Shown here in pieces: positions 1-64,000 of a stretch of 64,000 nt of DNA. The number at the start of each line of letters is the position of its first letter. Positions within the stretch are counted from its first letter, which is position 1. Made by a program: the position numbers and the translations under genes. Source of the stretch: Cognataquiflexum nitidum (GTDB lineage: Bacteria > Bacteroidota > Bacteroidia > Cytophagales > Cyclobacteriaceae); the NCBI RefSeq assembly GCF_022538055.1, contig NZ_JAKZAM010000006.1:62001-126000 (forward strand), in the 5' to 3' direction. The notes under the pieces are model-generated. The model had not been told where the DNA came from, did no database searches, and worked only from the letters and a program-made list of their open reading frames with translations.

Positions 1-458
1 TCATGAAATATTTCTTTCGAAAGGCTTATTTTTCTTTTGAAATAGTTCCAGGCAAAGTAGTAATTGCCCACGCAGGCAAGAAGACATAAAAGCGCATAAA
101 TTGGCTTTTGTGAAACAAAACCAAAAAACATGGCCAAGGCCAAGGTGACTACCGTCCAAAATCCAAGAAAAAATGCTGAGCTTGGAAAAAGTCTATACTG
201 AAGAAAAAGAATGCATCCTTTTGGAGTGGATTCGATTTTGCCCAAAATCAGTGGCAAAAAGCTATCGGGCTTATCGACTACCAAGGAAAGTCTGAATGCG
301 TCTTTGCCTAGTTTACCGTTAAACTTACACCCCTTTTGGAGTCTTTCTTCATAATCCAAAAAGTTGACGTCCCTTGTCACCATGGATAGCCTCTCTTCCA
401 CTTCTTTTTTGGAAAAAGAAGAAACAAGCACTTCACTATGGTTGGGAAATGGATTCAT
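1..458 (-). CDS. Hypothetical membrane protein, 3' end cut by window edge
   Basis: An open frame runs on the minus strand from an ATG at 456-458 to the window edge, giving about 152 codons without a stop. The N-terminal half is soluble and charged (starts MNPFPNHSEVLVSSFSKKEV). After about residue 93 come two hydrophobic stretches, SSAFFLGFWTVVTLALAMFF and PIYALLCLLACVGNYYFAW, that look like a pair of membrane helices ending in a basic segment (FKRKIS). I do not recognise the family. The protein probably sits in the inner membrane with a cytoplasmic N-terminal domain. The true length is unknown because the stop lies outside the window. Confidence 0.6.
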   Translation of the reverse strand, partial: MNPFPNHSEVLVSSFSKKEVEERLSMVTRDVNFLDYEERLQKGCKFNGKLGKDAFRLSLVVDKPDSFLPLILGKIESTPKGCILFLQYRLFPSSAFFLGFWTVVTLALAMFFGFVSQKPIYALLCLLACVGNYYFAWNYFKRKISLSKEIFH

Positions 459-549
459 GGGATCCTAACTCTAGTCAATAAAAAAAGTTGTGGAGCAAAC
501 CACAGCCTGCAAACAAGGCAAAGGTTTTATCCCTAACCGAGAGACTTCA

Positions 550-930
550 TTATTTCACAGCAATGCAGGAAATTTCCACATTGACATTCTTCGGAAGTTT
601 GCTGACTTCTACGGTTTCCCTTGCGGGAGGATTGGTTTTGAAATACTGTCCGTATGCTTCGTTGATAGTCACAAACTGACCCATGTCCCTGATAAATATG
701 GTGCATTTGACCACATCGGCAAAGGTAAAACCTCCGGCTCTCAGCACCGCGTCGATGTTTTTCATGACAGCGTGGGTTTCCTCGGTAATATTTTCATTGA
801 TCAACTCTCCGGTGACAGGATCCAAGGCAATCTGACCTGACAGATAAAGCGTATTTCCGGATTTGACAGCTTGGCTATATGGCCCGATAGGCGCAGGGGC
901 ATCACTTGAAAAGATGATTTCTTTGGACAT
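550..930 (-). CDS. ridA: RidA family reactive enamine/imine deaminase
   Basis: RidA hydrolyses reactive 2-aminoacrylate and related enamines released by PLP enzymes, protecting other PLP enzymes in the cytoplasm. The 126-residue product has the family's usual length and signatures: GPYSQAV near residue 16, LYLSGQIALDP near 28-38, and PPARETVEV with the substrate-binding arginine at R104. An in-frame start seven codons upstream exists, but the ATG at 928-930 gives the standard MSKEIIFS start. It lies divergently next to kynureninase, itself a PLP enzyme. A relative of this family (2-aminomuconate deaminase) acts in kynurenine breakdown, but the sequence here reads as canonical RidA. Confidence 0.92.
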   Translation of the reverse strand: MSKEIIFSSDAPAPIGPYSQAVKSGNTLYLSGQIALDPVTGELINENITEETHAVMKNIDAVLRAGGFTFADVVKCTIFIRDMGQFVTINEAYGQYFKTNPPARETVEVSKLPKNVNVEISCIAVK

Positions 931-1091
931 GGGATATCTATTTTTGTGCAAAATACAGATTCAGAAACAACCGCCGAAATCAAATCGGTTTTTTTCAAAA
1001 CGGAAACATGGTAATTTTGATGATGAAGACAAACCTATTGCCTTGGTGGTGGTTTAGTCTTTGCCAACACCCTTCTTTCTTTTACTAAAAA

Positions 1092-2378
1092 ATGAAAAAT
1101 ACAGAATACCGATTTTCAGAAGAATTTGCCAGAGAAATGGATGAAAAGGATCCTTTAGGAGGATTTCGGTCGAGATTTTATTTTCCCAAAGTGGATGGAA
1201 GGGAGGCAATTTACTTTTGTGGCAATTCCCTTGGGCTACAACCCAAAACCACAAAAGAATACATCCAAAAGGAGTTGGATAATTGGGCCAATCTGGCAGT
1301 AGATGGGCATTTTCATGGGGAAGATGCCTGGTATCATGTCCGCAAAAAATCAAAACCAGCTTTGGCTGAGATTGTCGGTGCACATGAACATGAGGTCGTG
1401 GCGATGAATAACCTGAGTTCTAACCTTCATTTTTTGATGGTGTCCTTTTACCAGCCTACCAAAGAGCGCTTTAAGATCATCACTGAAGCGGGTGCTTTTC
1501 CCTCCGACATGTACATGCTAGAGACGCAGGTCAAGTTTCATGGCTTGGATGCTGATCAGACCATCATCGAATTGAAGCCAAGGGAGGGAGAATATACGCT
1601 GAGAACTGAAGACATCCTTAAAACCATATCAGAAAATCAGGGCCAACTTGCCTTGGTCATGATGGGAGGTTTGCAATATTATACCGGGCAGGTGTTTGAC
1701 ATGGAGGCAATCACTGCTGCCGGTCATGCTGCAGGTGCAAAAGTGGGATTTGACCTAGCCCATGCTGCAGGAAATGTTCCCCTTCAGCTGCATGATTGGA
1801 GCGTGGATTTTGCCACCTGGTGCAGTTACAAATACATGAATTCAGGACCTGGCAATATCTCTGGTATTTTTGTACATGAGCGACATGCCGAAAGTCCTGA
1901 CTTGCCAAGATTTGCAGGTTGGTGGGGCCATGATGAGGGAGAGCGGTTTAAGATGGAGAAGGGTTTTAAGCCGATGTTTGGCGCTGATGGTTGGCAATTG
2001 GCCAATTCCAATGTAATTGCCTTGGCGGCGCATCAGGCTGCTTTGGATATTTTTCAGGAGGCGGGCATGGATAGGCTGAGGCAAAAAAGTGAACTTTTGA
2101 CGGGTTATTTGGAGTTTTTACTCCAAGAAATCAATGGCGAACGTGGTGTATTAGAAATAATTACCCCGAAAAACACCAACGAAAGAGGCTGTCAATTATC
2201 TTTGCTTGTCCTAAAAGGCGGAAAAGCTGTCTTTGATGAACTTTACCAAAATGCAATAGTTGGAGATTGGCGTCATCCTAATGTAATCAGAATCGCGCCT
2301 ACACCTTTATACAACAGCTTTATGGATGTCTACAGGTTTGCCAAGATCTTAGAACAATCCCTTCACAAATTTGCCTGA
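1092..2378 (+). CDS. kynU: Kynureninase
   Basis: Kynureninase is a PLP-dependent enzyme that cleaves kynurenine or 3-hydroxykynurenine to (3-hydroxy)anthranilate plus alanine. The 428-residue protein matches the usual length. The PLP-binding lysine is K247 in CSYKYMNSGPG, and D221 in GFDLAHAAGN is the expected cofactor aspartate. GNSLGLQP near the N terminus is also typical. The next gene, kynurenine 3-monooxygenase, starts 25 bases after the stop, so the two are probably one transcript. With the 3-hydroxyanthranilate dioxygenase at 36.4 kb this points to quinolinate and NAD synthesis from tryptophan. No tryptophan dioxygenase or arylformamidase is visible in the window. Confidence 0.96.
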   Translation: MKNTEYRFSEEFAREMDEKDPLGGFRSRFYFPKVDGREAIYFCGNSLGLQPKTTKEYIQKELDNWANLAVDGHFHGEDAWYHVRKKSKPALAEIVGAHEHEVVAMNNLSSNLHFLMVSFYQPTKERFKIITEAGAFPSDMYMLETQVKFHGLDADQTIIELKPREGEYTLRTEDILKTISENQGQLALVMMGGLQYYTGQVFDMEAITAAGHAAGAKVGFDLAHAAGNVPLQLHDWSVDFATWCSYKYMNSGPGNISGIFVHERHAESPDLPRFAGWWGHDEGERFKMEKGFKPMFGADGWQLANSNVIALAAHQAALDIFQEAGMDRLRQKSELLTGYLEFLLQEINGERGVLEIITPKNTNERGCQLSLLVLKGGKAVFDELYQNAIVGDWRHPNVIRIAPTPLYNSFMDVYRFAKILEQSLHKFA

Positions 2379-2403
2379 TCAGGCAGAAAGTATCTCTCAA
2401 ACC

Positions 2404-3759
2404 ATGAAAAAAAATGAAATCAGCATCCTAGGTTCCGGGCTTATCGGGTCATTGTTGAGCATATATATGAAAAAAAGAGGTCTTGACGTAAATGTTTACG
2501 AGAAAAGACCCGACAACCGAAAAGGTCAATACCAGGAAGAAGGCAGGTCTATCAACATGGCGCTGAGCGACCGGGGATGGAATGCACTCGAAAAGGCAGG
2601 ATTAAAAGAAAAAGTACTCCCATTGACCATGCCTATGTATGGGCGCAAGATCCATGACGAACATGGGAAAACAAGCTTTATTCCTTATGGAAAAGAAGGC
2701 CAAGCTATTTACTCTATTTCAAGGGGTAGGTTCAACCAATTACTTATAGATGAGGCGGATAAGCTTGGTGTCAATATGTTTTTTGAGCACAAGATCGAAG
2801 ATGTGGATCTTCGGAGCAATGAGTTGTTGGTTACAGACAAGGAAGGAAAACAGGAGAGATTTTCTTCCAGCGTGATCATCGGATCCGATGGGGCATACTC
2901 GGCCCTTCGCAACGCCATGCTCAAGCAGGTAAGGTTCAATTACAAGCAGGAATACATTACACATGGCTACAAAGAATTGAGCATTCCGCCGACAGAATCC
3001 GGTGAATTTGCCATGGATCCAAACGCACTTCATATTTGGCCTAGGGGAAGCTTTATGCTCATCGCCCTGCCAAATCCCAACAAATCTTTTACCTGTACAC
3101 TTTTTCTGCCATTTGATGGCGAGCGGGTTTGTTTTGAAAATATAAGGGACGAAAAAGATGTGGCAAGCATTTTTCAGACCTACTTTGATGATGCTTACAA
3201 AATGATGCCCAACTTGCAAGTGGAGTATTTTAAAAACCCCACCTCTGCGCTGATCAATATTGAATGTTATCCTTGGATGCTGAAAAGTGCTCTCCTGATA
3301 GGGGATGCTTCCCATGCCATGGTCCCGTTCTATGGTCAAGGGATGAATTGCGGATTTGAGGATTGCTTCATCTTGGATGAGTTGGTGGAAAAATTTGGTA
3401 CCAATGCATGGGAGTTGGTTTTTGCCAAATTCCAGAAGAAGAGAAAGAAGGACACGGATGCAATCTGTCAGCTTGCGATGGAAAATTTCGAAGAAATGAG
3501 GAATGAAGTGTCTGATCCAAAATTCCTGATCAGGAAAAAAATCGAAGCAAAGCTACATGCCCTTTACCCAAAGGAATGGATTCCTCTCTATACCATGGTG
3601 ACGTTTTCCAATATGCCATACTCGGAGGCATATGCCCAAGGAAAACTGCAGGAAAAAATCATGGACAAGGTGATGTCAAGTCCATTGATTTCCCAAAACT
3701 GGGACAAATTGGATTATGAAGACATACTTTACCAGATGGATAAAGCCAAGGCTGTATAA
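2404..3759 (+). CDS. kmo: Kynurenine 3-monooxygenase
   Basis: This FAD- and NADPH-dependent aromatic hydroxylase converts kynurenine to 3-hydroxykynurenine, which kynureninase then cleaves. The N terminus carries the FAD-binding Rossmann motif GSGLIGS (G10, G12, G15), and LIGDASHAMVPFYGQGMNCGFED is the second FAD motif (GD box) of this family, with NMALSDRGW and YSISRGRFN also typical. The frame is open from 2371, overlapping the kynU stop, but ATG 2404 places the Rossmann strand directly at the N terminus as in relatives, giving 451 residues. A hairpin terminator follows directly, so kynU-kmo is likely a two-gene operon. Confidence 0.95.
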   Translation: MKKNEISILGSGLIGSLLSIYMKKRGLDVNVYEKRPDNRKGQYQEEGRSINMALSDRGWNALEKAGLKEKVLPLTMPMYGRKIHDEHGKTSFIPYGKEGQAIYSISRGRFNQLLIDEADKLGVNMFFEHKIEDVDLRSNELLVTDKEGKQERFSSSVIIGSDGAYSALRNAMLKQVRFNYKQEYITHGYKELSIPPTESGEFAMDPNALHIWPRGSFMLIALPNPNKSFTCTLFLPFDGERVCFENIRDEKDVASIFQTYFDDAYKMMPNLQVEYFKNPTSALINIECYPWMLKSALLIGDASHAMVPFYGQGMNCGFEDCFILDELVEKFGTNAWELVFAKFQKKRKKDTDAICQLAMENFEEMRNEVSDPKFLIRKKIEAKLHALYPKEWIPLYTMVTFSNMPYSEAYAQGKLQEKIMDKVMSSPLISQNWDKLDYEDILYQMDKAKAV

Positions 3760-3762
3760 AGT

Positions 3763-3791
3763 AAAAACTGCTTCTTAAGAGGCAGTTTTTT
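3763..3791 (+). terminator. Rho-independent terminator after kmo
   Basis: A hairpin with arms aaaactgc/ggcagtttt around cttaag is followed by a run of T. It sits four bases after the kmo stop. The A-rich left flank means it could also work for transcripts coming from the right. Confidence 0.8.
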
Positions 3792-4296
3792 CCCCCTTAT
3801 GATTTTTAGTATTCTGTAAAACTTCTTACTTGGAATGTGTTTCCAATCCTACCAATCAAATTGTATTCTCTATGTTAAAATTGTATATTTTTTATAATTT
3901 TATTAATTATCCAAACAGGAATTTTTAAAATGAAATTTTAGTATTTCATCTTAACTTTTTTGTTGTGAGGAGTATGAAATATTTTTTGCAATGATGTGAT
4001 AAAAATAAGTCAACAAAGGTTAGATTAAGTAATGTAGGATGCTACGAAGAGCTCCAAAAACTTCGAAATCAGCATGTAATGACATATCTAAAAATACAAG
4101 CCTTTTTTATCCACATTTTCGGATACTTTTCCACACAGGTCAAAAAATAGGGCATAAAATATTGATTTTCAATCATTTAACTCACTTCACTTTTATGTGA
4201 TTTTGTGGATAATTAACTGTAAATGAGAATTTTATAAAATCATTGTATTTTTTTGGGTTGTTTATATCGAAGAAGAGCGAAAGAAGGTCGAAGCAA
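3792..4296. other. Candidate replication origin (oriC) in AT-rich gap
   Basis: This 505-bp gap lies between converging genes and holds no plausible reading frame. It contains two exact DnaA boxes: TTATCCACA at 4107-4115 and its reverse complement TGTGGATAA at 4204-4212. There are also near matches TTTTCCACA at 4127-4135 and TTATCCAAA at 3907-3915. Strongly AT-rich stretches flank the boxes (around 3860-3910 and 4220-4265), as expected for an unwinding element. I noticed no other exact box elsewhere in the window. Bacteroidota origins are often not next to dnaA, so the setting does not exclude it. The convergent neighbours are somewhat unusual for an origin. Confidence 0.4.
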
Positions 4297-6075
4297 TTAA
4301 TCCTGATTTTGTCGGATCAATTTCTTTCTATAGGCGTGAAAAATTCGGGCTTTGGAGATAAAACCCATGTATTTGCCTGACTCTGTCACAGGAAGGTTCC
4401 AGGCACCTGACTTTTCGAACTTATCCATTACATTTTGCATATTTTCGTTACTGTTTATCACTTCCGGGGGAGAATGCATCAGTTGCTTGATTTTCAGTGT
4501 TTTCTGACTTTGTGAGTCAAACATAAGCTCTCTGATATCGTCCAAAGTGACTATTCCATTCAGGTCACCATCTGCATTCACTACCGGAAAAATGTTTCTC
4601 CTCGAAAGTTTTACCAGTTCGCAAAGGTCACCAAGACTTGCTTCAGGCGAAACAGGTAGCAGGTCAGTCTCCATTATTTTTTTGATGTCCATGAGTTCGA
4701 GCACTTCTTCATCTTTGGTGGCCGGGAGGAAAGTACCTTTGGCTATCAGTTGTTTTTTGTAAAGTGAATCCTTGTCAAAATAGGTAGTAGTGACATAAGA
4801 AATGGACGAAACAAGCATCAGTGGTATCAAAAGCTCGTAGCCACCTGTCAACTCTGCGATCAAAAATATGGCTGACAGTGGGGAATGCTGCACCCCACTC
4901 ATCACCGCACACATGCCGACCAATGTAAATGAAGCCAAAGGAAGTTCAATTGGAAGGTTAAGAAGGTTGGCAGAATAAGCGAACAGAAAACCAGCAATTC
5001 CTCCTACAAACAATGAAGGAGCAAAAATACCTCCACTTCCCCCGGTACCGATTGTGATGGCTGAGGCAATGGGTTTGATTAAAATAATCATTGATAAAAA
5101 CAGAATAATAAAATAAGGATTATCAATTTCTGAGAAAAAAGGGCTCTTTGAGAGGATGTTATTGGGTTGACCGGATACCAGGTGGTTGAGGGTGTCATAT
5201 CCTTCCCCATAAATAGGAGGGAAAATAAAAAGAATCAGCCCCAAAAATGCGCCGCCATAGAGGAGTTTTAAAAAAGGTTCATCGAATTTATCCAAAAATC
5301 CCTCTGTACTTAGGATGGTTCTACTAAAGTAAAGCGATACAAAACCGGTAAAAACTGCCAAGCCAAAGTAATAGGGCACATGGGAAGCCACAAATTCTTC
5401 GGATATCGAAAAGTTGAACATACTCTCATTGCCTTGTAAAAGAATTGAGGTCAGGGCTCCGGTAACCGAAGCTATCAATAGTGGAATAAAACTACCGATA
5501 CTTACTTCCATAAGGATTACCTCGATGGCGAAAATGACTGCTCCGATTGGTGCACCGAAGATGGCTGATATGGCTCCAGCCGCTCCACAGCCTATCAAAA
5601 GGGTTCTTTTTTTAGCATTAAGGTGCATCAGTACACCTATGTTTGATCCGATTGCTGAACCTGTTACGACAATAGGCGCTTCCAATCCTACGGAACCTCC
5701 AAATCCAACTGTCAGTGCGGAAGTAATCACCCGACTGTACATTTTGACTCTAGGGATTAAACTTCCTTTTTTAGAAATGATGTACAGGATATCCGGAATT
5801 CCATGTCCACCCTTGTCTTTGAGGACGTAGGTGCCTATAAGGTAAGCAAAAGAAATTCCGATGATAGGATAGATGATATAGAAAAAATTGGCGTATTCCT
5901 CATAAAAGCTGTTGGTGAGAAATTCCTGAATAGCATGCACAGAACTTTTTAAAATCACAGCCGCAACTCCCGAAACAATGCCTATTACTCCGCTTACTAA
6001 TAATACAAAGTTTTTTGTACTGAGGTGGCGGAGCCTCCAAATCAAGAATCGTGTTATGTAGTCTGTTTTGGCCAA
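4297..6075 (-). CDS. CLC-type chloride channel/transporter with CBS pair
   Basis: The product is a 592-residue CLC-family anion channel or proton/anion exchanger in the inner membrane. Roughly residues 20-430 form the multi-helix core with GSVGLEAPIV (the gating glutamate in GLEAP) and GTGGSGGIFAPSLFVG (anion-binding GxFxP). Residues from about 465 to 585 form two CBS domains (LPVSPEASLGDL..., PEVINSNENMQNV...), which usually bind adenine nucleotides. The start is a TTG at 6073-6075: an in-frame TAA lies three codons upstream and no ATG occurs before the first helix. The M28 peptidase gene ends 40 bases upstream on the same strand, so the two may be cotranscribed. Confidence 0.93.
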   Translation of the reverse strand: MAKTDYITRFLIWRLRHLSTKNFVLLVSGVIGIVSGVAAVILKSSVHAIQEFLTNSFYEEYANFFYIIYPIIGISFAYLIGTYVLKDKGGHGIPDILYIISKKGSLIPRVKMYSRVITSALTVGFGGSVGLEAPIVVTGSAIGSNIGVLMHLNAKKRTLLIGCGAAGAISAIFGAPIGAVIFAIEVILMEVSIGSFIPLLIASVTGALTSILLQGNESMFNFSISEEFVASHVPYYFGLAVFTGFVSLYFSRTILSTEGFLDKFDEPFLKLLYGGAFLGLILFIFPPIYGEGYDTLNHLVSGQPNNILSKSPFFSEIDNPYFIILFLSMIILIKPIASAITIGTGGSGGIFAPSLFVGGIAGFLFAYSANLLNLPIELPLASFTLVGMCAVMSGVQHSPLSAIFLIAELTGGYELLIPLMLVSSISYVTTTYFDKDSLYKKQLIAKGTFLPATKDEEVLELMDIKKIMETDLLPVSPEASLGDLCELVKLSRRNIFPVVNADGDLNGIVTLDDIRELMFDSQSQKTLKIKQLMHSPPEVINSNENMQNVMDKFEKSGAWNLPVTESGKYMGFISKARIFHAYRKKLIRQNQD

Positions 6076-6115
6076 TTCTATTTATCGAAGTTCATTTGAA
6101 GATATTCATTTCATT

Positions 6116-7024
6116 CTAATCATTATTAAGGTCCCGGTCAAAGGCAATTACAATATCCAAAATCAGTTCAACGGCACCAATATAAAATTCGGGCTGAATC
6201 CGGTCAAATGTATCGGTCTCCTTATGGTAATCATCATGGTCTTCTACACCAAAATAAATGAAAGGGATTCCCTTCCTGTGAAATTGGGAATGGTCAGAGG
6301 CATAGGTCCAATCGGCTTTTTCGCCGGGGACATCATGCCCAAACAATAATTTTGGAAACCGGCCTTCCGCGACTTTTTCTATGGTTGGTTTAAGTTGAGG
6401 ATAATGGTAAGTTCCCACGGCATATATTTCACCATCAATGTTTCTGCTGATCATGTCCATGTTTATATTCAGGACAGCCTGATCAATTGGAAAAGGGAAA
6501 TCATTTACCAAAGCTTTTGCTCCCTGATGACCCATTTCTTCAGCATCCAAAGCAACAAATAACATCGAGTGATTGGGTCGGTTTTTGGAAAAGTACTCCG
6601 CTATGGCCAAAACACCACCTGTTCCTGAAGCATTGTCATCTGCACCATTAAAAATCTTTTCTCCGTCTCTTCCTATATGGTCATAATGCGCCATTACCAC
6701 GATCAACTTGTCGGTTTCTTTTCCCCCGATAAAGCCGACTATATTGGCAGCTTTTTCATATAATTTGCCCTCTCGGCTGTTATTGAAATCAAAATATTGG
6801 GTATAATCCTGGTACTGGGATTTGATACCTAATGCCTTAAACCTATCTTGAATGTATTTTCTGGCTTTTAAATTTCCCTCTGAAAGTGGTTTCCTTCCAC
6901 CCAATTCATCAGAAGAAAGGTACTCAATATCTTTGAGCAACTTATTTTGGTCGATTTTTTGTGCCAATACCGCCGATGGGGCTGCAAGAAAAATTAGCAT
7001 TAAAAATTTCAATAAATTAAGCAT
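6116..7024 (-). CDS. Secreted M28 family metallopeptidase
   Basis: This is a two-zinc aminopeptidase-like hydrolase exported to the periplasm or beyond. The 302-residue protein opens with a signal peptide (MLNLLKFLMLIFLAAPSAVL-AQ). The M28 ligands can be read in order: H113 in AHYDH, D130 in GADDNASG, E162/E163 in DAEEMG, D190 in NMDMIS and H267 in DDYHKETDT. The substrate cannot be told; relatives remove N-terminal residues from peptides, and some act as glutaminyl cyclases. It is transcribed toward clc with a 40-base gap. Confidence 0.92.
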   Translation of the reverse strand: MLNLLKFLMLIFLAAPSAVLAQKIDQNKLLKDIEYLSSDELGGRKPLSEGNLKARKYIQDRFKALGIKSQYQDYTQYFDFNNSREGKLYEKAANIVGFIGGKETDKLIVVMAHYDHIGRDGEKIFNGADDNASGTGGVLAIAEYFSKNRPNHSMLFVALDAEEMGHQGAKALVNDFPFPIDQAVLNINMDMISRNIDGEIYAVGTYHYPQLKPTIEKVAEGRFPKLLFGHDVPGEKADWTYASDHSQFHRKGIPFIYFGVEDHDDYHKETDTFDRIQPEFYIGAVELILDIVIAFDRDLNND

Positions 7025-7097
7025 ATGTCTTTTTAAATTGGTCCGTTATGTATATTCGTAAAAATAGTAAGATATAATCGCTCGAATCTTAACACCT

Positions 7098-8087
7098 ATG
7101 AAATATCTTTTTGCCTTGCTGATGGTTTTGGCTTTCTTAAGACCAAGTATGGCTCAGAACTCCCTACCTGAGACTTTTTTGGACGGAAAATCTGTTGTAC
7201 TCATTTCAAACTCCCCTCAGGCAAGGCCTCCGATATCTTGGACTGAACTTGCCCATGCCATACACGGTGCCTTGGTATCGGCAGGTGGCGACCCGGTGGC
7301 TTATTATGAATTGGAAGATGTGGCCATTTCGGAAGAGGTGCAGGCAGGCTTTGCCGCGATGTTTTCCAAAAGAATGGTCGCTTCTGTTGTGATCTTAACC
7401 AGAAAAGCAAACGGTGGTACTGTTTTGAACATTGGGCCCTTTACCAATAACAAAAACATGATCCCCACTGAGGGGATGTGGGGTATGGATGCTTCAGGGA
7501 TAGATCAGATGAAAGAATCTTTGTCAGCAATCGGTCAGACCGTCAAATCTAAAAACCTGATGGTATTAGAAGTACCGGAGTTTCCTTCCGGAGCCAATGC
7601 GACTGCTTCTGCAGCCCAAAGGTATCTAAACAGAAATCCACTCAACCTTGATGTATTCAAGCTTGGAATCCCACTTTCGGGAGCTGCCGGTGAGAGTGGC
7701 TACCTGAATACATTTAGATATGACCTTTTGGGAAAATCAGAGGAAAGCATACTTGCAGAGCAGAATGAAGAAAGAAATGGGCTGCAGGCGATTTTCACGC
7801 AGTCATATCCCCACCAAGTAGAGTTCCTAAGTAGTCCAAAGTCTGATGCTGATCTGATCAAAGAGAGGGTTCAATTTGTCCTGATGAGGGTGGAGGCCCG
7901 AGAGGCCGACTTAATGCAGAATATGGGCTTGAATACAGATAATCTCCAAGATGGTAACAGAATAGTAGTAAAATATTATATCCGCTTCTTGGTCCGCAAC
8001 GAATTATATATCGGTCCGGTATGGGATGCAGACCCTGATTGGAAGGTATCATTGGGAAATTTTCTGAATAACCTGAAAATAAAATGA
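7098..8087 (+). CDS. Secreted protein of unknown function
   Basis: The 329-residue product begins with a clear signal peptide (MKYLFALLMVLAFLRPSMAQ). The mature part has alternating hydrophobic and charged segments with no cysteine, no zinc motif and no repeat that I recognise. It opens with a motif like SVVLISNSPQARPPISW and has a well-conserved-looking C-terminal end (WDADPDWKVSLGNFLNNL). It starts 73 bases from the divergently transcribed M28 gene and ends in a hairpin terminator, so it is a single-gene unit. I infer a periplasmic or outer-membrane-associated role only from the signal peptide. Confidence 0.75.
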   Translation: MKYLFALLMVLAFLRPSMAQNSLPETFLDGKSVVLISNSPQARPPISWTELAHAIHGALVSAGGDPVAYYELEDVAISEEVQAGFAAMFSKRMVASVVILTRKANGGTVLNIGPFTNNKNMIPTEGMWGMDASGIDQMKESLSAIGQTVKSKNLMVLEVPEFPSGANATASAAQRYLNRNPLNLDVFKLGIPLSGAAGESGYLNTFRYDLLGKSEESILAEQNEERNGLQAIFTQSYPHQVEFLSSPKSDADLIKERVQFVLMRVEAREADLMQNMGLNTDNLQDGNRIVVKYYIRFLVRNELYIGPVWDADPDWKVSLGNFLNNLKIK

Positions 8088-8109
8088 GCCCTTGGAAGGG
8101 CTCTTTAAA
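8086..8109 (+). terminator. Terminator overlapping the stop of the 7.1 kb gene
   Basis: The perfect inverted repeat gagccctt/aagggctc at 8086-8103 overlaps the TGA stop codon and is followed by TTTAAAA. Confidence 0.7.
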
Positions 8110-8516
8110 AATTACAGTTGACTGTAGTGGGGACCAAACACTCTCTGCTATTTATCTGTAAGACTTGAAATTCTTCTGTAAGAAAGTATTCAAGCTTTTA
8201 TTTTTTTATGTGTATCCGCTTTCTTGCACGTAGCCAAACAATAATTTGTTGGAGAAGCCACTAAACACCCAGTGGACTTTCGCATGTGGACGAGTAGCTG
8301 CATTCGATACCACCTCCTATTGCCCAACGTCCCACATTGCGGATACTCATGTGTTTTTTTTAAACTTGGTATCTTAAATAGTACTATACCGAATTGTTTT
8401 GCTTTTCTATAAACCCTGACAATACCTATGGGCAGATAAGAGAAACAATTATTTAAAGATAATCATAACCATTTTTTAAATCCAATTGAAAAAATCTATC
8501 AGATATTTAGTAAACC
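8110..8516. other. Gene-free region with several dyads, function unknown
   Basis: No convincing reading frame occurs in these 400 bases. Several inverted repeats are packed together: CTTGAA/TTCAAG enclosing TTCTT/AAGAA near 8165-8195, a CCAA-ACAA/TTTGTTGG dyad near 8230-8252, ccact/agtgg near 8259-8275, and catgtgg-acg pairing with cgt-cccacat around 8284-8333. The middle is more GC-rich than its edges. A structured RNA is possible, but no known RNA family is recognised. Confidence 0.25.
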
Positions 8517-9098
8517 TTAGTATATATCTTCTTTTACAAAAGGTATCAAAGCCAAAATAACAGCCTGTTGGTAATAATTTTTCCTGTCAAGCGCTCCTTT
8601 AGTCAATATACCAACTGCGCCATCATTTTCCTTGGAATTCTCCCTGTTGAAAAAAGCATCATCAGCTGCACCAAGTTCCATCCCACCATCTACCAAGTCA
8701 GCAATTGCTTTTGGGAGAAAGAACAGGGAAGTTTTGGCTTTGCCTATTTTTCCATTTTTATCCAAGACCACAACCCATGCAAAAGCCGCCATTTCTCCCT
8801 GGAATTTTTCCACGCCACCTTCAATACCCACCCAATAATCTGCCTCTGGAAATACTGCTTTGGAATTTTTTGCCCGATTCAATGCCCCTTTGTAGGTTTG
8901 CTCATCACCCACAGGCTGTGCATCCACATCAGAGCTTACATTCAAACCTTCTACAAGGTAGGTTCCTTCAAATACCTGATGAAAACCCCCATTTGTACAA
9001 CTGATCTTTACCGGATTTCTACTTCCTACGATTACTAAATTTTGTCTTTGTTGCTCTTGGATATTCTTTCTTTTTGGAAAACTCATTTGTCCGGTCAT
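8517..9098 (-). CDS. yjjX: Inosine/xanthosine triphosphatase (YjjX/DUF84)
   Basis: The enzyme hydrolyses non-canonical purine triphosphates (ITP, XTP), cleaning the nucleotide pool. The family signatures are GSRNPVK, the aspartate/glutamate-bearing stretch ending QPVGDEQTYKGALNRA, DYWVGIEGGVE, and LGAADDAFF. The 193-residue length is slightly above average because of an 18-residue N-terminal tail before the first strand. A second ATG at 9084-9086 would shorten that tail by four residues, and neither start can be preferred from sequence. It is preceded on the same strand by yebC, 52 bases away. Confidence 0.88.
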   Translation of the reverse strand: MTGQMSFPKRKNIQEQQRQNLVIVGSRNPVKISCTNGGFHQVFEGTYLVEGLNVSSDVDAQPVGDEQTYKGALNRAKNSKAVFPEADYWVGIEGGVEKFQGEMAAFAWVVVLDKNGKIGKAKTSLFFLPKAIADLVDGGMELGAADDAFFNRENSKENDGAVGILTKGALDRKNYYQQAVILALIPFVKEDIY

Positions 9099-9150
9099 GG
9101 ATGATCAGCTATAAGGATTAAATAATGTGAAAAGTAAGTTTTTGATTGGT

Positions 9151-9858
9151 TTAAGCGACATTGGTAAATACTTGGTTGACATCATCGTCCTCTTCAAGCC
9201 TCTCTATCAATTTGTTGATATCTTCTTCCTGTTCTTCGGTAAGGTCAACGGTCGTGGAAGGAAACCATTGAAAATCAGCATTGATCACTTCTATATGCAT
9301 ATCTTCAAGGGCCTTTTGCATTTTCCCAAAATCTTCGAATTCGGTGTAAGCAAAAATCTCACCTTCATTTTCGGCGATTTCTTCAAGACCATGGTCGATC
9401 AGTTCTAGTTCCAACTCTTCTATATCAAAGCTTTTTGCGGCAAAACGAAAAACTGCCTTTTTGGTAAACATAAAACTTACCGATCCTGAAGTCCCTAGAG
9501 ATCCACCGGATTTGGTAAAATAACTTCTTATATTGGCTACTGTTCTATTTATATTATCTGTAGAGGTTTCGATGATTACAGCTACGCCGTAAGGACCATA
9601 ACCTTCGTAGACGATTTCCTCGTAGTTTTTTTCGTCTTTATTAGATGCCCTTTTGATAGCTGCTTCTATCCTGTCTTTGGGCATCGAAGCACCTTTCGCG
9701 TTTTGTATTACAGTTCTTAGCTTCGTGTTATTGCTTGGGTCTGGTCCGCCTGCTTTGACGGCCATGACGATTTCTTTTCCAAGGCGGGTAAATACCTTGG
9801 ACATCTGACTCCAACGCTTAAATTTTCTTTCTTTCCTGAATTCAAATGCTCTTCCCAT
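9151..9858 (-). CDS. yebC: YebC/PmpR family regulatory protein (TACO1-like)
   Basis: This is a cytoplasmic three-domain protein of 235 residues. YebC proteins act in transcription control in some bacteria and in translation through difficult peptide stretches in others. The N terminus has the family block GRAFEFRKERKFKRWSQMSK (usually AGHSKW...), followed by GGPDPSNNTKLR and ASMPKDRIEAAIKRA. The acidic middle and C-terminal parts are typical. The variant N terminus with a R/K-rich RAFEFRKERKFKRW is the form common in Bacteroidota. It probably shares a transcript with yjjX downstream. Confidence 0.93.
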   Translation of the reverse strand: MGRAFEFRKERKFKRWSQMSKVFTRLGKEIVMAVKAGGPDPSNNTKLRTVIQNAKGASMPKDRIEAAIKRASNKDEKNYEEIVYEGYGPYGVAVIIETSTDNINRTVANIRSYFTKSGGSLGTSGSVSFMFTKKAVFRFAAKSFDIEELELELIDHGLEEIAENEGEIFAYTEFEDFGKMQKALEDMHIEVINADFQWFPSTTVDLTEEQEEDINKLIERLEEDDDVNQVFTNVA

Positions 9859-10011
9859 TATTAATCTATTTTTAAAAGGTGGGTAAAATTAATAAATCTT
9901 TTTAAAGTGCCTAAAACAAAGAAAACCAATGCTAACAAATCTTCTTGGAACGGTAATTCTAAGTCAAAATTATATAGATTTACTGATATTTTGAATCCAA
10001 TAACTTTTATC

Positions 10012-11355
10012 ATGAGCCAATCTGAAAACCTTCCCATTCCCAATATCCCCCAACCAAAACATAAAAGGATTGTAATCGTCGGAGCTGGATTTGCGGGATT
10101 GAAAATTGCGCAAAAACTCGCCCACACTGATTATCAAGTGGTGCTGTTGGACAAGAACAATTACCATCAGTTTCAGCCTCTACTATACCAGGTAGCTACC
10201 GCAGCACTTTCTCCAAGTGCAGTTTCTTTTCCTCTGAGAAGGATTTTTCACAAAATTGATAATGTTGTCTTCAGAATGTCAGTGGTCCGGGAAATTGACA
10301 AAACCAATAAAACTGTACAAACCAATTTGGGTACGCTTCAGTACGACATTCTGATCCTGTCCCAAGGTGCTAATACCAATTATTTTGGAAACCAAAACAT
10401 CCAAAAATTCTGTGCACCGATGAAGTCCACCTCTGAGGCATTATATATTAGGAACAAGATCATCTCCAATTATGAACGTGCAGTCAACATCGCTGATGTG
10501 GAAGAACGCAAGCCTATCATGAACGTAGTCATTGTTGGAGGTGGAGCTACAGGTGTAGAATTGGCAGGTTCTATCGCCGAATTGAGAAATAAGGTGCTGC
10601 CCAAAGATTACCCGCAACTCAGCTTCAAGAATATGCGGGTGATTTTGATTGAGGCAAGCGGATCATTATTAAATGGCCTTACACCCAAATCACGGGACAA
10701 AGCATTAGAGTATGTCAAGAAATTGGGCGTAGAGGTTTTACTCAATACAATGGTCGAAGATTACGACGGATTCATAGTGAAGCTGAAAGGTCAGGAACCT
10801 ATCAAAACGCTTACTTTATTATGGGCTGCGGGGATCAAAGCCAACACGCTAATTGGTGTCGAGGATGACCAAAAGTCCCCAAATGGAAGGCTGTTGGTAG
10901 ATGAGTTTAACAAATTGGTAAGGGAACAGGACATCTACGTAGTAGGTGACCAATGTGTCCAAAAAGAAGAGGCCTTTCCAAATGGCCATCCCCAAGTAGC
11001 CCAAGTGGCCATCCAACAAGCTGCAAATCTTGCCAAAAACCTGAAAAATGAACTGAAAAATAAACCATGGAATCCTTTTAAATACAATGACCTTGGATCA
11101 ATGGCCACAATTGGAAAAAAAATGGCAGTGGTGGATTTGCCTTTTGTAAGTTTTCAAGGCTCCTTCGCTTGGTTAGTTTGGCTTTTTGTCCACTTGATGG
11201 CCATTTTGGGAGTAAAAAACAAGCTCATGGTTTTTCTGACCTGGTCTTGGAAGTACCTTTCGTTTGATCCAAGCCTGCGGCTTTTGATACGCCCTAGATA
11301 TATCAAGGATTTTAAAAGACAGTGGATGCTTGAGGAGAAAGATTATGAGGATTGA
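10012..11355 (+). CDS. ndh: Type II NADH:quinone oxidoreductase
   Basis: NDH-2 is a single-subunit, non-proton-pumping NADH dehydrogenase on the cytoplasmic face of the inner membrane, passing electrons to menaquinone. The FAD motif GAGFAG lies at residues 24-29, and the NAD(H) motif VGGGATGVELAGS lies in the middle. The quinone-end motif QVAIQQAANLAKNL and a C-terminal hydrophobic anchor (FAWLVWLFVHLMAILG) complete the fold. The frame is open back to a GTG at 9907, but ATG 10012 gives a normal 447-residue protein. It has the membrane anchor helices typical of bacterial NDH-2. Confidence 0.93.
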   Translation: MSQSENLPIPNIPQPKHKRIVIVGAGFAGLKIAQKLAHTDYQVVLLDKNNYHQFQPLLYQVATAALSPSAVSFPLRRIFHKIDNVVFRMSVVREIDKTNKTVQTNLGTLQYDILILSQGANTNYFGNQNIQKFCAPMKSTSEALYIRNKIISNYERAVNIADVEERKPIMNVVIVGGGATGVELAGSIAELRNKVLPKDYPQLSFKNMRVILIEASGSLLNGLTPKSRDKALEYVKKLGVEVLLNTMVEDYDGFIVKLKGQEPIKTLTLLWAAGIKANTLIGVEDDQKSPNGRLLVDEFNKLVREQDIYVVGDQCVQKEEAFPNGHPQVAQVAIQQAANLAKNLKNELKNKPWNPFKYNDLGSMATIGKKMAVVDLPFVSFQGSFAWLVWLFVHLMAILGVKNKLMVFLTWSWKYLSFDPSLRLLIRPRYIKDFKRQWMLEEKDYED

Positions 11356-11363
11356 TAAATAAT

Positions 11364-11371
11364 TATATTTG
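11364..11371 (+). promoter_or_regulatory. Possible -7 promoter element before the 11.4 kb gene
   Basis: TATATTTG matches the Bacteroidota -7 consensus TAnnTTTG and lies 21 bases before the ATG. No well-spaced -33 TTG was found, so the call is tentative. Confidence 0.35.
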
Positions 11372-11391
11372 GTCTTTTAAAGCCTTGATTT

Positions 11392-12288
11392 ATGAGAAAT
11401 GCCATTTCCTTTATCATAATAATGATTGCCATCACCTTTTGCTATCCGTCGTGGGGACAATCATCCAAAAAAAGAATTCAGCCCGGAAAAATGTATAATT
11501 CCCTAGATACGCTATACGCACCGAGTTATGGTTTTAGTACTCAGGTTCCTATGGGTTGGGTCGGAACCTTGCCCCGGGAAAGTGAGGTTTTTCTATTGAC
11601 CACAGGCAACGGTGGATTTGGTGAGATGTATGTCTTTGGAAGAACAGCGACCGACCTTCAGCAACTTTCAGAGATTTGGAAACAAGGGGTGGATGTGACC
11701 GAAAAGTTGAGATTGAAAGCAATAGATCCTAAAGTTTCAGGACAAATTCTGCAGTCCGAAGTAGTAGCAGATGGAGATTATGTGCAAAGAAAATCCAGGG
11801 CTTTTGCTGCAACTAAATGCGGCAATCAGGGAACATGCATCACGGTTTTAGCGGTAGGAACCGAGGAGTCTTTTTCAAATGTATCCAATGCAGCTTTGGA
11901 ATTTTTACAGAAAGGGACCTTTGAACTTCCTTCTTTGGAGTCTCCTTATGAGAATTTTGACTGGAAAGAATTCCTTTCAAATAAACTCATGATCACTTAT
12001 GATGAAGTATTGGGAGGTGCTAGACAAACCCAAATCAACCTTTGCCAGGACGGGACCTTTTCTGCCAACGTCAAAAAAAGGGGAATCATGAGAAATACCA
12101 ATCCTGAATACAAAAACAGGATGTCCGGCACTTGGACCGTAGTGGGGGATGGACCTGAAGCCACTCTGAATTTGACATTCAACAAGAGAGGATTGAGTCC
12201 CTTGACTGTTCCGTTGATTTTACAGGATGAGCAACTCTATGTCGGCGATGAGAGGTATTATGCAAGTGAAGCCACAGGATGTAATTAA
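11392..12288 (+). CDS. Secreted protein of unknown function
   Basis: The 298-residue product has a signal peptide (ends YPSWGQ). The middle holds a beta-rich segment beginning YGFSTQVPMGWVGTL, similar in style to domains that bind small ligands or describe surface stress responses. The last 90 residues (from MITYDEVLGGARQTQINLC) resemble a lipocalin-type barrel strand pattern with GTWTVVGDG. Four cysteines in two pairs (KCGNQGTC, and C in NLC plus ATGCN at the end) suggest disulfides outside the cytoplasm. Function is unknown. Confidence 0.75.
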   Translation: MRNAISFIIIMIAITFCYPSWGQSSKKRIQPGKMYNSLDTLYAPSYGFSTQVPMGWVGTLPRESEVFLLTTGNGGFGEMYVFGRTATDLQQLSEIWKQGVDVTEKLRLKAIDPKVSGQILQSEVVADGDYVQRKSRAFAATKCGNQGTCITVLAVGTEESFSNVSNAALEFLQKGTFELPSLESPYENFDWKEFLSNKLMITYDEVLGGARQTQINLCQDGTFSANVKKRGIMRNTNPEYKNRMSGTWTVVGDGPEATLNLTFNKRGLSPLTVPLILQDEQLYVGDERYYASEATGCN

Positions 12289-12297
12289 TAAACAAAA

Positions 12298-12738
12298 TCA
12301 GATTTTTCCCACTCTATTGATGACCTGTGCGAGATAGGAATCTGGAATACCGGATTCTTTGCCCCCCTTCAAAATCAATTTCCAATATTCTTCTTTTGGG
12401 AAAATTCCTTCCTGAGTATTTTTGGATATAAAAACAAAAGCATTGACTTTTCCATCTTTGGTAAACACCTCTTTTTCTTCCAAATCGTATCCAGGTTCGG
12501 AAGTCAAAAAATATTCCATATCATGATTTCGAATTTTGAAAATTAGCCCATACACGGATTCATTTTCACTTGGTACTATGTTGGCCCTTGCAGAACCATC
12601 CTGATTGGGATGGTTGAACCGAAAACCATGATGGCGCAATACGCCGATTCCGATTTTTACTGGTCTAGTTTGTAGCCTACCTTCTAAGGTACTTGTATCC
12701 AAATTGCTCGCATATCCGAAATAATAAAAACTGTCCAT
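12298..12738 (-). CDS. Gamma-glutamylcyclotransferase-like protein
   Basis: The 146-residue protein matches the AIG2/GGCT fold, which forms 5-oxoproline from gamma-glutamyl peptides or amines. The nucleotide-like loop at the N terminus is YFGYASNLD (usually YFAYGSNL). SEPGYDLEEKEVF carries the catalytic-glutamate region. GLIFKI and NAFVFIS are the expected strands. It is a cytoplasmic protein with no signal peptide and converges with the preceding gene, leaving ten bases between the stops. The natural substrate cannot be inferred. Confidence 0.85.
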   Translation of the reverse strand: MDSFYYFGYASNLDTSTLEGRLQTRPVKIGIGVLRHHGFRFNHPNQDGSARANIVPSENESVYGLIFKIRNHDMEYFLTSEPGYDLEEKEVFTKDGKVNAFVFISKNTQEGIFPKEEYWKLILKGGKESGIPDSYLAQVINRVGKI

Positions 12739-12907
12739 TTCCCAATTTAAGATTTGTTAACAGTATTTTCCAAAAGAAAGATTAAACCAACTAGCGCGGT
12801 CTAAGTCTAATCTTCAAATTCACAGCTTAGAGTTCCAATGATTTGCCCGGGAAATCAAAGATTCTAAGATGTTCCTTTCAAAAAAAATCTAAAAACAAAA
12901 TAAAGAG

Positions 12908-13369
12908 ATGAAAAAGCTATTGATGATTGCCGCAATATTTACCATGACATTTGCAGGTGCATTTGCGCAAAGAGGACAAGGAGGTTCAAAAGGAGGGCAA
13001 CAGAGGGAATCACTGACTGCCGAACAAAGAGCAGAGAAAATGACGACAAGGATGACCGAAGAGCTGGGTCTTTCTGAAGATCAAAAACAAAAGATCTATA
13101 AGATCAACCTGGAGAATGCCCAAAAAAGAGAAGCCCAAAGAGCAGCCATGGAAGAAGATAGAAAGGCCAAAAGAACAGAAATGCAGACCCAGAACCAAGC
13201 TCAGAATAAACAGATTGAGGCTATTTTGACTCCTGAACAAAAAACCAAATGGGAGGAAGTCAAAAAAGAAAACCGAAAGGAAATTCAAGAACGTAGTGGA
13301 AACGGAAGAGGTCATCGAGGAGGCAGAGGTTCTTCGGGAGGAAGAGCCGGCTCCGGAAACAATATTTAA
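12908..13369 (+). CDS. Spy/CpxP-like periplasmic helical protein
   Basis: The product has a signal peptide (ends FAGAFAQ) followed by a charged helical domain. Two LT-type motifs, LTAEQRAEKMTTRMTEELGLS and AILTPEQKTKWEEV, match the repeated motif of Spy/CpxP-like periplasmic chaperones and DUF4890-type proteins. The last 25 residues are a Gly/Arg/Ser-rich tail. A role in binding unfolded envelope proteins or metals is inferred from the family, not shown. It has its own terminator immediately downstream. Confidence 0.8.
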   Translation: MKKLLMIAAIFTMTFAGAFAQRGQGGSKGGQQRESLTAEQRAEKMTTRMTEELGLSEDQKQKIYKINLENAQKREAQRAAMEEDRKAKRTEMQTQNQAQNKQIEAILTPEQKTKWEEVKKENRKEIQERSGNGRGHRGGRGSSGGRAGSGNNI

Positions 13370-13401
13370 AACAGATTGATTGGGTTTATTTATAACGAAA
13401 A

Positions 13402-13428
13402 AGCAGGCTTTTGGCCTGCTTTTTTTTT
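13402..13428 (+). terminator. Terminator after the Spy-like gene
   Basis: Inverted repeat agcaggc/gcctgct with a short loop, followed by nine T. Confidence 0.85.
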
Positions 13429-13441
13429 AAACTCTTAATTT

Positions 13442-13924
13442 CTACTTCCGGAAGTAGGTGATTGGACCGGTGCACAATTCGTTGGGTGCGCATGGCCCAA
13501 AATCCAACACCAATTGTGATCTCCTATCCTGCATGGATATTGTTATTTCTGTTTCCCTGTTCCAGTCTGATCCAACAAGATTATCCAAAGAAGTATGCCA
13601 AATCGTACTTCCTTCAGGGAGAGTTAAAAATTCCGTTTCTTGAAGAAAAAGCTTATTCCCTGCCATTGAGTACGTCCCGCTAATAAGAGAATTGATTCCA
13701 GTATCATCATTCGAATCCTGTTGACGTGCCGTTGCCCTATTTTCAAATGTTCCATCTTCATTGAATACATAAGTATCGACAAAAAATAATTGTGATTCTG
13801 CTTGGTACCTACTCAATTCCCAGATACCCTGCAGATCTTCCTGAGTAAAATCCTTGTCATCAAAATTACAGGACAGAGTTAGGAAAAAGATGGGTGCAAA
13901 AATGAGGCTTTGGAAAATTTTCAT
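13442..13924 (-). CDS. Small lipoprotein, lipocalin-like
   Basis: The 160-residue product begins with a lipoprotein signal (lipobox LTLSC at about residue 19). The mature part reads as a small beta-barrel: LQGIWELSRYQ, TYVFNEDGTFENRA, SGTYSMAGNKLFL and ITISMQDRRSQLVLDFG are the strand pattern of lipocalin-like (DUF4923/DUF5004-type) proteins common in Bacteroidota. Two cysteines in the last 15 residues may be paired. Probably anchored to the outer membrane; ligand unknown. Confidence 0.75.
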   Translation of the reverse strand: MKIFQSLIFAPIFFLTLSCNFDDKDFTQEDLQGIWELSRYQAESQLFFVDTYVFNEDGTFENRATARQQDSNDDTGINSLISGTYSMAGNKLFLQETEFLTLPEGSTIWHTSLDNLVGSDWNRETEITISMQDRRSQLVLDFGPCAPNELCTGPITYFRK

Positions 13925-14054
13925 GGAATGAGGTTTTTATGGAGACGAAACTTGGAATAGAAATGTCCTAAATAGCAGTATTTTTTAGTTGGAAACGACT
14001 TAAAAAAGATGTATCGCCATACTGAAAGTAAAGGAATAAGAACAGAAAAGCCAA

Positions 14055-14081
14055 AAAGAGCAGGCCACCGACCTGCTCTTT
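14055..14081 (-). terminator. Terminator downstream of gltD
   Basis: Perfect ten-base arms aaagagcagg/cctgctcttt; read on the minus strand the hairpin is followed by a short T run. It lies about 90 bases past the gltD stop. Confidence 0.75.
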
Positions 14082-14169
14082 CTGATTAGATTGCTAAAAA
14101 ATTATAACAATCACAAACTAAACTTATTATCACGCTTACTCTTATTTTAGGCTTATTGCTTCATTAGGT

Positions 14170-15642
14170 TTAATTGTGGATATGTTGTTCGACCTCGTAA
14201 TATCCTTCGTCTTTTCTTGGTAGTGCAGAATTGCCCTGAAGGAATTCATCGACTTTGACCGCCGCTTCCCTACCTTCAGATATCGCCCATACGACCAGAG
14301 ATTGACCTCTTCGCATATCCCCGGCAAGGAATACTTTCTTATTTGTACTTTGGTATTCCTTTGATATTGGAAGTGTGTTGTCCATGGTCTGTACTCCAAA
14401 TGCCTCGAGCAGGCCATTCTGTGCCGGACCTGCATAGCCGATCGCGATGAAGGCTAGGTCACAAGGCACTGTACGGGTGGTTCCGGGAACTTCTACAAAC
14501 TGCATCCTGCCGTTTTGTTCTTTCCATTCCAGATCTACCAATACCAACCCAGTGACTTCCCCCTTGTCATTGCCTACAAATTCCTTTGTCAATACAGAGA
14601 ATACCCGATCTGCACCTTCCTCATGAGAACTTGAGGTCTTCAAAGTCATAGGCCATTCCGGCCAAGGATTGAGTACAGTTCTTTGCTTGGGAGGTTTGGG
14701 CAGCAATTCCAATTGGGTAATGCTCGAAGCGCCATGTCTGTTGGAGGTGCCGATGCAGTCACTTCCGGTATCACCGCCTCCGATGACAAGGACATGCTTT
14801 CCTTCGGCTGAAATCGGATTTGATTGAATTTCACCTGCGATGACCTGATTTTGTTTACCAAGAAATTCCATCGCAAAATGGACTCCCTTCAGGTCGGATC
14901 CTTTGATTTTAAGTTCACGGGGCTGTTGTGCCCCTGTGGAAAGTACGACTGCATCAAAATTTCGCAGGATATTTTCGGCTTTGATATTGAAACCAACTTC
15001 GGTCCCTGTACTGAAAATCACCCCTTCTTTTTCCATTATTTCCACCCTACGGTCAATGACCCATTTCTCGAGTTTGAAATCAGGAATTCCATACCGTAGC
15101 AATCCACCGACTTTTTTGTCCTTTTCGAAAAGAGTAACCTCATGTCCAGCCTGATTGAGTTGGTCAGCGGCTGCCAATCCCGCTGGTCCGGAACCTATCA
15201 CTGCTACTTTAAATCCTGTTTTTAAAGTTGGCATCTTTGGCCTGACAAAGCCAAGTTCATAAGCTTTTTCTGCAATATTTTTTTCTATGAGTTCAATGGC
15301 CACCGGATCTTTATTGATCCCAAGTACACAAGAACCCTCACAAGGTGCAGGGCAGATTCGACCGGTAAACTCCGGGAAGTTGTTGGTGCTTCTCAATATC
15401 TGAAAAGCTTCTTCCCATTCATTTCTGAAGACAGCATCATTGAAATCCGGAATAATATTGCCCAATGGACATCCCTGATGGCAGAATGGCACACCACAGT
15501 CCATACATCTTGCGGCCTGATGATTGAGTTTTTCTCCCTCAAAGGGCTTGTAGATTTCCTTATAGTCGTGAATCCTTTCTTCTGGGTTTCTGGATTCCGG
15601 AAGTTCTCTCTTGAATAATATAAATCCCTCTTTAGCTCCCAT
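14170..15642 (-). CDS. gltD: Glutamate synthase (NADPH) small subunit
   Basis: GltD delivers electrons from NAD(P)H through FAD and two [4Fe-4S] clusters to the large subunit, which makes two glutamates from glutamine and 2-oxoglutarate. The N-terminal cysteine clusters are visible in CMDCGVPFCHQGCPLGN and GRICPAPCEGSC. The FAD-binding GSGPAGLAAA and the NADPH-binding GGGDTGSDC follow. The 490-residue length is normal. It begins one base after the gltB stop, so the two are translated from one transcript, ending at the hairpin near 14.06 kb. Confidence 0.97.
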   Translation of the reverse strand: MGAKEGFILFKRELPESRNPEERIHDYKEIYKPFEGEKLNHQAARCMDCGVPFCHQGCPLGNIIPDFNDAVFRNEWEEAFQILRSTNNFPEFTGRICPAPCEGSCVLGINKDPVAIELIEKNIAEKAYELGFVRPKMPTLKTGFKVAVIGSGPAGLAAADQLNQAGHEVTLFEKDKKVGGLLRYGIPDFKLEKWVIDRRVEIMEKEGVIFSTGTEVGFNIKAENILRNFDAVVLSTGAQQPRELKIKGSDLKGVHFAMEFLGKQNQVIAGEIQSNPISAEGKHVLVIGGGDTGSDCIGTSNRHGASSITQLELLPKPPKQRTVLNPWPEWPMTLKTSSSHEEGADRVFSVLTKEFVGNDKGEVTGLVLVDLEWKEQNGRMQFVEVPGTTRTVPCDLAFIAIGYAGPAQNGLLEAFGVQTMDNTLPISKEYQSTNKKVFLAGDMRRGQSLVVWAISEGREAAVKVDEFLQGNSALPRKDEGYYEVEQHIHN

Positions 15643-15643
15643 C

Positions 15644-18600
15644 TTACACCAATGTTGTTGATTTTTCCAATGCTCTTTTTCTCAAAACTTCTTTGTAATC
15701 CCTCGGAATCACCTTGATAAAACGTCCCCTGTATTCATCCCAATTGCTGAGGTATTCAGCAGCCAATTGGCTATTGGTAAATGAAACATGTTGGTTGAGC
15801 TGTCCTCTGATAGTTACAAAATCGTCCTCATTCAACGGATCCAGATCTACCATTTCTTGATTGATCAGGTGGATATAATCCTTGAGGATGTAAGCAATAC
15901 CACCGCTCATTCCTGCACCAAAGTTTCTGCCGATCTCCCCGAGGTTGATCACAAGCCCTCCGGTCATATATTCACAGCCATGGTCTCCGATCCCTTCGAT
16001 CACAGCCTGTACCCCTGAGTTTCTTACACAGAACCTTTCCCCTCCTTTTCCATTGATATAGGCTTCACCGGAGGTAGCACCGTAAAATGCCACATTTCCG
16101 ATAATGATGTTTTCATGGGCTAGGAAGTTGGCATTACGGCTAGGATACACAATCAATTTTCCTCCAGAAAGACCTTTTCCGAAGTAATCATTGGATTCTC
16201 CTTCTAGTTCAAAAGTCACGCCCTTAGTCAGAAAACCTCCGAAAGTCTGTCCTGCTGATCCTGAGAAATTAAAATGGATGGTATCTTCCGGCAGACCGGG
16301 ACTACCATAAATTTTTGAAATCTCGTTGGACAGCATTGCACCGACAGTCCTGTCAATGTTGTGGATCTTGAAGGTTCCTATAACAGGGCTTGCCTGTTCC
16401 AAAGCGGGAATTGCAGCTTCAATCAGCTGTCTATCCAAAACATTTTTGAGGTCAAATTCCTGATCAATTTGCTTGTGGATCCCTACATGGTCAGGTACCT
16501 CAACTTTGTGGAAGATAGGACTCAAATCTATTTTATCCCATTTCCAATGGTTCATGTGACCGGTGGCTTTCAGGACATCACTTTGTCCGACCATCTCTGA
16601 TATGGTACTAAATCCGAGCGAAGCCATGATTTCTCTAAGGTCCTGTGCCAAAAACATGAAGTAATTGACGACATGGTCAGGATCTCCTGTAAAGAGTTTT
16701 CTCAGTTCGGGGTCTTGTGTTGCTACACCGACAGGGCAGGTGTTTAGATGGCACTTTCGCATCATGATGCAGCCTTCCACTACCAATGCGCCTGTAGAAA
16801 TACCCCATTCTTCAGCCCCTAACAAGGTCGCAATGGCTATATCCCTTCCTGTTCTCAATTGTCCGTCGGTCTGTAATACCACACGGCTACGTAAATTATT
16901 TTTGACTAAAGTCTGATGTGCTTCGGACAATCCAAGTTCCCAAGGCAATCCGGCATGACGGATAGAACTCAAAGGAGAGGCGCCTGTGCCTCCATCTGCG
17001 CCTGAAATCAGAATCACATCCGACATGGCTTTGGCAACTCCTGCAGCAACGGTTCCGACACCAGCTTGCGAAACAAGCTTGACATTGATCCGTGCTTTTC
17101 TGTTTGCATTTTTAAGGTCAAATATCAACTGAGCCAAATCCTCGATGGAATAAATATCATGGTGCGGAGGTGGCGAAATCAAGCCAACCCCAGGAGTGGA
17201 GTGTCTTACCCTTCCGATCCATTCATCAACTTTATGTCCTGGGAGCTGACCGCCTTCTCCCGGTTTTGCACCTTGGGCCATTTTGATCTGAAGCTCGGCG
17301 GCATTGGTCAGGTAATTGCTTGTGACGCCAAACCTTCCGGATGCCACCTGCTTGATGGCGGACCTTTCCCAATCTCCGTTTTCTTTTTTCTCAAATCGGA
17401 TTTCATCCTCTCCACCTTCCCCGCTGTTGCTTTTGGCACCGATCCTGTTCATGGCGATAGCCAAAGTAGAATGGGCTTCATGTGAAATAGACCCAAATGA
17501 CATTGCACCCGTGGCAAAACGCTTCAGGATGGATTCAACAGGCTCCACTTCATCTATAGGTATGGAGATTCTCTTTTTAAATTCAAATAGTCCCCTAAGC
17601 GTCAATGCATCCTTGGTCTGCTCATTGATTTTCTGGGCAAATTTCTTGTACATCCCATAATCATTCAGCTTGGTTGACTTTTGTAACAGGTGGATAGTTT
17701 CAGGATTGAACATGTGCTTTTCACCCCTTCTCTTCCACTGGTACACACCCCCTGTTTCTAAAATCGGGCTTTCGGTTTCATAGGCGGCATGGTGACGGAT
17801 CAGCACTTCTTCAGCCAATTCATCAAATGAAATCCCAGAAATCCTACTTACTGTTCCTTTAAAGCACCTGTCTATAACTTCAGGTCCAAGTCCGATGGCT
17901 TCAAAGATCTGTGAGCCTTGATAAGATTGTAAAGTACTGATTCCCATTTTGGAAAGAACTTTCAAAAGCCCGCTTCCGACCGCTTTTTGGAAATTATAGA
18001 AGAGCTGATTCTGTGGGATATCTTTGGCGAAGGCCCCTTTTTCATTTAAGTGAATGAGGGATTCCAAAGCCAGGTAAGGATTGATGGCCGAAGCCCCATA
18101 TCCGATCACTGTTGCAAAGTGGTGTGTTTCTCGGATGTCCCCTGCTTCCACCACAAGACCTGCACGGGTCCTCAATTTCTTTTTCACCAAGTGGTGATGG
18201 ACTGCACCGATTGCAAGAAGAGTAGGTATTGGTGCCTTGGAGGCTGTACTGTTTCTGTCAGATATAATGATAATATTCTTGCCTGCATAGATGGCGCCTT
18301 CTGCTTCTTTGCATATGTGGTTTAAGGCCTCAAGCAACCTGCCCGGCTGGTGATCAGTTTCAAAATGCGCATATAATGTCACTGTTCGGTATCCCTGATC
18401 TTCCAGATGTTTGATCTTTTCCAGGTCTTCGTTGAGTAGGACAGGTTGGGAAATGTGGATTTGCCTTGTATGACGTGGACTTTCGGCCAGGATATTGTGG
18501 CTTTCTCCGATTCTTGTAAACAATGACATGACCAATCTCTCCCTGATAGGATCGATTGGCGGATTACTGACTTGGGCAAACAACTGCTTGAAGTAATTGG

Positions 18601-20134
18601 ATATATGTTGGCTTTGTTTTGAAAGCACAGCCAGAGGAGTATCTGCTCCCATCGAACCTACAGCTTCATAGCCGGATTCACCCATGGGAGATAAGATTAC
18701 TTTCAATTCTTCAGAAGTGTAACCGAATATAGTTTGGCGTTTTTTGATTTCTTCAGTAGTGTAAGGATGCTCTAATTTTTCCGGATCAGGCATCATTCTG
18801 AGCTTCAGACGCTCCTCTCTGACCCAAGCCTCATAGGGTTTGTTGTCGCAGACGGAGGATTTGATTTCATCATCAAAAGAAATTTTTCCTTTTTCCAGAT
18901 CTGCCCAAAGCATTCTTCCGGGACTGATTCGTCCTTTTTCCTTGATGGTCGCTTCTCGGATGGGCAGAGCGCCTGCCTCAGAAGATAGAATCAACCTGTC
19001 ATCCGTGGTAATGAAATACCGGAGAGGCCTAAGCCCGTTTCTGTCCAAGGTCGCTCCAAGGGATTTGCCATCTGTAAACAACAGCGCTGCGGGACCATCC
19101 CAAGGCTCCATAAGTGAGGCATGGAATTTATAGAATGCCTTGCGGTCTTTGTCCATCATCTGATTGTCCTGCCAAGCTTCCGGAACCATCATCATCATCA
19201 CATGGGGAAGGGTTCGGCCACTTAAGGTCAGCAACTCCACCATGGCATCTAGATTGGCGCTATCCGAATTTTTCTTGTTGGTGATCGGCATTAGCTTTGA
19301 AAGCTCGTCATCGGTGAAGAAAATCGAGCGCATCAATGTCTCCTTGGACTTCATTTTATTGAGGTTACCGCGGATGGTATTGATTTCACCGTTATGCGAA
19401 AGGTATCGGAATGGCTGTGCCAATCGCCAATTTGGGAAAGTATTGGTCGAAAACCTGGAATGGACGATGGCCAATCCGGAGGTGATATTTTTATTTTGAA
19501 GGTCTTTATAAAAAGGCAGCACCTGATCGGTTCTTAGCTGACCTTTATAAATCAATGTAAATGCAGAAAAGCTCGCAAAATAAAAGGCAGAGTTGACACC
19601 GGGAATAGCTAAGTTGATGGTACTGGAGGAATAATTTCTCAAAACATACAGTTTCCTTTCCAACTCTAGGCCACTGAGTCCGTTTTTGTGTGTGACAAAA
19701 ACCATCTCAATATTGGGCATGACATCCAAAGCTCCCGAACCAGGTACAGTTTCATCTACAGGGACATTTCTGTACCCGATCAGGTTGAAGCCCAATTCAT
19801 CTATGATTTGGTTAAGCTGTTCTTTTGATTTTTTGTAGAGCTGCCTGTTTTTAGGAAAAAAAGTCATTCCCACGCCATAGCTTCCCTGTTCGGGCAATTG
19901 AAAACCTGCTCTAGCTGTTACTTCTCTGAGAAAGGAATGGGGTATTTGTATTAAAATACCTGCGCCATCTCCTGTTTTTGGATCACTACCCCTGCCTCCT
20001 CTATGTTCCATATTGCTAAGCATAAAGAGCGCATCGCTGATTGTCTCATGGCTTTTGACTCCATTGACATTCACTACCGCTCCAATACCGCAGGAATCAT
20101 GTTCAAATTCCTCATGATAAAGTCCATTATTCAT
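15644..20134 (-). CDS. gltB: Glutamate synthase large subunit
   Basis: This is the 1496-residue subunit that carries out ammonia release from glutamine, channelling and glutamate synthesis. The N-terminal nucleophile is Cys15 in DSCGIGAVVNV, exposed after removal of a short propeptide. The central and FMN domains contain GAMSFGSISHEAH and GEGGEDEIRF, the [3Fe-4S] cysteines occur in CIMMRKCHLNTCPVG, and the C-terminal beta-helix ends the protein (SGGKLIVYPS, GATSGEAYINGKGGERF). A very AT-rich 400-bp gap upstream should hold the promoter. It leads the two-gene operon gltB-gltD, which assimilates ammonia with glutamine synthetase. Confidence 0.98.
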   Translation of the reverse strand: MNNGLYHEEFEHDSCGIGAVVNVNGVKSHETISDALFMLSNMEHRGGRGSDPKTGDGAGILIQIPHSFLREVTARAGFQLPEQGSYGVGMTFFPKNRQLYKKSKEQLNQIIDELGFNLIGYRNVPVDETVPGSGALDVMPNIEMVFVTHKNGLSGLELERKLYVLRNYSSSTINLAIPGVNSAFYFASFSAFTLIYKGQLRTDQVLPFYKDLQNKNITSGLAIVHSRFSTNTFPNWRLAQPFRYLSHNGEINTIRGNLNKMKSKETLMRSIFFTDDELSKLMPITNKKNSDSANLDAMVELLTLSGRTLPHVMMMMVPEAWQDNQMMDKDRKAFYKFHASLMEPWDGPAALLFTDGKSLGATLDRNGLRPLRYFITTDDRLILSSEAGALPIREATIKEKGRISPGRMLWADLEKGKISFDDEIKSSVCDNKPYEAWVREERLKLRMMPDPEKLEHPYTTEEIKKRQTIFGYTSEELKVILSPMGESGYEAVGSMGADTPLAVLSKQSQHISNYFKQLFAQVSNPPIDPIRERLVMSLFTRIGESHNILAESPRHTRQIHISQPVLLNEDLEKIKHLEDQGYRTVTLYAHFETDHQPGRLLEALNHICKEAEGAIYAGKNIIIISDRNSTASKAPIPTLLAIGAVHHHLVKKKLRTRAGLVVEAGDIRETHHFATVIGYGASAINPYLALESLIHLNEKGAFAKDIPQNQLFYNFQKAVGSGLLKVLSKMGISTLQSYQGSQIFEAIGLGPEVIDRCFKGTVSRISGISFDELAEEVLIRHHAAYETESPILETGGVYQWKRRGEKHMFNPETIHLLQKSTKLNDYGMYKKFAQKINEQTKDALTLRGLFEFKKRISIPIDEVEPVESILKRFATGAMSFGSISHEAHSTLAIAMNRIGAKSNSGEGGEDEIRFEKKENGDWERSAIKQVASGRFGVTSNYLTNAAELQIKMAQGAKPGEGGQLPGHKVDEWIGRVRHSTPGVGLISPPPHHDIYSIEDLAQLIFDLKNANRKARINVKLVSQAGVGTVAAGVAKAMSDVILISGADGGTGASPLSSIRHAGLPWELGLSEAHQTLVKNNLRSRVVLQTDGQLRTGRDIAIATLLGAEEWGISTGALVVEGCIMMRKCHLNTCPVGVATQDPELRKLFTGDPDHVVNYFMFLAQDLREIMASLGFSTISEMVGQSDVLKATGHMNHWKWDKIDLSPIFHKVEVPDHVGIHKQIDQEFDLKNVLDRQLIEAAIPALEQASPVIGTFKIHNIDRTVGAMLSNEISKIYGSPGLPEDTIHFNFSGSAGQTFGGFLTKGVTFELEGESNDYFGKGLSGGKLIVYPSRNANFLAHENIIIGNVAFYGATSGEAYINGKGGERFCVRNSGVQAVIEGIGDHGCEYMTGGLVINLGEIGRNFGAGMSGGIAYILKDYIHLINQEMVDLDPLNEDDFVTIRGQLNQHVSFTNSQLAAEYLSNWDEYRGRFIKVIPRDYKEVLRKRALEKSTTLV

Positions 20135-20538
20135 TATAATCAGGTTTAATAGGTTTTAATAAATAGTTGCGAATATTACAAAAAAATTTGTGTTTTTTAA
20201 AATAGAAGCAATGAAACGGGCTTATAAATACATAGTTTGTACTTAAATAGAGTAAAGTTTACATATTACAAAAATTATAATTTGGTAAAAAATTAAATTA
20301 TATTTCTGAAAAAAAACAGAAAAATGTAAAAAATGGGTGTTTTTTTTAACCTTAAAATGAAAATTTTTTGACCGTAGATAGAATTATGGTTAATTCACAA
20401 AAAATTGATTTTTTTTAAAATTTTTTATATCGTAAAAAGTAGAACCGAATCTCTGAAAAATCATAGAAAGATCAATGTGAAGAACAAATAGTAATATATA
20501 AAAAAAATATCAGAATTATATTCTGTTAAAAAAACACA
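20135..20538. other. Extremely AT-rich gap between gltB and gldE
   Basis: No reading frame is convincing. The stretch is dominated by A and T runs and is the most AT-rich part of the window by eye. It must hold the gltB promoter and the end of the gldE transcript. I found no exact TAnnTTTG box or terminator hairpin. No DnaA box was seen here. Confidence 0.5.
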
Positions 20539-21888
20539 TTAATCCACATTATGTCCCCCATTCTCCTTCTCATTGCCGATAATCCGCACTTTCACCTTTT
20601 TTATTCTTTTGGCATCAACTGCCAAGATGGTAAATTCAAATTGTTCAAAGGTAATCTTGGTACCGTTTTTGGGAAAATTGGAATTGATTTCAAGCAAAAG
20701 ACCACCCAAAGATTCACTTTCTCCCTTGACCTCATCAAATAGCTGTTGGTCTAATTCAAGTTTTTTGCAGAAATCATTCAAAGATATTTTCCCTTCAAAA
20801 ATGAATGTGGACGGATCTATTTCCTTGAAATAATAATCTTCGATATCATCGAATTCATCATTGATTTCTCCGATGATTTCCTCAATTAAATCTTCGAGTG
20901 TTACCAAACCTGAAGTTCCCCCATATTCGTCTACCACAATGGCCATATGAACTCTCTTCTTTTGAAAATCTTTCAGTAAGGTATCCACTTTTTTGTTTTC
21001 AGGGACAAAAAAGCCTTTACGGATCAAAGCGTGCCATTCGAAGTTTTCATCCTGATCGATGTGTGGAAGCAGATCTTTGATATATAAAATTCCTACTACA
21101 TTGTCAATTGTCTCTCTAAAGACAGGGATTCTGGAGTAACCGCTTTTATTGATTTTATCCATCAATTCATGAAAATCCATGTCAATTTCTATGGCGGTGA
21201 TATCCATTCTTGACTGCATCACTTGTTTGACAGATAGCGTACCAAAATTTACAATTCCTTTAAGAATATCTTTTTCTTCTTCAGATGTGTCTTCAGTGGC
21301 GATTTCCAAAGCCTGATTGAGTTCATCTACTGACAAAGAATAACCTTTTTTGACGATCCTTTTTTCGACCACATTACTTATCACCATCAAAAAAGAGGAT
21401 AAGGGTCTAAGCACAACCGAAAAAAAATAAATAATGGGTGCCATCATTAGCGAAAACTCTATTTTGGCCTTTGTTGCATAGACTTTTGGGACGATTTCCC
21501 CAAAGAATACAATAGCAAAGGTCACGCCGATGGTTTGTACCAAGATAACAAGAATACCTGTAGCATTAGGGCCAAAAAACTTCCAAGCAACAAAAGTAGT
21601 CAAGGTGACGATACCGATGTTGATCAGGTTATTGAGAATAAGGATGGTACTAAGAAGATTTTTAGGGGATTCTATGAGCAAAATTGCTTTTGTTGCTCTA
21701 GCGTCTGCTTTTTCGTCAAAGGATGCAATGTCATCGGAGTTTAACGAAAAAAAAGCTACTTCTGAGCCTGAAACCAACCCTGAGGCGATTAAAAGCAAAA
21801 TAAAAGTCAATGAATTAAACAAAATGTAACCGGCTGAAACCTGAACAATTTCAGCCAGTAAAATAAGACTCGGGTAGGGGTCGTCCAT
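20539..21888 (-). CDS. gldE: Gliding motility-associated protein GldE (CNNM/CorC type)
   Basis: GldE is a CNNM-family membrane protein associated with gliding in Bacteroidota; it resembles hemolysin C/CorC transporters. The N-terminal DUF21 membrane domain starts near residue 20 (GLVSGSEVAFFSLN), followed by a CBS pair (VMQSRMDITAI..., HMAIVVDEYGGTSGLVTLEDLIEEI) and a C-terminal CorC_HlyC domain (FIFEGKISLNDFCKKL). The 449-residue length fits. It follows ssb and mutY on the same strand, the arrangement well known in this phylum. The usual next gene, gldD, is absent here. Confidence 0.92.
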   Translation of the reverse strand: MDDPYPSLILLAEIVQVSAGYILFNSLTFILLLIASGLVSGSEVAFFSLNSDDIASFDEKADARATKAILLIESPKNLLSTILILNNLINIGIVTLTTFVAWKFFGPNATGILVILVQTIGVTFAIVFFGEIVPKVYATKAKIEFSLMMAPIIYFFSVVLRPLSSFLMVISNVVEKRIVKKGYSLSVDELNQALEIATEDTSEEEKDILKGIVNFGTLSVKQVMQSRMDITAIEIDMDFHELMDKINKSGYSRIPVFRETIDNVVGILYIKDLLPHIDQDENFEWHALIRKGFFVPENKKVDTLLKDFQKKRVHMAIVVDEYGGTSGLVTLEDLIEEIIGEINDEFDDIEDYYFKEIDPSTFIFEGKISLNDFCKKLELDQQLFDEVKGESESLGGLLLEINSNFPKNGTKITFEQFEFTILAVDAKRIKKVKVRIIGNEKENGGHNVD

Positions 21889-21951
21889 TAATTCCAGAAT
21901 ATGATCATTGCAAAATTAATCAAATACTCAGAAATTTTTCAACTTTTTGAT

Positions 21952-22398
21952 TTAGAAGGGCAAATCGTCATCTTCCATTGGTGGTTCACTCACAGAAGAA
22001 GGCTGATTTGACGCCATATTATTACTGTAATTCGGTGTTGAAGCCGGGGCACTTCCTCCACCATCGGGCTTACCGCCAAGCATAGTGAAACCCAAGACCC
22101 TGATTTTGGTCCTTTTCCTATTTTGGCCTTGGTCATCCTGCCATGTGTCAGACTTGATTTTACCCTCTACAAAGAGCTGCATTCCCTTCTTTAAATATTG
22201 TTCTGCTATTCTTGCTTGCCCATCCCAAAGCTCCAAATCATGCCATTCCGTGTTTTCAACCCTGTTTCCTGATTTATCTTTATAAGCCTCAGTGGTCGCA
22301 AGCCTCAGATTTGCTACCACTTTATCTCCCTCCAAATGCTTCACTTCAGGATCTGCTCCCAAGTTGCCTACCAATATTACTTTGTTTACTCCGGCCAT
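21952..22398 (-). CDS. ssb: Single-stranded DNA-binding protein
   Basis: SSB coats single-stranded DNA in replication and repair and recruits partners through its acidic tail. The 148-residue product has the OB-fold start MAGVNKVILVGNLGADPEVK, the WHDLELWD strand, a Gly/Pro/Ser-rich linker and the interaction tip DDDLPF at the very end. It is placed 51 bases after mutY and 63 bases before gldE on the minus strand, matching the conserved mutY-ssb-gldE order. Confidence 0.97.
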   Translation of the reverse strand: MAGVNKVILVGNLGADPEVKHLEGDKVVANLRLATTEAYKDKSGNRVENTEWHDLELWDGQARIAEQYLKKGMQLFVEGKIKSDTWQDDQGQNRKRTKIRVLGFTMLGGKPDGGGSAPASTPNYSNNMASNQPSSVSEPPMEDDDLPF

Positions 22399-22448
22399 AT
22401 TGTTGTTTGTTTATATTGTTAACGAAAACTTTGTCTTTAAATTAAGGA

Positions 22449-23519
22449 TTATTTTTGGTCGTCCAAAAACTTTGTTATCAATCGTGGTTTTCCCAATTGT
22501 TCCAGTTTTTCATAGCGTACCAATTGGAATCCGTTGTCTTCAACCCAGGATTGAAGTGTGTTTCTATTTTCTTTTTGAACGATGACCCTGACAAAGTTGG
22601 CAAAAATTCTTTGATGCGTAAGGATATGCTTGTACCACTTTAAAGGTTCATTGACAGAAGATGTCGCAAAATTTTCGATTTCTCGCAAAAAAGCCATTTC
22701 CTCGCAATTTTCTTTGGGGTCCTTCAATTCTTGCATTGGAAAATCATGAAGCCCCTGCCAAATATCACCCTCTCCTCTTTTTTTGACCACCACCTCATCA
22801 TCGCAAATTATCAATGCATATCTAAAATACCTTTCTTTGATTTTGAGCTTTTTAATTTTTACAGGAAGGGAATCCACCAGGTCGTTTTTGAAAGAAAAGC
22901 ATGCTGACTTCATTGGGCATTGTATGCAAACGGGTTTTTTTGGGACGCACTGCAAGGCCCCGAATTCCATGATGGCCTGATTGAATTCTGCCGGCCGGTC
23001 TTTTGGAATAAGCGTGTTTGCCAAGGCTTCGAACTCTTTTTTTCCTGAATTTCCTGCAATGTCAGTAGCAATACCAAAGTACCTTGCCATTACCCTAAAG
23101 ACATTACCATCCACCACAGCCACAGGTTCATCAAAGGCAAAAGATGCTATAGCAGCTGCAGTATAACTTCCCACACCTTTCAATTGAAGCAAGGATTGGT
23201 AATTTAAAGGAAATACGCCGGCATGCATATCCCTGATCTCTTTGGCACAATAATGGAGGTTACGGGCACGGCTATAATATCCCAGACCCTGCCAGAGACG
23301 CATGACCGTATCCTCAGTTGCATTTGCCAAATCCTCCACATTTGGGAAGTTTTCTAAAAATTTTTCAAAATAAGGAAGGCCTTGGGCTACTCTTGTCTGC
23401 TGAAGAATAATTTCAGACAACCAAATGATATATGGATTTTTCGTGTTTCTCCATGGCAAATCACGCTTATTATGGGGGTACCACTCTAATAAAGTATGGA
23501 CAAACGGATCAGAAATCAA
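22449..23519 (-). CDS. mutY: Adenine DNA glycosylase MutY
   Basis: MutY removes adenine mispaired with 8-oxoguanine. The 356-residue protein shows the helix-hairpin-helix LKGVGSYTAAAIASFAF followed by the catalytic-aspartate strand VAVVDGNVFRV, and the [4Fe-4S] loop CVPKKPVCIQCPMKSAC with C-x6-C-x2-C-x5-C spacing. The C-terminal 120 residues form the NUDIX-like domain that recognises 8-oxoG. It is the first gene of the minus-strand block and lies 160 bases from the divergent HU gene. Confidence 0.96.
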   Translation of the reverse strand: MISDPFVHTLLEWYPHNKRDLPWRNTKNPYIIWLSEIILQQTRVAQGLPYFEKFLENFPNVEDLANATEDTVMRLWQGLGYYSRARNLHYCAKEIRDMHAGVFPLNYQSLLQLKGVGSYTAAAIASFAFDEPVAVVDGNVFRVMARYFGIATDIAGNSGKKEFEALANTLIPKDRPAEFNQAIMEFGALQCVPKKPVCIQCPMKSACFSFKNDLVDSLPVKIKKLKIKERYFRYALIICDDEVVVKKRGEGDIWQGLHDFPMQELKDPKENCEEMAFLREIENFATSSVNEPLKWYKHILTHQRIFANFVRVIVQKENRNTLQSWVEDNGFQLVRYEKLEQLGKPRLITKFLDDQK

Positions 23520-23577
23520 AATCTAAGCAGTTAAGGTGTTACGGCAATGTTAAACATTTCAATCTAATTTTGGGCAT

Positions 23578-23612
23578 TTTGTTTTTATATTGGATTGCTT
23601 CCTTTAAATTTG
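23578..23612 (+). promoter_or_regulatory. Predicted promoter of the HU gene
   Basis: TTTG at 23578-23581, 23 bases of spacer, then TAAATTTG at 23605-23612, an exact match to the Bacteroidota -33/-7 pattern. The start codon lies 67 bases downstream. Confidence 0.5.
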
Positions 23613-23679
23613 CAGTCCCAAAAATAGTTGGTTAATAGGTCGTTAAGCTTATTCGATAATAAATTAAATTCATTAAACA

Positions 23680-23988
23680 GTGACTAAAGCAGAAGTAATC
23701 ACCAAGATTTCGGACAAAACCGGTATCCAGAAAGACGATGTAACTCAGACAATTGAGGCATTCTTCAAAGTGGTAAAAGATTCCATGGCGGAGGGAGATA
23801 ATATTTATGTAAGAGGCTTTGGCAGCTTTGTGAATAAAAAGAGAGCTAAAAAAATTGCTCGTAACATCTCTAAAAACACAGCGATCGTGATCGATGAGCA
23901 CTTTGTGCCATCTTTCAAACCTTCAAAAGTGTTCATTGAAAAAATCAAAAACAGTAAAAAAATCAAAGAACTAGCACCTCAGGATTAA
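23680..23988 (+). CDS. HU-family DNA-binding protein
   Basis: HU is a small dimeric nucleoid protein that bends DNA. The 102-residue sequence starts MTKAEVITKISDKTGIQKDD from a GTG codon (no nearby in-frame ATG), has VRGFGSF in the expected place and the DNA-arm region NKKRAKKIARNISKN. The C-terminal SKKIKELAPQD is slightly longer than E. coli HU. It is divergent from mutY and has its own promoter and terminator; the terminator overlaps the stop codon and ends just before the next gene. Confidence 0.95.
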   Translation: MTKAEVITKISDKTGIQKDDVTQTIEAFFKVVKDSMAEGDNIYVRGFGSFVNKKRAKKIARNISKNTAIVIDEHFVPSFKPSKVFIEKIKNSKKIKELAPQD

Positions 23989-24005
23989 TCCTGAGTGCTT
24001 TTTTC
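23974..24005 (+). terminator. Terminator overlapping the HU stop
   Basis: Arms gcacctcagga/tcctgagtgc around ttaa, followed by seven T. The stop codon TAA falls within the loop. Confidence 0.85.
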
Positions 24006-24008
24006 CTT

Positions 24009-24827
24009 ATGAAAAAATCCCAAATTCTAGTCATAATCCTTGGGGTAGCCACGATTGCGATACTGTATTTTCTTCCGCGTGTGGTGGTAGACAATGATGA
24101 GGGCAATACCCAAATCTCCGAAGAACAGACTTCGACACCTGCTACAGCCGAATCAATGCATGATACGCCGATGGATGCCGGTGACAGAAATATTCTAAAC
24201 GGATTGTTAACTGATCTTGAAAAACAGGATAATAGGGAAAAAATAGCCTCTCTGTCAGAAGAAATTGCTTCCCTTTACATCAAAGCAGGGAAATTTGACA
24301 GTGCAGCCTATACCTTTGATCGGGCTGCTGCAAAACTTGAAACTACGGAAAGCTGGGAAAAAGCAGGGGCTGCTTATTATGAAGCCTACACTTTTGCCAT
24401 GGATCAAGAAAAAGTTTCTCTTCTTGCAGAAAAAACCCGTACTTACCTTGCCAAAGTTTTGGAAAAAGATCCAAAACGTCTTGATCTGAAAACGAAAATG
24501 GCAATGACTTATGTGTCTTCAGCCAATCCCATGCAGGGAATTACCATGCTGAGAGAGGTATTGGAAGAAGATCCTAGGAATGAAGACGGCCTTTTCAATA
24601 TGGGAGTCTTGTCAATGCAGTCAGGTCAGTACAAAAGAGCTGCCGAAAGATTTGAAGAATTGGTAAAACACCATCCTGACAATGTGCAGGGTCAATTTTA
24701 TCTTGGCGTAAGCTACTTCGAATCCAAGCAAAACAACAAAGCAAAACAGCAATTCGAGTTGGTCCAAAATATGAGCAAAGACCCTATGGTTTTGGCTAGT
24801 GTAGAGGGTTACCTTGATAGGCTATAA
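24009..24827 (+). CDS. Membrane-anchored TPR protein
   Basis: The 272-residue protein has one N-terminal membrane helix (ILVIILGVATIAILYFLP), an acidic low-complexity linker, and a tail of tetratricopeptide repeats: SLYIKAGKFDSAAYTFDRAA, AGAAYYEAYTFAMD, NMGVLSMQSGQYKRAAERFE and GVSYFESKQNNKAKQQFE. TPRs mediate protein contacts, so a periplasmic scaffolding role is inferred. It begins only three bases after the HU terminator run and is followed by the COX24-type small protein and RNase G, an order seen repeatedly in Bacteroidota. Confidence 0.85.
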   Translation: MKKSQILVIILGVATIAILYFLPRVVVDNDEGNTQISEEQTSTPATAESMHDTPMDAGDRNILNGLLTDLEKQDNREKIASLSEEIASLYIKAGKFDSAAYTFDRAAAKLETTESWEKAGAAYYEAYTFAMDQEKVSLLAEKTRTYLAKVLEKDPKRLDLKTKMAMTYVSSANPMQGITMLREVLEEDPRNEDGLFNMGVLSMQSGQYKRAAERFEELVKHHPDNVQGQFYLGVSYFESKQNNKAKQQFELVQNMSKDPMVLASVEGYLDRL

Positions 24828-24856
24828 ATAATTGTTCAACTTTAATCCTAAAAACT

Positions 24857-24946
24857 ATGCCTTGCGGTAAAAAAAGAAAGAGACATAAAATCGCTACGCA
24901 CAAGCGTAAGAAAAGACTTAGAAAAAACAGACATAAGAAGAAGTAA
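24857..24946 (+). CDS. AURKAIP1/COX24-domain small ribosomal protein
   Basis: A 29-codon gene runs from ATG 24857 to TAA 24944-24946. The product begins MPCGKKRKRHKIATHKRKKR and is almost entirely Lys, Arg and His. This is the typical Bacteroidota small protein of the AURKAIP1/COX24 family, related to mitochondrial mS38 and thought to sit on the small ribosomal subunit near rRNA. It lies between the TPR gene and RNase G, as is usual in this phylum. The role is taken from family knowledge; nothing else in the window bears on it. Confidence 0.85.
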   Translation: MPCGKKRKRHKIATHKRKKRLRKNRHKKK

Positions 24947-25010
24947 TACACTTCTTCTTTTTGAGTTTTTACACTAAACGTTCATTTACATCATATAAAA
25001 ACAGACACGA

Positions 25011-26582
25011 TTGAGCACAGAATTATTAATCGATTCTGCTCAGAACGGTAGTCGGATTGCCCTACTCAAAGACAAAAACCTGGTAGAAATCCACTCAGAA
25101 GGTGGTGAAAATCAGTTTAAAGTCGGAGATATTTATCTGGGTACGGTACGTAAAATTGTCAATGGCCTCAACGCCGCCTTCATTGATGTCGGCTATGAAA
25201 AGGACGCTTTCCTGCATTATCAGGATTTGGGTCCCCAGATCACAAGCCTTAACAAGTTTACAAAACTCGTACGCAACAATAATTATCCCAACTTGAATCT
25301 AAAAGGATTTGAGAAAGAACCTGATATAGAAAAACTTGGAAAAATTTCCAATGTATTGACTAAAGGAAATCAGGTTTTGGTGCAGGTGGTCAAAGAACCC
25401 ATCTCCACAAAAGGCCCGAGACTATCGTGCGAGCTCTCCATCGCTGGTCGCTACCTGGTATTAGTCCCGTTTTCAGATACAGTCAACGTGTCCAAAAAGA
25501 TACGTAGTGCTGAAGAAAGAAAAAGACTGGTACGCTTAATTACCTCCATCAAGCCGGCCAATTTTGGTGTCATCATCAGAACGGTAGCTGAAGGTCAGTC
25601 AGTTTTAGAACTTGACAAAGACCTCCGGAACCTATTGACGACCTGGGAAGAAGGCATGAAAAAACTGGCTAAAGCCAAAGGACGCGACAAAGTAATTGGA
25701 GAAATGAGCATGGCTTCCTCTATCATTAGAGACCTGCTCAACGAATCATTCGATGCAATCACCGTAGAGGATGAATTGACCTATGATCAAATCAGGTCTT
25801 ACATCAGATCTATTGCCCCTGAAAAGGAAAAAATTGTGAAGCTTTACAACGGTAAAGCGAAGCTCTTTGAAAGTTTTGGAATAGAAAAGCAAATCAAAAG
25901 CTTGTTTGGCCAGACGATAAGTCTTCCACAGGGCGGCTATGTCATTATTGAGCATACCGAAGCGCTCCACGTCATCGACGTCAACAGTGGAAACAAGTCA
26001 AACCAAGAAAGCGATCAGGAAACAACAGCATTGAAAACCAACCTGGTCGCCGCAAAAGAAATTGCACGACAGCTTCGCCTCCGGGATATGGGAGGAATCA
26101 TCGTCATCGACTTCATCGACATGAAAAAGGCCGACAACAAAAAGGCTATTTATGATGCCATGAGGGAAGAAATGAAAGATGACAGGTCGAAAAACACCGT
26201 ATTGCCATTGACCAAGTTTGGTCTGATGCAGATTACAAGGCAGCGCGTGAGACCCGAAGTCAACATTGTCACCAAAGAAACTTGTCCGGCATGTAACGGG
26301 ACAGGCAAGATCCAAGCCTCCATCTTGGTGGCTGATCAATTGGAAAAAGACCTCGAGCATATTGCCACTATCCAGAATGTTTCCAACATCCAGATCGGAT
26401 TACACCCTTACCTGTATGCGTACTTCACGCATGGAGTCATCTCTCAGAGAGTAAGGTGGTTTTTCAAATACTTTAAGTGGGTAAAGCTGACTAAAGACTC
26501 TTCACTCCCGGTGACGGAGTACAAATTCCTGGACGACTCAGGAGAAGAAATAGAACTAACCGTAAAAAGCGAGACCGAATAG
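25011..26582 (+). CDS. rng: Ribonuclease G/E family endoribonuclease
   Basis: RNase G/E is a magnesium-dependent endoribonuclease acting in rRNA maturation and mRNA turnover. The 523-residue protein has the N-terminal S1-type RNA-binding domain (GDIYLGTVRKIVNGLNAAFI), the two DNase I-like catalytic aspartate strands (LHVIDVNSGNKS and GGIIVIDFIDMKK), and the zinc-link CPACNGTGK with the CxxC pair. The start is TTG at 25011; no in-frame ATG lies upstream and relatives start MSNEL. It is preceded by HU, TPR and the COX24 protein, and ended by a hairpin terminator. Confidence 0.95.
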   Translation: MSTELLIDSAQNGSRIALLKDKNLVEIHSEGGENQFKVGDIYLGTVRKIVNGLNAAFIDVGYEKDAFLHYQDLGPQITSLNKFTKLVRNNNYPNLNLKGFEKEPDIEKLGKISNVLTKGNQVLVQVVKEPISTKGPRLSCELSIAGRYLVLVPFSDTVNVSKKIRSAEERKRLVRLITSIKPANFGVIIRTVAEGQSVLELDKDLRNLLTTWEEGMKKLAKAKGRDKVIGEMSMASSIIRDLLNESFDAITVEDELTYDQIRSYIRSIAPEKEKIVKLYNGKAKLFESFGIEKQIKSLFGQTISLPQGGYVIIEHTEALHVIDVNSGNKSNQESDQETTALKTNLVAAKEIARQLRLRDMGGIIVIDFIDMKKADNKKAIYDAMREEMKDDRSKNTVLPLTKFGLMQITRQRVRPEVNIVTKETCPACNGTGKIQASILVADQLEKDLEHIATIQNVSNIQIGLHPYLYAYFTHGVISQRVRWFFKYFKWVKLTKDSSLPVTEYKFLDDSGEEIELTVKSETE

Positions 26583-26598
26583 GTCCCGCTTTTTTTTT
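26568..26598 (+). terminator. Terminator at the end of rng
   Basis: Arms agcgagacc/ggtcccgct with one mismatch around gaata, followed by eight T; the left arm overlaps the last rng codons. Confidence 0.85.
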
Positions 26599-26823
26599 GA
26601 CCTACTTTTTCTCTAAACACTGATTTTTCTTGAAAATTTCCAAAGGCATTTCTATAAAAAACGAACTTTGGACTAAACTGGAACTGTCTTCAATTTTATT
26701 CAAAAATAATTTGAGTCGTAATATTTTTATATTGAACTAATATTCATTTTTTTGTCAGTCAAATTTAATCCGACATTGCTTTTCAGAAGCATATTTTACT
26801 GATTAAGAACTTTAAGAGTCTAT

Positions 26824-28380
26824 ATGAAATTCCATTTATTATTTTGTTTGCTTATCCTTTTAGTATTCCAAGGGATAGCACAATCTTCTAAAATTCAGGT
26901 TAATCAGGTGCCAATTGGGTATTCATTTGTCCAAAATGATTCGATAAATGCTGTTGAATACCAGTTTGATAAAATGATCATTGATTATTATCTGGATACA
27001 CCTAGAAACACTTTTACTTTAAAGCTGAGGGAAGTCAACAAAAAGAGGACAAAATTCTTGATTTCAGGAGAAATTCTGTTTTTTGACCTTTCTGAAGCAA
27101 GGCTTAAATGGTCAAAGCTTATCAATTATGCTACCACCGAATTTCAACAATTTCCGGATTACCTTTTAGAATCCAGCCTGACACATAGCTACAGCCTAAA
27201 CCTTGAATCAGGTGAAATCAAATGGGAAGCAAAAACCGATATTTACCATATTCATAAACCAACAAACATTGGAATAGGATACCCATTTTTGAAACCCGGA
27301 CAAAAACCTTCCAATGTTCTCAAAGGAATTGATATCAATACAGGTGAAGAACTGTGGAAAAGGATCATTCACCGGGATTATGGATGGAATGATGTCATCA
27401 CCTTAAATGATTCAACAGTTGGCATAGTAGCATCAGGAATACAGGCTGTCAATATTCATGACGGGTCGGGTTGGGCCTATTATACTACCACAGGGACAGA
27501 AAAAATTGATGGCAAAAGCACAGCAGCAATGAACGCAGTTGGATTAGGCTTGGGTCTGCTTACAGGGTTTTATTATTATGGTGTTGGGATCAATGTAGTC
27601 ACTGACATTGTTTCAAATGCGATTTATTCTGACAATAGACTCTATCTAACTTCTTATGAAAAAATCTCCTGCATAGATGCCCTTACAGGAAAAGTAATTT
27701 GGAGCAATCCGCTTTCAGATAATTTGGTCAGTTCGGGCTATCTATACATGGATAATGGCTTATTGTATCAATTGAATCTGGACAGGGCACAAAACAACGG
27801 AAGGCTAATAAAAATGGGCGTTCCCTATTTGGTAGTATATGACCCAAATACAGGAAAACAGGGCTTTTATACACCCTTTACTTTTGATGGTTTTGTATTG
27901 GACCACCAAATGAATGAGACTTCCATCGATATTCTGTCCAATCAGGACTTTGTCAGACTGGATAAAAAAAGTGGTCAAATCATCAAAGAGCTTAATTTAA
28001 CATTGGAAAAAGGAGAGGAATATGTGTCCCGATGGAATTTTCCAGTATTTTTTAAAGAAAACGAAAAGTTCTATAACCTTCTGGAAGAAAATCCCCAGGC
28101 CCATTTTATCAGTACTCTCAAAAACCAACTGATAATGATAAATGAGAATTTGGAATATGAAGGAAAATTTTCACTTTTTGATTTTTATAAAGTAGTGGGG
28201 AAGTATGAGGACCTTTTGATTTTGCAAAAAGATGGCCTTATTTCGATAATCAACCATAATCAAATTGAAATTGCATCAATTAAAAATAAAGGGGTGGCCA
28301 TAGTCTCTCAAAATTTTTTGCTGATAATTCAGGATGAGTCAGTAAAGAAATTAGACTTGGATTTGCTGAGATTGAAATAG
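26824..28380 (+). CDS. Secreted PQQ-like beta-propeller protein
   Basis: The 518-residue product has a signal peptide (ends FQGIAQ) and a series of Trp-docking blades of the PQQ/quinoprotein type: LNLESGEIKWEAKTDIY, GIDINTGEELWKR, ISCIDALTGKVIWSNPL. Such proteins in this phylum are often outer-membrane or extracellular and bind no cofactor, resembling BamB. A glycine-rich hydrophobic insert (AVGLGLGLLTGFYYYGVG) between blades is unusual and might contact membrane. It stands alone between terminators; function unknown. Confidence 0.8.
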   Translation: MKFHLLFCLLILLVFQGIAQSSKIQVNQVPIGYSFVQNDSINAVEYQFDKMIIDYYLDTPRNTFTLKLREVNKKRTKFLISGEILFFDLSEARLKWSKLINYATTEFQQFPDYLLESSLTHSYSLNLESGEIKWEAKTDIYHIHKPTNIGIGYPFLKPGQKPSNVLKGIDINTGEELWKRIIHRDYGWNDVITLNDSTVGIVASGIQAVNIHDGSGWAYYTTTGTEKIDGKSTAAMNAVGLGLGLLTGFYYYGVGINVVTDIVSNAIYSDNRLYLTSYEKISCIDALTGKVIWSNPLSDNLVSSGYLYMDNGLLYQLNLDRAQNNGRLIKMGVPYLVVYDPNTGKQGFYTPFTFDGFVLDHQMNETSIDILSNQDFVRLDKKSGQIIKELNLTLEKGEEYVSRWNFPVFFKENEKFYNLLEENPQAHFISTLKNQLIMINENLEYEGKFSLFDFYKVVGKYEDLLILQKDGLISIINHNQIEIASIKNKGVAIVSQNFLLIIQDESVKKLDLDLLRLK

Positions 28381-28451
28381 AATTGCTAAAAATATATTAA
28401 CTGCAAATAGCGCATTACATTCGTAATCATTATCTTTAATTTGAACAATTA

Positions 28452-28841
28452 TTAGTTCTTGTCACTTTTTTGACTAAGCTGAAAATTGATTTTGTCAGGA
28501 GAAACTGAATAGAATTTTTGGGTCAAATGATATATGGTACCTTCCGGATCAACCATAAATATGGTGTATTGCCACTTTCTAACCTCGATATTGTTCTGTA
28601 CCACATTTCCCATTTGACTTTGCGAGGCAGATCCTATATTCGCTGAAGAGTGACGGAAATTCACCTCTTCGGCAAAGACCAGAATCTCTCCGCCTGGTTC
28701 GATTTCAACAATTTTTGAAGGCATTCCCCAATCCGAAATCAGGTTTTCTTTGGTTGAACCAACCCACTTGTTCATCAATTTTTTTTGGCCTGTACAAGAA
28801 GCGAGCAATAGGATAGCAAAAATTGGGATCAATTTTTTCAT
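28452..28841 (-). CDS. Small lipoprotein, SmpA/OmlA-like
   Basis: The 129-residue product has a lipobox at LLLASC. The sequence motif KLMNKWVGSTKENLISDWGMPSKIVE is characteristic of the SmpA/OmlA (BamE-like) fold, in which a short helix pair precedes a three-stranded sheet. The C-terminal part RKWQYTIFMVDPEGTIYHL adds the sheet. It is likely an outer-membrane or periplasmic lipoprotein; a role in outer-membrane assembly is only inferred from the fold. Convergent to the propeller gene. Confidence 0.75.
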   Translation of the reverse strand: MKKLIPIFAILLLASCTGQKKLMNKWVGSTKENLISDWGMPSKIVEIEPGGEILVFAEEVNFRHSSANIGSASQSQMGNVVQNNIEVRKWQYTIFMVDPEGTIYHLTQKFYSVSPDKINFQLSQKSDKN

Positions 28842-29036
28842 AGTACATGCATTTAGGACCTTGATGAAGGTATCGAATTTTATGGAATATTAAAAACAAA
28901 GTTTGGCTGAAAGATGTCTCACTTTACTTAGCCTTTGTTCTGCCCGCCTTTGGCGGTGTCTGCACTGATATACCAGTATCTCAAATTGTTACTTGCCTAA
29001 TTTTCTTCGCCGGTATGATTAATTCAAAAAGTTATT

Positions 29037-29258
29037 TCAAGAAGCAATCCGGATTTTTTGTTCCTTATACGCCGCAAATGCCAAACAGGCATTGATCATC
29101 TGTTCATTAAGCTCCTCGAAATCGTTCATGATTTCTTCTTTACTCATGCCATTTGACAGCCAATTCAAAACATCATAAACAGTAATCCTAGTCCCTTTGA
29201 TACAAGGTTTGCCAAATCTTTTCTCTGCCCGAATTTCAATATAATCTTGATGGTTCAT
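29037..29258 (-). CDS. DUF433 antitoxin-like protein
   Basis: The 73-residue protein starts MNHQDYIEIRAEKRFGKPCI, and IKGTRITVYDVLNWLSNGMSKEEIMNDF is the DUF433 signature. An upstream in-frame start (29292-29294) would add 12 residues of low similarity, so ATG 29256-29258 is preferred. DUF433 proteins usually pair with a PIN-domain toxin immediately downstream on the same strand. No such toxin follows: the next 195 bases hold no plausible gene, only a short palindrome near 28941-28956. It is therefore an orphan or a relic. Confidence 0.8.
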   Translation of the reverse strand: MNHQDYIEIRAEKRFGKPCIKGTRITVYDVLNWLSNGMSKEEIMNDFEELNEQMINACLAFAAYKEQKIRIAS

Positions 29259-29396
29259 ACTCTGTTGTGAAAAGCTTTTCCAAAGTTGGGACAAGTCCAG
29301 GAGGATCTTAAAATACCCTTTACGAACTTTGGAAAAGTTTATGGGATCTTCACTAACTAAACGACATTAAATTATAAATTTTTAATTCAAAACCTT

Positions 29397-30128
29397 TCAC
29401 CTCACCCCATAACTCAACCGCATCGTAATCGAAGCGGTTTTTTCTTTGGAAGAGGTATTGAAAGTACCGCCCCAAGAATAATCCTCGGCGGAATTTTGAC
29501 CCGTGATCTGAAAAATCCCCATGTTGGCTGAGATCAGCCTACCAAGCTTAGAGCCTGAATTTTCGGCGATTCTCTCTGCCCTGACACGTGCATCTTCAGT
29601 AGCTTTGGAGATCATTTCGATTTTGAGACTTTCAAGTTGGGTATAGTAATAGCGCGGAGGTTGGGAATAGAATTTAACCCCCTGAAGCAGGAGTTCTGTG
29701 ATTTCCCTACTGATTTTTTCTACTTTATCCACTTCAGTCGATTCTATTGAAAGATTTTGATTGAGTTGGTATCCCAAGAAAGTCTGTCCTGTGAAGTTTC
29801 CGCTGCTACTGTAATTTTGCTGGTAAAGGGGATTGGTATTGACTGCTTGAAAAATGATTTTTTCCTTGGGGATACCTTTGGAAATCAAGTAATCCGTGAC
29901 AGCTTTTCTGTCTTTCTCTAAATCAGAATAAGCTGTTTTGATATCAAAATTGTCCCTGCTGAAATTTCCTTCCCAAACCACGAGATCTGAGGTAAAGTTC
30001 TTTTCTCCCAAACCTGTTACATCAACAGTTCCAGATTTTTTGTTTCTGTTGATCACAGCATTGCCAAGAATCGCGGCGGAAATAATGATGGCTATGGCGA
30101 AAATGATTGAGGTCAGGTGTTTTCTCAT
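29397..30128 (-). CDS. SIMPL (DUF541) domain protein
   Basis: The 243-residue product has one N-terminal membrane helix (LTSIIFAIAIIISAAILG) and a periplasmic SIMPL domain starting at VDVTGLGEKNFTSDL. The domain continues through KGIPKEKIIFQAVNTNPLY and the family-typical DARVRAERIAENSGSKLGRL. SIMPL proteins bind unfolded or damaged proteins or are oxidative-stress related; a definite role here cannot be given. Confidence 0.88.
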   Translation of the reverse strand: MRKHLTSIIFAIAIIISAAILGNAVINRNKKSGTVDVTGLGEKNFTSDLVVWEGNFSRDNFDIKTAYSDLEKDRKAVTDYLISKGIPKEKIIFQAVNTNPLYQQNYSSSGNFTGQTFLGYQLNQNLSIESTEVDKVEKISREITELLLQGVKFYSQPPRYYYTQLESLKIEMISKATEDARVRAERIAENSGSKLGRLISANMGIFQITGQNSAEDYSWGGTFNTSSKEKTASITMRLSYGVR

Positions 30129-30256
30129 GGTTTGCGTAATTAAAATTAGTTTTAAGAAAAGTGGTACTTAAATTTATAAATAAAAACGGATGATTATCAG
30201 CAAGAAGATCAATTGATTTTTGAAGATAATCCCATTAGCTATAAATCCAATCAAAA

Positions 30257-31744
30257 TCAATTGACACTCATCCGATAGGTTTTGTCCATTGGTTTTTCGA
30301 GATCAATCAGGTATCCATTCACTATGGCGTATTTCAAAACACCATCTTTGGAAAGGAAGAAATTGGGACTTCCTCCGGTGCGGATCCCAAAAGGTATTGA
30401 TGTGGCGTTTTTAAATACCAAAATCGGCAAGCCATGTAATTCTCTGGCTTCGGCTTCTTTTACTTTTACGGCTAGATAACCGGCTTTCAACAATTCCAAA
30501 GCTTTATCACCACTGATATCGGAGACTTTCGCAAAAGCAGTTTCATAAATTTTACCCACTGTGATTTCCATTCCGCTTGCATCCACTTCTTCATAGCCAT
30601 AGAAAATCGACAAATCCCCCAAGTCGTCAATTCCTCCACTCACATAGAAAGCGCCATTGGCGTCTATTTCTCTTCTGCGGATGCCCAAGTCAATTGGGTA
30701 GGACAATGAATCTTTTTTCATCTGCAGGTTCCTGATCATGACATCCATCAGCCTTGTGGCGTTTTCGGGAATGGCATCATATTCGTCCAAAGAATAATTC
30801 ACAAACGACTGATCGGCGATTTCTTCCATGGCGTGGAGCATGATCATAAAATTGAGTTTGCGGATATATTGCTTTTCGGGGTCGTTAGGATATCCGCCGG
30901 ATTCGATCAGGATGGTGCTGGTACCCCATTTCTGAAAATTATCACCAAAAGCCCTCGGCTCAAAAGCATCGTCGTATTTACCCACATGGCCCGGAGCGAC
31001 GACCTCCATCATCCTGTTCATCCCGACGATCACCTGCATGGCTTTTTTGCGGACATCGTTGATTTCTGTTTCGAAATTGTATGCAGGTGCCAATATGGAA
31101 ATGGTTGCCGGAGTAGCTACTTCCCCTGCAGTGTAATAGGTCTGTTGGTCGTGAAGGTTAAACCCAAAAGCCGGGGAAAATACGTCTCTCGCATTTTTCA
31201 AGATAACTGCTTCAGGCGAAGCGAGCTTGGCAGCATCTCTGTTGAGGTCAATATCCAACGCATTTCTCCTCATCCAATTATCCATGCCGTCAGGATTGAC
31301 GATGGGAATAAATCGGATTGTCAGCTTTTCCAATAATTTGTTCCTCAACTCATCCAAGCCATCATTTTCTCCTTCAAAAAAATTGAACAGGTCAAATAAA
31401 GCCATCGTCGCCGTGCTTTCATTGCCGTGCATCTGTGACCAAAGCATGACTTTGGTTTCGCCTGTGCCGATTGTCATCTGATAGATTTCCTTTCCTTCTA
31501 CAGATCTCCCGATTTCTTCCACTGTGAATTTACCTTTTCTGTCTTTGACCAAATGGATCACATCCGCATGCTTAAACCTGCGTTCTGTGATGCTTTTTTC
31601 CTGATATTTCTCATAAGCAAGGTCCAATTCGGTCACATCAACAGGCGTCGATGCTGTTTCCGATTCTTTTGGCTGACATGAAATGCTGAAGAATAAAATC
31701 GAGTAAAAGGCAATCAGGGAAATGGATTTCTGGAGGATTTGCAT
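30257..31744 (-). CDS. M14 family zinc carboxypeptidase, lipoprotein
   Basis: The 495-residue product opens with a lipoprotein signal (SILFFSISC, Cys23). The M14 zinc site is H106 and E109 in HGNE plus H198 in NLHDQ; the catalytic glutamate is E281 in ILIESGG. Within the core, VNPDGMDNWMRRNALDIDLNRD is typical of the substrate-binding loop. The protein probably works in the periplasm or on the cell surface trimming C-terminal residues, perhaps from cell-wall peptides. It is divergent from the dipeptide epimerase gene with a shared 90-bp intergenic region. Confidence 0.92.
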   Translation of the reverse strand: MQILQKSISLIAFYSILFFSISCQPKESETASTPVDVTELDLAYEKYQEKSITERRFKHADVIHLVKDRKGKFTVEEIGRSVEGKEIYQMTIGTGETKVMLWSQMHGNESTATMALFDLFNFFEGENDGLDELRNKLLEKLTIRFIPIVNPDGMDNWMRRNALDIDLNRDAAKLASPEAVILKNARDVFSPAFGFNLHDQQTYYTAGEVATPATISILAPAYNFETEINDVRKKAMQVIVGMNRMMEVVAPGHVGKYDDAFEPRAFGDNFQKWGTSTILIESGGYPNDPEKQYIRKLNFMIMLHAMEEIADQSFVNYSLDEYDAIPENATRLMDVMIRNLQMKKDSLSYPIDLGIRRREIDANGAFYVSGGIDDLGDLSIFYGYEEVDASGMEITVGKIYETAFAKVSDISGDKALELLKAGYLAVKVKEAEARELHGLPILVFKNATSIPFGIRTGGSPNFFLSKDGVLKYAIVNGYLIDLEKPMDKTYRMSVN

Positions 31745-31803
31745 GGTATCTTAGTGATTGAAATTAATTGTCTAAGTTATAAACTTAGCCAAAAAAATAA
31801 ATT

Positions 31804-31811
31804 TACTTTTG
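31804..31811 (+). promoter_or_regulatory. Possible -7 element before the dipeptide epimerase
   Basis: TACTTTTG matches TAnnTTTG exactly and lies 23 bases before the ATG. No optimally spaced -33 TTG is present. Confidence 0.4.
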
Positions 31812-31834
31812 CCACAATTCCAAAATAAACCGAA

Positions 31835-32845
31835 ATGAAGCTTTCTTTCTTTGTCCGTGATTTAGTTCTCAAACACACATTTACCATTGCCCACCAAAGC
31901 CGTGATGTGCAGGATACGATCATCGTAAAGCTGGAAGACGGGGACTTTTATGGTTTGGGGGAGACGACGACCAACCCTTTTTATGGGATGACGGCGGAGA
32001 ATATCTGCAGCAAACTCGAAGAAAGCAGAAGCATTGTCGAGAATGGAAATTGGTCTTCCCCTGAAGAACTTTGGGAGATGGGCAAAGTTGTTTTTCAGGA
32101 CAATCCTTTCGCCCAATGTGCATTGGACTTGGCTGCATGGGATATTTTTACCAAGAAAAAAGGAAAGAAACTCTACGAGTATTTGGGTTTGGATCCTCAG
32201 GATATTCCCTTGACCAATTTCACGATAGGCATTGATTCCCTTGAAAAAATGGTAGCCAAGATGAAGGAAGTCGATTGGCCGCTGTATAAGATCAAGCTTG
32301 GAACCAACAATGACCTCGAAATCATCCGTGAACTGAGGAAGCATACCTATTCAAAATTCAGGATTGACGCCAACTGTGCATGGACAGCACAGCAGGCGAT
32401 TGCTTATTCGGAAGAACTCGCCCAACTCGGTGTCGAATTTATGGAGCAGCCTTTGGCAAAAGATGACCTAGAAGGAATGAAGGAAGTTTTCAAATATTCC
32501 AAACTGCCTGTGATGGCGGACGAAAGCTGCATCGTAGAATCAGACGTCAAAAAATGCCACGGACTTTTTCACGGGATCAATGTGAAGTTGGTAAAGGCAG
32601 GAGGAATCACACCGGCTTTGAGGATGATCCGGGAGGCCAAGTCATTGGGGATGAAAACGATGGTGGGCTGTATGACCGAATCATCGATTGGCATCACGGC
32701 CATCGCCCATATTGCACCATTGTTGAACTATGTGGATATGGACGGGGCGATGTTGCTTGCTGAGGACATTGCCAAAGGCGTGGTCATTACCCCCAATAGC
32801 GTGACTTTTCCCGAGGGAAATGGAATCGGAGCGGAGTTGGTTTGA
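31835..32845 (+). CDS. Dipeptide epimerase (L-Ala-D/L-Glu epimerase type)
   Basis: Enolase-superfamily dipeptide epimerases interconvert L-Ala-D-Glu and L-Ala-L-Glu, a step in recycling of peptidoglycan peptides. The KxK pair is K152/K154 in YKIKLG; metal ligands are D178 (RIDAN), E204 (MEQPL) and D229 (ADES); the second-face lysine lies in NVKLVKAGG (K251/K254). DMDG at 301-304 is the family mark that recognises the substrate amino group. The M14 peptidase beside it and the M19 dipeptidase at 35.1 kb fit a dipeptide-salvage role; specificity is inferred. Confidence 0.9.
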   Translation: MKLSFFVRDLVLKHTFTIAHQSRDVQDTIIVKLEDGDFYGLGETTTNPFYGMTAENICSKLEESRSIVENGNWSSPEELWEMGKVVFQDNPFAQCALDLAAWDIFTKKKGKKLYEYLGLDPQDIPLTNFTIGIDSLEKMVAKMKEVDWPLYKIKLGTNNDLEIIRELRKHTYSKFRIDANCAWTAQQAIAYSEELAQLGVEFMEQPLAKDDLEGMKEVFKYSKLPVMADESCIVESDVKKCHGLFHGINVKLVKAGGITPALRMIREAKSLGMKTMVGCMTESSIGITAIAHIAPLLNYVDMDGAMLLAEDIAKGVVITPNSVTFPEGNGIGAELV

Positions 32846-32950
32846 ATGATTTGCAATTTTGTTTGTTTATGATACCGTCATCAGAGTCTTCACTGACGTA
32901 CTCTGTAGCCCTCGTCAGTGTCTTCAATGTCATCTTCATTAAAACCGAAA

Positions 32951-33485
32951 AATGAAGTGAGTGAACACACTCACTTTGGCACCTAAATACGTTCCCGCAG
33001 ATATCGCTGACCTTCGCAGAAGGAATGGACAGATTGAAAGATTTTCTGAATACATGATTGAATTCATTTGCGCTGATGCCATCGTCAGAGTCTTCACTGC
33101 AATTTTAATAACTGTTCCGAAACAGAGAATTATCTGCGTCGATCCGCGTGATCCGCGGGAATAATTTTGTTCAATTTTCTCCCGCAGATATCCTGCAATA
33201 AAAATGAAGTGAGTGAACACACTCACTTTGGCACCTAAATATGTTCCCGCAGATATCGCTGACCTTCGCAGAAGGAATGGACAGATTGAAAGATTTTCTG
33301 AATATATGATTGAATTCATCTGCGCTGATGCCATCGTCAGTGTCTTCACTGCAATTTTAATAACTGTTCCGAAATAGAATGGAATTATCTGCGCCAATCC
33401 GCGTGATCCGCGGGAATAATTTTGTCCAATTTTCTCCCGCAGATATCGCGGACCTTCTGAGAGGGAATGGACAGATCAATAATTT
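32951..33485. repeat. Tandem 252-bp repeat with palindromic core
   Basis: Two copies begin at 32951 and 33203 with identical order and only scattered differences (three extra bases in copy 2), followed by a truncated third copy at 33436. Each unit starts with the perfect hairpin AAGTGAGTG-aaca-CACTCACTT (32955-32976 and 33207-33228), then CGCAGATATCGCTGACC-type and GATCCGCGTGATCCGCGGG-type segments. Between them is CGTCAGTGTCTTCACTGC. No gene is seen. It is part of the 805-bp gene-free stretch 32846-33650. Confidence 0.85.
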
Positions 33486-33588
33486 TCGGGATTTTTGCCT
33501 CACTCAGGGCTAATCATAGAACCATTCAGGATCAATTCTATCCTAGAACTTGACCCTCTTCTCCCTTCTGGTCATTCTCTTCTTGCAG

Positions 33589-33651
33589 TCGCTTCTCGTG
33601 TCCAGCCTCTCGTTTCTCGCTTCTCGTCTCTCGTTTCTCGCCTCTCGCTTC
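33589..33651. repeat. CTCGTTTCTCGC-type minisatellite
   Basis: Alternating units of ctcgtttctcgc, ttctcgtctctcg and ccTctcgcttct run into the stop codon of the outer-membrane protein gene (33651). The reverse complement pattern (gagacgagaagcgag) recurs at 51298-51344 and a short form at 43995-44032. Confidence 0.75.
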
Positions 33652-34781
33652 TAAAACGCTTCTCCGATAAACAAATAAAATCCAGATCCTTCCTGTGTAA
33701 AGGCGACATCAAACCTGGTATAGATATCCTTTTTGGGAAAAAGCAAAAACCTCAATCCTCCACCTGCTGACCAGACTACTTTATTAATGGAAGCCAAAGA
33801 AAAGTCCGGAAAGACTGTTCCCGTACCCGCAAATGCCGCTGCTCCAATCCTTTTGGAGAATCCCAGAGGAAGAGGCAAAATCCGATATTCCAACTGGGTT
33901 GCAATCTGGTTTCTGTCCCTAAATCTACCTAGGTAATAACCTCTCATCATGCTGTCCCCACCCAGTAGCGCCAACTGATTGAAAGGAACATCACCAGAGA
34001 AAAACTGCCCAATCGCCTGCCATGCAAGGACACCGCTCTTGCCAACAGGTCTGAAAATCCTAGTGTCCATCAATACGGCGTCAAATCCAAAAGTACTTAT
34101 AGCTGGGGAGTACTTCAAATAGGCAAACTCAGCAAAATTGCCTTTCCTGACATTCAATACATTGTGTCGGTCATCATATACCAATCCGAAACCCAGACCA
34201 ATATTGGTAGAACCTTCATAGCCCAAAGGCCGCATGAATGAAGGAGCTTCCGGAGAAGGCTTAAAATCAACCCTTGACATGCGCTGGAAATCTGCTTCTA
34301 ATCCAAAAAACAAATTGGGACGGAGTTGGCGAAGCACCCTTTCTTTGATCATAATCTGATTGGCATCCACTAGCGCCAAATAATCTTCCGGAGAATCAAT
34401 TCCAATTCCGTGGTATTTCAGCGGGAAACTTTGAAATCTAAGCCTACCCAAAAAGAACCATTTACTTTGGTCGGAATAGATGGCATGGTCAAACCAAAGA
34501 CCGTATTGGTTTTCCAAAGTGATGAAGGTAAAACCACTGATTTCGCTGAGGCGGTTGGTAGTATCCCTTTTAGCATAATAAACCCAAAGTGAAGACAAAC
34601 CGATCTCCCAACTTGTCTCCGGGGCATAAGCGACGGTTGGATAAACCAAAAATTGAGGTCTGCTGATGTCTGAGGTGTCATTGACGATCCCATTGATATA
34701 TCTTTTGACAAAGCCTTGCGAAAGAGCCTGAAAAGAAAAAACCAAAAAGATCAGGCTGAACAATAGTTTTTTGACACACAT
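33651..34781 (-). CDS. BamA/TamA-family outer membrane barrel protein
   Basis: The 376-residue product has a signal peptide (FQALSQ) and reads as a beta-barrel of the surface-antigen (D15) type without POTRA domains: repeated strands such as YGLWFDHAIY and WFFLGRLRFQSF, and the lid-loop motif MRGYYLGRFRDRN near residue 277, the analogue of VRGF in BamA. The last residue is Phe (FIGEAF), the outer-membrane insertion signal. Ligand or cargo unknown. It stands alone; palindromic repeats lie on both sides. Confidence 0.85.
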   Translation of the reverse strand: MCVKKLLFSLIFLVFSFQALSQGFVKRYINGIVNDTSDISRPQFLVYPTVAYAPETSWEIGLSSLWVYYAKRDTTNRLSEISGFTFITLENQYGLWFDHAIYSDQSKWFFLGRLRFQSFPLKYHGIGIDSPEDYLALVDANQIMIKERVLRQLRPNLFFGLEADFQRMSRVDFKPSPEAPSFMRPLGYEGSTNIGLGFGLVYDDRHNVLNVRKGNFAEFAYLKYSPAISTFGFDAVLMDTRIFRPVGKSGVLAWQAIGQFFSGDVPFNQLALLGGDSMMRGYYLGRFRDRNQIATQLEYRILPLPLGFSKRIGAAAFAGTGTVFPDFSLASINKVVWSAGGGLRFLLFPKKDIYTRFDVAFTQEGSGFYLFIGEAF

Positions 34782-34954
34782 ATTGGTTCTAAACAGGTAC
34801 TTAAATTAAAAGGTTCTAATTATTTTGTGCCATTACCTCAAAGATAAAAAAGACAGTTGAAAGCTGATAAATTATAATCGGCTAAATAAATCCTATTCCC
34901 TTTTGGTTTAGTACAAACTCTTGAAAAACTGTTTACAATTTTTCGGGGGCGCCA

Positions 34955-35102
34955 CACTCATTGTCTGCACTGACGTCCTCACAATTCAACTTAAATTGGA
35001 AGTAAGGACTCTCACTTTGGCGTGAAGATTGATTTAGCGCCCTCGTCAGTGTCTTCACTGACGGCTTCAATTTAAAATGGAAGTGAGTGAGGACACTCAA
35101 TT
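34955..35102. repeat. Dispersed palindromic repeat (CGTCAGTG/AGTGAGTG family)
   Basis: A second copy of the intergenic palindrome family seen at 32.9 kb. CGTCAGTG-tctt-CACTGACG is a perfect hairpin at 35044-35063, followed by AAGTGAGTG-agga-CACTCAaTT at 35081-35102, with a further half-copy from 34955. The rest of the 354-bp gap (34782-35135) shows nothing else recognisable. Confidence 0.75.
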
Positions 35103-35135
35103 TGGCTTAGAATCAATACGAAATCTGTTGGAATT

Positions 35136-36122
35136 TTAAAGAATGGTTTTAAAAAACCGCTGACAATTTTTAAAAGCTAATTTTTCCAATTGCTCTTGAG
35201 GAAGGAGATCCGACAATTCATCCAAAAAGGAAGGATATTTGGAGGCATCCTCGACCAAAGGAAAGTAAAACGGATGGCGCTTTTTATCTGGGAAATCCTT
35301 GGTATAGAAAAAATCCGCACCGAAACAGAGACAGTCCTCCCCACCGATTTCAATTCCGTGTAGGATATGGTCGATGATCGTTTCAGGATTTTTATCATCC
35401 AAAAATGCCCTCAGAAAGTTGATGCCGATGATTCCTTTCCTCCTGATTACCTCTTGGGCAAATTCATCCGTAAGGTTCCTCTTATGCTTCCAAATGCTCC
35501 TCATGTTGGAATGGCTTGCGATGACAGGGATATGAAGTTTGTTGGTATCGATGTGCTTCAGTATTCCTTCAGCCAATAAATCGGAGGTATGCGACAGGTC
35601 GATGGCGATGTTCCTGCCTGAGATATAATCCAAGATCTTCTTTCCGTCATCTTTGAGGCCGATGCCTTCGGTGTAATTGCCGCCTCCAAACCTGTTTTCG
35701 GTATGGTGGGTAAGGCTGATATAAACGATTTTGGAAGTCAGCTTGATCAGATTTTCCAATTGTTCAAAGGCAGCTGCGATCGGTGCTTTCTCATCTGCCA
35801 ATCCTGCAGCATTTTCCACCGCTGCGATCAGACCGATCTTACTGTCCAAATCCATGCTTTCCAAAAAACCTTTGTCCACCTGAGAAACGTCCTTTGCGAA
35901 ATCTTTGAGCATCATCCTGTACTTTTCTGCTTGGCGGGTAGCGGATTCCATGCTTCCTGCAGCGACATCGGTATAGATGGCGCAGACCTGCATTTTGACA
36001 TTTCCTTTTTTCAACAAAGGCAGCGCACAGGCAATGTCGCTGGATTTGTCAGGAGCTGCATTTGGGATTTTGGCCAGGTAAGAAAGGATGTCGCAATGGG
36101 TATCGATGATGGGAAGATTCAT
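35136..36122 (-). CDS. Membrane dipeptidase (peptidase M19 family)
   Basis: The 328-residue cytoplasmic-looking protein has the M19 renal-dipeptidase pattern: THCD at the start for the two-metal site, ENAAGL, LTHHTENRFGGGN, IDLSHTSD, ASHSNMRSIWKHKRN and the late FGADFF strand. These enzymes cleave dipeptides, including those with a D-residue at the C-terminal side. With the dipeptide epimerase and M14 peptidase 3-5 kb away it suggests processing of peptides from the wall or diet. No signal peptide is visible, unlike secreted homologues. Confidence 0.9.
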   Translation of the reverse strand: MNLPIIDTHCDILSYLAKIPNAAPDKSSDIACALPLLKKGNVKMQVCAIYTDVAAGSMESATRQAEKYRMMLKDFAKDVSQVDKGFLESMDLDSKIGLIAAVENAAGLADEKAPIAAAFEQLENLIKLTSKIVYISLTHHTENRFGGGNYTEGIGLKDDGKKILDYISGRNIAIDLSHTSDLLAEGILKHIDTNKLHIPVIASHSNMRSIWKHKRNLTDEFAQEVIRRKGIIGINFLRAFLDDKNPETIIDHILHGIEIGGEDCLCFGADFFYTKDFPDKKRHPFYFPLVEDASKYPSFLDELSDLLPQEQLEKLAFKNCQRFFKTIL

Positions 36123-36241
36123 AAATCAGAAGGATTGAAACTCAAAGTAAGGCATAAAATGAGAGTTTTTTTATACTTTTAAAATTCATTCCTGTTGAAA
36201 ACCAATGCAGGTCTACCGCTGTTCTTTCCTTTTTAGAGTCG

Positions 36242-36289
36242 ACTTCCAGCTTGATATCAACCAATATCAAATATCAATGAATATCAGGT
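36242..36289. repeat. ATATCAA-rich dispersed repeat, copy 1
   Basis: gacttccagc..ccaatatcaaatatca..gaatatc recurs with small changes at 46592-46642 (aacttccag..ccaatatcaaatatccatc). Both copies follow a coding region closely. Confidence 0.65.
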
Positions 36290-36357
36290 AGAAAAAGATT
36301 CAAGTTCAAAACTAATTTGCAGCCAAATCGAGTGCATATTTAAAAAACAAAAAAATA

Positions 36358-36870
36358 ATGCCAATTTCAAAGCCTATCAATTTTCAAAAGTGGATCGAAG
36401 AAAATCGCCATCTACTCAAACCGCCTATCGGAAATCAGGTCATCTACCAAGGCAATGATGATTTTATCGTCATGGTCGTCGGCGGGCCCAATTCCAGGAA
36501 AGACTTCCACTATGACGAGGGCGAGGAATTTTTTTATCAGATCGAAGGCGATATCACCTTGAAGGTTGTGGATGAAGGCGAGGTAAAGGATGTGCAGATC
36601 AAAGAAGGTGAAATGTTTTTGCTTCCGGCTAGGATGCCCCATTCACCAAGAAGACCGGCCAATACAATCGGGTTGGTTTTTGAGCGGTATCGCAGAGCGG
36701 GCGAAAAAGATGGATTTATCTGGCACTGTGAAAACTGCGGCAACAAGCTCTATGAGGAATATGCCGAAATCACCGATATCGTCAACCAACTTCCTCCCAT
36801 CATGGAGCGGTTTTGGAATAATCCTGATCATACCACTTGTAAGAAATGTGGGACGGTGATGCAAAAATGA
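36358..36870 (+). CDS. nbaC: 3-hydroxyanthranilate 3,4-dioxygenase
   Basis: The enzyme opens the ring of 3-hydroxyanthranilate, giving the precursor of quinolinate and NAD. The 170-residue protein has the cupin iron site H51, E57 (FHYDEGEEFFYQ) and H95 (MPHSPRRP), and the bacterial-type C-terminal rubredoxin-like site with C124-x2-C127 and C161-x2-C164 for a structural iron. It works with kynU and kmo, which lie 33 kb away. The neighbouring genes on both sides are unrelated to the pathway. Confidence 0.95.
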   Translation: MPISKPINFQKWIEENRHLLKPPIGNQVIYQGNDDFIVMVVGGPNSRKDFHYDEGEEFFYQIEGDITLKVVDEGEVKDVQIKEGEMFLLPARMPHSPRRPANTIGLVFERYRRAGEKDGFIWHCENCGNKLYEEYAEITDIVNQLPPIMERFWNNPDHTTCKKCGTVMQK

Positions 36871-36907
36871 TTGACTCAATTTCTATATTCATGTTGGAAG
36901 GTGCAGC

Positions 36908-37405
36908 CTAAAAATTCAGCTCCCCATGTTCATTGTCCTTATATAAAATCAAACTTTTGGGACTTTTTTCCAGATAAAAGTTGATGATGTTTTGCTGGCT
37001 TTCAAAATTGGAGATCAGAATCTCATTTTTGATTTCCACTTTTTTGGGAACAGGTACACCTGTTGCTTCCAAATAGAACCAAGCCGCTTCCTCCTCTATT
37101 TCATAACCCAGATAGCTGAGGTTTGCTTTTTGACCATTGACCTTGATTTCATTTTTCTCCAAAAGGTAAGCTTGCACCATTTTCTCTAGGTCAGCCTTAT
37201 TTTTTGGATTCAGGAAATCCACTTTGGTGTTGAATTTTTCGCTCAACACTATTTCCAGATCATCCCAAAAAATCTTTTGGGCGATCTCAAGACTTTGGTT
37301 GGTGGGATTAAAGCGGATTTCTGTCAGACTGATGTAGAAGGGATGAAATAAAGACTTCCAACCCAAAAAGAATATGAAAATGTAATTGAATTGCATTTGG
37401 CTCAC
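36908..37405 (-). CDS. DUF6702 family protein
   Basis: The 165-residue protein starts with a short hydrophobic leader and then HPFYISLTEIRFNPTNQSLEI and IAQKIFWDDLEIVLSEKFN, the DUF6702 signatures. These proteins accompany a HupE-like membrane protein and an M1 peptidase in many Bacteroidota, as here, although this gene points the other way. The leader suggests export or membrane attachment. A second in-frame ATG three codons in is possible as the start. Function is unknown. Confidence 0.85.
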   Translation of the reverse strand: MSQMQFNYIFIFFLGWKSLFHPFYISLTEIRFNPTNQSLEIAQKIFWDDLEIVLSEKFNTKVDFLNPKNKADLEKMVQAYLLEKNEIKVNGQKANLSYLGYEIEEEAAWFYLEATGVPVPKKVEIKNEILISNFESQQNIINFYLEKSPKSLILYKDNEHGELNF

Positions 37406-37485
37406 TATATTTTATTTTCTTTGCAAATTAGACAGAAATAAAATAGCCTAGTGCGCCTTTTGGGCACAAATTTTAAAAAACGCAA

Positions 37486-38067
37486 ATGGGACAGTTTCAG
37501 TTGTATTTTCAGTTAGGGATTCAACATATATTGGATTTAAAAGGATTTGACCATATCCTCTTCGTGGTGGCGCTTTGTGCGATCTATGTGACGAGGGATT
37601 GGAAAAAAATTCTGATTTTGGTTACCGCATTCACTATTGGTCACTCCATTACCTTGGCTTTGGCGACTTTAAAGTTGGTAAAAGTCAATTCCGATTGGAT
37701 CGAATTTCTGATTCCTGTGACTATAGCAGTGACCGCTCTGAGCAATATTTTCAGCCCAAAACCAAGTTCTGGACGAGGCATACAGATCAATTATGTATTT
37801 GCGCTGTTATTTGGATTGATCCATGGCTTGGGTTTTTCCAATTACCTCAGATCTTTATTGGGTAAAGAAGCTTCCATATTTCAGCCGCTATTGGCTTTTA
37901 ATATTGGTTTAGAAGTAGGACAGTTGGTCATTGTTGCTATTGCTGTAGTCATTTCGGGGCTCCTTGTAGGGATAGTTGGTGTCAACAGAAAAGATTGGGC
38001 ATTGGTTGTTTCTTCCGTGATTTTGGGAATGGCCGTCATGATGATGATCGACACTAAGTTTTGGTAG
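37486..38067 (+). CDS. HupE/UreJ-like membrane protein
   Basis: The 193-residue protein has six hydrophobic helices and the family motifs GIQHILDLKGFDHILFV, ILVTAFTIGHSITLALA and LFGLIHGLGFSNYL with conserved histidines. HupE/UreJ relatives have been linked to nickel transport, but in this DUF6702-HupE-M1 setting no nickel enzyme is near, so metal specificity is unclear. It lies divergently 81 bases from the DUF6702 gene and 220 bases before the M1 peptidase. Confidence 0.85.
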   Translation: MGQFQLYFQLGIQHILDLKGFDHILFVVALCAIYVTRDWKKILILVTAFTIGHSITLALATLKLVKVNSDWIEFLIPVTIAVTALSNIFSPKPSSGRGIQINYVFALLFGLIHGLGFSNYLRSLLGKEASIFQPLLAFNIGLEVGQLVIVAIAVVISGLLVGIVGVNRKDWALVVSSVILGMAVMMMIDTKFW

Positions 38068-38155
38068 CCAAAATTATATTTGCCTTTGGTAAAAATTTAA
38101 ATTGAGCATTCACAAAAAAAGTATTAATTGGATCTTGGATTACCAAATCGTGTTG

Positions 38156-38230
38156 CGTCATTCTGAACCGTAGCTTGCGAAGGCGAAGAATCTTTAAAAA
38201 AAGTGACTCTTCGCTACACTCAGAGTGACG
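38156..38230. repeat. CGTCATTCTGA-type inverted repeat
   Basis: A dispersed intergenic inverted repeat: CGTCATTCTGA...GAAGAATCT pairs with GACTCTTCGCTACACTCAGAGTGACG across an A-rich loop. Halves of the same family occur at 40661-40695 and 51479-51506. Confidence 0.75.
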
Positions 38231-38289
38231 GCTCCCGACGATGACTTCATTGGAATCCAGGTTTCGCCCATTTCAGTACAAAAATCATT

Positions 38290-40626
38290 ATGAAAAGAAT
38301 CTTATCAGCAGCAATTATTGCTTTTAGCTTAATGCTCTCCCTGCCCGCTTTGGCACAATGGTCAGAGCAAAACCATGCAGAGCGTTTTGAGCAACTCGGC
38401 CCCATGCTCCGCAGTCCAAATGTGTACCGCACTGCATCCGGTGCTCCAGGACACCAATATTGGCAACAAAAAGCCGATCACGAAATCCAAGTGGAACTGA
38501 ATGACGAAAACCAATCCATCAAAGGTTGGCAGAAAGTCACGTATTACAACAACTCCCCTGACCCGCTCAAATACCTTTGGATCCAATTGGATCAAAACGA
38601 AAGAGCAAAAGATTCCAATACTCCGAAAATTGCACAAAGCAATATCAATGACAGGATGAACCTCCGTCAATTGGAAGGGATTCTTTGGCATGACCTGGAT
38701 TTGGGGTATAAAATCCTTTCTGTGAAAGACCTTTCCGGAAAAGATATTCCAATCACCATCGTCAAAACCATGATGCGTGTGGATTTGCCACAGCCTCTGA
38801 TGCCTGGTCAGAAGACTGAATTTACAATGGACTGGACTTTCAATATCCATGACAGGATGAGCTTCATCGGCGGACGTCCGGGATATGAGTATTTTGAAAA
38901 AGACGGAAACTACCTCTACACAATGGCGGAATGGTTTCCAAGAATGGCTGTTTACTCAGATTTCCAAGGATGGCAGCACAAGCAATTCGTCGGAAGAGGA
39001 GAATTTGCTTTGACATTTGGAGATTACAAAGTGAAGATCACCGTTCCTGCTGACCACATGGTGGGTTCTACCGGGGTTTTGCAAAATGCGGACAAAGTAC
39101 TCAGCGCAACAGAACTCGACCGTTGGAAAACAGCACAGAAGACTTTTGACACACCTGTGGTCATCCGTACCCAAGCAGAAGCTGAAAAATTAGAAAAGAC
39201 CAAAGCCAAGGACAAAAAAACCTGGGAATTCCATGCTGAAAATGTGAGGGATTTTGCCTGGACTTCTTCCCGTAAATTTATCTGGGATGCCATGGCTGTG
39301 AAGCAAGGCGGCAATGAAGTTATGGCCATGTCTTACTATGCCAAAGAAGCCAATCCGCTTTGGGGACAGTATTCCACCAAAGTGGTAGCCCATACACTCA
39401 AATCTTATTCTGCTAGAACTTTTGATTATCCATACCCTGTGGCGATCTCCGTGGAGGCAACCAATGGCATGGAATATCCGATGATCTGCTTCAACTACGG
39501 CCGTCCCGATGCGGACGGCACCTATTCTGATGCAGTAAAATACGGCATGATTTCCGTGATCATCCACGAAGTGGGACACAATTACTTCCCGATGATCGTC
39601 AACTCAGACGAAAGACAGTGGTCTTGGATGGATGAAGGTTTGAATACTTTCATGCAGTTCCTAGCCGAACAGGAGTGGGACAGAGATTATCCATCAAGAA
39701 GAGGTCCTGCCCATAAAATCGCTCCATACATGGCGAGTGAAAAAAGCACCCTCGAGCCGATCATGACCAACTCAGAAAACATCATCCAATTTGGACCAAA
39801 TGCGTATGCAAAACCTGCAACGGCATTGAACATCCTAAGAGAGACCATTATGGGCCGCGAGCTTTTTGACTTTGCTTATCAGGAATATGCGACACGTTGG
39901 ATGTTCAAGCACCCGACTCCGGATGATTTCTTCAGGACGATGGAAGATGCCTCAGGAGTGGATTTGGACTGGTTTTGGAGAGGTTGGTTCTATGGCACTG
40001 AGCCGGTGGATATTTCTTTGGAAACGGTAAACTGGTACAAACTCGACAACAGGACTCCTGCTGAGAAAAAGGCGGACCAAAAGAAAGCTTTTGACAAAGA
40101 GGAAACTTATATCAGCAAAGAGTACAACCAAAAAGACATTCCGCAAACTGTGGTGGAAGCGGATCCAAGTACAAAAGACTTTTACAATTCATACAACCCT
40201 TTTTCTGTAACTCCTGAAGATGAAAAGGCTTACAAGGATTTCATGGCAAGCCTTAATCCAAAGGAAAAAGAATTGGTCAACTCAGGCATGAATTTCTACG
40301 AAATGAAATTCAAGAATGTGGGTGGATTGGTAATGCCTTTGATCATCCAATTCAACTATACAGACGGAACTTCTGAGGTCGAAAGAATCCCTGCAGAAAT
40401 CTGGAGATTGAATGAATCTGAGGTCAGCAAGGTTTTTGCCAAGAAAAAAGAGGTGAAAAGCATTGTCCTCGATCCGTACCGTGAGACCGCTGACATCGAC
40501 GAATCCAACAATGCCTGGCCAAGACAATATGCGCCAAGCAGGTTTGAGATGTTCAAAGGAGGAGCGGGAGTACGGGGAGCTTCAAGAGGAGATAATCCGA
40601 TGAAGAAAGCGGCTGCTAAGAAGTAA
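38290..40626 (+). CDS. Secreted M1 family metallopeptidase
   Basis: This 778-residue aminopeptidase-type protein has a signal peptide (ends LPALAQ). The zinc site is H426EVGH430 with the third ligand E449 (DEGLNTF, 18 residues later); GMEYPMI is the substrate-binding motif in place of GAMEN. The C-terminal third is a beta-rich domain, ending in a basic tail (MKKAAAKK) with GVRGASRG. M1 enzymes cut N-terminal residues; here export suggests extracellular or periplasmic peptide breakdown. It is third in the DUF6702-HupE-M1 neighbourhood. Confidence 0.93.
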   Translation: MKRILSAAIIAFSLMLSLPALAQWSEQNHAERFEQLGPMLRSPNVYRTASGAPGHQYWQQKADHEIQVELNDENQSIKGWQKVTYYNNSPDPLKYLWIQLDQNERAKDSNTPKIAQSNINDRMNLRQLEGILWHDLDLGYKILSVKDLSGKDIPITIVKTMMRVDLPQPLMPGQKTEFTMDWTFNIHDRMSFIGGRPGYEYFEKDGNYLYTMAEWFPRMAVYSDFQGWQHKQFVGRGEFALTFGDYKVKITVPADHMVGSTGVLQNADKVLSATELDRWKTAQKTFDTPVVIRTQAEAEKLEKTKAKDKKTWEFHAENVRDFAWTSSRKFIWDAMAVKQGGNEVMAMSYYAKEANPLWGQYSTKVVAHTLKSYSARTFDYPYPVAISVEATNGMEYPMICFNYGRPDADGTYSDAVKYGMISVIIHEVGHNYFPMIVNSDERQWSWMDEGLNTFMQFLAEQEWDRDYPSRRGPAHKIAPYMASEKSTLEPIMTNSENIIQFGPNAYAKPATALNILRETIMGRELFDFAYQEYATRWMFKHPTPDDFFRTMEDASGVDLDWFWRGWFYGTEPVDISLETVNWYKLDNRTPAEKKADQKKAFDKEETYISKEYNQKDIPQTVVEADPSTKDFYNSYNPFSVTPEDEKAYKDFMASLNPKEKELVNSGMNFYEMKFKNVGGLVMPLIIQFNYTDGTSEVERIPAEIWRLNESEVSKVFAKKKEVKSIVLDPYRETADIDESNNAWPRQYAPSRFEMFKGGAGVRGASRGDNPMKKAAAKK

Positions 40627-40660
40627 GCAGTCTCAGTTTGCAGTAATCAGTTTTTGATAG

Positions 40661-40695
40661 CGTCATCCTGAAGGAGGTACGACTGAAGGATCTCA
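40661..40695. repeat. CGTCATCCTGA half-repeat
   Basis: cgtcatcctgaaggaggta..gaaggatctc resembles one arm of the repeat at 38156-38230, with C for T changes. Confidence 0.5.
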
Positions 40696-40729
40696 TTAGG
40701 AAATGTTCAGTTGACCAAAAAGAAAAATG

Positions 40730-40768
40730 AAAGGGAAGCAGGTATTCAATCTGCTTCCCTTTTTTTTA
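40730..40768 (+). terminator. Terminator after the M1 peptidase
   Basis: Twelve-base arms aaagggaagcag/ctgcttcccttt around gtattcaat, followed by T run. It also sits immediately after the stop of the minus-strand higA gene and could end both. Confidence 0.85.
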
Positions 40769-40772
40769 TTTG

Positions 40773-41132
40773 TCAAACCCCCAATACAATAGAAGCATCG
40801 ATATCCAATTTCCGACTTATTTCCCTCGCTATTTTTAAAGTAGGTTCACTCTTCCCATTGAGATATTCGCTGATTCTTGAGGTACTGACACCGAGTAATT
40901 CTGAAAGATTTTTTTGATTTAAGCCCCTCTCATTCATTCGAAGCTTTATAATTTCAGAAAGTGGCGGGGCTTCAATAGCATAGTTTCTTTCTTCGTAATC
41001 CGCCACCAAATCCGAAAGTAGGTTTAATTCCAAGTATCCTTTAGCATCCTGATTTTCTATATTTTCGGGAACGGAAAGAAGCTCCTCAATTCTTTCAATA
41101 ATGGCATTATATTCTTTTTCTGTCTTGATCAT
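40773..41132 (-). CDS. higA: HigA-type antitoxin with XRE helix-turn-helix
   Basis: The 119-residue protein carries an N-terminal helical segment and a C-terminal XRE-type DNA-binding domain (LRMNERGLNQKNLSELLGVS, SRISEYLNGKSEPTLKIAREISR). HigA antitoxins neutralise HigB and repress their operon. It starts three bases after the higB stop, toxin first, antitoxin second, the normal order for this class. The window's terminator at 40.75 kb ends the pair. Confidence 0.88.
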   Translation of the reverse strand: MIKTEKEYNAIIERIEELLSVPENIENQDAKGYLELNLLSDLVADYEERNYAIEAPPLSEIIKLRMNERGLNQKNLSELLGVSTSRISEYLNGKSEPTLKIAREISRKLDIDASIVLGV

Positions 41133-41135
41133 GAT

Positions 41136-41432
41136 TCAGATATTTTGAATGTCCTTTATTTTGTCGTATTGCGCATGGGTACCAATAAATCTGATGTAAA
41201 TCTTCTGTGCATTAAATGAAATGATCGCAATTAAACGATAGGTGTTGCCTTTGATATTGAATACAAATCTTTGATTGCCAACATAGTCTACAGAATTGAA
41301 GTCTTTCTTTATATCCAACAGTGATTTCCATTCTCTTTTACTGCTCACTGAATACCAAAGGCGTAAGGGAATATCAGCGTCTGCATGTGTCTCAGAAAAT
41401 TCTTTGATCCTTTTAAAAGTTATTATACGCAT
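41136..41432 (-). CDS. higB: HigB-type mRNA interferase toxin
   Basis: The 98-residue protein matches the HigB_toxin family (RelE superfamily) that cleaves mRNA on ribosomes: IKEFSETHADADIPLRLWY, DYVGNQRFVFNIKGNTYRLI and IYIRFIGTHAQYDKI are typical. It forms a bicistron with higA. Together with the unrecognised gene at 41.8 kb, it lies in a patch that is more AT-rich by eye than the flanks, suggesting transfer. Confidence 0.88.
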   Translation of the reverse strand: MRIITFKRIKEFSETHADADIPLRLWYSVSSKREWKSLLDIKKDFNSVDYVGNQRFVFNIKGNTYRLIAIISFNAQKIYIRFIGTHAQYDKIKDIQNI

Positions 41433-41822
41433 GTATAAAAGTAAAACAAAATGTTCTAAATTTCAAAATAAAATTACAAAAAATAAAATTTATATCCTTT
41501 TTTTCAGGTGGAAAAAATACTGACTTTCCTCCCTTTGCGGAGAATGGCGATGGCACCAAGCGTAATTACATGCACCTTTTTATTTTTTTGAATTTGTAAT
41601 TCAAATGACCTGGAACTATCTTTCGTTTGAACGTATGGTTGAATAGTCCAATTGCATCCCGAGAATTTTCTTGGATGGATGGATAAAGGATAATAATTTC
41701 ATCTGTGATGGCCCGCTGGATACACCCAGTCCTAGCATCAGACGTTTGACTACGACCAAAGAAGGATTGATGGACCTTGAAATTTGCCTTTGAATATTCG
41801 ACCTCAGTAAACCTAATTCTTT
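41433..41822. other. Gap upstream of higB and the 41.8 kb gene
   Basis: This 390-bp stretch should contain the higBA promoter and the promoter of the plus-strand gene. A 70-codon minus-strand frame (41616-41828) exists but looks random and is not called. TTGAATTTGTAATTCAA at 41588-41604 is an inverted repeat that could be a regulatory site. Nothing else is recognisable. Confidence 0.4.
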
Positions 41823-42620
41823 ATGCACATAGGGCTTGGAATCACCTTACAGTCTGAAAACTCACATTTTTATGCAACTCTAAAAAACGAGGGTCTCCTT
41901 ATTTCCAGGTTATATACCATGTTGCTGAGAAAGGCCAGTATCAAGGGTGTCAATAGGATAAATATTGAATTCTCACCTAAATTCGAAAAAACGCGTTTTG
42001 ACCCATTTATGTACTCGGTTTTATCAGTTTATTGGCCTTTCCATCCAGAAGAGGATTTGGATGAAACCAACGAATTAAAAAGGTGGCATTCAATAACAAG
42101 GGAATTGTCGAAAGTCTTGCAGGAGATATTTCAAAAAAACGGTTGGGAAACCAAGGTGATCAGAGATGCTGAAAAGGCTTTGTTATCTTCTGGGTTCGAG
42201 CATCGTTTCGAACTGAAAAAAGAAGAAAGTTCTCCAAACCGAAAGCTAAGAGCGCGAGTAACCTTAAATCCAGGGCTGAATTCAAATGATATTTTTGCCG
42301 AAATATTTAAGGGAAAGGAATCGATTAAGGAAGTTTTGCTTTTTAAGCTTGACACAACTGAATTTGATTACTCAATATTGTCAAAAAAAATCAATTGGAT
42401 AAATGACACATTGGTATCTATCATCGGATTAAACGGGGAGGTAGTTTTCAAAATCAATGTTGAGGATTTCGGTGTTGAAAGAGAAATTAACCCGAAAGTG
42501 AATTCGGTAGAGTACATCAAGGAAGAGTTGTTGATTCTAGACTCAAATACACCGAAAACAATTGTGTTAAACATTCTAAAAAGGCGCCTTCCTGAGTCAT
42601 TACATAAGTTTATCGCATAA
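41823..42620 (+). CDS. Protein of unknown function beside HigBA
   Basis: The 265-residue protein has no signal peptide, membrane helix or motif I recognise. It is charged and predicted mixed alpha/beta, with segments such as RINIEFSPKFEKTRFDPF and VLSVYWPFHPEEDLDETNEL near residues 50-90, and ends in a long Ile/Leu/Lys-rich stretch (TIVLNILKRRLPESLHKFIA). Codons are AT-rich compared with ferrochelatase downstream. It neighbours a toxin-antitoxin pair, so it may be recently acquired. Function cannot be inferred. Confidence 0.65.
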   Translation: MHIGLGITLQSENSHFYATLKNEGLLISRLYTMLLRKASIKGVNRINIEFSPKFEKTRFDPFMYSVLSVYWPFHPEEDLDETNELKRWHSITRELSKVLQEIFQKNGWETKVIRDAEKALLSSGFEHRFELKKEESSPNRKLRARVTLNPGLNSNDIFAEIFKGKESIKEVLLFKLDTTEFDYSILSKKINWINDTLVSIIGLNGEVVFKINVEDFGVEREINPKVNSVEYIKEELLILDSNTPKTIVLNILKRRLPESLHKFIA

Positions 42621-42907
42621 GAATGGAGGTAGCCTAAATGGGCGACGATTGGCGATGACTCTATGCGTTTGTAATTTCCCCTTCATTTGAAATGAATTTT
42701 AATTCAATTTACCGAGAATTATCTTTCAAATGGAAGATCCTAATTTGAACTCAATTACAAATTGGTAAGGATAAAAGGGTGTAATTTCAAATAACACCCA
42801 GTACTAGTGCCATATCCCACCCACTCTTTATCCAAATCCATTGGCATTTTCCAACCAAAAGCCTGTAATTTGGTTCTCTTTAAAATTATCAAGAATTAGA
42901 AACAGAA

Positions 42908-43942
42908 ATGAGCAAAAATAAAGCGAAAATCGGCGTATTATTGGTCAACCTCGGAACTCCCGACAGTACAGCCACAGGCGATGTCAGGAAATATTTAAGG
43001 GAATTTTTGATGGATGGAAGGGTGATCGATTTTCCATTTATCCCAAGATGGGCATTGGTCAACCTCATCATCGCACCATTCCGTGCTCCAAAATCCGCAC
43101 ATGAATACCGCAAACTTTTTACCGAAAGGGGTTCACCGCTGATGTTCCATACCGTAGACCTGACAGAGAAACTCATCAAAGTCCTTGACCCTGAAAAATA
43201 CCATGTGGAATTTGCCATGCGCTATCAGACGCCAAGTATCGAACAAGGCCTGGAAAAGCTGAACAAAGCCAATGTCAAAAAAATCATCGTACTCCCGCTT
43301 TTCCCGCAATACGCTTCCGCTACCAACGGTTCTGTGGTAGACAAGGTCATGGAAATCGCACGCACCTGGCAGATCATCCCAAATATCACTTTTATCAATA
43401 ACTTCGTCGATCACCCGCTTTTTGTCCAGGCATGGACGGAATTGGGAAAAGAAATGATGGAAAAGGAAGAATACGATACTTACCTTTTTTCTTACCATGG
43501 ACTTCCGGAGCGACAGATCCGAAAAGGTTCTGTGGATGGATACTGCCAACTCAGTGACAAATGCTGTGGCAACTATACCAAGAAAAACCAGTTCTGCTAC
43601 CGGGGTCAATGCTTCCATACCACAAGATTGATCGCTGCCAAATTGGATTTGCCGGAAAATAAAGTTGTGACCTGCTTCCAGTCCCGACTCGGGAAAGACC
43701 CTTGGATCAAACCCTATACCGAAGACCTGATCAAGGAATTATCCGCAAAAGGAGTAAAAAAAGTACTCGTTTTCTCCCCGGCCTTTGTGGCGGATTGCTT
43801 GGAAACTACCGTAGAAGTAGGCGAAGAATACAAGGAGCAATTTGAAGAGCTTGGCGGTGAAAAATGGGACCTTGTTCCCAGCTTAAACTCCCGGGACACC
43901 TGGGTAGCCTGTGTCAAAGATTTGGTGGAGGAGAATTCGTAG
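42908..43942 (+). CDS. hemH: Ferrochelatase
   Basis: Ferrochelatase inserts Fe2+ into protoporphyrin IX, the last step of the protoporphyrin route to heme. The catalytic histidine is H197 in SYHGLPERQ and the matching glutamate is E299 in CLETTVE. VLLVNLGTPDS opens the protein. An internal cysteine-rich insert (CQLSDKCCGNYTKKNQFC and YRGQC) is present; similar cysteines in some bacterial ferrochelatases hold a [2Fe-2S] cluster, which may apply. It is not grouped with other heme genes here. Confidence 0.96.
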   Translation: MSKNKAKIGVLLVNLGTPDSTATGDVRKYLREFLMDGRVIDFPFIPRWALVNLIIAPFRAPKSAHEYRKLFTERGSPLMFHTVDLTEKLIKVLDPEKYHVEFAMRYQTPSIEQGLEKLNKANVKKIIVLPLFPQYASATNGSVVDKVMEIARTWQIIPNITFINNFVDHPLFVQAWTELGKEMMEKEEYDTYLFSYHGLPERQIRKGSVDGYCQLSDKCCGNYTKKNQFCYRGQCFHTTRLIAAKLDLPENKVVTCFQSRLGKDPWIKPYTEDLIKELSAKGVKKVLVFSPAFVADCLETTVEVGEEYKEQFEELGGEKWDLVPSLNSRDTWVACVKDLVEENS

Positions 43943-44067
43943 TGTGGAATTGAAAGATTGCAAAATTGAAAAATTTTAAGATTCCTTCTATCACATTGTC
44001 TTGGCTCTCGGTTCTCGTATCTTGTCTCTATTGAAAAAAAAGGACCTCCAAATAATACCTACCTTAG

Positions 44068-45249
44068 TTGACTCCCAAGCCCCAACCTTTCTACAAAAAA
44101 CCCTGGTTCCTGATTTTGGGGATTTTGTTGGTTTCTTTCAACTTGCGGCCTTCCATTACTGCCGTCGGACCATTGATACCCATGATCCGGGAGGACTTGG
44201 GTCTTTCTAATGGTTGGGCTGGATTTCTCACCACCTTGCCGCTGCTTACTTTTGCGACGTTTTCTCTTTTTTCGGCAGCCATAGGAAAGCAACTCGGTAA
44301 CTCAAAAGCAATCCTTTATGCCTTGGTGCTGATTCTTATCGGAACAGTCATTAGGGTTCAGGGAGGACCGGAATGGCTTTTTATCGGAACAGGCCTGACC
44401 GGAATCGGGATTGTCATCTGCAATGTATTGTTGATTCCCTTGATCAAGCACCTTTTGCCTACCCAGACCGGGCTGATTACCGCGTCCTATACCACAGGCA
44501 TGAGTTTATTTGCTGCTGTGGCATCCGGCATTTCTGCCCCGATGGCCATTGACTTGGGTTGGGGATGGAGAGGATCGCTGTTGACTTGGGCGGGATTGTT
44601 GGTAATGGGGATTTTGATTTGGTGGCCTCAGGTCAAGCTGCATCCTAAAAACAAAAAGACTGCAGATACTCATGCGAAAGTGAATGTCTGGAAATCGAGC
44701 TTGGCATGGAATATCTGCCTTTTTATGGGAGTCCAGTCTTTGCTGTACTTTACCATTATTGCCTGGCTTCCTGACATGCTGGTTTCGAGGGGATTTTCAG
44801 CAGTTGAGGCTGGATTGATACTGTCCATCATGCAGATGATCGGATTGATCGGTTCATTTTTGGCGCCGATGATTGCGGTCCGGTTCAAGGACCAAGTTGG
44901 GATTGCGGTGGTAATTGGCTGCATGTACCTGATCGGTTTTTCCAGTCTTTTCAGTCAGGTGCATTGGGTAAATTATGCAGGACTTGCTTTGGCAGGATTG
45001 GGATTGGGTTCAAGTGTCTCCCTTGCCTACACCCTGATCGGATTGCGAACCCACCATCAAAAAACCACCGCCTCACTTTCCGGAATGGTCCAATCCACCG
45101 GTTATTACCTTGCTGCTTTGGGACCGCTGCTTTTTGGGATTACCTTTGATATTTTTCACGATTGGAATTTTCTCATCTACCTGATGCTCACCTGTTCGGT
45201 TCTCTTTATCTATTTTGGAGCGAAATCAGGAGTCGCAAAGGTTATCTAA
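44068..45249 (+). CDS. CynX/NimT-type MFS transporter
   Basis: A 12-helix major facilitator of the CynX/NimT branch. SFNLRPSITAVGPLIPMIREDLG near residues 23-45 is the family's typical first loop. The start is TTG 44068; a TAG lies immediately upstream in frame, and the next ATG falls well inside helix 1-2, so TTG is needed. The substrate is unknown; relatives move cyanate, nitroimidazoles or other small organic anions. The last 15 codons are repeated about 400 bp downstream (45607-45651) as the tail of a vanished second copy. Confidence 0.9.
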   Translation: MTPKPQPFYKKPWFLILGILLVSFNLRPSITAVGPLIPMIREDLGLSNGWAGFLTTLPLLTFATFSLFSAAIGKQLGNSKAILYALVLILIGTVIRVQGGPEWLFIGTGLTGIGIVICNVLLIPLIKHLLPTQTGLITASYTTGMSLFAAVASGISAPMAIDLGWGWRGSLLTWAGLLVMGILIWWPQVKLHPKNKKTADTHAKVNVWKSSLAWNICLFMGVQSLLYFTIIAWLPDMLVSRGFSAVEAGLILSIMQMIGLIGSFLAPMIAVRFKDQVGIAVVIGCMYLIGFSSLFSQVHWVNYAGLALAGLGLGSSVSLAYTLIGLRTHHQKTTASLSGMVQSTGYYLAALGPLLFGITFDIFHDWNFLIYLMLTCSVLFIYFGAKSGVAKVI

Positions 45250-45283
45250 TCTGAAATTATCTAAATCCAGACGAGTATGAACC

Positions 45284-45345
45284 AACCACAAAGAAACAAA
45301 TAAAACAAAGGTCTGTTTTTTGTCTCCTTAGTTACTCTTTGTGGT
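45284..45345. repeat. AACCACAAAG inverted repeat, copy A
   Basis: aaccacaaagaaacaaa ... gttactctttgtggt forms a hairpin-type element. Copy B at 45477-45538 has closer arms. Confidence 0.7.
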
Positions 45346-45476
45346 ATTAATCTATTCACAGACCGCCTTATCTAAAGCTTAGAACCAGTATTTATTTTTT
45401 TTAAAATCTTAAAATGAGGAATTGCATCCTTATGTAAATTTCCATGAATGGAATTTGGAGGAATCGAGTATTAATC

Positions 45477-45538
45477 AACCACAAAGAAACAAAAGAAAAC
45501 AAAGGCTTGTCTTTTGTCACCTTTGTTACTTTGTGGTT
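45477..45538. repeat. AACCACAAAG inverted repeat, copy B
   Basis: aaccacaaagaaacaaaag pairs with cacctttgttactttgtggtt. Together with copy A it fills most of the 616-bp gap 45250-45865, apart from the pseudogene tail at 45577-45651. Confidence 0.75.
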
Positions 45539-45576
45539 CAATCTATTTATAGACTACCTTTCCTCGAGGCTCAAAA

Positions 45577-45651
45577 GTTTTCAAAAATTACTTGGTAGTA
45601 CTTTTTTTTATCTATTTTGGAGTAAAGTCAGGAGTCGCCAAAGTCATCTGA
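45577..45651 (+). pseudogene. 3' relic of a second CynX-like transporter gene
   Basis: Reading in frame before TGA 45649-45651 gives YLVVLFFIYFGVKSGVAKVI, nearly the C terminus of the upstream transporter (FIYFGAKSGVAKVI). Over 48 bases the DNA differs at seven sites, mostly at synonymous positions, and the stop codon has changed from TAA to TGA. Upstream the similarity ends within about 40 bases. This pattern fits a decayed paralog rather than a recent duplication. Confidence 0.75.
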
Positions 45652-45841
45652 TCTCCAAAAAGCAAGTTGTCAAAATCCCTTTTCTTAAAAATTAGATGGC
45701 TTGAAGTTCAGTTGAGCAAGCTATGGTCTGTGGTCTATGGACTGTTGACTTTATGACCTTGCCTGATTTTGACAACTTACACCAATTCTGATAATCATAG
45801 AATATTCTTTGGTTTCTCACGTTTCCAAATGGCGAAGCTGT

Positions 45842-45849
45842 TACCTTTG
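45842..45849 (+). promoter_or_regulatory. Possible -7 element before the UPF0316 gene
   Basis: TACCTTTG matches TAnnTTTG and lies 16 bases before the ATG; the -33 element is not obvious. Confidence 0.35.
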
Positions 45850-45865
45850 TAAAAAATAAACTGCG

Positions 45866-46468
45866 ATGCAAGAGTATTTTACTTCATTGGGGATCCCACC
45901 TGAAGTATTCAATTACCTGATTATGCCTTTGCTGATATTCTGTGCAAGGGTGATGGATGTGTCTATCAATACCCTGAGGATCATGTTTGTCATGAACGGG
46001 AAGAAGAAAATCGCCCCGATTCTTGGGTTCTTTGAGTCCCTGATCTGGCTTTTGGCAATTGGGCAGATTTTTCAGAATGTCAACAATCCCATGTCCTATG
46101 TGGCTTACGCAGGAGGCTTTGCGATGGGAACATATGTCGGTATGACCATCGAGGAAAAACTCGCTTTGGGGAGGGTTTTGGTTCGTGTGATTACTCCTGA
46201 ACCGATGCCGGCCTTGATCGAATACATGAAAGAACATAATTTCAGGTTTACCTCTGTAGGTGCTGAAGGACGCTATGGCAAAGTGAACCTGCTCTTTACA
46301 GTCATGAAGCGGGATGACCTCACAGGATTTATCGGAAAAGTAAAGTCAATCAATGACAAAGCATTCTACACCATCGAAAGCGTCAAAAGAATCAGCGAAG
46401 ACGACCTCAATGTGATGGAGGACAGACCAAGGTTTACGACCAAGGTGTGGAGTAGGGTGAGGAAGTAG
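45866..46468 (+). CDS. UPF0316 membrane protein (DUF5698/DUF2179)
   Basis: The 200-residue protein has three hydrophobic helices in its N-terminal half (LIMPLLIFCARVMDVS, IAPILGFFESLIWLLAIGQIF, VAYAGGFAMGTYVGM), the DUF5698 pattern, and a C-terminal cytoplasmic DUF2179 domain (YGKVNLLFTVMKRDDLTGF). This combination is the UPF0316 family, of unknown function. DUF2179 also occurs in YitT-type membrane proteins. The gene stands alone in a long stretch of repeats, with a possible -7 box close to its start. Confidence 0.88.
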   Translation: MQEYFTSLGIPPEVFNYLIMPLLIFCARVMDVSINTLRIMFVMNGKKKIAPILGFFESLIWLLAIGQIFQNVNNPMSYVAYAGGFAMGTYVGMTIEEKLALGRVLVRVITPEPMPALIEYMKEHNFRFTSVGAEGRYGKVNLLFTVMKRDDLTGFIGKVKSINDKAFYTIESVKRISEDDLNVMEDRPRFTTKVWSRVRK

Positions 46469-46591
46469 AGTTTGAAAATGTTAGAATGTTAAAAAGTTGG
46501 AAGGTTATAACGTTATCGAAGGCGAAATAAAATCCATCTCCGATTTTTTTGTTATTCCCTTTCTTGCGCGGAAAACATCAAATCCTACTTT

Positions 46592-46642
46592 AACTTCCAG
46601 TTCGGTCCAATATCCACCAATATCAAATATCCATCAATATCT
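46592..46642. repeat. ATATCAA-rich dispersed repeat, copy 2
   Basis: Partner of the element at 36242-36289, ending just before the stop codon of the META lipoprotein. Confidence 0.65.
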
Positions 46643-46648
46643 TTTTCT

Positions 46649-47077
46649 TTAGGGTTTCGCTTGCGGAATAAAACTCATCAGTTCTTTGGCGGCCCCGTCG
46701 AGTAGGGTAAGTTTGTTTTTGTTGACTTTGAAGTTGGCAACTTGGGATAGGGCGGAGGTGAAATCTTTTTCCCCATCTCCCTCACAAGCTTTTCTCGTCA
46801 TGGCTCCGGGATCTAATTTCAGGGAAGTTCCCTCAAGGTTGAAGTTGCCATTGAAATTATTACATCCTGCAAACCCTGCTAATTTTCCACCTTCCTGAAA
46901 ATTGAGAAAAGGTAAGCCTCCGGCAAACTTTGCAGGATCCAAAGCTTTTCCCACCATGGAATTTAGCACCCAATTGTTTCCGGTCAAGAGGCTCAGCGGA
47001 TTTATATTACCTACCGAACTGCAGGAAGAAAAACTCAAGAAAATCGTCAAAATAATGATACCTGAAATTTTTTTCAT
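46649..47077 (-). CDS. META-domain (HslJ-like) lipoprotein
   Basis: The 142-residue product has a lipobox (LSFSSC) and one META domain: NNWVLNSMVGK, FAGCNNFNGNFNL and DPGAMTRKACEGDGE with its two cysteines in family positions. META/HslJ proteins are periplasmic or outer-membrane; HslJ is linked to heat shock and novobiocin resistance in E. coli, but the role here is unknown. Confidence 0.88.
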   Translation of the reverse strand: MKKISGIIILTIFLSFSSCSSVGNINPLSLLTGNNWVLNSMVGKALDPAKFAGGLPFLNFQEGGKLAGFAGCNNFNGNFNLEGTSLKLDPGAMTRKACEGDGEKDFTSALSQVANFKVNKNKLTLLDGAAKELMSFIPQAKP

Positions 47078-47156
47078 AAGATTACATGTGAAGAGTTGAC
47101 CTAATTTAGTCAGGGAATTTCAAAAAAATCAAATTTCAAACCTTTATTTTATCCCG

Positions 47157-47501
47157 ATGAAAAGTATGCCATTTCAATTTGAAAATAATCTGCCATGGCA
47201 AGACGCCGATCAGGGAATCCAAAGGAAAATGTATGGTTATGATGAGTCAGTCATGATGGTCAAAGTCAAATTTGAGGCTGGCGCGATTGGTTCCATGCAC
47301 AGTCATCCCCATAGTCAGGTGACGTATGTGGAAAGCGGCATTTTTGATATGACCATCGGAACGGAGACTAAAAGGATCCAAACCGGAGATGGGTACTATG
47401 TCAAGCCACATGTGATGCATGGAGTGGTGTGCATCGAGCCGGGGGTGTTGATCGATGTGTTTAGTCCCATGCGGGAGGACTTTTTGAAAAGTGAAGAATA
47501 A
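47157..47501 (+). CDS. Small single-domain cupin
   Basis: The 114-residue protein has one cupin fold: the metal motif SMHSHPHSQVTYVESG (H48, H50, H52) and the second motif KPHVMHG (H88). Small cupins bind a metal and often a sugar or acid; enzymes and regulators share the fold. No neighbour indicates the substrate: the META lipoprotein is divergent and the threonine operon begins 400 bases downstream. Confidence 0.88.
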   Translation: MKSMPFQFENNLPWQDADQGIQRKMYGYDESVMMVKVKFEAGAIGSMHSHPHSQVTYVESGIFDMTIGTETKRIQTGDGYYVKPHVMHGVVCIEPGVLIDVFSPMREDFLKSEE

Positions 47502-47777
47502 TGGTAGTTATCCCAAATCGGGTCATTATTCCAATATCCAAATAATATTTTGTACAAACATTAAAATTAAATTAAGATTTCTCCTTAATGGCTGATGAAA
47601 TGATAATTAAACTCCTGATTCTTTCAAATAACAGCAAAACATTTTTGCATTTCGGGAAATTGTACTTAAGATTGCCGCATCAAAAAAAAGCATTCTATGT
47701 TTTTCACAGCAAATGAACTCAACAATTGGAATCTCTCCCCTTCCGGAGAAAGCTGTGTTTTGGGTGGATCTACTTCC

Positions 47778-47810
47778 ATGTTTTTTACAACCACCACTAT
47801 TACGGGGTAA
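47778..47810 (+). CDS. thrL: Threonine operon leader peptide
   Basis: ATG 47778 to TAA 47808 encodes MFFTTTTITG. Five of ten residues are Thr, with Ile between, exactly the type of leader used in the thr attenuator of E. coli (ThrL has runs of Thr and Ile). Ribosome stalling at these codons when threonyl- or isoleucyl-tRNA is scarce would control the thrABC transcript. The stop codon sits in the loop of a hairpin. The sequence is clear; the function is inferred from position, composition and the known paradigm. Confidence 0.8.
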   Translation: MFFTTTTITG

Positions 47811-47862
47811 TCCCGTTTCCAAATCCATATAGACCCCTTATCTTTAGGTCCATTTTGGACCT
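47802..47862 (+). promoter_or_regulatory. Attenuator stems after the thr leader
   Basis: Three stems can form: ACGGG/CCCGT at 47802-47816 spanning the leader stop; GGGGT (47804-47808) with ACCCC (47833-47837); and AGGTCC/GGACCT at 47846-47862, whose left arm could instead pair with GACC at 47832-47835. The options exclude each other, as in attenuation. The last stem lacks a following T run, so termination versus blocked ribosome entry is unclear. Confidence 0.55.
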
Positions 47863-47904
47863 CGACAGCATAGTATATACGCCAAAATCAAAAAATTCAT
47901 TTTT

Positions 47905-50358
47905 ATGAAAATCTTAAAATTCGGAGGATCGTCAGTCGCCAATCAGGAAAATATCCGGAAGGTGTTTCAGATCATTAAGAAACAGGCCAAAAAGGATGAA
48001 ATCGCAGTTGTTTTTTCTGCTTTGGGAGGCGTCACGGAAGTTTTGCTCCGAAGTGCCATCAAAGCCCGCGAAGGTGACAAATCCTACACCGACGAGATCA
48101 AGGTTTTGGAAGACCGGCATTATGATTTGGTCAGACAACTAATTCCCATTCAGCAGCAATCCACCGTCCTTACTTATGTGAAAGTCCGCTTCAATGAATT
48201 GGAGGATCTTTTTCACGGTATTTACCTGATCAAAGAATGTTCCCCCAAGACCTTGGATTATGTGGGAAGTTTTGGAGAAAGGCTGTCGGCTTTTGTGTTG
48301 GCGGAAGCCTTGAAAGTCGAAGGTTTAGATACCCACTACCTGGATGCGCGAGATGTTATCCGAACCAATAACCGTTTTGGCAATGCCAAGGTTGACTTTC
48401 CTGTCACCAATGACCTGATCCAGGATTACTTCCATTCCCATCCGGGGATGAAAATTATTACGGGTTTTGTGGCCTCAACTGAAAAAGGGGAAACCACCAC
48501 ACTAGGTAGAAGCGGTTCGGATTATACCGCCGCGATTTTTGCGTCAGCCCTTACGGCAGATCTGCTGGAAATCTGGACAGATGTGTCCGGCGTGATGACT
48601 TCGGATCCAAGGCTCGTGTATTCAGCTTTTACCATTCCCCAGTTGACATACAACGAGGCTATGGAGCTTTCCCACTTTGGGGCAAAAGTAATTTTCCCTG
48701 CCACCATGCAGCCTGCGATGCGGAAGGGAATTCCGATTTACATCAAAAACACCTTTGAACCCGAGCACCCGGGAACCTTGATCAACAGTGACGCACCAAC
48801 TGGAAAACTGATCAAGGGAATTTCTTCTTTGGCAGGAATATCCTTGCTTAATATTCAGGGCGCAGGATTGATTGAAGTTGTCGGTGTTAGCCGAAGGGTA
48901 TTTGGAGCTTTGGCAGATGCAGGAGTCAATGTTATCCTCATCAGTCAGGCTTCTTCAGAACATAGCATCTGTGTGGCCATCCGAACCCATGAAGTGCATC
49001 TTGCCAAGGAAGCTATAGAAAAGGAATTTATCAACGAAATCCGAAATGCGGAGATGGATCCTGTGATCGTGGTTTCGGAGATGGCCGTAGTAGCTGCTGT
49101 GGGAGAAAATATGAAACACAATCCCGGTGCGAGTGGCAGGATGTTTATGGCTTTGGGCAGAAACAATGTTAACGTATATGCCATTGCCCAGGGAAGTTCA
49201 GAATTGAATATCTCTGCGGTAGTCTCCCAAGCCGATCTTCAAAAAGCACTCAATGCACTCCATGAGGCATTTTTCCTTTCGGAAAACAAAGTTTTGCACG
49301 TCTTTTTAATAGGCGTCGGATTGATCGGAAAGGCTTTGATCAAAATGATTTCCCTGCAGAGAAAGAAGCTTCAGAAAGAAAACGATTTGGATGTGCAGAT
49401 CCACGGCATTGCCAATTCAAGATTCATGGCTTTCCATGAAGATGGCTTTGACTTGGCCAATTGCCCGGCGCCTGAAGACGCCAAAGGTGCACAGCCGATG
49501 GATTTGAAAAAATTTATTACGCAGATGGAGGACATGAATTTCTCCAATACGGTTTTTGTGGATTGTACAGCAAGTCAGGAAGTGGCAGATACCTACGAGC
49601 AAGTTTTGGAAGCCAAAGTGGCCATCGTTACTCCAAACAAAAAAGCCAACTCAGGGTCTTTGGAGAATTACAAATCCCTGAAAAAACTCGCCTACAAGCG
49701 GGGAGTGAAGTTTCTTTATGAAACTAATGTGGCTGCAGGCCTCCCGGTCATCAACACCCTACAAGACTTGATGCTCAGCGGAGACAAAGTCCTTAGAATA
49801 GAAGCGGTCTTGAGCGGATCGATGAATTATATTTTCAGTGAATTGGAAAAAGGAGCTCCTTTTTCCGAAGTGGTCAAAATTGCCAAGGAAAAAGGTTACA
49901 CCGAACCGGATCCAAGGGATGATTTGAGTGGCATGGATGTGGGTAGAAAAATCCTGATTTTGGGAAGGGAAGCCGAGCAGGACCTGCATTTTGAGGACAT
50001 TACTATTCAAAGTATGGTACCGGAAGATTGCAGGGAAACAGCCTCAATAGAAGAGTTTTTTGTCAAACTCCAAGCGCACGATGGTGAGTTTGCCCAAATG
50101 CTGGAAACCGCAAAATCCAAAGGCGAGAAACTTAGGTTTATGGCCACTTTGGAAAACGGCAAAGCAAAAGTGGGTTTGAATTCTCTTGACAGCACGCATC
50201 CTTTCTTTACTTTGAAAGGATCTGACAATATGATTTTGTTTACCACCGAGCGCTACCATGACTTCCCGATGATCATCAGAGGTCCGGGTGCAGGGGCAGA
50301 TGTGACCGCAGCCGGAGTATTTGCAGATGTGATACGCTTGGGTAATTTCTCCAGATAA
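47905..50358 (+). CDS. thrA: Bifunctional aspartokinase/homoserine dehydrogenase
   Basis: The 817-residue fusion catalyses the first and third steps from aspartate to homoserine. The N-terminal kinase has KFGGSSV and GRSGSDYTAAIFA, then two ACT domains near residues 310-450 for allosteric control (probably by threonine). The C-terminal dehydrogenase shows GVGLIGKALI for NAD(P), ETNVAAGLPVI and KGYTEPDPRDDLSGMDVGRK. It leads the thr operon; its TAA overlaps the thrB ATG by one base (TAATG), so the pair is translationally coupled. Confidence 0.96.
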   Translation: MKILKFGGSSVANQENIRKVFQIIKKQAKKDEIAVVFSALGGVTEVLLRSAIKAREGDKSYTDEIKVLEDRHYDLVRQLIPIQQQSTVLTYVKVRFNELEDLFHGIYLIKECSPKTLDYVGSFGERLSAFVLAEALKVEGLDTHYLDARDVIRTNNRFGNAKVDFPVTNDLIQDYFHSHPGMKIITGFVASTEKGETTTLGRSGSDYTAAIFASALTADLLEIWTDVSGVMTSDPRLVYSAFTIPQLTYNEAMELSHFGAKVIFPATMQPAMRKGIPIYIKNTFEPEHPGTLINSDAPTGKLIKGISSLAGISLLNIQGAGLIEVVGVSRRVFGALADAGVNVILISQASSEHSICVAIRTHEVHLAKEAIEKEFINEIRNAEMDPVIVVSEMAVVAAVGENMKHNPGASGRMFMALGRNNVNVYAIAQGSSELNISAVVSQADLQKALNALHEAFFLSENKVLHVFLIGVGLIGKALIKMISLQRKKLQKENDLDVQIHGIANSRFMAFHEDGFDLANCPAPEDAKGAQPMDLKKFITQMEDMNFSNTVFVDCTASQEVADTYEQVLEAKVAIVTPNKKANSGSLENYKSLKKLAYKRGVKFLYETNVAAGLPVINTLQDLMLSGDKVLRIEAVLSGSMNYIFSELEKGAPFSEVVKIAKEKGYTEPDPRDDLSGMDVGRKILILGREAEQDLHFEDITIQSMVPEDCRETASIEEFFVKLQAHDGEFAQMLETAKSKGEKLRFMATLENGKAKVGLNSLDSTHPFFTLKGSDNMILFTTERYHDFPMIIRGPGAGADVTAAGVFADVIRLGNFSR

Positions 50359-51287
50359 TGGTACGGGTCGTTACAGCTTTCGCCCCGGCAACTGTCGCCA
50401 ATGTGTCCTGCGGATTTGATATCCTGGGATTTGCCATCGATAGATTGGGCGACAAGGTGACAGTGTCTTTCAATCAGGATGGGATATTGAGAGTGATAGG
50501 TATCGAAGGAGATGGGGGAAAACTTCCATTGGAGCCAGAGAAAAATACCTGTTCTGTAGCCATTCAGTCCATGCTCAACAAGCTTGGTTCGAATCAGGGC
50601 ATTGATATTTTCCTGGAAAAAGGATTGCCGCTAGGTTCAGGAATGGGTTCCTCGGCTGCAAGTGCGGCAGCGGCATTGGAAGCTGCGAATGTGCTTTTGG
50701 GCAATCCATTTACCAAAGAAGGGTTGGTTCCTTTTGCAATGGAATCAGAACGGATCGCCTGCGGTTCAGCCCATGCGGACAATGTTGCGCCTTCTATCTT
50801 GGGCGGTTTTGTGTTGATCAGGGATTATGATCCATTGGATATTGTGAAGCTTCCGGTTCCCGAAGGCATTTTCTGTACCTTGGTACATCCCCATATTGAA
50901 TTGAAAACATCCGATTCGAGAAGTGTGCTGCGCAAGCAGATTTCTTTAAAAGAGTCCGTGATGCAATCCGGAAATATTGCCGGGTTTATAGCGGCACTGT
51001 ATAAGTCAGACTTGGCTTTGCTGAGCCGTTCATTGAAAGATGTCATCGCCGAGCCTTCCCGTGCATTGCTGATTCCGGGATTTTATGAATTGCGGGATGC
51101 CATCAAGTCCATCGGGGCTTTGGGTTCGGGAATCTCAGGTTCAGGACCGACCATATTTGTCCTTTCTCCAAATGGGGACATAGCACATGAGGCAGGTGAA
51201 AAAGCCAAAGAAGTATTCCAAAAAATCGGCCTTGGCGTCGATGTATTTGTGTCGGAAGTGAATAAGCGGGGAGCTTTTGTTGTGTAG
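50358..51287 (+). CDS. thrB: Homoserine kinase
   Basis: ThrB phosphorylates homoserine with ATP. The 309-residue GHMP-family protein has the ATP loop GLPLGSGMGSSAASAAAAL and the substrate-end motif GSGISGSGPTIF near the C terminus. Translation is coupled to thrA. After it, 614 bases of repeats separate thrC, so thrC may be on the same transcript or use its own promoter. Confidence 0.95.
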   Translation: MVRVVTAFAPATVANVSCGFDILGFAIDRLGDKVTVSFNQDGILRVIGIEGDGGKLPLEPEKNTCSVAIQSMLNKLGSNQGIDIFLEKGLPLGSGMGSSAASAAAALEAANVLLGNPFTKEGLVPFAMESERIACGSAHADNVAPSILGGFVLIRDYDPLDIVKLPVPEGIFCTLVHPHIELKTSDSRSVLRKQISLKESVMQSGNIAGFIAALYKSDLALLSRSLKDVIAEPSRALLIPGFYELRDAIKSIGALGSGISGSGPTIFVLSPNGDIAHEAGEKAKEVFQKIGLGVDVFVSEVNKRGAFVV

Positions 51288-51901
51288 GAGATGTGAGATT
51301 AGAACCGAGAGACGAGAAGCGAGATGCGAGAGACGAGAGACAATAAATTCAGAATGATGAATTCGAAATGAAGAATGACTGGACTCGACAACAATACAAC
51401 TCTTCCAACCCGAAAACTCGATAACCTGACAACGCGAAGCAGATAAAAATTACAACTACTACAACAATTATAACCAAGAGATTCTTCGCTACACTCAGAA
51501 TGACGGATCCACAACCCGACAACCTGACAACGCGAAGCAGATAACAAATACAACAATTAAAACCAAAAATAGAGGTTCTTCTCCAATACAGCGGACAGGA
51601 TCACTACTAATGACAGAATTGAAAATTCGCCCTTCGACAAGCTCAGGGAACGGGAATTTTGTGATCTTAAAGGGGAGGAGGGAAAAGCGGCGCAGCCGCT
51701 TTTCCCTCCTCCCCTAGCGCCCAATTAACCCCGGTGGCTGAGCTTGTCGAAGCCAAAACTACAATCAATATAACCGATAGAACTTGACATCCCGAAAGCT
51801 CGACAACCTGACAACACGAAACAGACAACAATTACAACCATTGCAACATTTACAATCCATCAACCTTCCAACCTTGTAACTTTTCAACCTTTTAACCAGA
51901 T
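51288..51901. other. Repeat-filled gap between thrB and thrC
   Basis: The 614 bases hold no gene. They contain the gagacgagaagcgag minisatellite (51298-51344), three copies of a motif like acctgacaacgcgaagcagat (near 51436, 51524 and 51805), the CTTCGCTACACTCAGAATGACG arm (51479-51506), a long compound palindrome (51632-51752) and a tail of caaccttccaacc-type sequence before thrC. No thrC promoter box was recognised. Confidence 0.7.
51632..51752. repeat. Compound inverted repeat with 21-bp perfect hairpin
   Basis: Outer arms CTTCGACAAGCTCAG (51632-51646) and CTGAGCTTGTCGAAG (51738-51752) enclose an inner perfect hairpin with 21-base arms at 51671-51691 and 51695-51715 and the loop gca. The inner stem is GGGGAGGAGGG-rich. 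No transposase is nearby. It is the strongest hairpin seen in the window. Confidence 0.85.
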
Positions 51902-53221
51902 ATGAAATTCTACAGCACCAACAACCCCCGCCATATAGTCAGCCTCAAAGATGCCGTGGTCAAAGGACTTGCTCCGGATCAGGGATTGTATATGCCTACG
52001 GAAATTCCGGTTTTGTCAAAGGCTTTTTTTGAGAACTTGCCGAATATGTCTTTCCGGGAAATTGGTTATGAAGTGATCGGAGCGCTTTTCAGTGGTGATT
52101 TGACCAAGGATCAGATCAAAGAATTGGTGGACCATACCTTGGCTTTTGATGCGCCATTGGTAAAAGTGGAAGAGGATGTCTATGCCTTGGAACTGTTTCA
52201 CGGCCCTACATTAGCATTCAAGGATTTTGGGGCGAGGTTTTGCTCCAAGTTGATGGCAATCCTGATGGAAGGGGAAGAAAGGAAAATCCGGGTTTTGGTG
52301 GCGACATCCGGTGATACGGGAAGTGCTGTTGCCAATGGGTTTTTTAAAGTAGAAGGAGTCGAGGTCATTGTCCTGTATCCAAAGGGGAAAGTGAGCAAAT
52401 TGCAGGAAATGCAGTTTACCACTTTGGGAGAAAACGTGACCGCCCTTGAGGTGGATGGTGTGTTTGATGATTGTCAGACTTTGGTGAAGCAGGCTTTCTC
52501 CGATGCCGAACTCAACCAAAAAATGCTCCTGACTTCCGCCAATTCGATCAATGTGGCAAGGTGGATTCCACAATGTCTGTATTATTTCTATGCCTTTTCC
52601 CGACTTCCAAAGAGTAATAAAAAATTGGCGATCTCCGTTCCAAGTGGGAATTTTGGAAATCTCGGAGCAGGGATTTTGGCTGAGAGAATGGGTTTGCCGA
52701 TAGACACTTTTATCGCTTCCACCAATGTGAACCGGGTTGTACCGGATTTTTTGGAGGGAAATCCTTTTCAATCCAAGCCTTCCGTGGCCACCATCAGCAA
52801 CAGCATGGATGTGGGTAATCCGAGCAACTTTTCTAGGCTTTTGGCGCTGTATGGCAATGATGAAAAACTGTTCCGCAGTAAAGTAAAAGGTTTCTATTTT
52901 GACAATCAGGATACCCAGAGAGCCATGGTCCAAATCAAAGAAGAAACGGGATATATCATGGATCCACACGGTGCTGTGGGGTATTTGGGTTTGAGGAATT
53001 ACATGAAAATGAATCCCGGTGAATATGTCGGGGTTTTCCTGGAAACCGCCCATCCAGCTAAATTCAAATCCGTCGTGGACGATACCTTGGGCATTGATTT
53101 ACCTATCCCAGAAAGATTGATGGAATTTATGAAAGGTGAAAAACAAGTGATCCAGATGGGAAATAGTTTTGGGGAGTTTAAGAGTTGTTTAACCACAGAT
53201 TTCGCAGATGGACACAGATAA
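51902..53221 (+). CDS. thrC: Threonine synthase
   Basis: ThrC converts phosphohomoserine to threonine with PLP. The 439-residue protein has the Schiff-base lysine K107 in LAFKDFGARF and the phosphate-binding TSGDTGSAVANG and SVPSGNFGNLGAG. The last nine residues, TTDFADGHR, are unusual: they are encoded by an intergenic repeat (aaccacagatttcgcagatgg) that also occurs outside genes. The ancestral stop was probably earlier. It completes the thr operon, though separated from thrB by repeats. Confidence 0.95.
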   Translation: MKFYSTNNPRHIVSLKDAVVKGLAPDQGLYMPTEIPVLSKAFFENLPNMSFREIGYEVIGALFSGDLTKDQIKELVDHTLAFDAPLVKVEEDVYALELFHGPTLAFKDFGARFCSKLMAILMEGEERKIRVLVATSGDTGSAVANGFFKVEGVEVIVLYPKGKVSKLQEMQFTTLGENVTALEVDGVFDDCQTLVKQAFSDAELNQKMLLTSANSINVARWIPQCLYYFYAFSRLPKSNKKLAISVPSGNFGNLGAGILAERMGLPIDTFIASTNVNRVVPDFLEGNPFQSKPSVATISNSMDVGNPSNFSRLLALYGNDEKLFRSKVKGFYFDNQDTQRAMVQIKEETGYIMDPHGAVGYLGLRNYMKMNPGEYVGVFLETAHPAKFKSVVDDTLGIDLPIPERLMEFMKGEKQVIQMGNSFGEFKSCLTTDFADGHR

Positions 53222-53223
53222 TT
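53188..53223. repeat. CGCAGAT-type dispersed repeat at the thrC 3' end
   Basis: ttaaccacagatttcgcagatggacacagat belongs to the same word family as segments at 32.99-33.42 kb and 60681-60713. Here it forms the end of the thrC coding region. Confidence 0.7.
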
Positions 53224-53569
53224 AAGTTTCTTGGCAAAATTGATTATCTCATTCACTTCCCCAACCTATGGGGCGAATGCTCCAAAAGGGATCAAATATG
53301 GGTAGTCCCGAGTAAGGCACGTAACACGGGGATAAAAGATTACCAAATCGCCCCCGGTTTTTGGCCGAAAAATGTAAAGAGAGAATTAAGGTTTCCGCCA
53401 AAAACAGGGAAGTTCAAAATCCCGCAGCCAAAGTGCGTACCCTCATTCACTCTGCTTCCATTCAACTAGTTACCATTGTATTAATTTTTTCTAACATTAG
53501 GTTAAAGATTTTTAATATTGATCTAAAGCATAAATCATTAAATTTGACTTTAGTTTATTATTTAGTCCT
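53222..53569. other. Gap between thrC and the TonB receptor
   Basis: These 348 bases contain a long plus-strand frame (to 53469) that is not convincing as a gene: no normal start, and a high share of Pro and Lys. No riboswitch was recognised. The last 60 bases carry the promoter of the TonB receptor. Confidence 0.4.
53518..53546 (+). promoter_or_regulatory. Predicted promoter of the TonB receptor gene
   Basis: TTG at 53518-53520, 18 bases, then TAAATTTG at 53539-53546. Both elements match the Bacteroidota consensus and spacing. The ATG follows 24 bases later. Confidence 0.55.
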
Positions 53570-55942
53570 ATGAAAGGTATCTTGTTTTACTGTTTGATTT
53601 CTTTGCTTACTTTTAAAGCTCACTCCCAAAAAATAACCGTCAGCGGAACTGTCAAGGACGCAGGCAATGGGGAGACACTTATTGGCGTCAATGTTTTTGA
53701 CAAAAAAAACCAAAAAGGAGCAGTCACCAACAATTACGGGTTTTTCAGCTATTCACTTTTTGAAAAAGAAGTTGTCCTGGTATTCAGCTATGTGGGCTAT
53801 GAACCGTTATTGCTTTCTTTAACCCTAGAAAAAGACACTTTAATTAATGTAGAACTTCAGCCAGCGGCTTTTCTAAATGAAGTAGTCATTGAAGGTCAAA
53901 AGGATGATCCTATTCAAGAAAGTACTCAAATGGGTACAATTAATGTCCCACTTAGAGATATCAAAAATCTTCCTGCACTGATGGGAGAAGTGGATATCTT
54001 CAAAGTACTCCAATTGTTGCCGGGGGTTCAGTCCGGTTCTGAGGGTGCTTCGGGGCTTTATGTAAGAGGAGGAAGCCCTGACCAGAATCTTGTTTTGTTG
54101 GATGGTGTACCGGTTTATAATGCGACCCATTTATTTGGTTTTTTCTCCGTTTTCAATGCCGATGCCATCAATAATGTTGAATTGATCAAAGGAGGATTTC
54201 CTGCGAGGTACGGCGGGAGGCTTTCATCTGTAATAGATATTTCCATGAAAGAAGGGAATATGAAAGAGTTTCAGGGTGAAGGTAGCATAGGTCTGATCGC
54301 CTCCAAACTCACTTTGGAGGGCCCAATTGTAAAAGATAAAACTTCTTTTTTATTGTCAGCCAGACGGACATACCTAGACTTGATCGCAAGGCCTATCATC
54401 AGGAGATCTACGGGAGGACAGGAAGATGTAGGGTATTATTTTTATGATGTCAATGCCAAAGTCAATCATATCTTCAATCCTAAGAATAGACTTTATGTCA
54501 GTTATTATGGTGGTGATGATGTGGCCTATTCTACCTATAAATCCACCTATGATAGATGGGATAATGAAGGCACCGTGCAAAGCCGGGAGGAAGCAGGACT
54601 AGGATGGGGAAATAACATTGCTGCCATTCGCTGGAATCATATTTTTAACCAAAGACTTTTTGCCAATTTCACAGGGACATTTACCAAGTATAGGTTTAGG
54701 CTTTTTGCCGAAAACGAAGATATTTTTACCGATAACCAGGAAGGAAATACCACTAGAGAATTTTTTTCGGCAGATTATTTTTCAGGAATAAGGGATTTTG
54801 CCATAAAGGCAGATTTTGATTTTATCCCCAATCCACAGCATTATTTCAGGTGGGGTGGGATGTTGATTGACCATAGGTTTAGTCCGGGAGTTTTTGTTGC
54901 CAAAGAAAATCAGAGTCCCGAAACAAGAGAAGGTGCCACCCCATCAGATTCACGTGAATTTTCAATGTATATCGAGGATGATTTTAATGTAGGGGATAAG
55001 TGGAAATTTAACATTGGGGCACATTTTTCAGGTTTCATGGCTGATACCCAAACCTACACCTCCTTCCAGCCCAGAGTTGCGATGCGGTACCTTTTGGACC
55101 AAAGTTCCTCTCTAAAACTTTCATATGTTCAAATGGCCCAATTTGTCCATCTTCTTACAAATGCCGGATTGGGCCTCCCTACGGATCTTTGGGTACCGTC
55201 CACAGATAAAATCGGTCCTCAGGAAAGTTGGCAAGTAGCAGCAGGCTATTTTAAAAATCTGGGATATGGATTGGAGTTTTCGGCAGAAGCTTATTACAAA
55301 AATATGGAAGGGGTCATCGAATACGAGGACGGGGCCTCATTTCTCAACACTTCAGAAGATTGGCAGGAAAAAGTAACTGCCGGAGAGGGAAGAAGTTATG
55401 GGCTTGAATTGCTTTTGCATAAGAAAACTGGAAGAACTACAGGATGGATTGGCTATACGCTAAGCAAAACCGAAAGGAGATTTGATGAGATCAATTTTGG
55501 AGAATGGTTTCCATTCCGATATGACCGAAGGCATGATATCAGTGTGACAGCTGTTCATAAATTGACTGAGAAGATCGACCTTTCGGGGACTTGGGTTTTC
55601 GGTAGTGGAAGTTTTATCACGGTTCCGTCTCAGCGTTACCAGCATTCTTTTACCGTAATCAATGACACCAATACCCGGTATGGAGGTTTGTATTTAGATC
55701 ATTTTGAATCAAGAAATAATTTCCAGATGAGAAATTACCACAGAATGGATGTGGGGATCAATTTTAACAAACCGAAGAAGTGGGGTGAGCGAACTTGGAA
55801 CATATCTATTTATAATGTGTACAGCAGGCTAAATCCATTTTACATGGACATCAGCTATAATTATGAACAGCAGCGCAATCAGCTGAGGCAATTCAGTCTT
55901 TTCCCAATAGTCCCTTCGGTTTCATACAGATTTACCTTTTAA
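53570..55942 (+). CDS. TonB-dependent receptor with carboxypeptidase-like domain
   Basis: This 790-residue outer-membrane receptor has a signal peptide (ends FKAHSQ), then a carboxypeptidase regulatory-like domain (GTVKDAGNGETLIGVNVF ... YVGYEPL), a plug (GLYVRGGSPDQNLVLLDGVP) and a barrel ending in the aromatic terminus SVSYRFTF. Unlike SusC, it lacks a SusD partner; instead a DUF4249 lipoprotein follows two bases later, a common pairing in Cytophagales. The substrate is unknown. Confidence 0.93.
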   Translation: MKGILFYCLISLLTFKAHSQKITVSGTVKDAGNGETLIGVNVFDKKNQKGAVTNNYGFFSYSLFEKEVVLVFSYVGYEPLLLSLTLEKDTLINVELQPAAFLNEVVIEGQKDDPIQESTQMGTINVPLRDIKNLPALMGEVDIFKVLQLLPGVQSGSEGASGLYVRGGSPDQNLVLLDGVPVYNATHLFGFFSVFNADAINNVELIKGGFPARYGGRLSSVIDISMKEGNMKEFQGEGSIGLIASKLTLEGPIVKDKTSFLLSARRTYLDLIARPIIRRSTGGQEDVGYYFYDVNAKVNHIFNPKNRLYVSYYGGDDVAYSTYKSTYDRWDNEGTVQSREEAGLGWGNNIAAIRWNHIFNQRLFANFTGTFTKYRFRLFAENEDIFTDNQEGNTTREFFSADYFSGIRDFAIKADFDFIPNPQHYFRWGGMLIDHRFSPGVFVAKENQSPETREGATPSDSREFSMYIEDDFNVGDKWKFNIGAHFSGFMADTQTYTSFQPRVAMRYLLDQSSSLKLSYVQMAQFVHLLTNAGLGLPTDLWVPSTDKIGPQESWQVAAGYFKNLGYGLEFSAEAYYKNMEGVIEYEDGASFLNTSEDWQEKVTAGEGRSYGLELLLHKKTGRTTGWIGYTLSKTERRFDEINFGEWFPFRYDRRHDISVTAVHKLTEKIDLSGTWVFGSGSFITVPSQRYQHSFTVINDTNTRYGGLYLDHFESRNNFQMRNYHRMDVGINFNKPKKWGERTWNISIYNVYSRLNPFYMDISYNYEQQRNQLRQFSLFPIVPSVSYRFTF

Positions 55943-55944
55943 TT

Positions 55945-56874
55945 ATGAAGATCAAAAACAATATATTAATTCTTTTCTTTTCAATAGCCTTGGCTTCCTG
56001 TGAGCAGTTTATTGAAGTGGAACTACCGGACCAAGAACCAAGGATGGTATTGAATGCCCTCCTAGAACCTACAGATACATTGAAAGTATTTTTGACCAAA
56101 AGTAAGGGTGTATTGGAAGGAAATAATTTCAATGACGAATTTGACTTAGTGGTGGGTGCAAATGTCTATCTCAAAGACCCGGAAGGAAAAGTATTTCCAT
56201 TGGGATATATAGACAGAAGTAGGCCATTCGAAAAAAATGCATTTTATTTTCTCGCTGCTCTTGAATTAATTGAAGGTAAATCTTATGAGATTGTAGCAGA
56301 AAAAGCAGGATTCCCCACAATCAGTAGTATTCAGGAAGTTCCAAAAAAGACGAATATCAAATCTATTGACATTGTCAATTTAGGTCCAATTGATAATTTT
56401 GAAGGAAATGATGGGATTGAGATAACCATTAAGTTTGACGATCCGATAGGAAAGAATTTTTATGAAATATCCGGTCAAATCTTTGGTAGTAGAATTCAAG
56501 TAATTGACGGTGACACTACGTTTTTTAGTTATAGTGCTGATTTAAGTCCTAGGCCGGTCAATCCCATTTATCAAAAAGATTATTTGATGAGAAACGTGCT
56601 CTTGTTTAATGATGTCATACTCAATGGGTCAGAATCTGAAATTGTTTTCCGGACAAGCATAGCAAGGGATGTAGATTTAGAAGTTACCATCAATTTTTCC
56701 CACGTGACGGAAGCATATTACTTGTTTTATAATACTGCTGACTTGCAACAATACAACCGTGGAGATATCCTTTCCCAGCCTGTGCTTGTATACAATAACA
56801 TTTCCAATGGACTTGGAATTTTCAAATCCCGAAATACTGAAAAAAGGGTGATTGAAATGAGGATAGAGGAATGA
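55945..56874 (+). CDS. DUF4249 domain lipoprotein
   Basis: The 309-residue product has a lipobox (IALASC at residue 19), then IEVELPDQEPRMVLNALLEP, the DUF4249 start. The rest is beta-rich. DUF4249 proteins are found with TonB receptors in Bacteroidota and are thought to be surface-exposed partners, analogous to SusD but not related in sequence. It is translated directly after the receptor; operon likely. Confidence 0.9.
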   Translation: MKIKNNILILFFSIALASCEQFIEVELPDQEPRMVLNALLEPTDTLKVFLTKSKGVLEGNNFNDEFDLVVGANVYLKDPEGKVFPLGYIDRSRPFEKNAFYFLAALELIEGKSYEIVAEKAGFPTISSIQEVPKKTNIKSIDIVNLGPIDNFEGNDGIEITIKFDDPIGKNFYEISGQIFGSRIQVIDGDTTFFSYSADLSPRPVNPIYQKDYLMRNVLLFNDVILNGSESEIVFRTSIARDVDLEVTINFSHVTEAYYLFYNTADLQQYNRGDILSQPVLVYNNISNGLGIFKSRNTEKRVIEMRIEE

Positions 56875-57021
56875 CTTTTTGGTATAATCGATTCTGTATT
56901 CATTTCCGCAACAGATAGAGGTTTTATCTGATGTGGTAACATAGCGTATAAATTTTACCAAGCGATTGTTTCTGCTGACTTTGAAAAGTTGAGCACATTC
57001 GCTCTGAAGTTCCAAAAATAT

Positions 57022-57047
57022 AAAAAGCCAACATTGCTGTCGGCTTT
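57022..57047 (-). terminator. Terminator downstream of the HisA-like gene
   Basis: On the minus strand aaagccgaca-gcaa-tgttggcttt is followed by a T run; one mismatch in the arms. It ends the gene at 57070-57813. Confidence 0.7.
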
Positions 57048-57069
57048 GATAGGTATTCACAAAAATTTT

Positions 57070-57813
57070 TTAGCCATTTTCAGCCATAAACTTGTCCAAG
57101 TCCTTAAGGGTAATCAGACCTTCATAATATGCTCTTCCAAAAACCACGGCTGTAACACCCAATTCCTTTAATCTTTTGAAGTCATCAATATTTCTGACAC
57201 CACCGCTGGCTGCTAGGTGTATTTTTGGATATTTTTCCACAATTTTCTCGTAAAGCGAGAAATTCGGACCTTCCAAAACACCATCTCTAGTTACATCAGA
57301 TACTTTGAGGTACTTCAGGCCGCGCTCATAGAAATTTTCAATATGGTCAAAAAGGTCAATTTCAGTTTTCTTCAACCATCCCCTTGTTTTGATTTTCATA
57401 TGTTCAGGATTGGTGTCGGCTGCCAAAATGATTTTTTCCCGACCATAGGTAACAAGCCACTGCGCAAATCTATCAGGATACGATGCTGCAACAGATGCTG
57501 CAGTGATGGTTTTTGCCCCATATTCAAAGCATTTCAACAAATCTCCATCAGTAGAAATCCCACCTGTAAAATCCACAATCAGGTTAGTATAGCCCGCAAT
57601 AGCCTCAAGGATATGGTAGTTTTTTGGTTCACCCCTACGCGCACCATCCAAATCCACCAAGTGTATCCACTTGATGCCATGGTCCTCAAAGGCCTGGGCA
57701 ATTTCCAAGGGATTGCGTGAAATCACCTCCTCTGTGGCAAAATCCCCTCTTTTGAGGCGGACACATTTGCCATTGATGATCCAAATTGACGGGATGATAT
57801 CAAAATCAGTCAT
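57070..57813 (-). CDS. HisA-like TIM-barrel protein, catalytic Asp replaced
   Basis: The 247-residue protein is clearly of the HisA/HisF family: HLVDLDGA, DFTGGIST, KTRGW, VTRDGVLEGPN, ASGGV and FGRAYYEG are all present. HisA normally begins with IPAIDLIDGKCVRL, where the first Asp is the catalytic base. Here the segment reads IPSIWIINGKCVRL, with W11 in place of that Asp and N14 for the second. The barrel is otherwise intact and the gene is not near other his genes. It is either a paralog with a new function or a catalytically altered isomerase. Confidence 0.85.
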   Translation of the reverse strand: MTDFDIIPSIWIINGKCVRLKRGDFATEEVISRNPLEIAQAFEDHGIKWIHLVDLDGARRGEPKNYHILEAIAGYTNLIVDFTGGISTDGDLLKCFEYGAKTITAASVAASYPDRFAQWLVTYGREKIILAADTNPEHMKIKTRGWLKKTEIDLFDHIENFYERGLKYLKVSDVTRDGVLEGPNFSLYEKIVEKYPKIHLAASGGVRNIDDFKRLKELGVTAVVFGRAYYEGLITLKDLDKFMAENG

Positions 57814-57983
57814 AGCTTCAATAGGTTGGGGTTGGGAAATGGTTTAAAAACCCTGCTAAGCAAAATACAAAATATATACCTAATCAGAATTTTAAAGATA
57901 ATACAAGATAGCAGAATTTGACAACAGGCCCTTTAAAGTTTACCTATTTTTAGAACAATGAGTCTGATTGGATTGGGGGCCTG

Positions 57984-59018
57984 TTAATAAATTAGCCTTG
58001 CTATCACTCCATTGGCACCTGAAGCCCAAATCGAGGTTGTAGTATGGTCCACTTTTACCGAATGGAACCCATCCTCTGAAAACCTTTCCCAATCATCTCC
58101 TCTATTAGTTGAAAAATCTGAGCCATTTGGTCCGACCGTAACCAACCAACCAAATCTTGAAAAAAACTCAACTCCAGATCTGTAACCACTCGGCCGGATT
58201 CCAGGAGTAAGGCGCCATGTTTTTCCTTTGTCTAAGGAAACAATGCTGTTGTTTATACTTGAATCTGCCTTGGAAAAATCTCCACCAACTGCCACTATAC
58301 CCTCTGCATCAATTCTCACCATTGAAAAAATCCCTTGGGTATCCTCGTCTTGCAAAATGGGTGTGCTGTATTTTTCCCAATGAAATCCATTGTCAGCTGA
58401 ATGGTAGATTTTGCTGTCCTTACCTGCACTTGCAAACCAGATATTGTCTTCGTCTGCCAAAATCCCTGACCCACTTGCGGCAAAAGATCCACCACCGGCA
58501 GGACCGGCAGGACTCAATTCCAATTCGTGCCAAGTGTCTCCTAGATCTTTTGTTTCTAATACCATCCACTTTTCATCCACGACATCTCCGATGGTATATC
58601 CGGTATTTTTAAAAAAAGCCATACCGTCAAAAAATGCCTGTACTGGACCTTGATACTTCTTTATCCAAGTTTTGCCTCCATCGACAGTTTTGTAAATGAC
58701 TGCAGGCTGACCCGAGGCCATGGCTATGGCAGTATTGGCATCAATGCCTTCAATGTCTCTGAAATCAACCGAATCCAACCCATCTATAATTCCGGATTCC
58801 CATGTTTCTCCACCATCAAGGGTTTTCAGCCATGTTCCTCCCGAACCACTTGCCCATACGATCTGCTCTGTAATAGGAGATAGGCCTCGCAATGATGCTC
58901 TTGTCGGGGTTTCCATCTTTTTCCAACCGATGGGTTTTTCGGGGATTACTGCTTTTTTAGATTTGCCACAGCTCCCAAGCACTAAAAGGAATATGAAAAG
59001 GGAAACGTACTTATTCAT
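57984..59018 (-). CDS. YCF48-like beta-propeller lipoprotein
   Basis: The 344-residue product starts MNKYVSLFIFLLVLGSCGKS with a lipobox (VLGSC). It contains repeated BNR/YCF48-type motifs: TWLKTLDGGETWESG, VIYKTVDGGKTWIKK, KIYHSADNGFHWEKYS, SLDKGKTWRL and FSTNRGDDWERF. YCF48 proteins assist photosystem II assembly in phototrophs, but such propellers occur widely in non-phototrophic Bacteroidota as surface or periplasmic proteins. An 11-codon longer start is possible; the shorter one puts the lipoprotein signal at the terminus. Role unknown. Confidence 0.88.
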   Translation of the reverse strand: MNKYVSLFIFLLVLGSCGKSKKAVIPEKPIGWKKMETPTRASLRGLSPITEQIVWASGSGGTWLKTLDGGETWESGIIDGLDSVDFRDIEGIDANTAIAMASGQPAVIYKTVDGGKTWIKKYQGPVQAFFDGMAFFKNTGYTIGDVVDEKWMVLETKDLGDTWHELELSPAGPAGGGSFAASGSGILADEDNIWFASAGKDSKIYHSADNGFHWEKYSTPILQDEDTQGIFSMVRIDAEGIVAVGGDFSKADSSINNSIVSLDKGKTWRLTPGIRPSGYRSGVEFFSRFGWLVTVGPNGSDFSTNRGDDWERFSEDGFHSVKVDHTTTSIWASGANGVIARLIY

Positions 59019-59101
59019 AATAGTGAATATTATATTAGCCAAAAAGGACAAAGTTGAAGGTTTTCACAGATAATTACAACAGAATTTCTCTGCTTTTGAT
59101 T

Positions 59102-59548
59102 TCAATCCATTATTCCAATTCCTTTTGCCATCAAACCGGCAAGGAGAGGAATGACAAATAAAAGCAACAACTCCAAACGCACCATCCAAAAAATGATATT
59201 CGGTATCTTTTTGATTTCCTCTGAGTCACCATTTTTATTTTTGATAAAGAAAACCGTCGGGTAAATCGAGAGTATCCCAATGACAATGAACAGGGTAAGC
59301 TTGGTATGAAAAAGCGGATTATTACTGTAAAACTCGGTTGGTTTTCCATAAGCACCGAGCCAAAGCGTCAGGCCCACTGCCAACAAAACCAAAACTGCCA
59401 AGCCATAAATCCCGTCAATTTTTGCTAGTCTTCCGATTTCAAAACGAGTCATGGTTTTTTTAAGCAATAAATGCTCAGAAACAAGAGCACCTACTATCGT
59501 GAAAATACTGATAAAATGGACGTAACGCAGGAGGATTTCTATGCTCAT
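59102..59548 (-). CDS. DUF2214 family membrane protein
   Basis: The 148-residue protein starts MSIEILLRYVHFISIFTIV (ATG 59546-59548; a longer frame adds 14 weakly similar residues) and has four hydrophobic helices, with GLAVLVLLAVGLTLWLGAYGK in the second and KLTLFIVIGILSIYPT in the third. It is DUF2214, whose function is unknown. Conserved His (YVHF, FHTKL) may bind heme or metal in the membrane, which is only inference. Confidence 0.85.
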   Translation of the reverse strand: MSIEILLRYVHFISIFTIVGALVSEHLLLKKTMTRFEIGRLAKIDGIYGLAVLVLLAVGLTLWLGAYGKPTEFYSNNPLFHTKLTLFIVIGILSIYPTVFFIKNKNGDSEEIKKIPNIIFWMVRLELLLLFVIPLLAGLMAKGIGIMD

Positions 59549-59763
59549 ATACACTATAAATGTACCAAAATAATTCTTCTCAATCACCAATTGGGCTTGA
59601 ATGCAGACAATCTTAGCAGTGGTATTGTCATAAATTCAATAGATTGAAGAAAGGACCTGTCGTTTTTTAAGCTTTAGGCTTGATTTTACAAAATATTAAA
59701 ATATAAGTTTTAAATTGGGTCAATGAATTTTTTGAATAAGTGTGCTTTTTAGAATCTCGTGCA

Positions 59764-60576
59764 ATGGAAAAAAAAGAAGACCATACTTTTTACAAACAGC
59801 CATTTACAAATGAGGAATTAGAAAAGATTATAAAGGCATTGAAATCCTCCAAAAACAGAACCCTGATCTTTAATTTGGAGAGGAAAAAGTACTTTTTAAA
59901 AAGAAAGCGTCCAATTAGGTTCCCTTTTTGGGCAGGGTTGGTTAATGGATTCTTTGAAATTTTCAGGGTGGGATTTTTAAAAGTTTCCTTAAAATATGGA
60001 GGAAACTATTCCTTCCAAAATGAAATCAATTTATTGTCCCAATTGAACCAAAACCAAATCCCGACACCAAAACTCATGTATAATGATGATCATTTTTTGG
60101 TAATGGAAGCCCTAGAAGGTAAGTCTGTAGACGATCTTATGGCTGAGAATACTGAAAAATTACCACTGTGGTCGAAAGTTTTATCTGAGATTCAAAGTTT
60201 ACACCAAAAGGGCTTCTGCTTGTCCCAAGCGTTTTCCCGAAATATGGTGGCGACAAATGACGGGATCTTTTTTATCGATTTTGAAGAAAATCCATTGGAT
60301 CATATAGACCTGCATCAGGCGCAAGCAAGGGATTGGATCTTCTTTTTTTTGAGCACAATATGGCGCTTTGATCATTTTGACATACTGCTTCCTCTATGGA
60401 AAAAAACCATATCTGAAGAAGACAAGGCTGTTTTCTATTACTGTAAGTTGGTGGCCAAAAAATTCACTTGGCTCCGGTTTCTTCCAGGAAGTAGGAAGAT
60501 TTGGGGAAGAGATATTGTTCAATTACAAGCATTGGGAAGTTTTTTTTACCAATGGAATTCTTATGTTAAGGGTTGA
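59764..60576 (+). CDS. Kinase-fold protein (LPS-kinase/APH-like)
   Basis: The 270-residue protein has a truncated kinase fold. The N-lobe ends FQNEINLLSQLNQNQIPTPKL, with a LVMEALEGKSVDDL hinge region; the catalytic loop is SLHQKGFCLSQAFSRNMV and the Mg-binding segment is IFFIDFEENP, where DFE stands for DFG. This pattern fits the KdkA/lipopolysaccharide kinase and phosphotransferase groups. The start is ATG 59764 rather than GTG 59740. The hydrophobic basic patch (RFPFWAGLVNGFFEIF) suggests membrane association. Substrate unknown. Confidence 0.75.
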   Translation: MEKKEDHTFYKQPFTNEELEKIIKALKSSKNRTLIFNLERKKYFLKRKRPIRFPFWAGLVNGFFEIFRVGFLKVSLKYGGNYSFQNEINLLSQLNQNQIPTPKLMYNDDHFLVMEALEGKSVDDLMAENTEKLPLWSKVLSEIQSLHQKGFCLSQAFSRNMVATNDGIFFIDFEENPLDHIDLHQAQARDWIFFFLSTIWRFDHFDILLPLWKKTISEEDKAVFYYCKLVAKKFTWLRFLPGSRKIWGRDIVQLQALGSFFYQWNSYVKG

Positions 60577-60680
60577 TTTTACTGTTGGCTAAACCTTCTC
60601 CAAAAATCAGCGGTAAGGAGAAGTCATACAACATGAAGGATACAGAGGATGCAGATTACTATTAAATTATCCCAAAATAT

Positions 60681-60713
60681 TGCTCTGCGCAAATTTGTGC
60701 AATCTGTGGGAAT
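60681..60713. repeat. CTGCGCAAAT-type dispersed repeat
   Basis: gctctgcgcaaatttgtgc..tctgtgggaatcaatt resembles repeats at 33.0-33.4 kb and in the thrC tail. It is part of the 238-bp gap before the GMC gene. Confidence 0.55.
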
Positions 60714-60814
60714 CAATTATCCAAAATAGAGCCTTCCAAGTAAAATCCTGACAGCTGACTCCCTCTTTTCCATATAAATACCTATATTTTACCCTTCAAA
60801 ATAACCCTATTGTA

Positions 60815-62521
60815 ATGGCCAATTTTAATATCGATGCAAAAAAGGAGATGACCTACGATGCGATTGTCATCGGTTCGGGAATCAGCGGGGGATGGGCTGC
60901 CAAGGAACTCTGCGAAAAGGGACTAAAGACCCTGGTCCTGGAGCGTGGCAGGATCGTCGAACATGTCGTGGATTACCCCACCATGACCTTGGATCCATGG
61001 GACACCGAGCTACGTGGTTCACTCACCCCCGAGCAGCGGGACATACACCCCAAGGGCAACAGGTCTGGATTTATCGGCGAGATGAACCATCATTTCCACG
61101 CAAATGACCTCGAAAACCCCTACACAGAAGTCAAACCATTTCTTTGGATCCGTGCCCATCAGATGGGTGGAAGATCTCTTCTTTGGGGAAAACAAACCTA
61201 CCGTTGGTCTGACCTGGACTTCGAAGCCAATATGAAAGATGGTCATGGGGTAGATTGGCCTATCCGATACAAAGACATCGCTCCTTGGTACACCTATGTG
61301 GAAAAATTTGCCGGTATCAGTGGGGAAGCACTTGGATTGCCACAGTTGCCGGACAGTCATTTTCTCCCCCCGATGGAGCTCAACTGTGTAGAAAAACACG
61401 TCAGAGAAAGAATTGAAAAGGAATTTTCAGGAAGAAATATGATCATCGGAAGGGTGGCCCACCTGACCGAACCGCTTAATGGACGTGGCAAATGCCAATT
61501 CCGAAACCGCTGTGACCGTGGCTGTCCCTATGGAGCTTATTTCAGCAGCAATGCGGTGACTTTACCTGCTGCAAATGCCACCGGAAACCTGACCATCAGG
61601 CCATTCTCCATTGTACAGGAACTGATCTATGACAAGGAAAAAGGAAGGGCCACCGGTGTCAGGATCATCGATTCGGAAACAAGTGAAGTCATCGAGTACA
61701 ATGCCAAAATCATTTTCTGCAATGCTTCAGCACTGAGCAGCACACAGATATTGTTGAATTCTGTTTCTGACAGGTTCCCTAACGGACTCGGCAATGACAG
61801 CGGGGAATTGGGACACAACCTCATGGACCATACTTACCGGGTCGGTGCAATGGGTGTTGTCGAAGGATTTGACGACCAATACTACAAAGGCCGCCGTCCA
61901 AATGGCATCTATATCCCACGCTATGTCAACCTTGATGATAAAACCAAATCCGACAAATTTGTCAGGGGCTTTGGATTCCAAGGTGGTGGCGGAAGAGGCA
62001 ATTGGGGTGCAGGAGCCAATGTCGAGGACTTTGGCGCAGACTTCAAAGACCGAATGATGAAGCCCGGACCCTGGGAATTCTTCATCACGGGTTTTGCAGA
62101 ATGTCTTCCTTACCATGAAAACAAAGTCTACCTCAACAAAGACGTCCTCGATAAATGGGGGCAGCCGACATTGTCGATAGATGCGGAATGGGGTGCAAAT
62201 GAACTTGCCATCAATGCCCAAATGAGGATAGATGCCAAGGAAATGCTTGACCGTGCAGGTTTGACAAATGTCACCGACTTTGACAACAAACATGAAATGG
62301 GATACGGCATCCACGAGATGGGTACTGCACGCATGGGGCGCGATCCAAAGACTTCGGTCCTCAATGGAAATAACCAAGTACATGACTGCAAAAACGTGTT
62401 TGTGACCGATGGTGCCTGCATGACTTCCTCCTCTTGCGTCAATCCTTCGCTTACCTATATGGCACTGACTGCCCGGGCGGCAAACTTTGCCGTCGACGAA
62501 CTCAAAAAAAATAACCTCTAA
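60815..62521 (+). CDS. GMC family FAD-dependent oxidoreductase
   Basis: The 568-residue flavoprotein has the FAD motif GSGISGGWAAKELCEKG near residue 20, GGRSLLWGKQTYRWS and the C-terminal signature TDGACMTSSSCVNPSLTYMAL, where a His/Asn pair normally lies. Such proteins oxidise sugars or sugar alcohols. A cysteine-rich stretch RNRCDRGCPYGA may bind metal. No signal peptide is seen; the small subunit downstream has a Tat signal, so the complex may be co-exported by it. Gluconate 2-dehydrogenase, sorbitol or related activity is possible, not provable. Confidence 0.92.
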   Translation: MANFNIDAKKEMTYDAIVIGSGISGGWAAKELCEKGLKTLVLERGRIVEHVVDYPTMTLDPWDTELRGSLTPEQRDIHPKGNRSGFIGEMNHHFHANDLENPYTEVKPFLWIRAHQMGGRSLLWGKQTYRWSDLDFEANMKDGHGVDWPIRYKDIAPWYTYVEKFAGISGEALGLPQLPDSHFLPPMELNCVEKHVRERIEKEFSGRNMIIGRVAHLTEPLNGRGKCQFRNRCDRGCPYGAYFSSNAVTLPAANATGNLTIRPFSIVQELIYDKEKGRATGVRIIDSETSEVIEYNAKIIFCNASALSSTQILLNSVSDRFPNGLGNDSGELGHNLMDHTYRVGAMGVVEGFDDQYYKGRRPNGIYIPRYVNLDDKTKSDKFVRGFGFQGGGGRGNWGAGANVEDFGADFKDRMMKPGPWEFFITGFAECLPYHENKVYLNKDVLDKWGQPTLSIDAEWGANELAINAQMRIDAKEMLDRAGLTNVTDFDNKHEMGYGIHEMGTARMGRDPKTSVLNGNNQVHDCKNVFVTDGACMTSSSCVNPSLTYMALTARAANFAVDELKKNNL

Positions 62522-62525
62522 TGCC

Positions 62526-63119
62526 ATGAACAGACGAGACGCACTTAGAAAAACAGCACTTTTGGCGGGATCAGCCGCCGCAGCGCCGACAATCCTTTCC
62601 CTGCTTCAGTCCTGCGCAAAGCAGGACAGACTGACTTGGCAACCTCTCTTTTTGAATGAAGATCAGGCGAGGTTTATCTCCTCATTTGTGGATACTATCC
62701 TGCCAAAAACCGAAACACCGGGAGCTTTGGAGGTGAAGACTGATATCTTTTTGGACTTGGTCTTTGCCAAGTCCTACAACAAAGAAGCCCAAGACAAGGT
62801 GGTGGCAGATATTGAAAAATTCAATGCGGACTGCAAGTCGACCTATGGCGATGTCTTTGCCAACCTGAGTCCGGAAGACAAAACCACCTGCCTCAAAGCA
62901 GCAGAAGCGAGTTCCCCGAAGTTTAATCCAAAAGTATGGGGAACTGCTGTCGGCACGCAGGAACCGGTAGGTTTCTACCGCTCGCTAAAGTCCATGGCCA
63001 TGTGGGGATACTTCTCTTCGGAGGAAATCGGCAAAAACGTCCTCAGCTACGATCCCATGCCGGGGGAATTCCTTGGTTGCATCCCCCTCTCCGATGTGGG
63101 AAATACCTGGAGTCTATAA
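62526..63119 (+). CDS. Gluconate 2-dehydrogenase subunit 3 family protein
   Basis: The 197-residue product starts MNRRDALRKTALLAGSAAAA, a Tat signal with the twin arginine, and has a Cys in LLQSC that could be a lipobox. The mature region (FISSFVDTILPKTETPGALEV) is typical of gluconate 2-dehydrogenase subunit 3, the small partner of GMC dehydrogenases. It starts four bases after the GMC stop, so the two form an operon, and it likely carries the flavoprotein through the Tat pathway. A longer frame from 62487 overlaps the GMC gene and is less likely. Confidence 0.9.
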   Translation: MNRRDALRKTALLAGSAAAAPTILSLLQSCAKQDRLTWQPLFLNEDQARFISSFVDTILPKTETPGALEVKTDIFLDLVFAKSYNKEAQDKVVADIEKFNADCKSTYGDVFANLSPEDKTTCLKAAEASSPKFNPKVWGTAVGTQEPVGFYRSLKSMAMWGYFSSEEIGKNVLSYDPMPGEFLGCIPLSDVGNTWSL

Positions 63120-63124
63120 AAATA

Positions 63125-63149
63125 AAAACCGTCGAAAGGCGGTTTTTTT
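63125..63149 (+). terminator. Terminator after the GMC operon
   Basis: Arms aaaaccgtc/ggcggtttt around gaaa, followed by T run. Confidence 0.85.
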
Positions 63150-63161
63150 GTTTATTAAAAG

Positions 63162-63291
63162 TGGGGAGTAGCCCTGAGATTGTTCATTCATTTGTTTTTG
63201 CCTTAGGTTTTAAGATTTCAGGGCTACGCCCCTTTTGGGTCCGTTGTTGGTGTCGGTTATTACGAAGATTAGATGGCTACGCCCCCTTTTC
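63162..63291. repeat. REP-like palindromes left of the transposase
   Basis: GGGCTACGCCCC at 63221-63232 and GGCTACGCCCCC at 63275-63286 are in one direction; GGGGAGTAGCCCTGAG at 63162-63177 is a decayed inverse copy. Between the first two lies ttattacgaagattaga. The same block recurs at 63914-63989. Confidence 0.85.
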
Positions 63292-63370
63292 TAACTGAAA
63301 TGATTTCGATATTAAATAAATGATGAATAATTAAATGGGAAGATTAAAGAGCAGAATCTCGATTGTTTTC

Positions 63371-63453
63371 AAGGGCGTAGCCCTACCATCTTCGTAGCAA
63401 AATTTATGAAGGGAAAAAGGCAAGGGGCGTAGCCCTGAGATCTTTCATTCATA
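63371..63453. repeat. REP-like palindromes at the transposase 3' end
   Basis: AAGGGCGTAGCCCT (63371-63384) and AGGGGCGTAGCCCTGAG (63423-63439), inverted relative to 63221, end at the transposase stop codon (63445). Confidence 0.85.
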
Positions 63454-63906
63454 CCATTCAAACAAATATTTATGGTCAAAATCTATTTCAAATTTCTTTA
63501 GAAGCAATAGGTACTCTTCTCGGAAAGATTGCTTTTTATGGCGTTCGGGTTGGTTCAAAACATATTTCACAACGTTATCGATATGTGATTTGGAATATGT
63601 AAAAGCCCCAAAACCATCTTGCCATGAAAATTTGGATGGTACATATTTCTTTTCATTCAGCCATTTGGATGAACCCGATTTGACTTCTTCCATCAACTTA
63701 GAGGGTGAAACTGTCGGATGCATCCCGACAAAAATATGTGTATGGTCAGGATTGGCATAAATTGCATAAGCTTTGCATTTGTGATTGGTAACAATCCCAC
63801 ATATCACTTTTTCTAATTCATCTCTGAAATGTTCTTTGATGAAGTTATGGCGACCTTGAACTGAAAAAACGAATTGAATATATAATTGGGTGTAGGTATT
63901 TGCCAT
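63445..63906 (-). CDS. IS200-type Y1 transposase, RAYT-like
   Basis: The 153-residue protein is a Y1 HUH transposase. The metal-binding HxH pair is H55 and H57 in PDHTHIFVG, and the nucleophile is probably Y115 in DNVVKYVLNQ. It lacks the TnpB partner. It is surrounded on both sides by GGGCTACGCCC palindromes, as in REP-associated tyrosine transposase systems, in which the enzyme spreads short palindromes. The repeats overlap its 3' end and lie 8 bases upstream of its start. The protein looks intact. Confidence 0.92.
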   Translation of the reverse strand: MANTYTQLYIQFVFSVQGRHNFIKEHFRDELEKVICGIVTNHKCKAYAIYANPDHTHIFVGMHPTVSPSKLMEEVKSGSSKWLNEKKYVPSKFSWQDGFGAFTYSKSHIDNVVKYVLNQPERHKKQSFREEYLLLLKKFEIDFDHKYLFEWYE

Positions 63907-63913
63907 AGTCTTA

Positions 63914-63989
63914 TAGATTTCAGGGCTACGCCCCTCTTTGGTCCTTTGTTGTTGTTTATTACGAAGATTAGAGGGCTACGCCCCCTGAT
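63914..63989. repeat. REP-like palindromes right of the transposase
   Basis: agatttcagggctacgcccc ... ttattacgaagattagagggctacgccccc repeats the block at 63214-63288 in the same direction with small differences. The array may continue past the window edge. Confidence 0.85.
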
Positions 63990-64000
63990 TTATCCGATTG

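Follow-up and report, generated by a model that had tools for sequence, protein, structure and literature searches.

Comparative sequence analysis suggests leader-peptide attenuation with a stop-codon hairpin upstream of thrABC in Cognataquiflexum nitidum

The thrABC operon of Cognataquiflexum nitidum is preceded by a leader that we interpret, with a probability of about 0.6, as a leader-peptide attenuator, in which the ribosome would sense charged tRNA-Thr and tRNA-Ile and transcription would end before thrA unless the ribosome stalls. The operon lies in a stretch of 64,000 nucleotides, referred to here as the window. Comparison with relatives pointed to a conserved leader with its own promoter, a codon bias at its end, a hairpin around the leader stop codon (HP1), a motif at a set spacing in the window's clade and a second hairpin (D), with neither a conserved antiterminator nor a U-tract in that clade. 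From these features we infer that the leader is translated, that ribosomes stall on it and that the polymerase pauses, as well as where and by which factor transcription ends and in which direction control runs. The features of the locus, all on the forward strand, are as follows.

47644-47647, +: promoter -33 element TTTG, part of TTTG-N19-TAAGATTG, with 9 of 10 consensus positions.
47667-47674, +: promoter -7 element TAAGATTG, consensus TAnnTTTG, matching that of Flavobacterium psychrophilum.
47697-47810, +: thr leader ORF, 37 codons and a stop codon, MFFTANELNNWNLSPSGESCVLGGSTSMFFTTTTITG, a conserved reading frame.
47778-47810, +: ten-codon ORF of the original prediction, the in-frame 3' end of the leader ORF.
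47787-47804, +: control codons ACA ACC ACC ACT ATT ACG (Thr Thr Thr Thr Ile Thr), from the Thr/Ile enrichment before ACG in 95 leaders.
47802-47816, +: HP1, ACGGG(GTAAT)CCCGT, with the leader stop codon within the loop, from Watson-Crick pair counts and folding.
47826-47832, +: CATATAG, candidate RNA polymerase pause site, 10 nt after HP1, from CATAT enrichment.
47832-47837, +: C-box GACCCC, in which the window has the variant ACCC of GCCC.
47846-47862, +: hairpin D, AGGTCCA(TTT)TGGACCT, without a U-tract, from differing complementary arms at the same place in relatives.
47905-50358, +: thrA, fused aspartokinase-homoserine dehydrogenase (Pfam AA_kinase, ACT, NAD_binding_3, Homoserine_dh).
50358-51287, +: thrB, homoserine kinase (GHMP kinase; Pfam GHMP_kinases_N/C), the name being taken from the operon context.
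51902-53221, +: thrC, threonine synthase (Pfam PALP, Thr_synth_N).

The ThrA protein of the window shares 98 to 99% identity with the ThrA proteins of four named species or strains of Aquiflexum and Cognataquiflexum. The spacer between thrB and thrC (51288-51901) is long and contains short repeats, CCTGACAACGCGAAGCAGATAA, and a long palindrome around 51690; with its flanking copies of CTTCGACAAGCTCAGGG and GCTGAGCTTGTCGAAGCC, it resembles a repeat element.

Thr leaders were surveyed in 99 loci, consisting of the window's own, 77 from named genomes and 21 from further relatives, all chosen for a close ThrA, after exclusion of L091 and L109, which lack a ThrA start within the locus. Removal of 11 duplicates and of 10 loci without an ACGGGN-stop core left 78 that keep it. 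Nine of the coreless loci (L086, L093 to L099 and L104) have Ignavibacteriales, Melioribacteraceae, Bacteroidales or Bacteroidia labels, and the tenth (L088), from an Algoriphagus MAG, is apparently one base short. Among 60 loci from deeper in the family the core was present in 18 and absent from 42, and hence it is not universal. Seven of the 42 have a Thr/Ile-rich leader by rule, L187 and L190 were added by eye, and no such leader was recognised in the remaining 33. Collapsing the core-bearing loci, together with L191, on their last 69 nt gave 95 distinct leaders, in four groups with names of our own: c1, the window's clade (n = 25); algo, Algoriphagus and its neighbours (n = 34); chry1 (n = 18); and chry2 (n = 18).

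A covariance model of 25 leaders had matches with an E value below 1e-5 in 12 of 59 genomes, always just upstream of thrA. This model finds near relatives only, since core-bearing genomes such as G019 and G021 score no better than an E value of 0.04. Weaker matches (E values of about 1e-4 to 6e-4) were seen at G055:C48:15332-15400, G014:C1:4474269-4474330 and G035:C1:1011345-1011396, away from the listed thrA matches of those genomes. At the gathering score, Rfam 15 detected no family in the window and none in 12 loci tested, including the trp loci L280 and L284. When matches to the 361 bases at 47600-47960 were accepted up to an E value of 10, seven were obtained, all to unrelated families, with Thr_leader not among them.

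The original prediction placed a ten-codon leader 95 nt upstream of thrA. The codons ATG TTT TTT ACA ACC ACC ACT ATT ACG GGG TAA are indeed present, and the distance from the leader stop codon to the thrA ATG (47905) is 94 nt. As a unit, the ten-codon frame was rejected because its inner ATG is missing in some relatives that keep the long ORF (L034, Aquiflexum lacus; L040; and L110); it is the tail of the 37-codon ORF that starts at the ATG at 47697. A length of 35 to 41 codons was found in 66 of the 84 leaders with an in-frame ATG. No in-frame ATG was found in the other 11 of the 95 leaders, which likely use other start codons. The Bacteroidota-type promoter TTTG-N19-TAAGATTG ends 22 nt before the ATG of the long ORF. 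Of the 59 leaders tested in the two nearest groups, 57, the window's among them, match 9 of 10 consensus positions 16 to 22 nt before the ATG, a score reached by mononucleotide shuffles in 2.8% of cases on average. TAnnTTTG is given as the promoter consensus of F. psychrophilum in the available text of one study (PMC9723704).

The end of the leader is crowded with threonine and isoleucine codons. The codon before the last ACG encodes Thr or Ile in 95/95 leaders, that at position -2 in 83/95 and that at position -3 in 89/95, against a background at codons -16 to -25 of the same 95 leaders of about 9% Thr and 6% Ile. Comparison of the relatives' leaders bore out the conservation of the Thr codons, and this crowding supported the proposal that Thr and Ile are sensed at the leader through the ribosome. 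When the codon was left unrestricted in a search of 164 upstream regions, the last Thr codon was ACG in 96/96 Thr-Gly-stop ends, while ACG makes up only 67 of the 589 other Thr codons in the leaders. The fixed ACG, mostly followed by GGG, therefore indicates a constraint on the RNA, or on codon choice, at the leader end. By comparison of relatives, the conserved leader with its Thr/Ile codons and promoter appears to be the short ORF expected of a ribosome-mediated attenuator.

The last control codon forms the start of HP1. A count of Watson-Crick pairs within a fixed short span replaced a longest-stem count with G-U pairs, which was not discriminating. At least four pairs were found in 81 of 95 leaders versus 17.0 expected, with values per group of 25/25 versus 3.3 in c1, 34/34 versus 7.0 in algo, 5/18 versus 1.7 in chry1 and 17/18 versus 5.0 in chry2. 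No covariation of the HP1 arms was detected inside the window's clade. Arms of differing sequence, with the stop codon in the loop, were found in more distant thr leaders, as in L017 and L018 (CATGCCC/GGGCATG), L025 (CAACCCT/GGGGTTG), L188 (ACCCC/GGGGT) and L206 (CAACCC/GGGTTG); in L207 (TACCCC/GGGGTA) and L214 (ACCCC/GGGGT) the stop codon overlaps both loop and stem. In the eight classical thr leaders measured, the last Thr codon is 7 to 11 residues before the stop codon, whereas here the control codons adjoin HP1. A stalled ribosome reaches about 15 nt from its P site, and with the control codons abutting HP1 it would therefore cover the 5' arm. HP1 extends over the final codons and the stop codon of the leader, and this geometry suggests that its formation would depend on the position of the ribosome.

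HP1 is followed by a sequence motif. Of the 95 leaders, 36 have CATAT between +17 and +50 versus 7.9 expected, and in 33 of them it lies at +22 to +26. The distance from HP1 to CATA is 9 to 12 nt in 22/25 leaders of the window's clade. CATA was present in only 4 of 34 leaders of the algo group, being missing in 30, and in 15/18 chry1 and 12/18 chry2 leaders, of which none and 5, respectively, have it at 9 to 12 nt. Among 57 Thr/Ile leaders, a set that was not de-duplicated, an HP1 with a dG of -3 or lower was combined with CATA or ATAT starting 7 to 14 nt on in 27 versus 2.3 expected (20/34 with ACGGG and 7/23 without). In hairpin-stabilised pauses, as reviewed in one paper (PMC12288461), the hairpin precedes the paused 3' end by 10 to 13 nt. 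As the spacing agrees with this range, we read HP1-CATAT as a putative polymerase pause signal. The C-box motif GCCC was found in 50/95 leaders versus 20.8 expected and is common to his leaders. The combination ACATATMGCCC occurred in 30 of 330 fetched loci, redundant copies included, once in each; 29 of the 30 directly follow an HP1, in 11 cases that of a thr leader and in 18 that of a his leader, the exception being L255. As a genome-wide attenuator signal CATATMGCCC was rejected: of its 21 matches in the window's own genome, versus 4 in a reversed control, 20 fall within ORFs longer than 300 nt and only that in the his leader does not.

This his leader (L220, C83), upstream of hisG in the same genome, consists of MSSKTSYSVSFSICTILGGDNHLHHSS, a stop-codon hairpin and CATATCGCCC, and near relatives show strong conservation of the 107 nt that lie between its stop codon and hisG. 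It resembles the thr leader in having a stop-codon hairpin, CATAT 9 to 10 nt later, GCCC and a covarying hairpin without a U-tract, and differs from it in having His codons, post-stop RNA that is not C-rich relative to G, and an HP1 of unrelated sequence (TTCCTCC-TAA-GGAGGAA). CATAT is 9 nt on in the window's genome and 10 nt in most relatives. Leaders before hisG in this genome and its relatives end in HHxHHSS-stop with this or a similar hairpin, followed by CATAT, GCCC and a covarying hairpin without a U-run; the pattern used to find them was matched by 24 of 61 fetched hisG loci, of which 21 are distinct. Exact CATAT was present in 16 of the 21, 9 nt (in one) or 10 nt after HP1, the spacings being read from printed sequences; four others have one-base variants, and the Algoriphagus his leader has CACAC. 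Immediately ahead of the hisG ATG, L220, L266 and relatives have a conserved TATATTG/TATATTTG that looks like a second promoter, which would give an almost leaderless mRNA that bypasses the attenuator.

Classical attenuators occur at the same operons in relatives and at other operons of the window's genome, with the same kinds of control codons and with the leader upstream of the first gene. The trp (L284, C20; WWW) and ilv (L233, C17; Ile/Leu/Val codons) leaders of this genome have U-tract terminators. Both also have ACATAT between leader stop codon and terminator, a placement seen in 4 of 10 fetched trp loci, all of the window's genus. Among relatives, a classical terminator was found in nine thr leaders (L019, L030, L168, L190, L202, L203, L205, L210 and L212) and in his leaders L292, L294, L297, L301 and L304 to L307. 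When 20 his upstream regions were classified by reading, 8 were classical, 6 had a stop-codon hairpin and 6 had neither. Seven genomes (G019, G021, G090, G099, G109, G118 and G119) combine a stop-codon hairpin before thr with a classical attenuator before his. That either design serves the thr and his operons argues that the stop-codon hairpin design is an attenuator. More tentatively, and with considerable doubt, we suggest a Bacteroidota class of attenuators without terminator or antiterminator, in which HP1 would halt the polymerase at CATAT and Rho or another factor would end transcription, and which, with different hairpins and codons, would serve both thr and his and would have traded places with classical attenuators.

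The mechanism that we propose for the window starts with transcription from the promoter at 47644-47674, giving an RNA that encodes the 37-codon leader, whose last Thr/Ile codons would adjoin the 5' arm of HP1 or form part of it, with the stop codon in the loop. When Thr or Ile is short, the ribosome would stall and cover this arm, HP1 would be blocked and the polymerase would read on through thrA. With Thr in good supply, the ribosome would complete the leader and leave, HP1 would form and the polymerase would pause near CATAT, about 10 nt downstream, after which transcription would mostly end before thrA with the help of Rho or hairpin D. Attenuation would thus probably act on RNA polymerase, and the assignment of the final step to Rho or D is our inference. 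The C/G ratio of the RNA was 1.68 to 2.93 in thr leaders of this type, 1.11 in his and 0.87 in seven classical thr leaders; the C-rich, G-poor composition of thr agrees with the suggested involvement of Rho, and that of his does not.

Hairpin D is supported by many different complementary arms at a nearly constant position. It exceeded shuffles at 0.05 in 18/25 c1, 23/34 algo and 12/18 chry1 leaders and did not do so as a group in chry2 (3/18). Comparison of the relatives' stems gave covariation for D and none for the HP1 arms in the window's clade. The absence of a T-run after the final stem, which ends at 47862, was confirmed. T content after D in the window's clade was at background (2.56 of 8 versus 2.70 expected), a terminator scan found no terminator in the window, and the intrinsic terminator of a classical attenuator was found neither in the window nor in its clade. 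The step that stops transcription would therefore have no visible site there. In the algo group the tail is T-richer (3.56 of 8), with a T-run of at least 4 within 10 nt of D in 14/34 leaders and TTTTT right after D in 4/34 (L057, L061, L070 and L092), and D may be a weak terminator in this group. Minimum free energy folds of 30 leaders, inspected by eye, had D formed in nearly all, whether or not the ribosome-covered start was masked; D alone is therefore not a thermodynamic switch. In one group of relatives (L100, L131, L135 to L137, L141 and L144), D has a three-base loop of CAG or AAG closed by C-G on differing stems, with GA on the 3' side (AGGA, Shine-Dalgarno-like), possibly a binding site.

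That D is not followed by a U-tract in the window's clade would also fit translational attenuation, a reading that we consider unlikely, in which translation of the leader controls access of ribosomes to the thrA start, with D or the region after it masking or exposing that start, and transcription is not stopped. The original prediction had raised control of the translation start as an example, and the position of D, 35 to 43 nt before thrA in 23/25 leaders of the window's clade, fits this, as does a weak hairpin 11 to 14 nt before thrA in 11/18 chry1 leaders. It became less likely on comparison of distances. The leader stop codon is 170 to 239 nt from thrA in 10 of 78 leaders and 71 to 111 nt in the other 68, and in those ten, all of the Algoriphagus clade, D is 126 to 194 nt from thrA. 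On the assumption that control survives such long insertions, it is easier to explain at the level of transcription. Furthermore, the 3' arm of HP1 has no conserved pairing downstream and the leader end has little, and relatives have terminator attenuators at the same operons.

Nine of the ten long spacers carry a copy of a dispersed repeat that starts ATGAAATCGAGCATGAC. The exact 14-nt start of the repeat lies between D and thrA in L050, L051, L056, L062, L065, L066, L069 and L106; L107 has it with one mismatch, L127 has a further variant, and L090 has it elsewhere in the locus. In several, as read by eye, a short open frame (MKSSM..ARFHV) is present. A search of seven Algoriphagus genomes for a 20-nt version, allowing up to 2 mismatches, gave 14 to 26 copies per genome in six, two of which are probably one genome, and 3 copies in G107, versus 0 or 1 in the control.

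A classical four-segment attenuator, with a pause stem, an antiterminator and a terminator and with D as a weak intrinsic terminator, appears improbable. Such a reading draws on the placement of the stop codon, which lies in the first hairpin's loop as it does in segment 1:2 of the trp attenuator, on the stability and covariation of D and on the T-runs of the algo group. Alternative pairings (A:C or C:D) can also be drawn, and in the window HP1 can be set against a pairing of ACGGGG with the downstream C-box. However, the complementarity of the leader end to downstream RNA was near chance over all groups of the hairpin type (mean z of -0.37 to -0.87 by group; 11/95 at 0.05), with a slight rise in c1, the clade of the window (mean z of -0.87; 4/25). 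In classical attenuators of Bacteroidota, used as a positive control, the mean z was -2.02 and 14/25 rows were beyond shuffles at 0.05, a control of limited power in that 11 rows fell short of this level, some of the rows are closely related and one row with a wrong anchor (his_L305) was kept in the count. No excess of downstream pairing was found for the 3' arm of HP1, its mean z being positive in every thr group and in his. Across the 95 leaders, examined with this control, no conserved and mutually exclusive antiterminator was found. The mutually exclusive stems of the original prediction were thus not upheld as a conserved feature, and its classic arrangement of alternative stems failed on the same ground and on the background T content after D in the window's clade.

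Two specific switches were rejected. The ACGGGG:C-box pairing had at first seemed to covary with the stop codon; pairing of the HP1 5' arm downstream was scarcely beyond shuffles (8/95 thr and 5/21 his leaders at 0.05), and the switch was discarded on this ground and because his leaders have the C-box without a G-run. An antiterminator formed by the C-box and the 5' arm of D was beyond shuffles at 0.05 in 0/95 thr leaders.

It is very improbable that the leader acts by its peptide sequence, as a nascent-chain arrest signal or a small protein, and not by codon starvation; ORF length and an Ile-Thr-Gly end are conserved, but the N-terminal two thirds of the peptide diverge strongly between genera, and the constraint on the end is on the choice of codons, and so on the RNA. 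A chance ORF without function can be given practically no weight: the single-sequence fold is no more stable than shuffles (z of -0.18), but comparison of relatives contradicts this reading, since the frame is conserved with its promoter, codon choice and hairpins, and the covariance model had one strong match in its own genome (E value of 9.2e-20; window 47799-47864), upstream of thrA, with the next at 0.5.

The preferred reading, an attenuator with a stop-codon hairpin, can be set beside known systems. The enterobacterial thr leader (the thrL attenuator, Rfam Thr_leader) has a short Thr/Ile-rich ORF before thrA with hairpins after it, the position of the ribosome being the sensor. The leader described here shares the short Thr/Ile-rich ORF before thrA and the hairpins that follow, and differs in having no match to Thr_leader, no U-tract terminator, no conserved antiterminator and control codons that abut a stop-codon hairpin. 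Surveys of attenuators have reportedly been made by Vitreschak in 2004 and by Lopatovskaya in 2010. As of 2010, by the accessible text of PMC2965389, leader-peptide systems had been shown only in Proteobacteria and Actinobacteria, the atypical ermC leader aside, and Bacilli were then added. Two further sources mention strong indications of leader-peptide attenuation ahead of amino-acid operons in F. psychrophilum (PMC9723704) and sORFs reminiscent of leader peptides in Bacteroides thetaiotaomicron (PMC7366714). The Bacteroid-trp motif (RF01692) is presented in the accessible text of PMC2864571 as a candidate cis-regulatory RNA of Bacteroidetes, tied to trp by its name; it was not among the Rfam matches at the gathering score in the 12 loci tested, trp loci included. 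Among the papers listed in searches on attenuation and leader peptides, which covered few subscription papers, none on the stop-codon hairpin design was found.

Leader-peptide attenuation is the textbook mechanism of terminator and antiterminator, and both were not found here. The leader, its control codons and the stop-codon hairpin are nevertheless kept over many genera and for two operons. If the proposed mechanism is correct, the position of the ribosome would directly control a pause of the polymerase, and the leader would point to a pause motif for the RNA polymerase of Bacteroidota. The thr and his loci would then provide a natural series of cases in which two attenuator designs have replaced each other ahead of the same gene.
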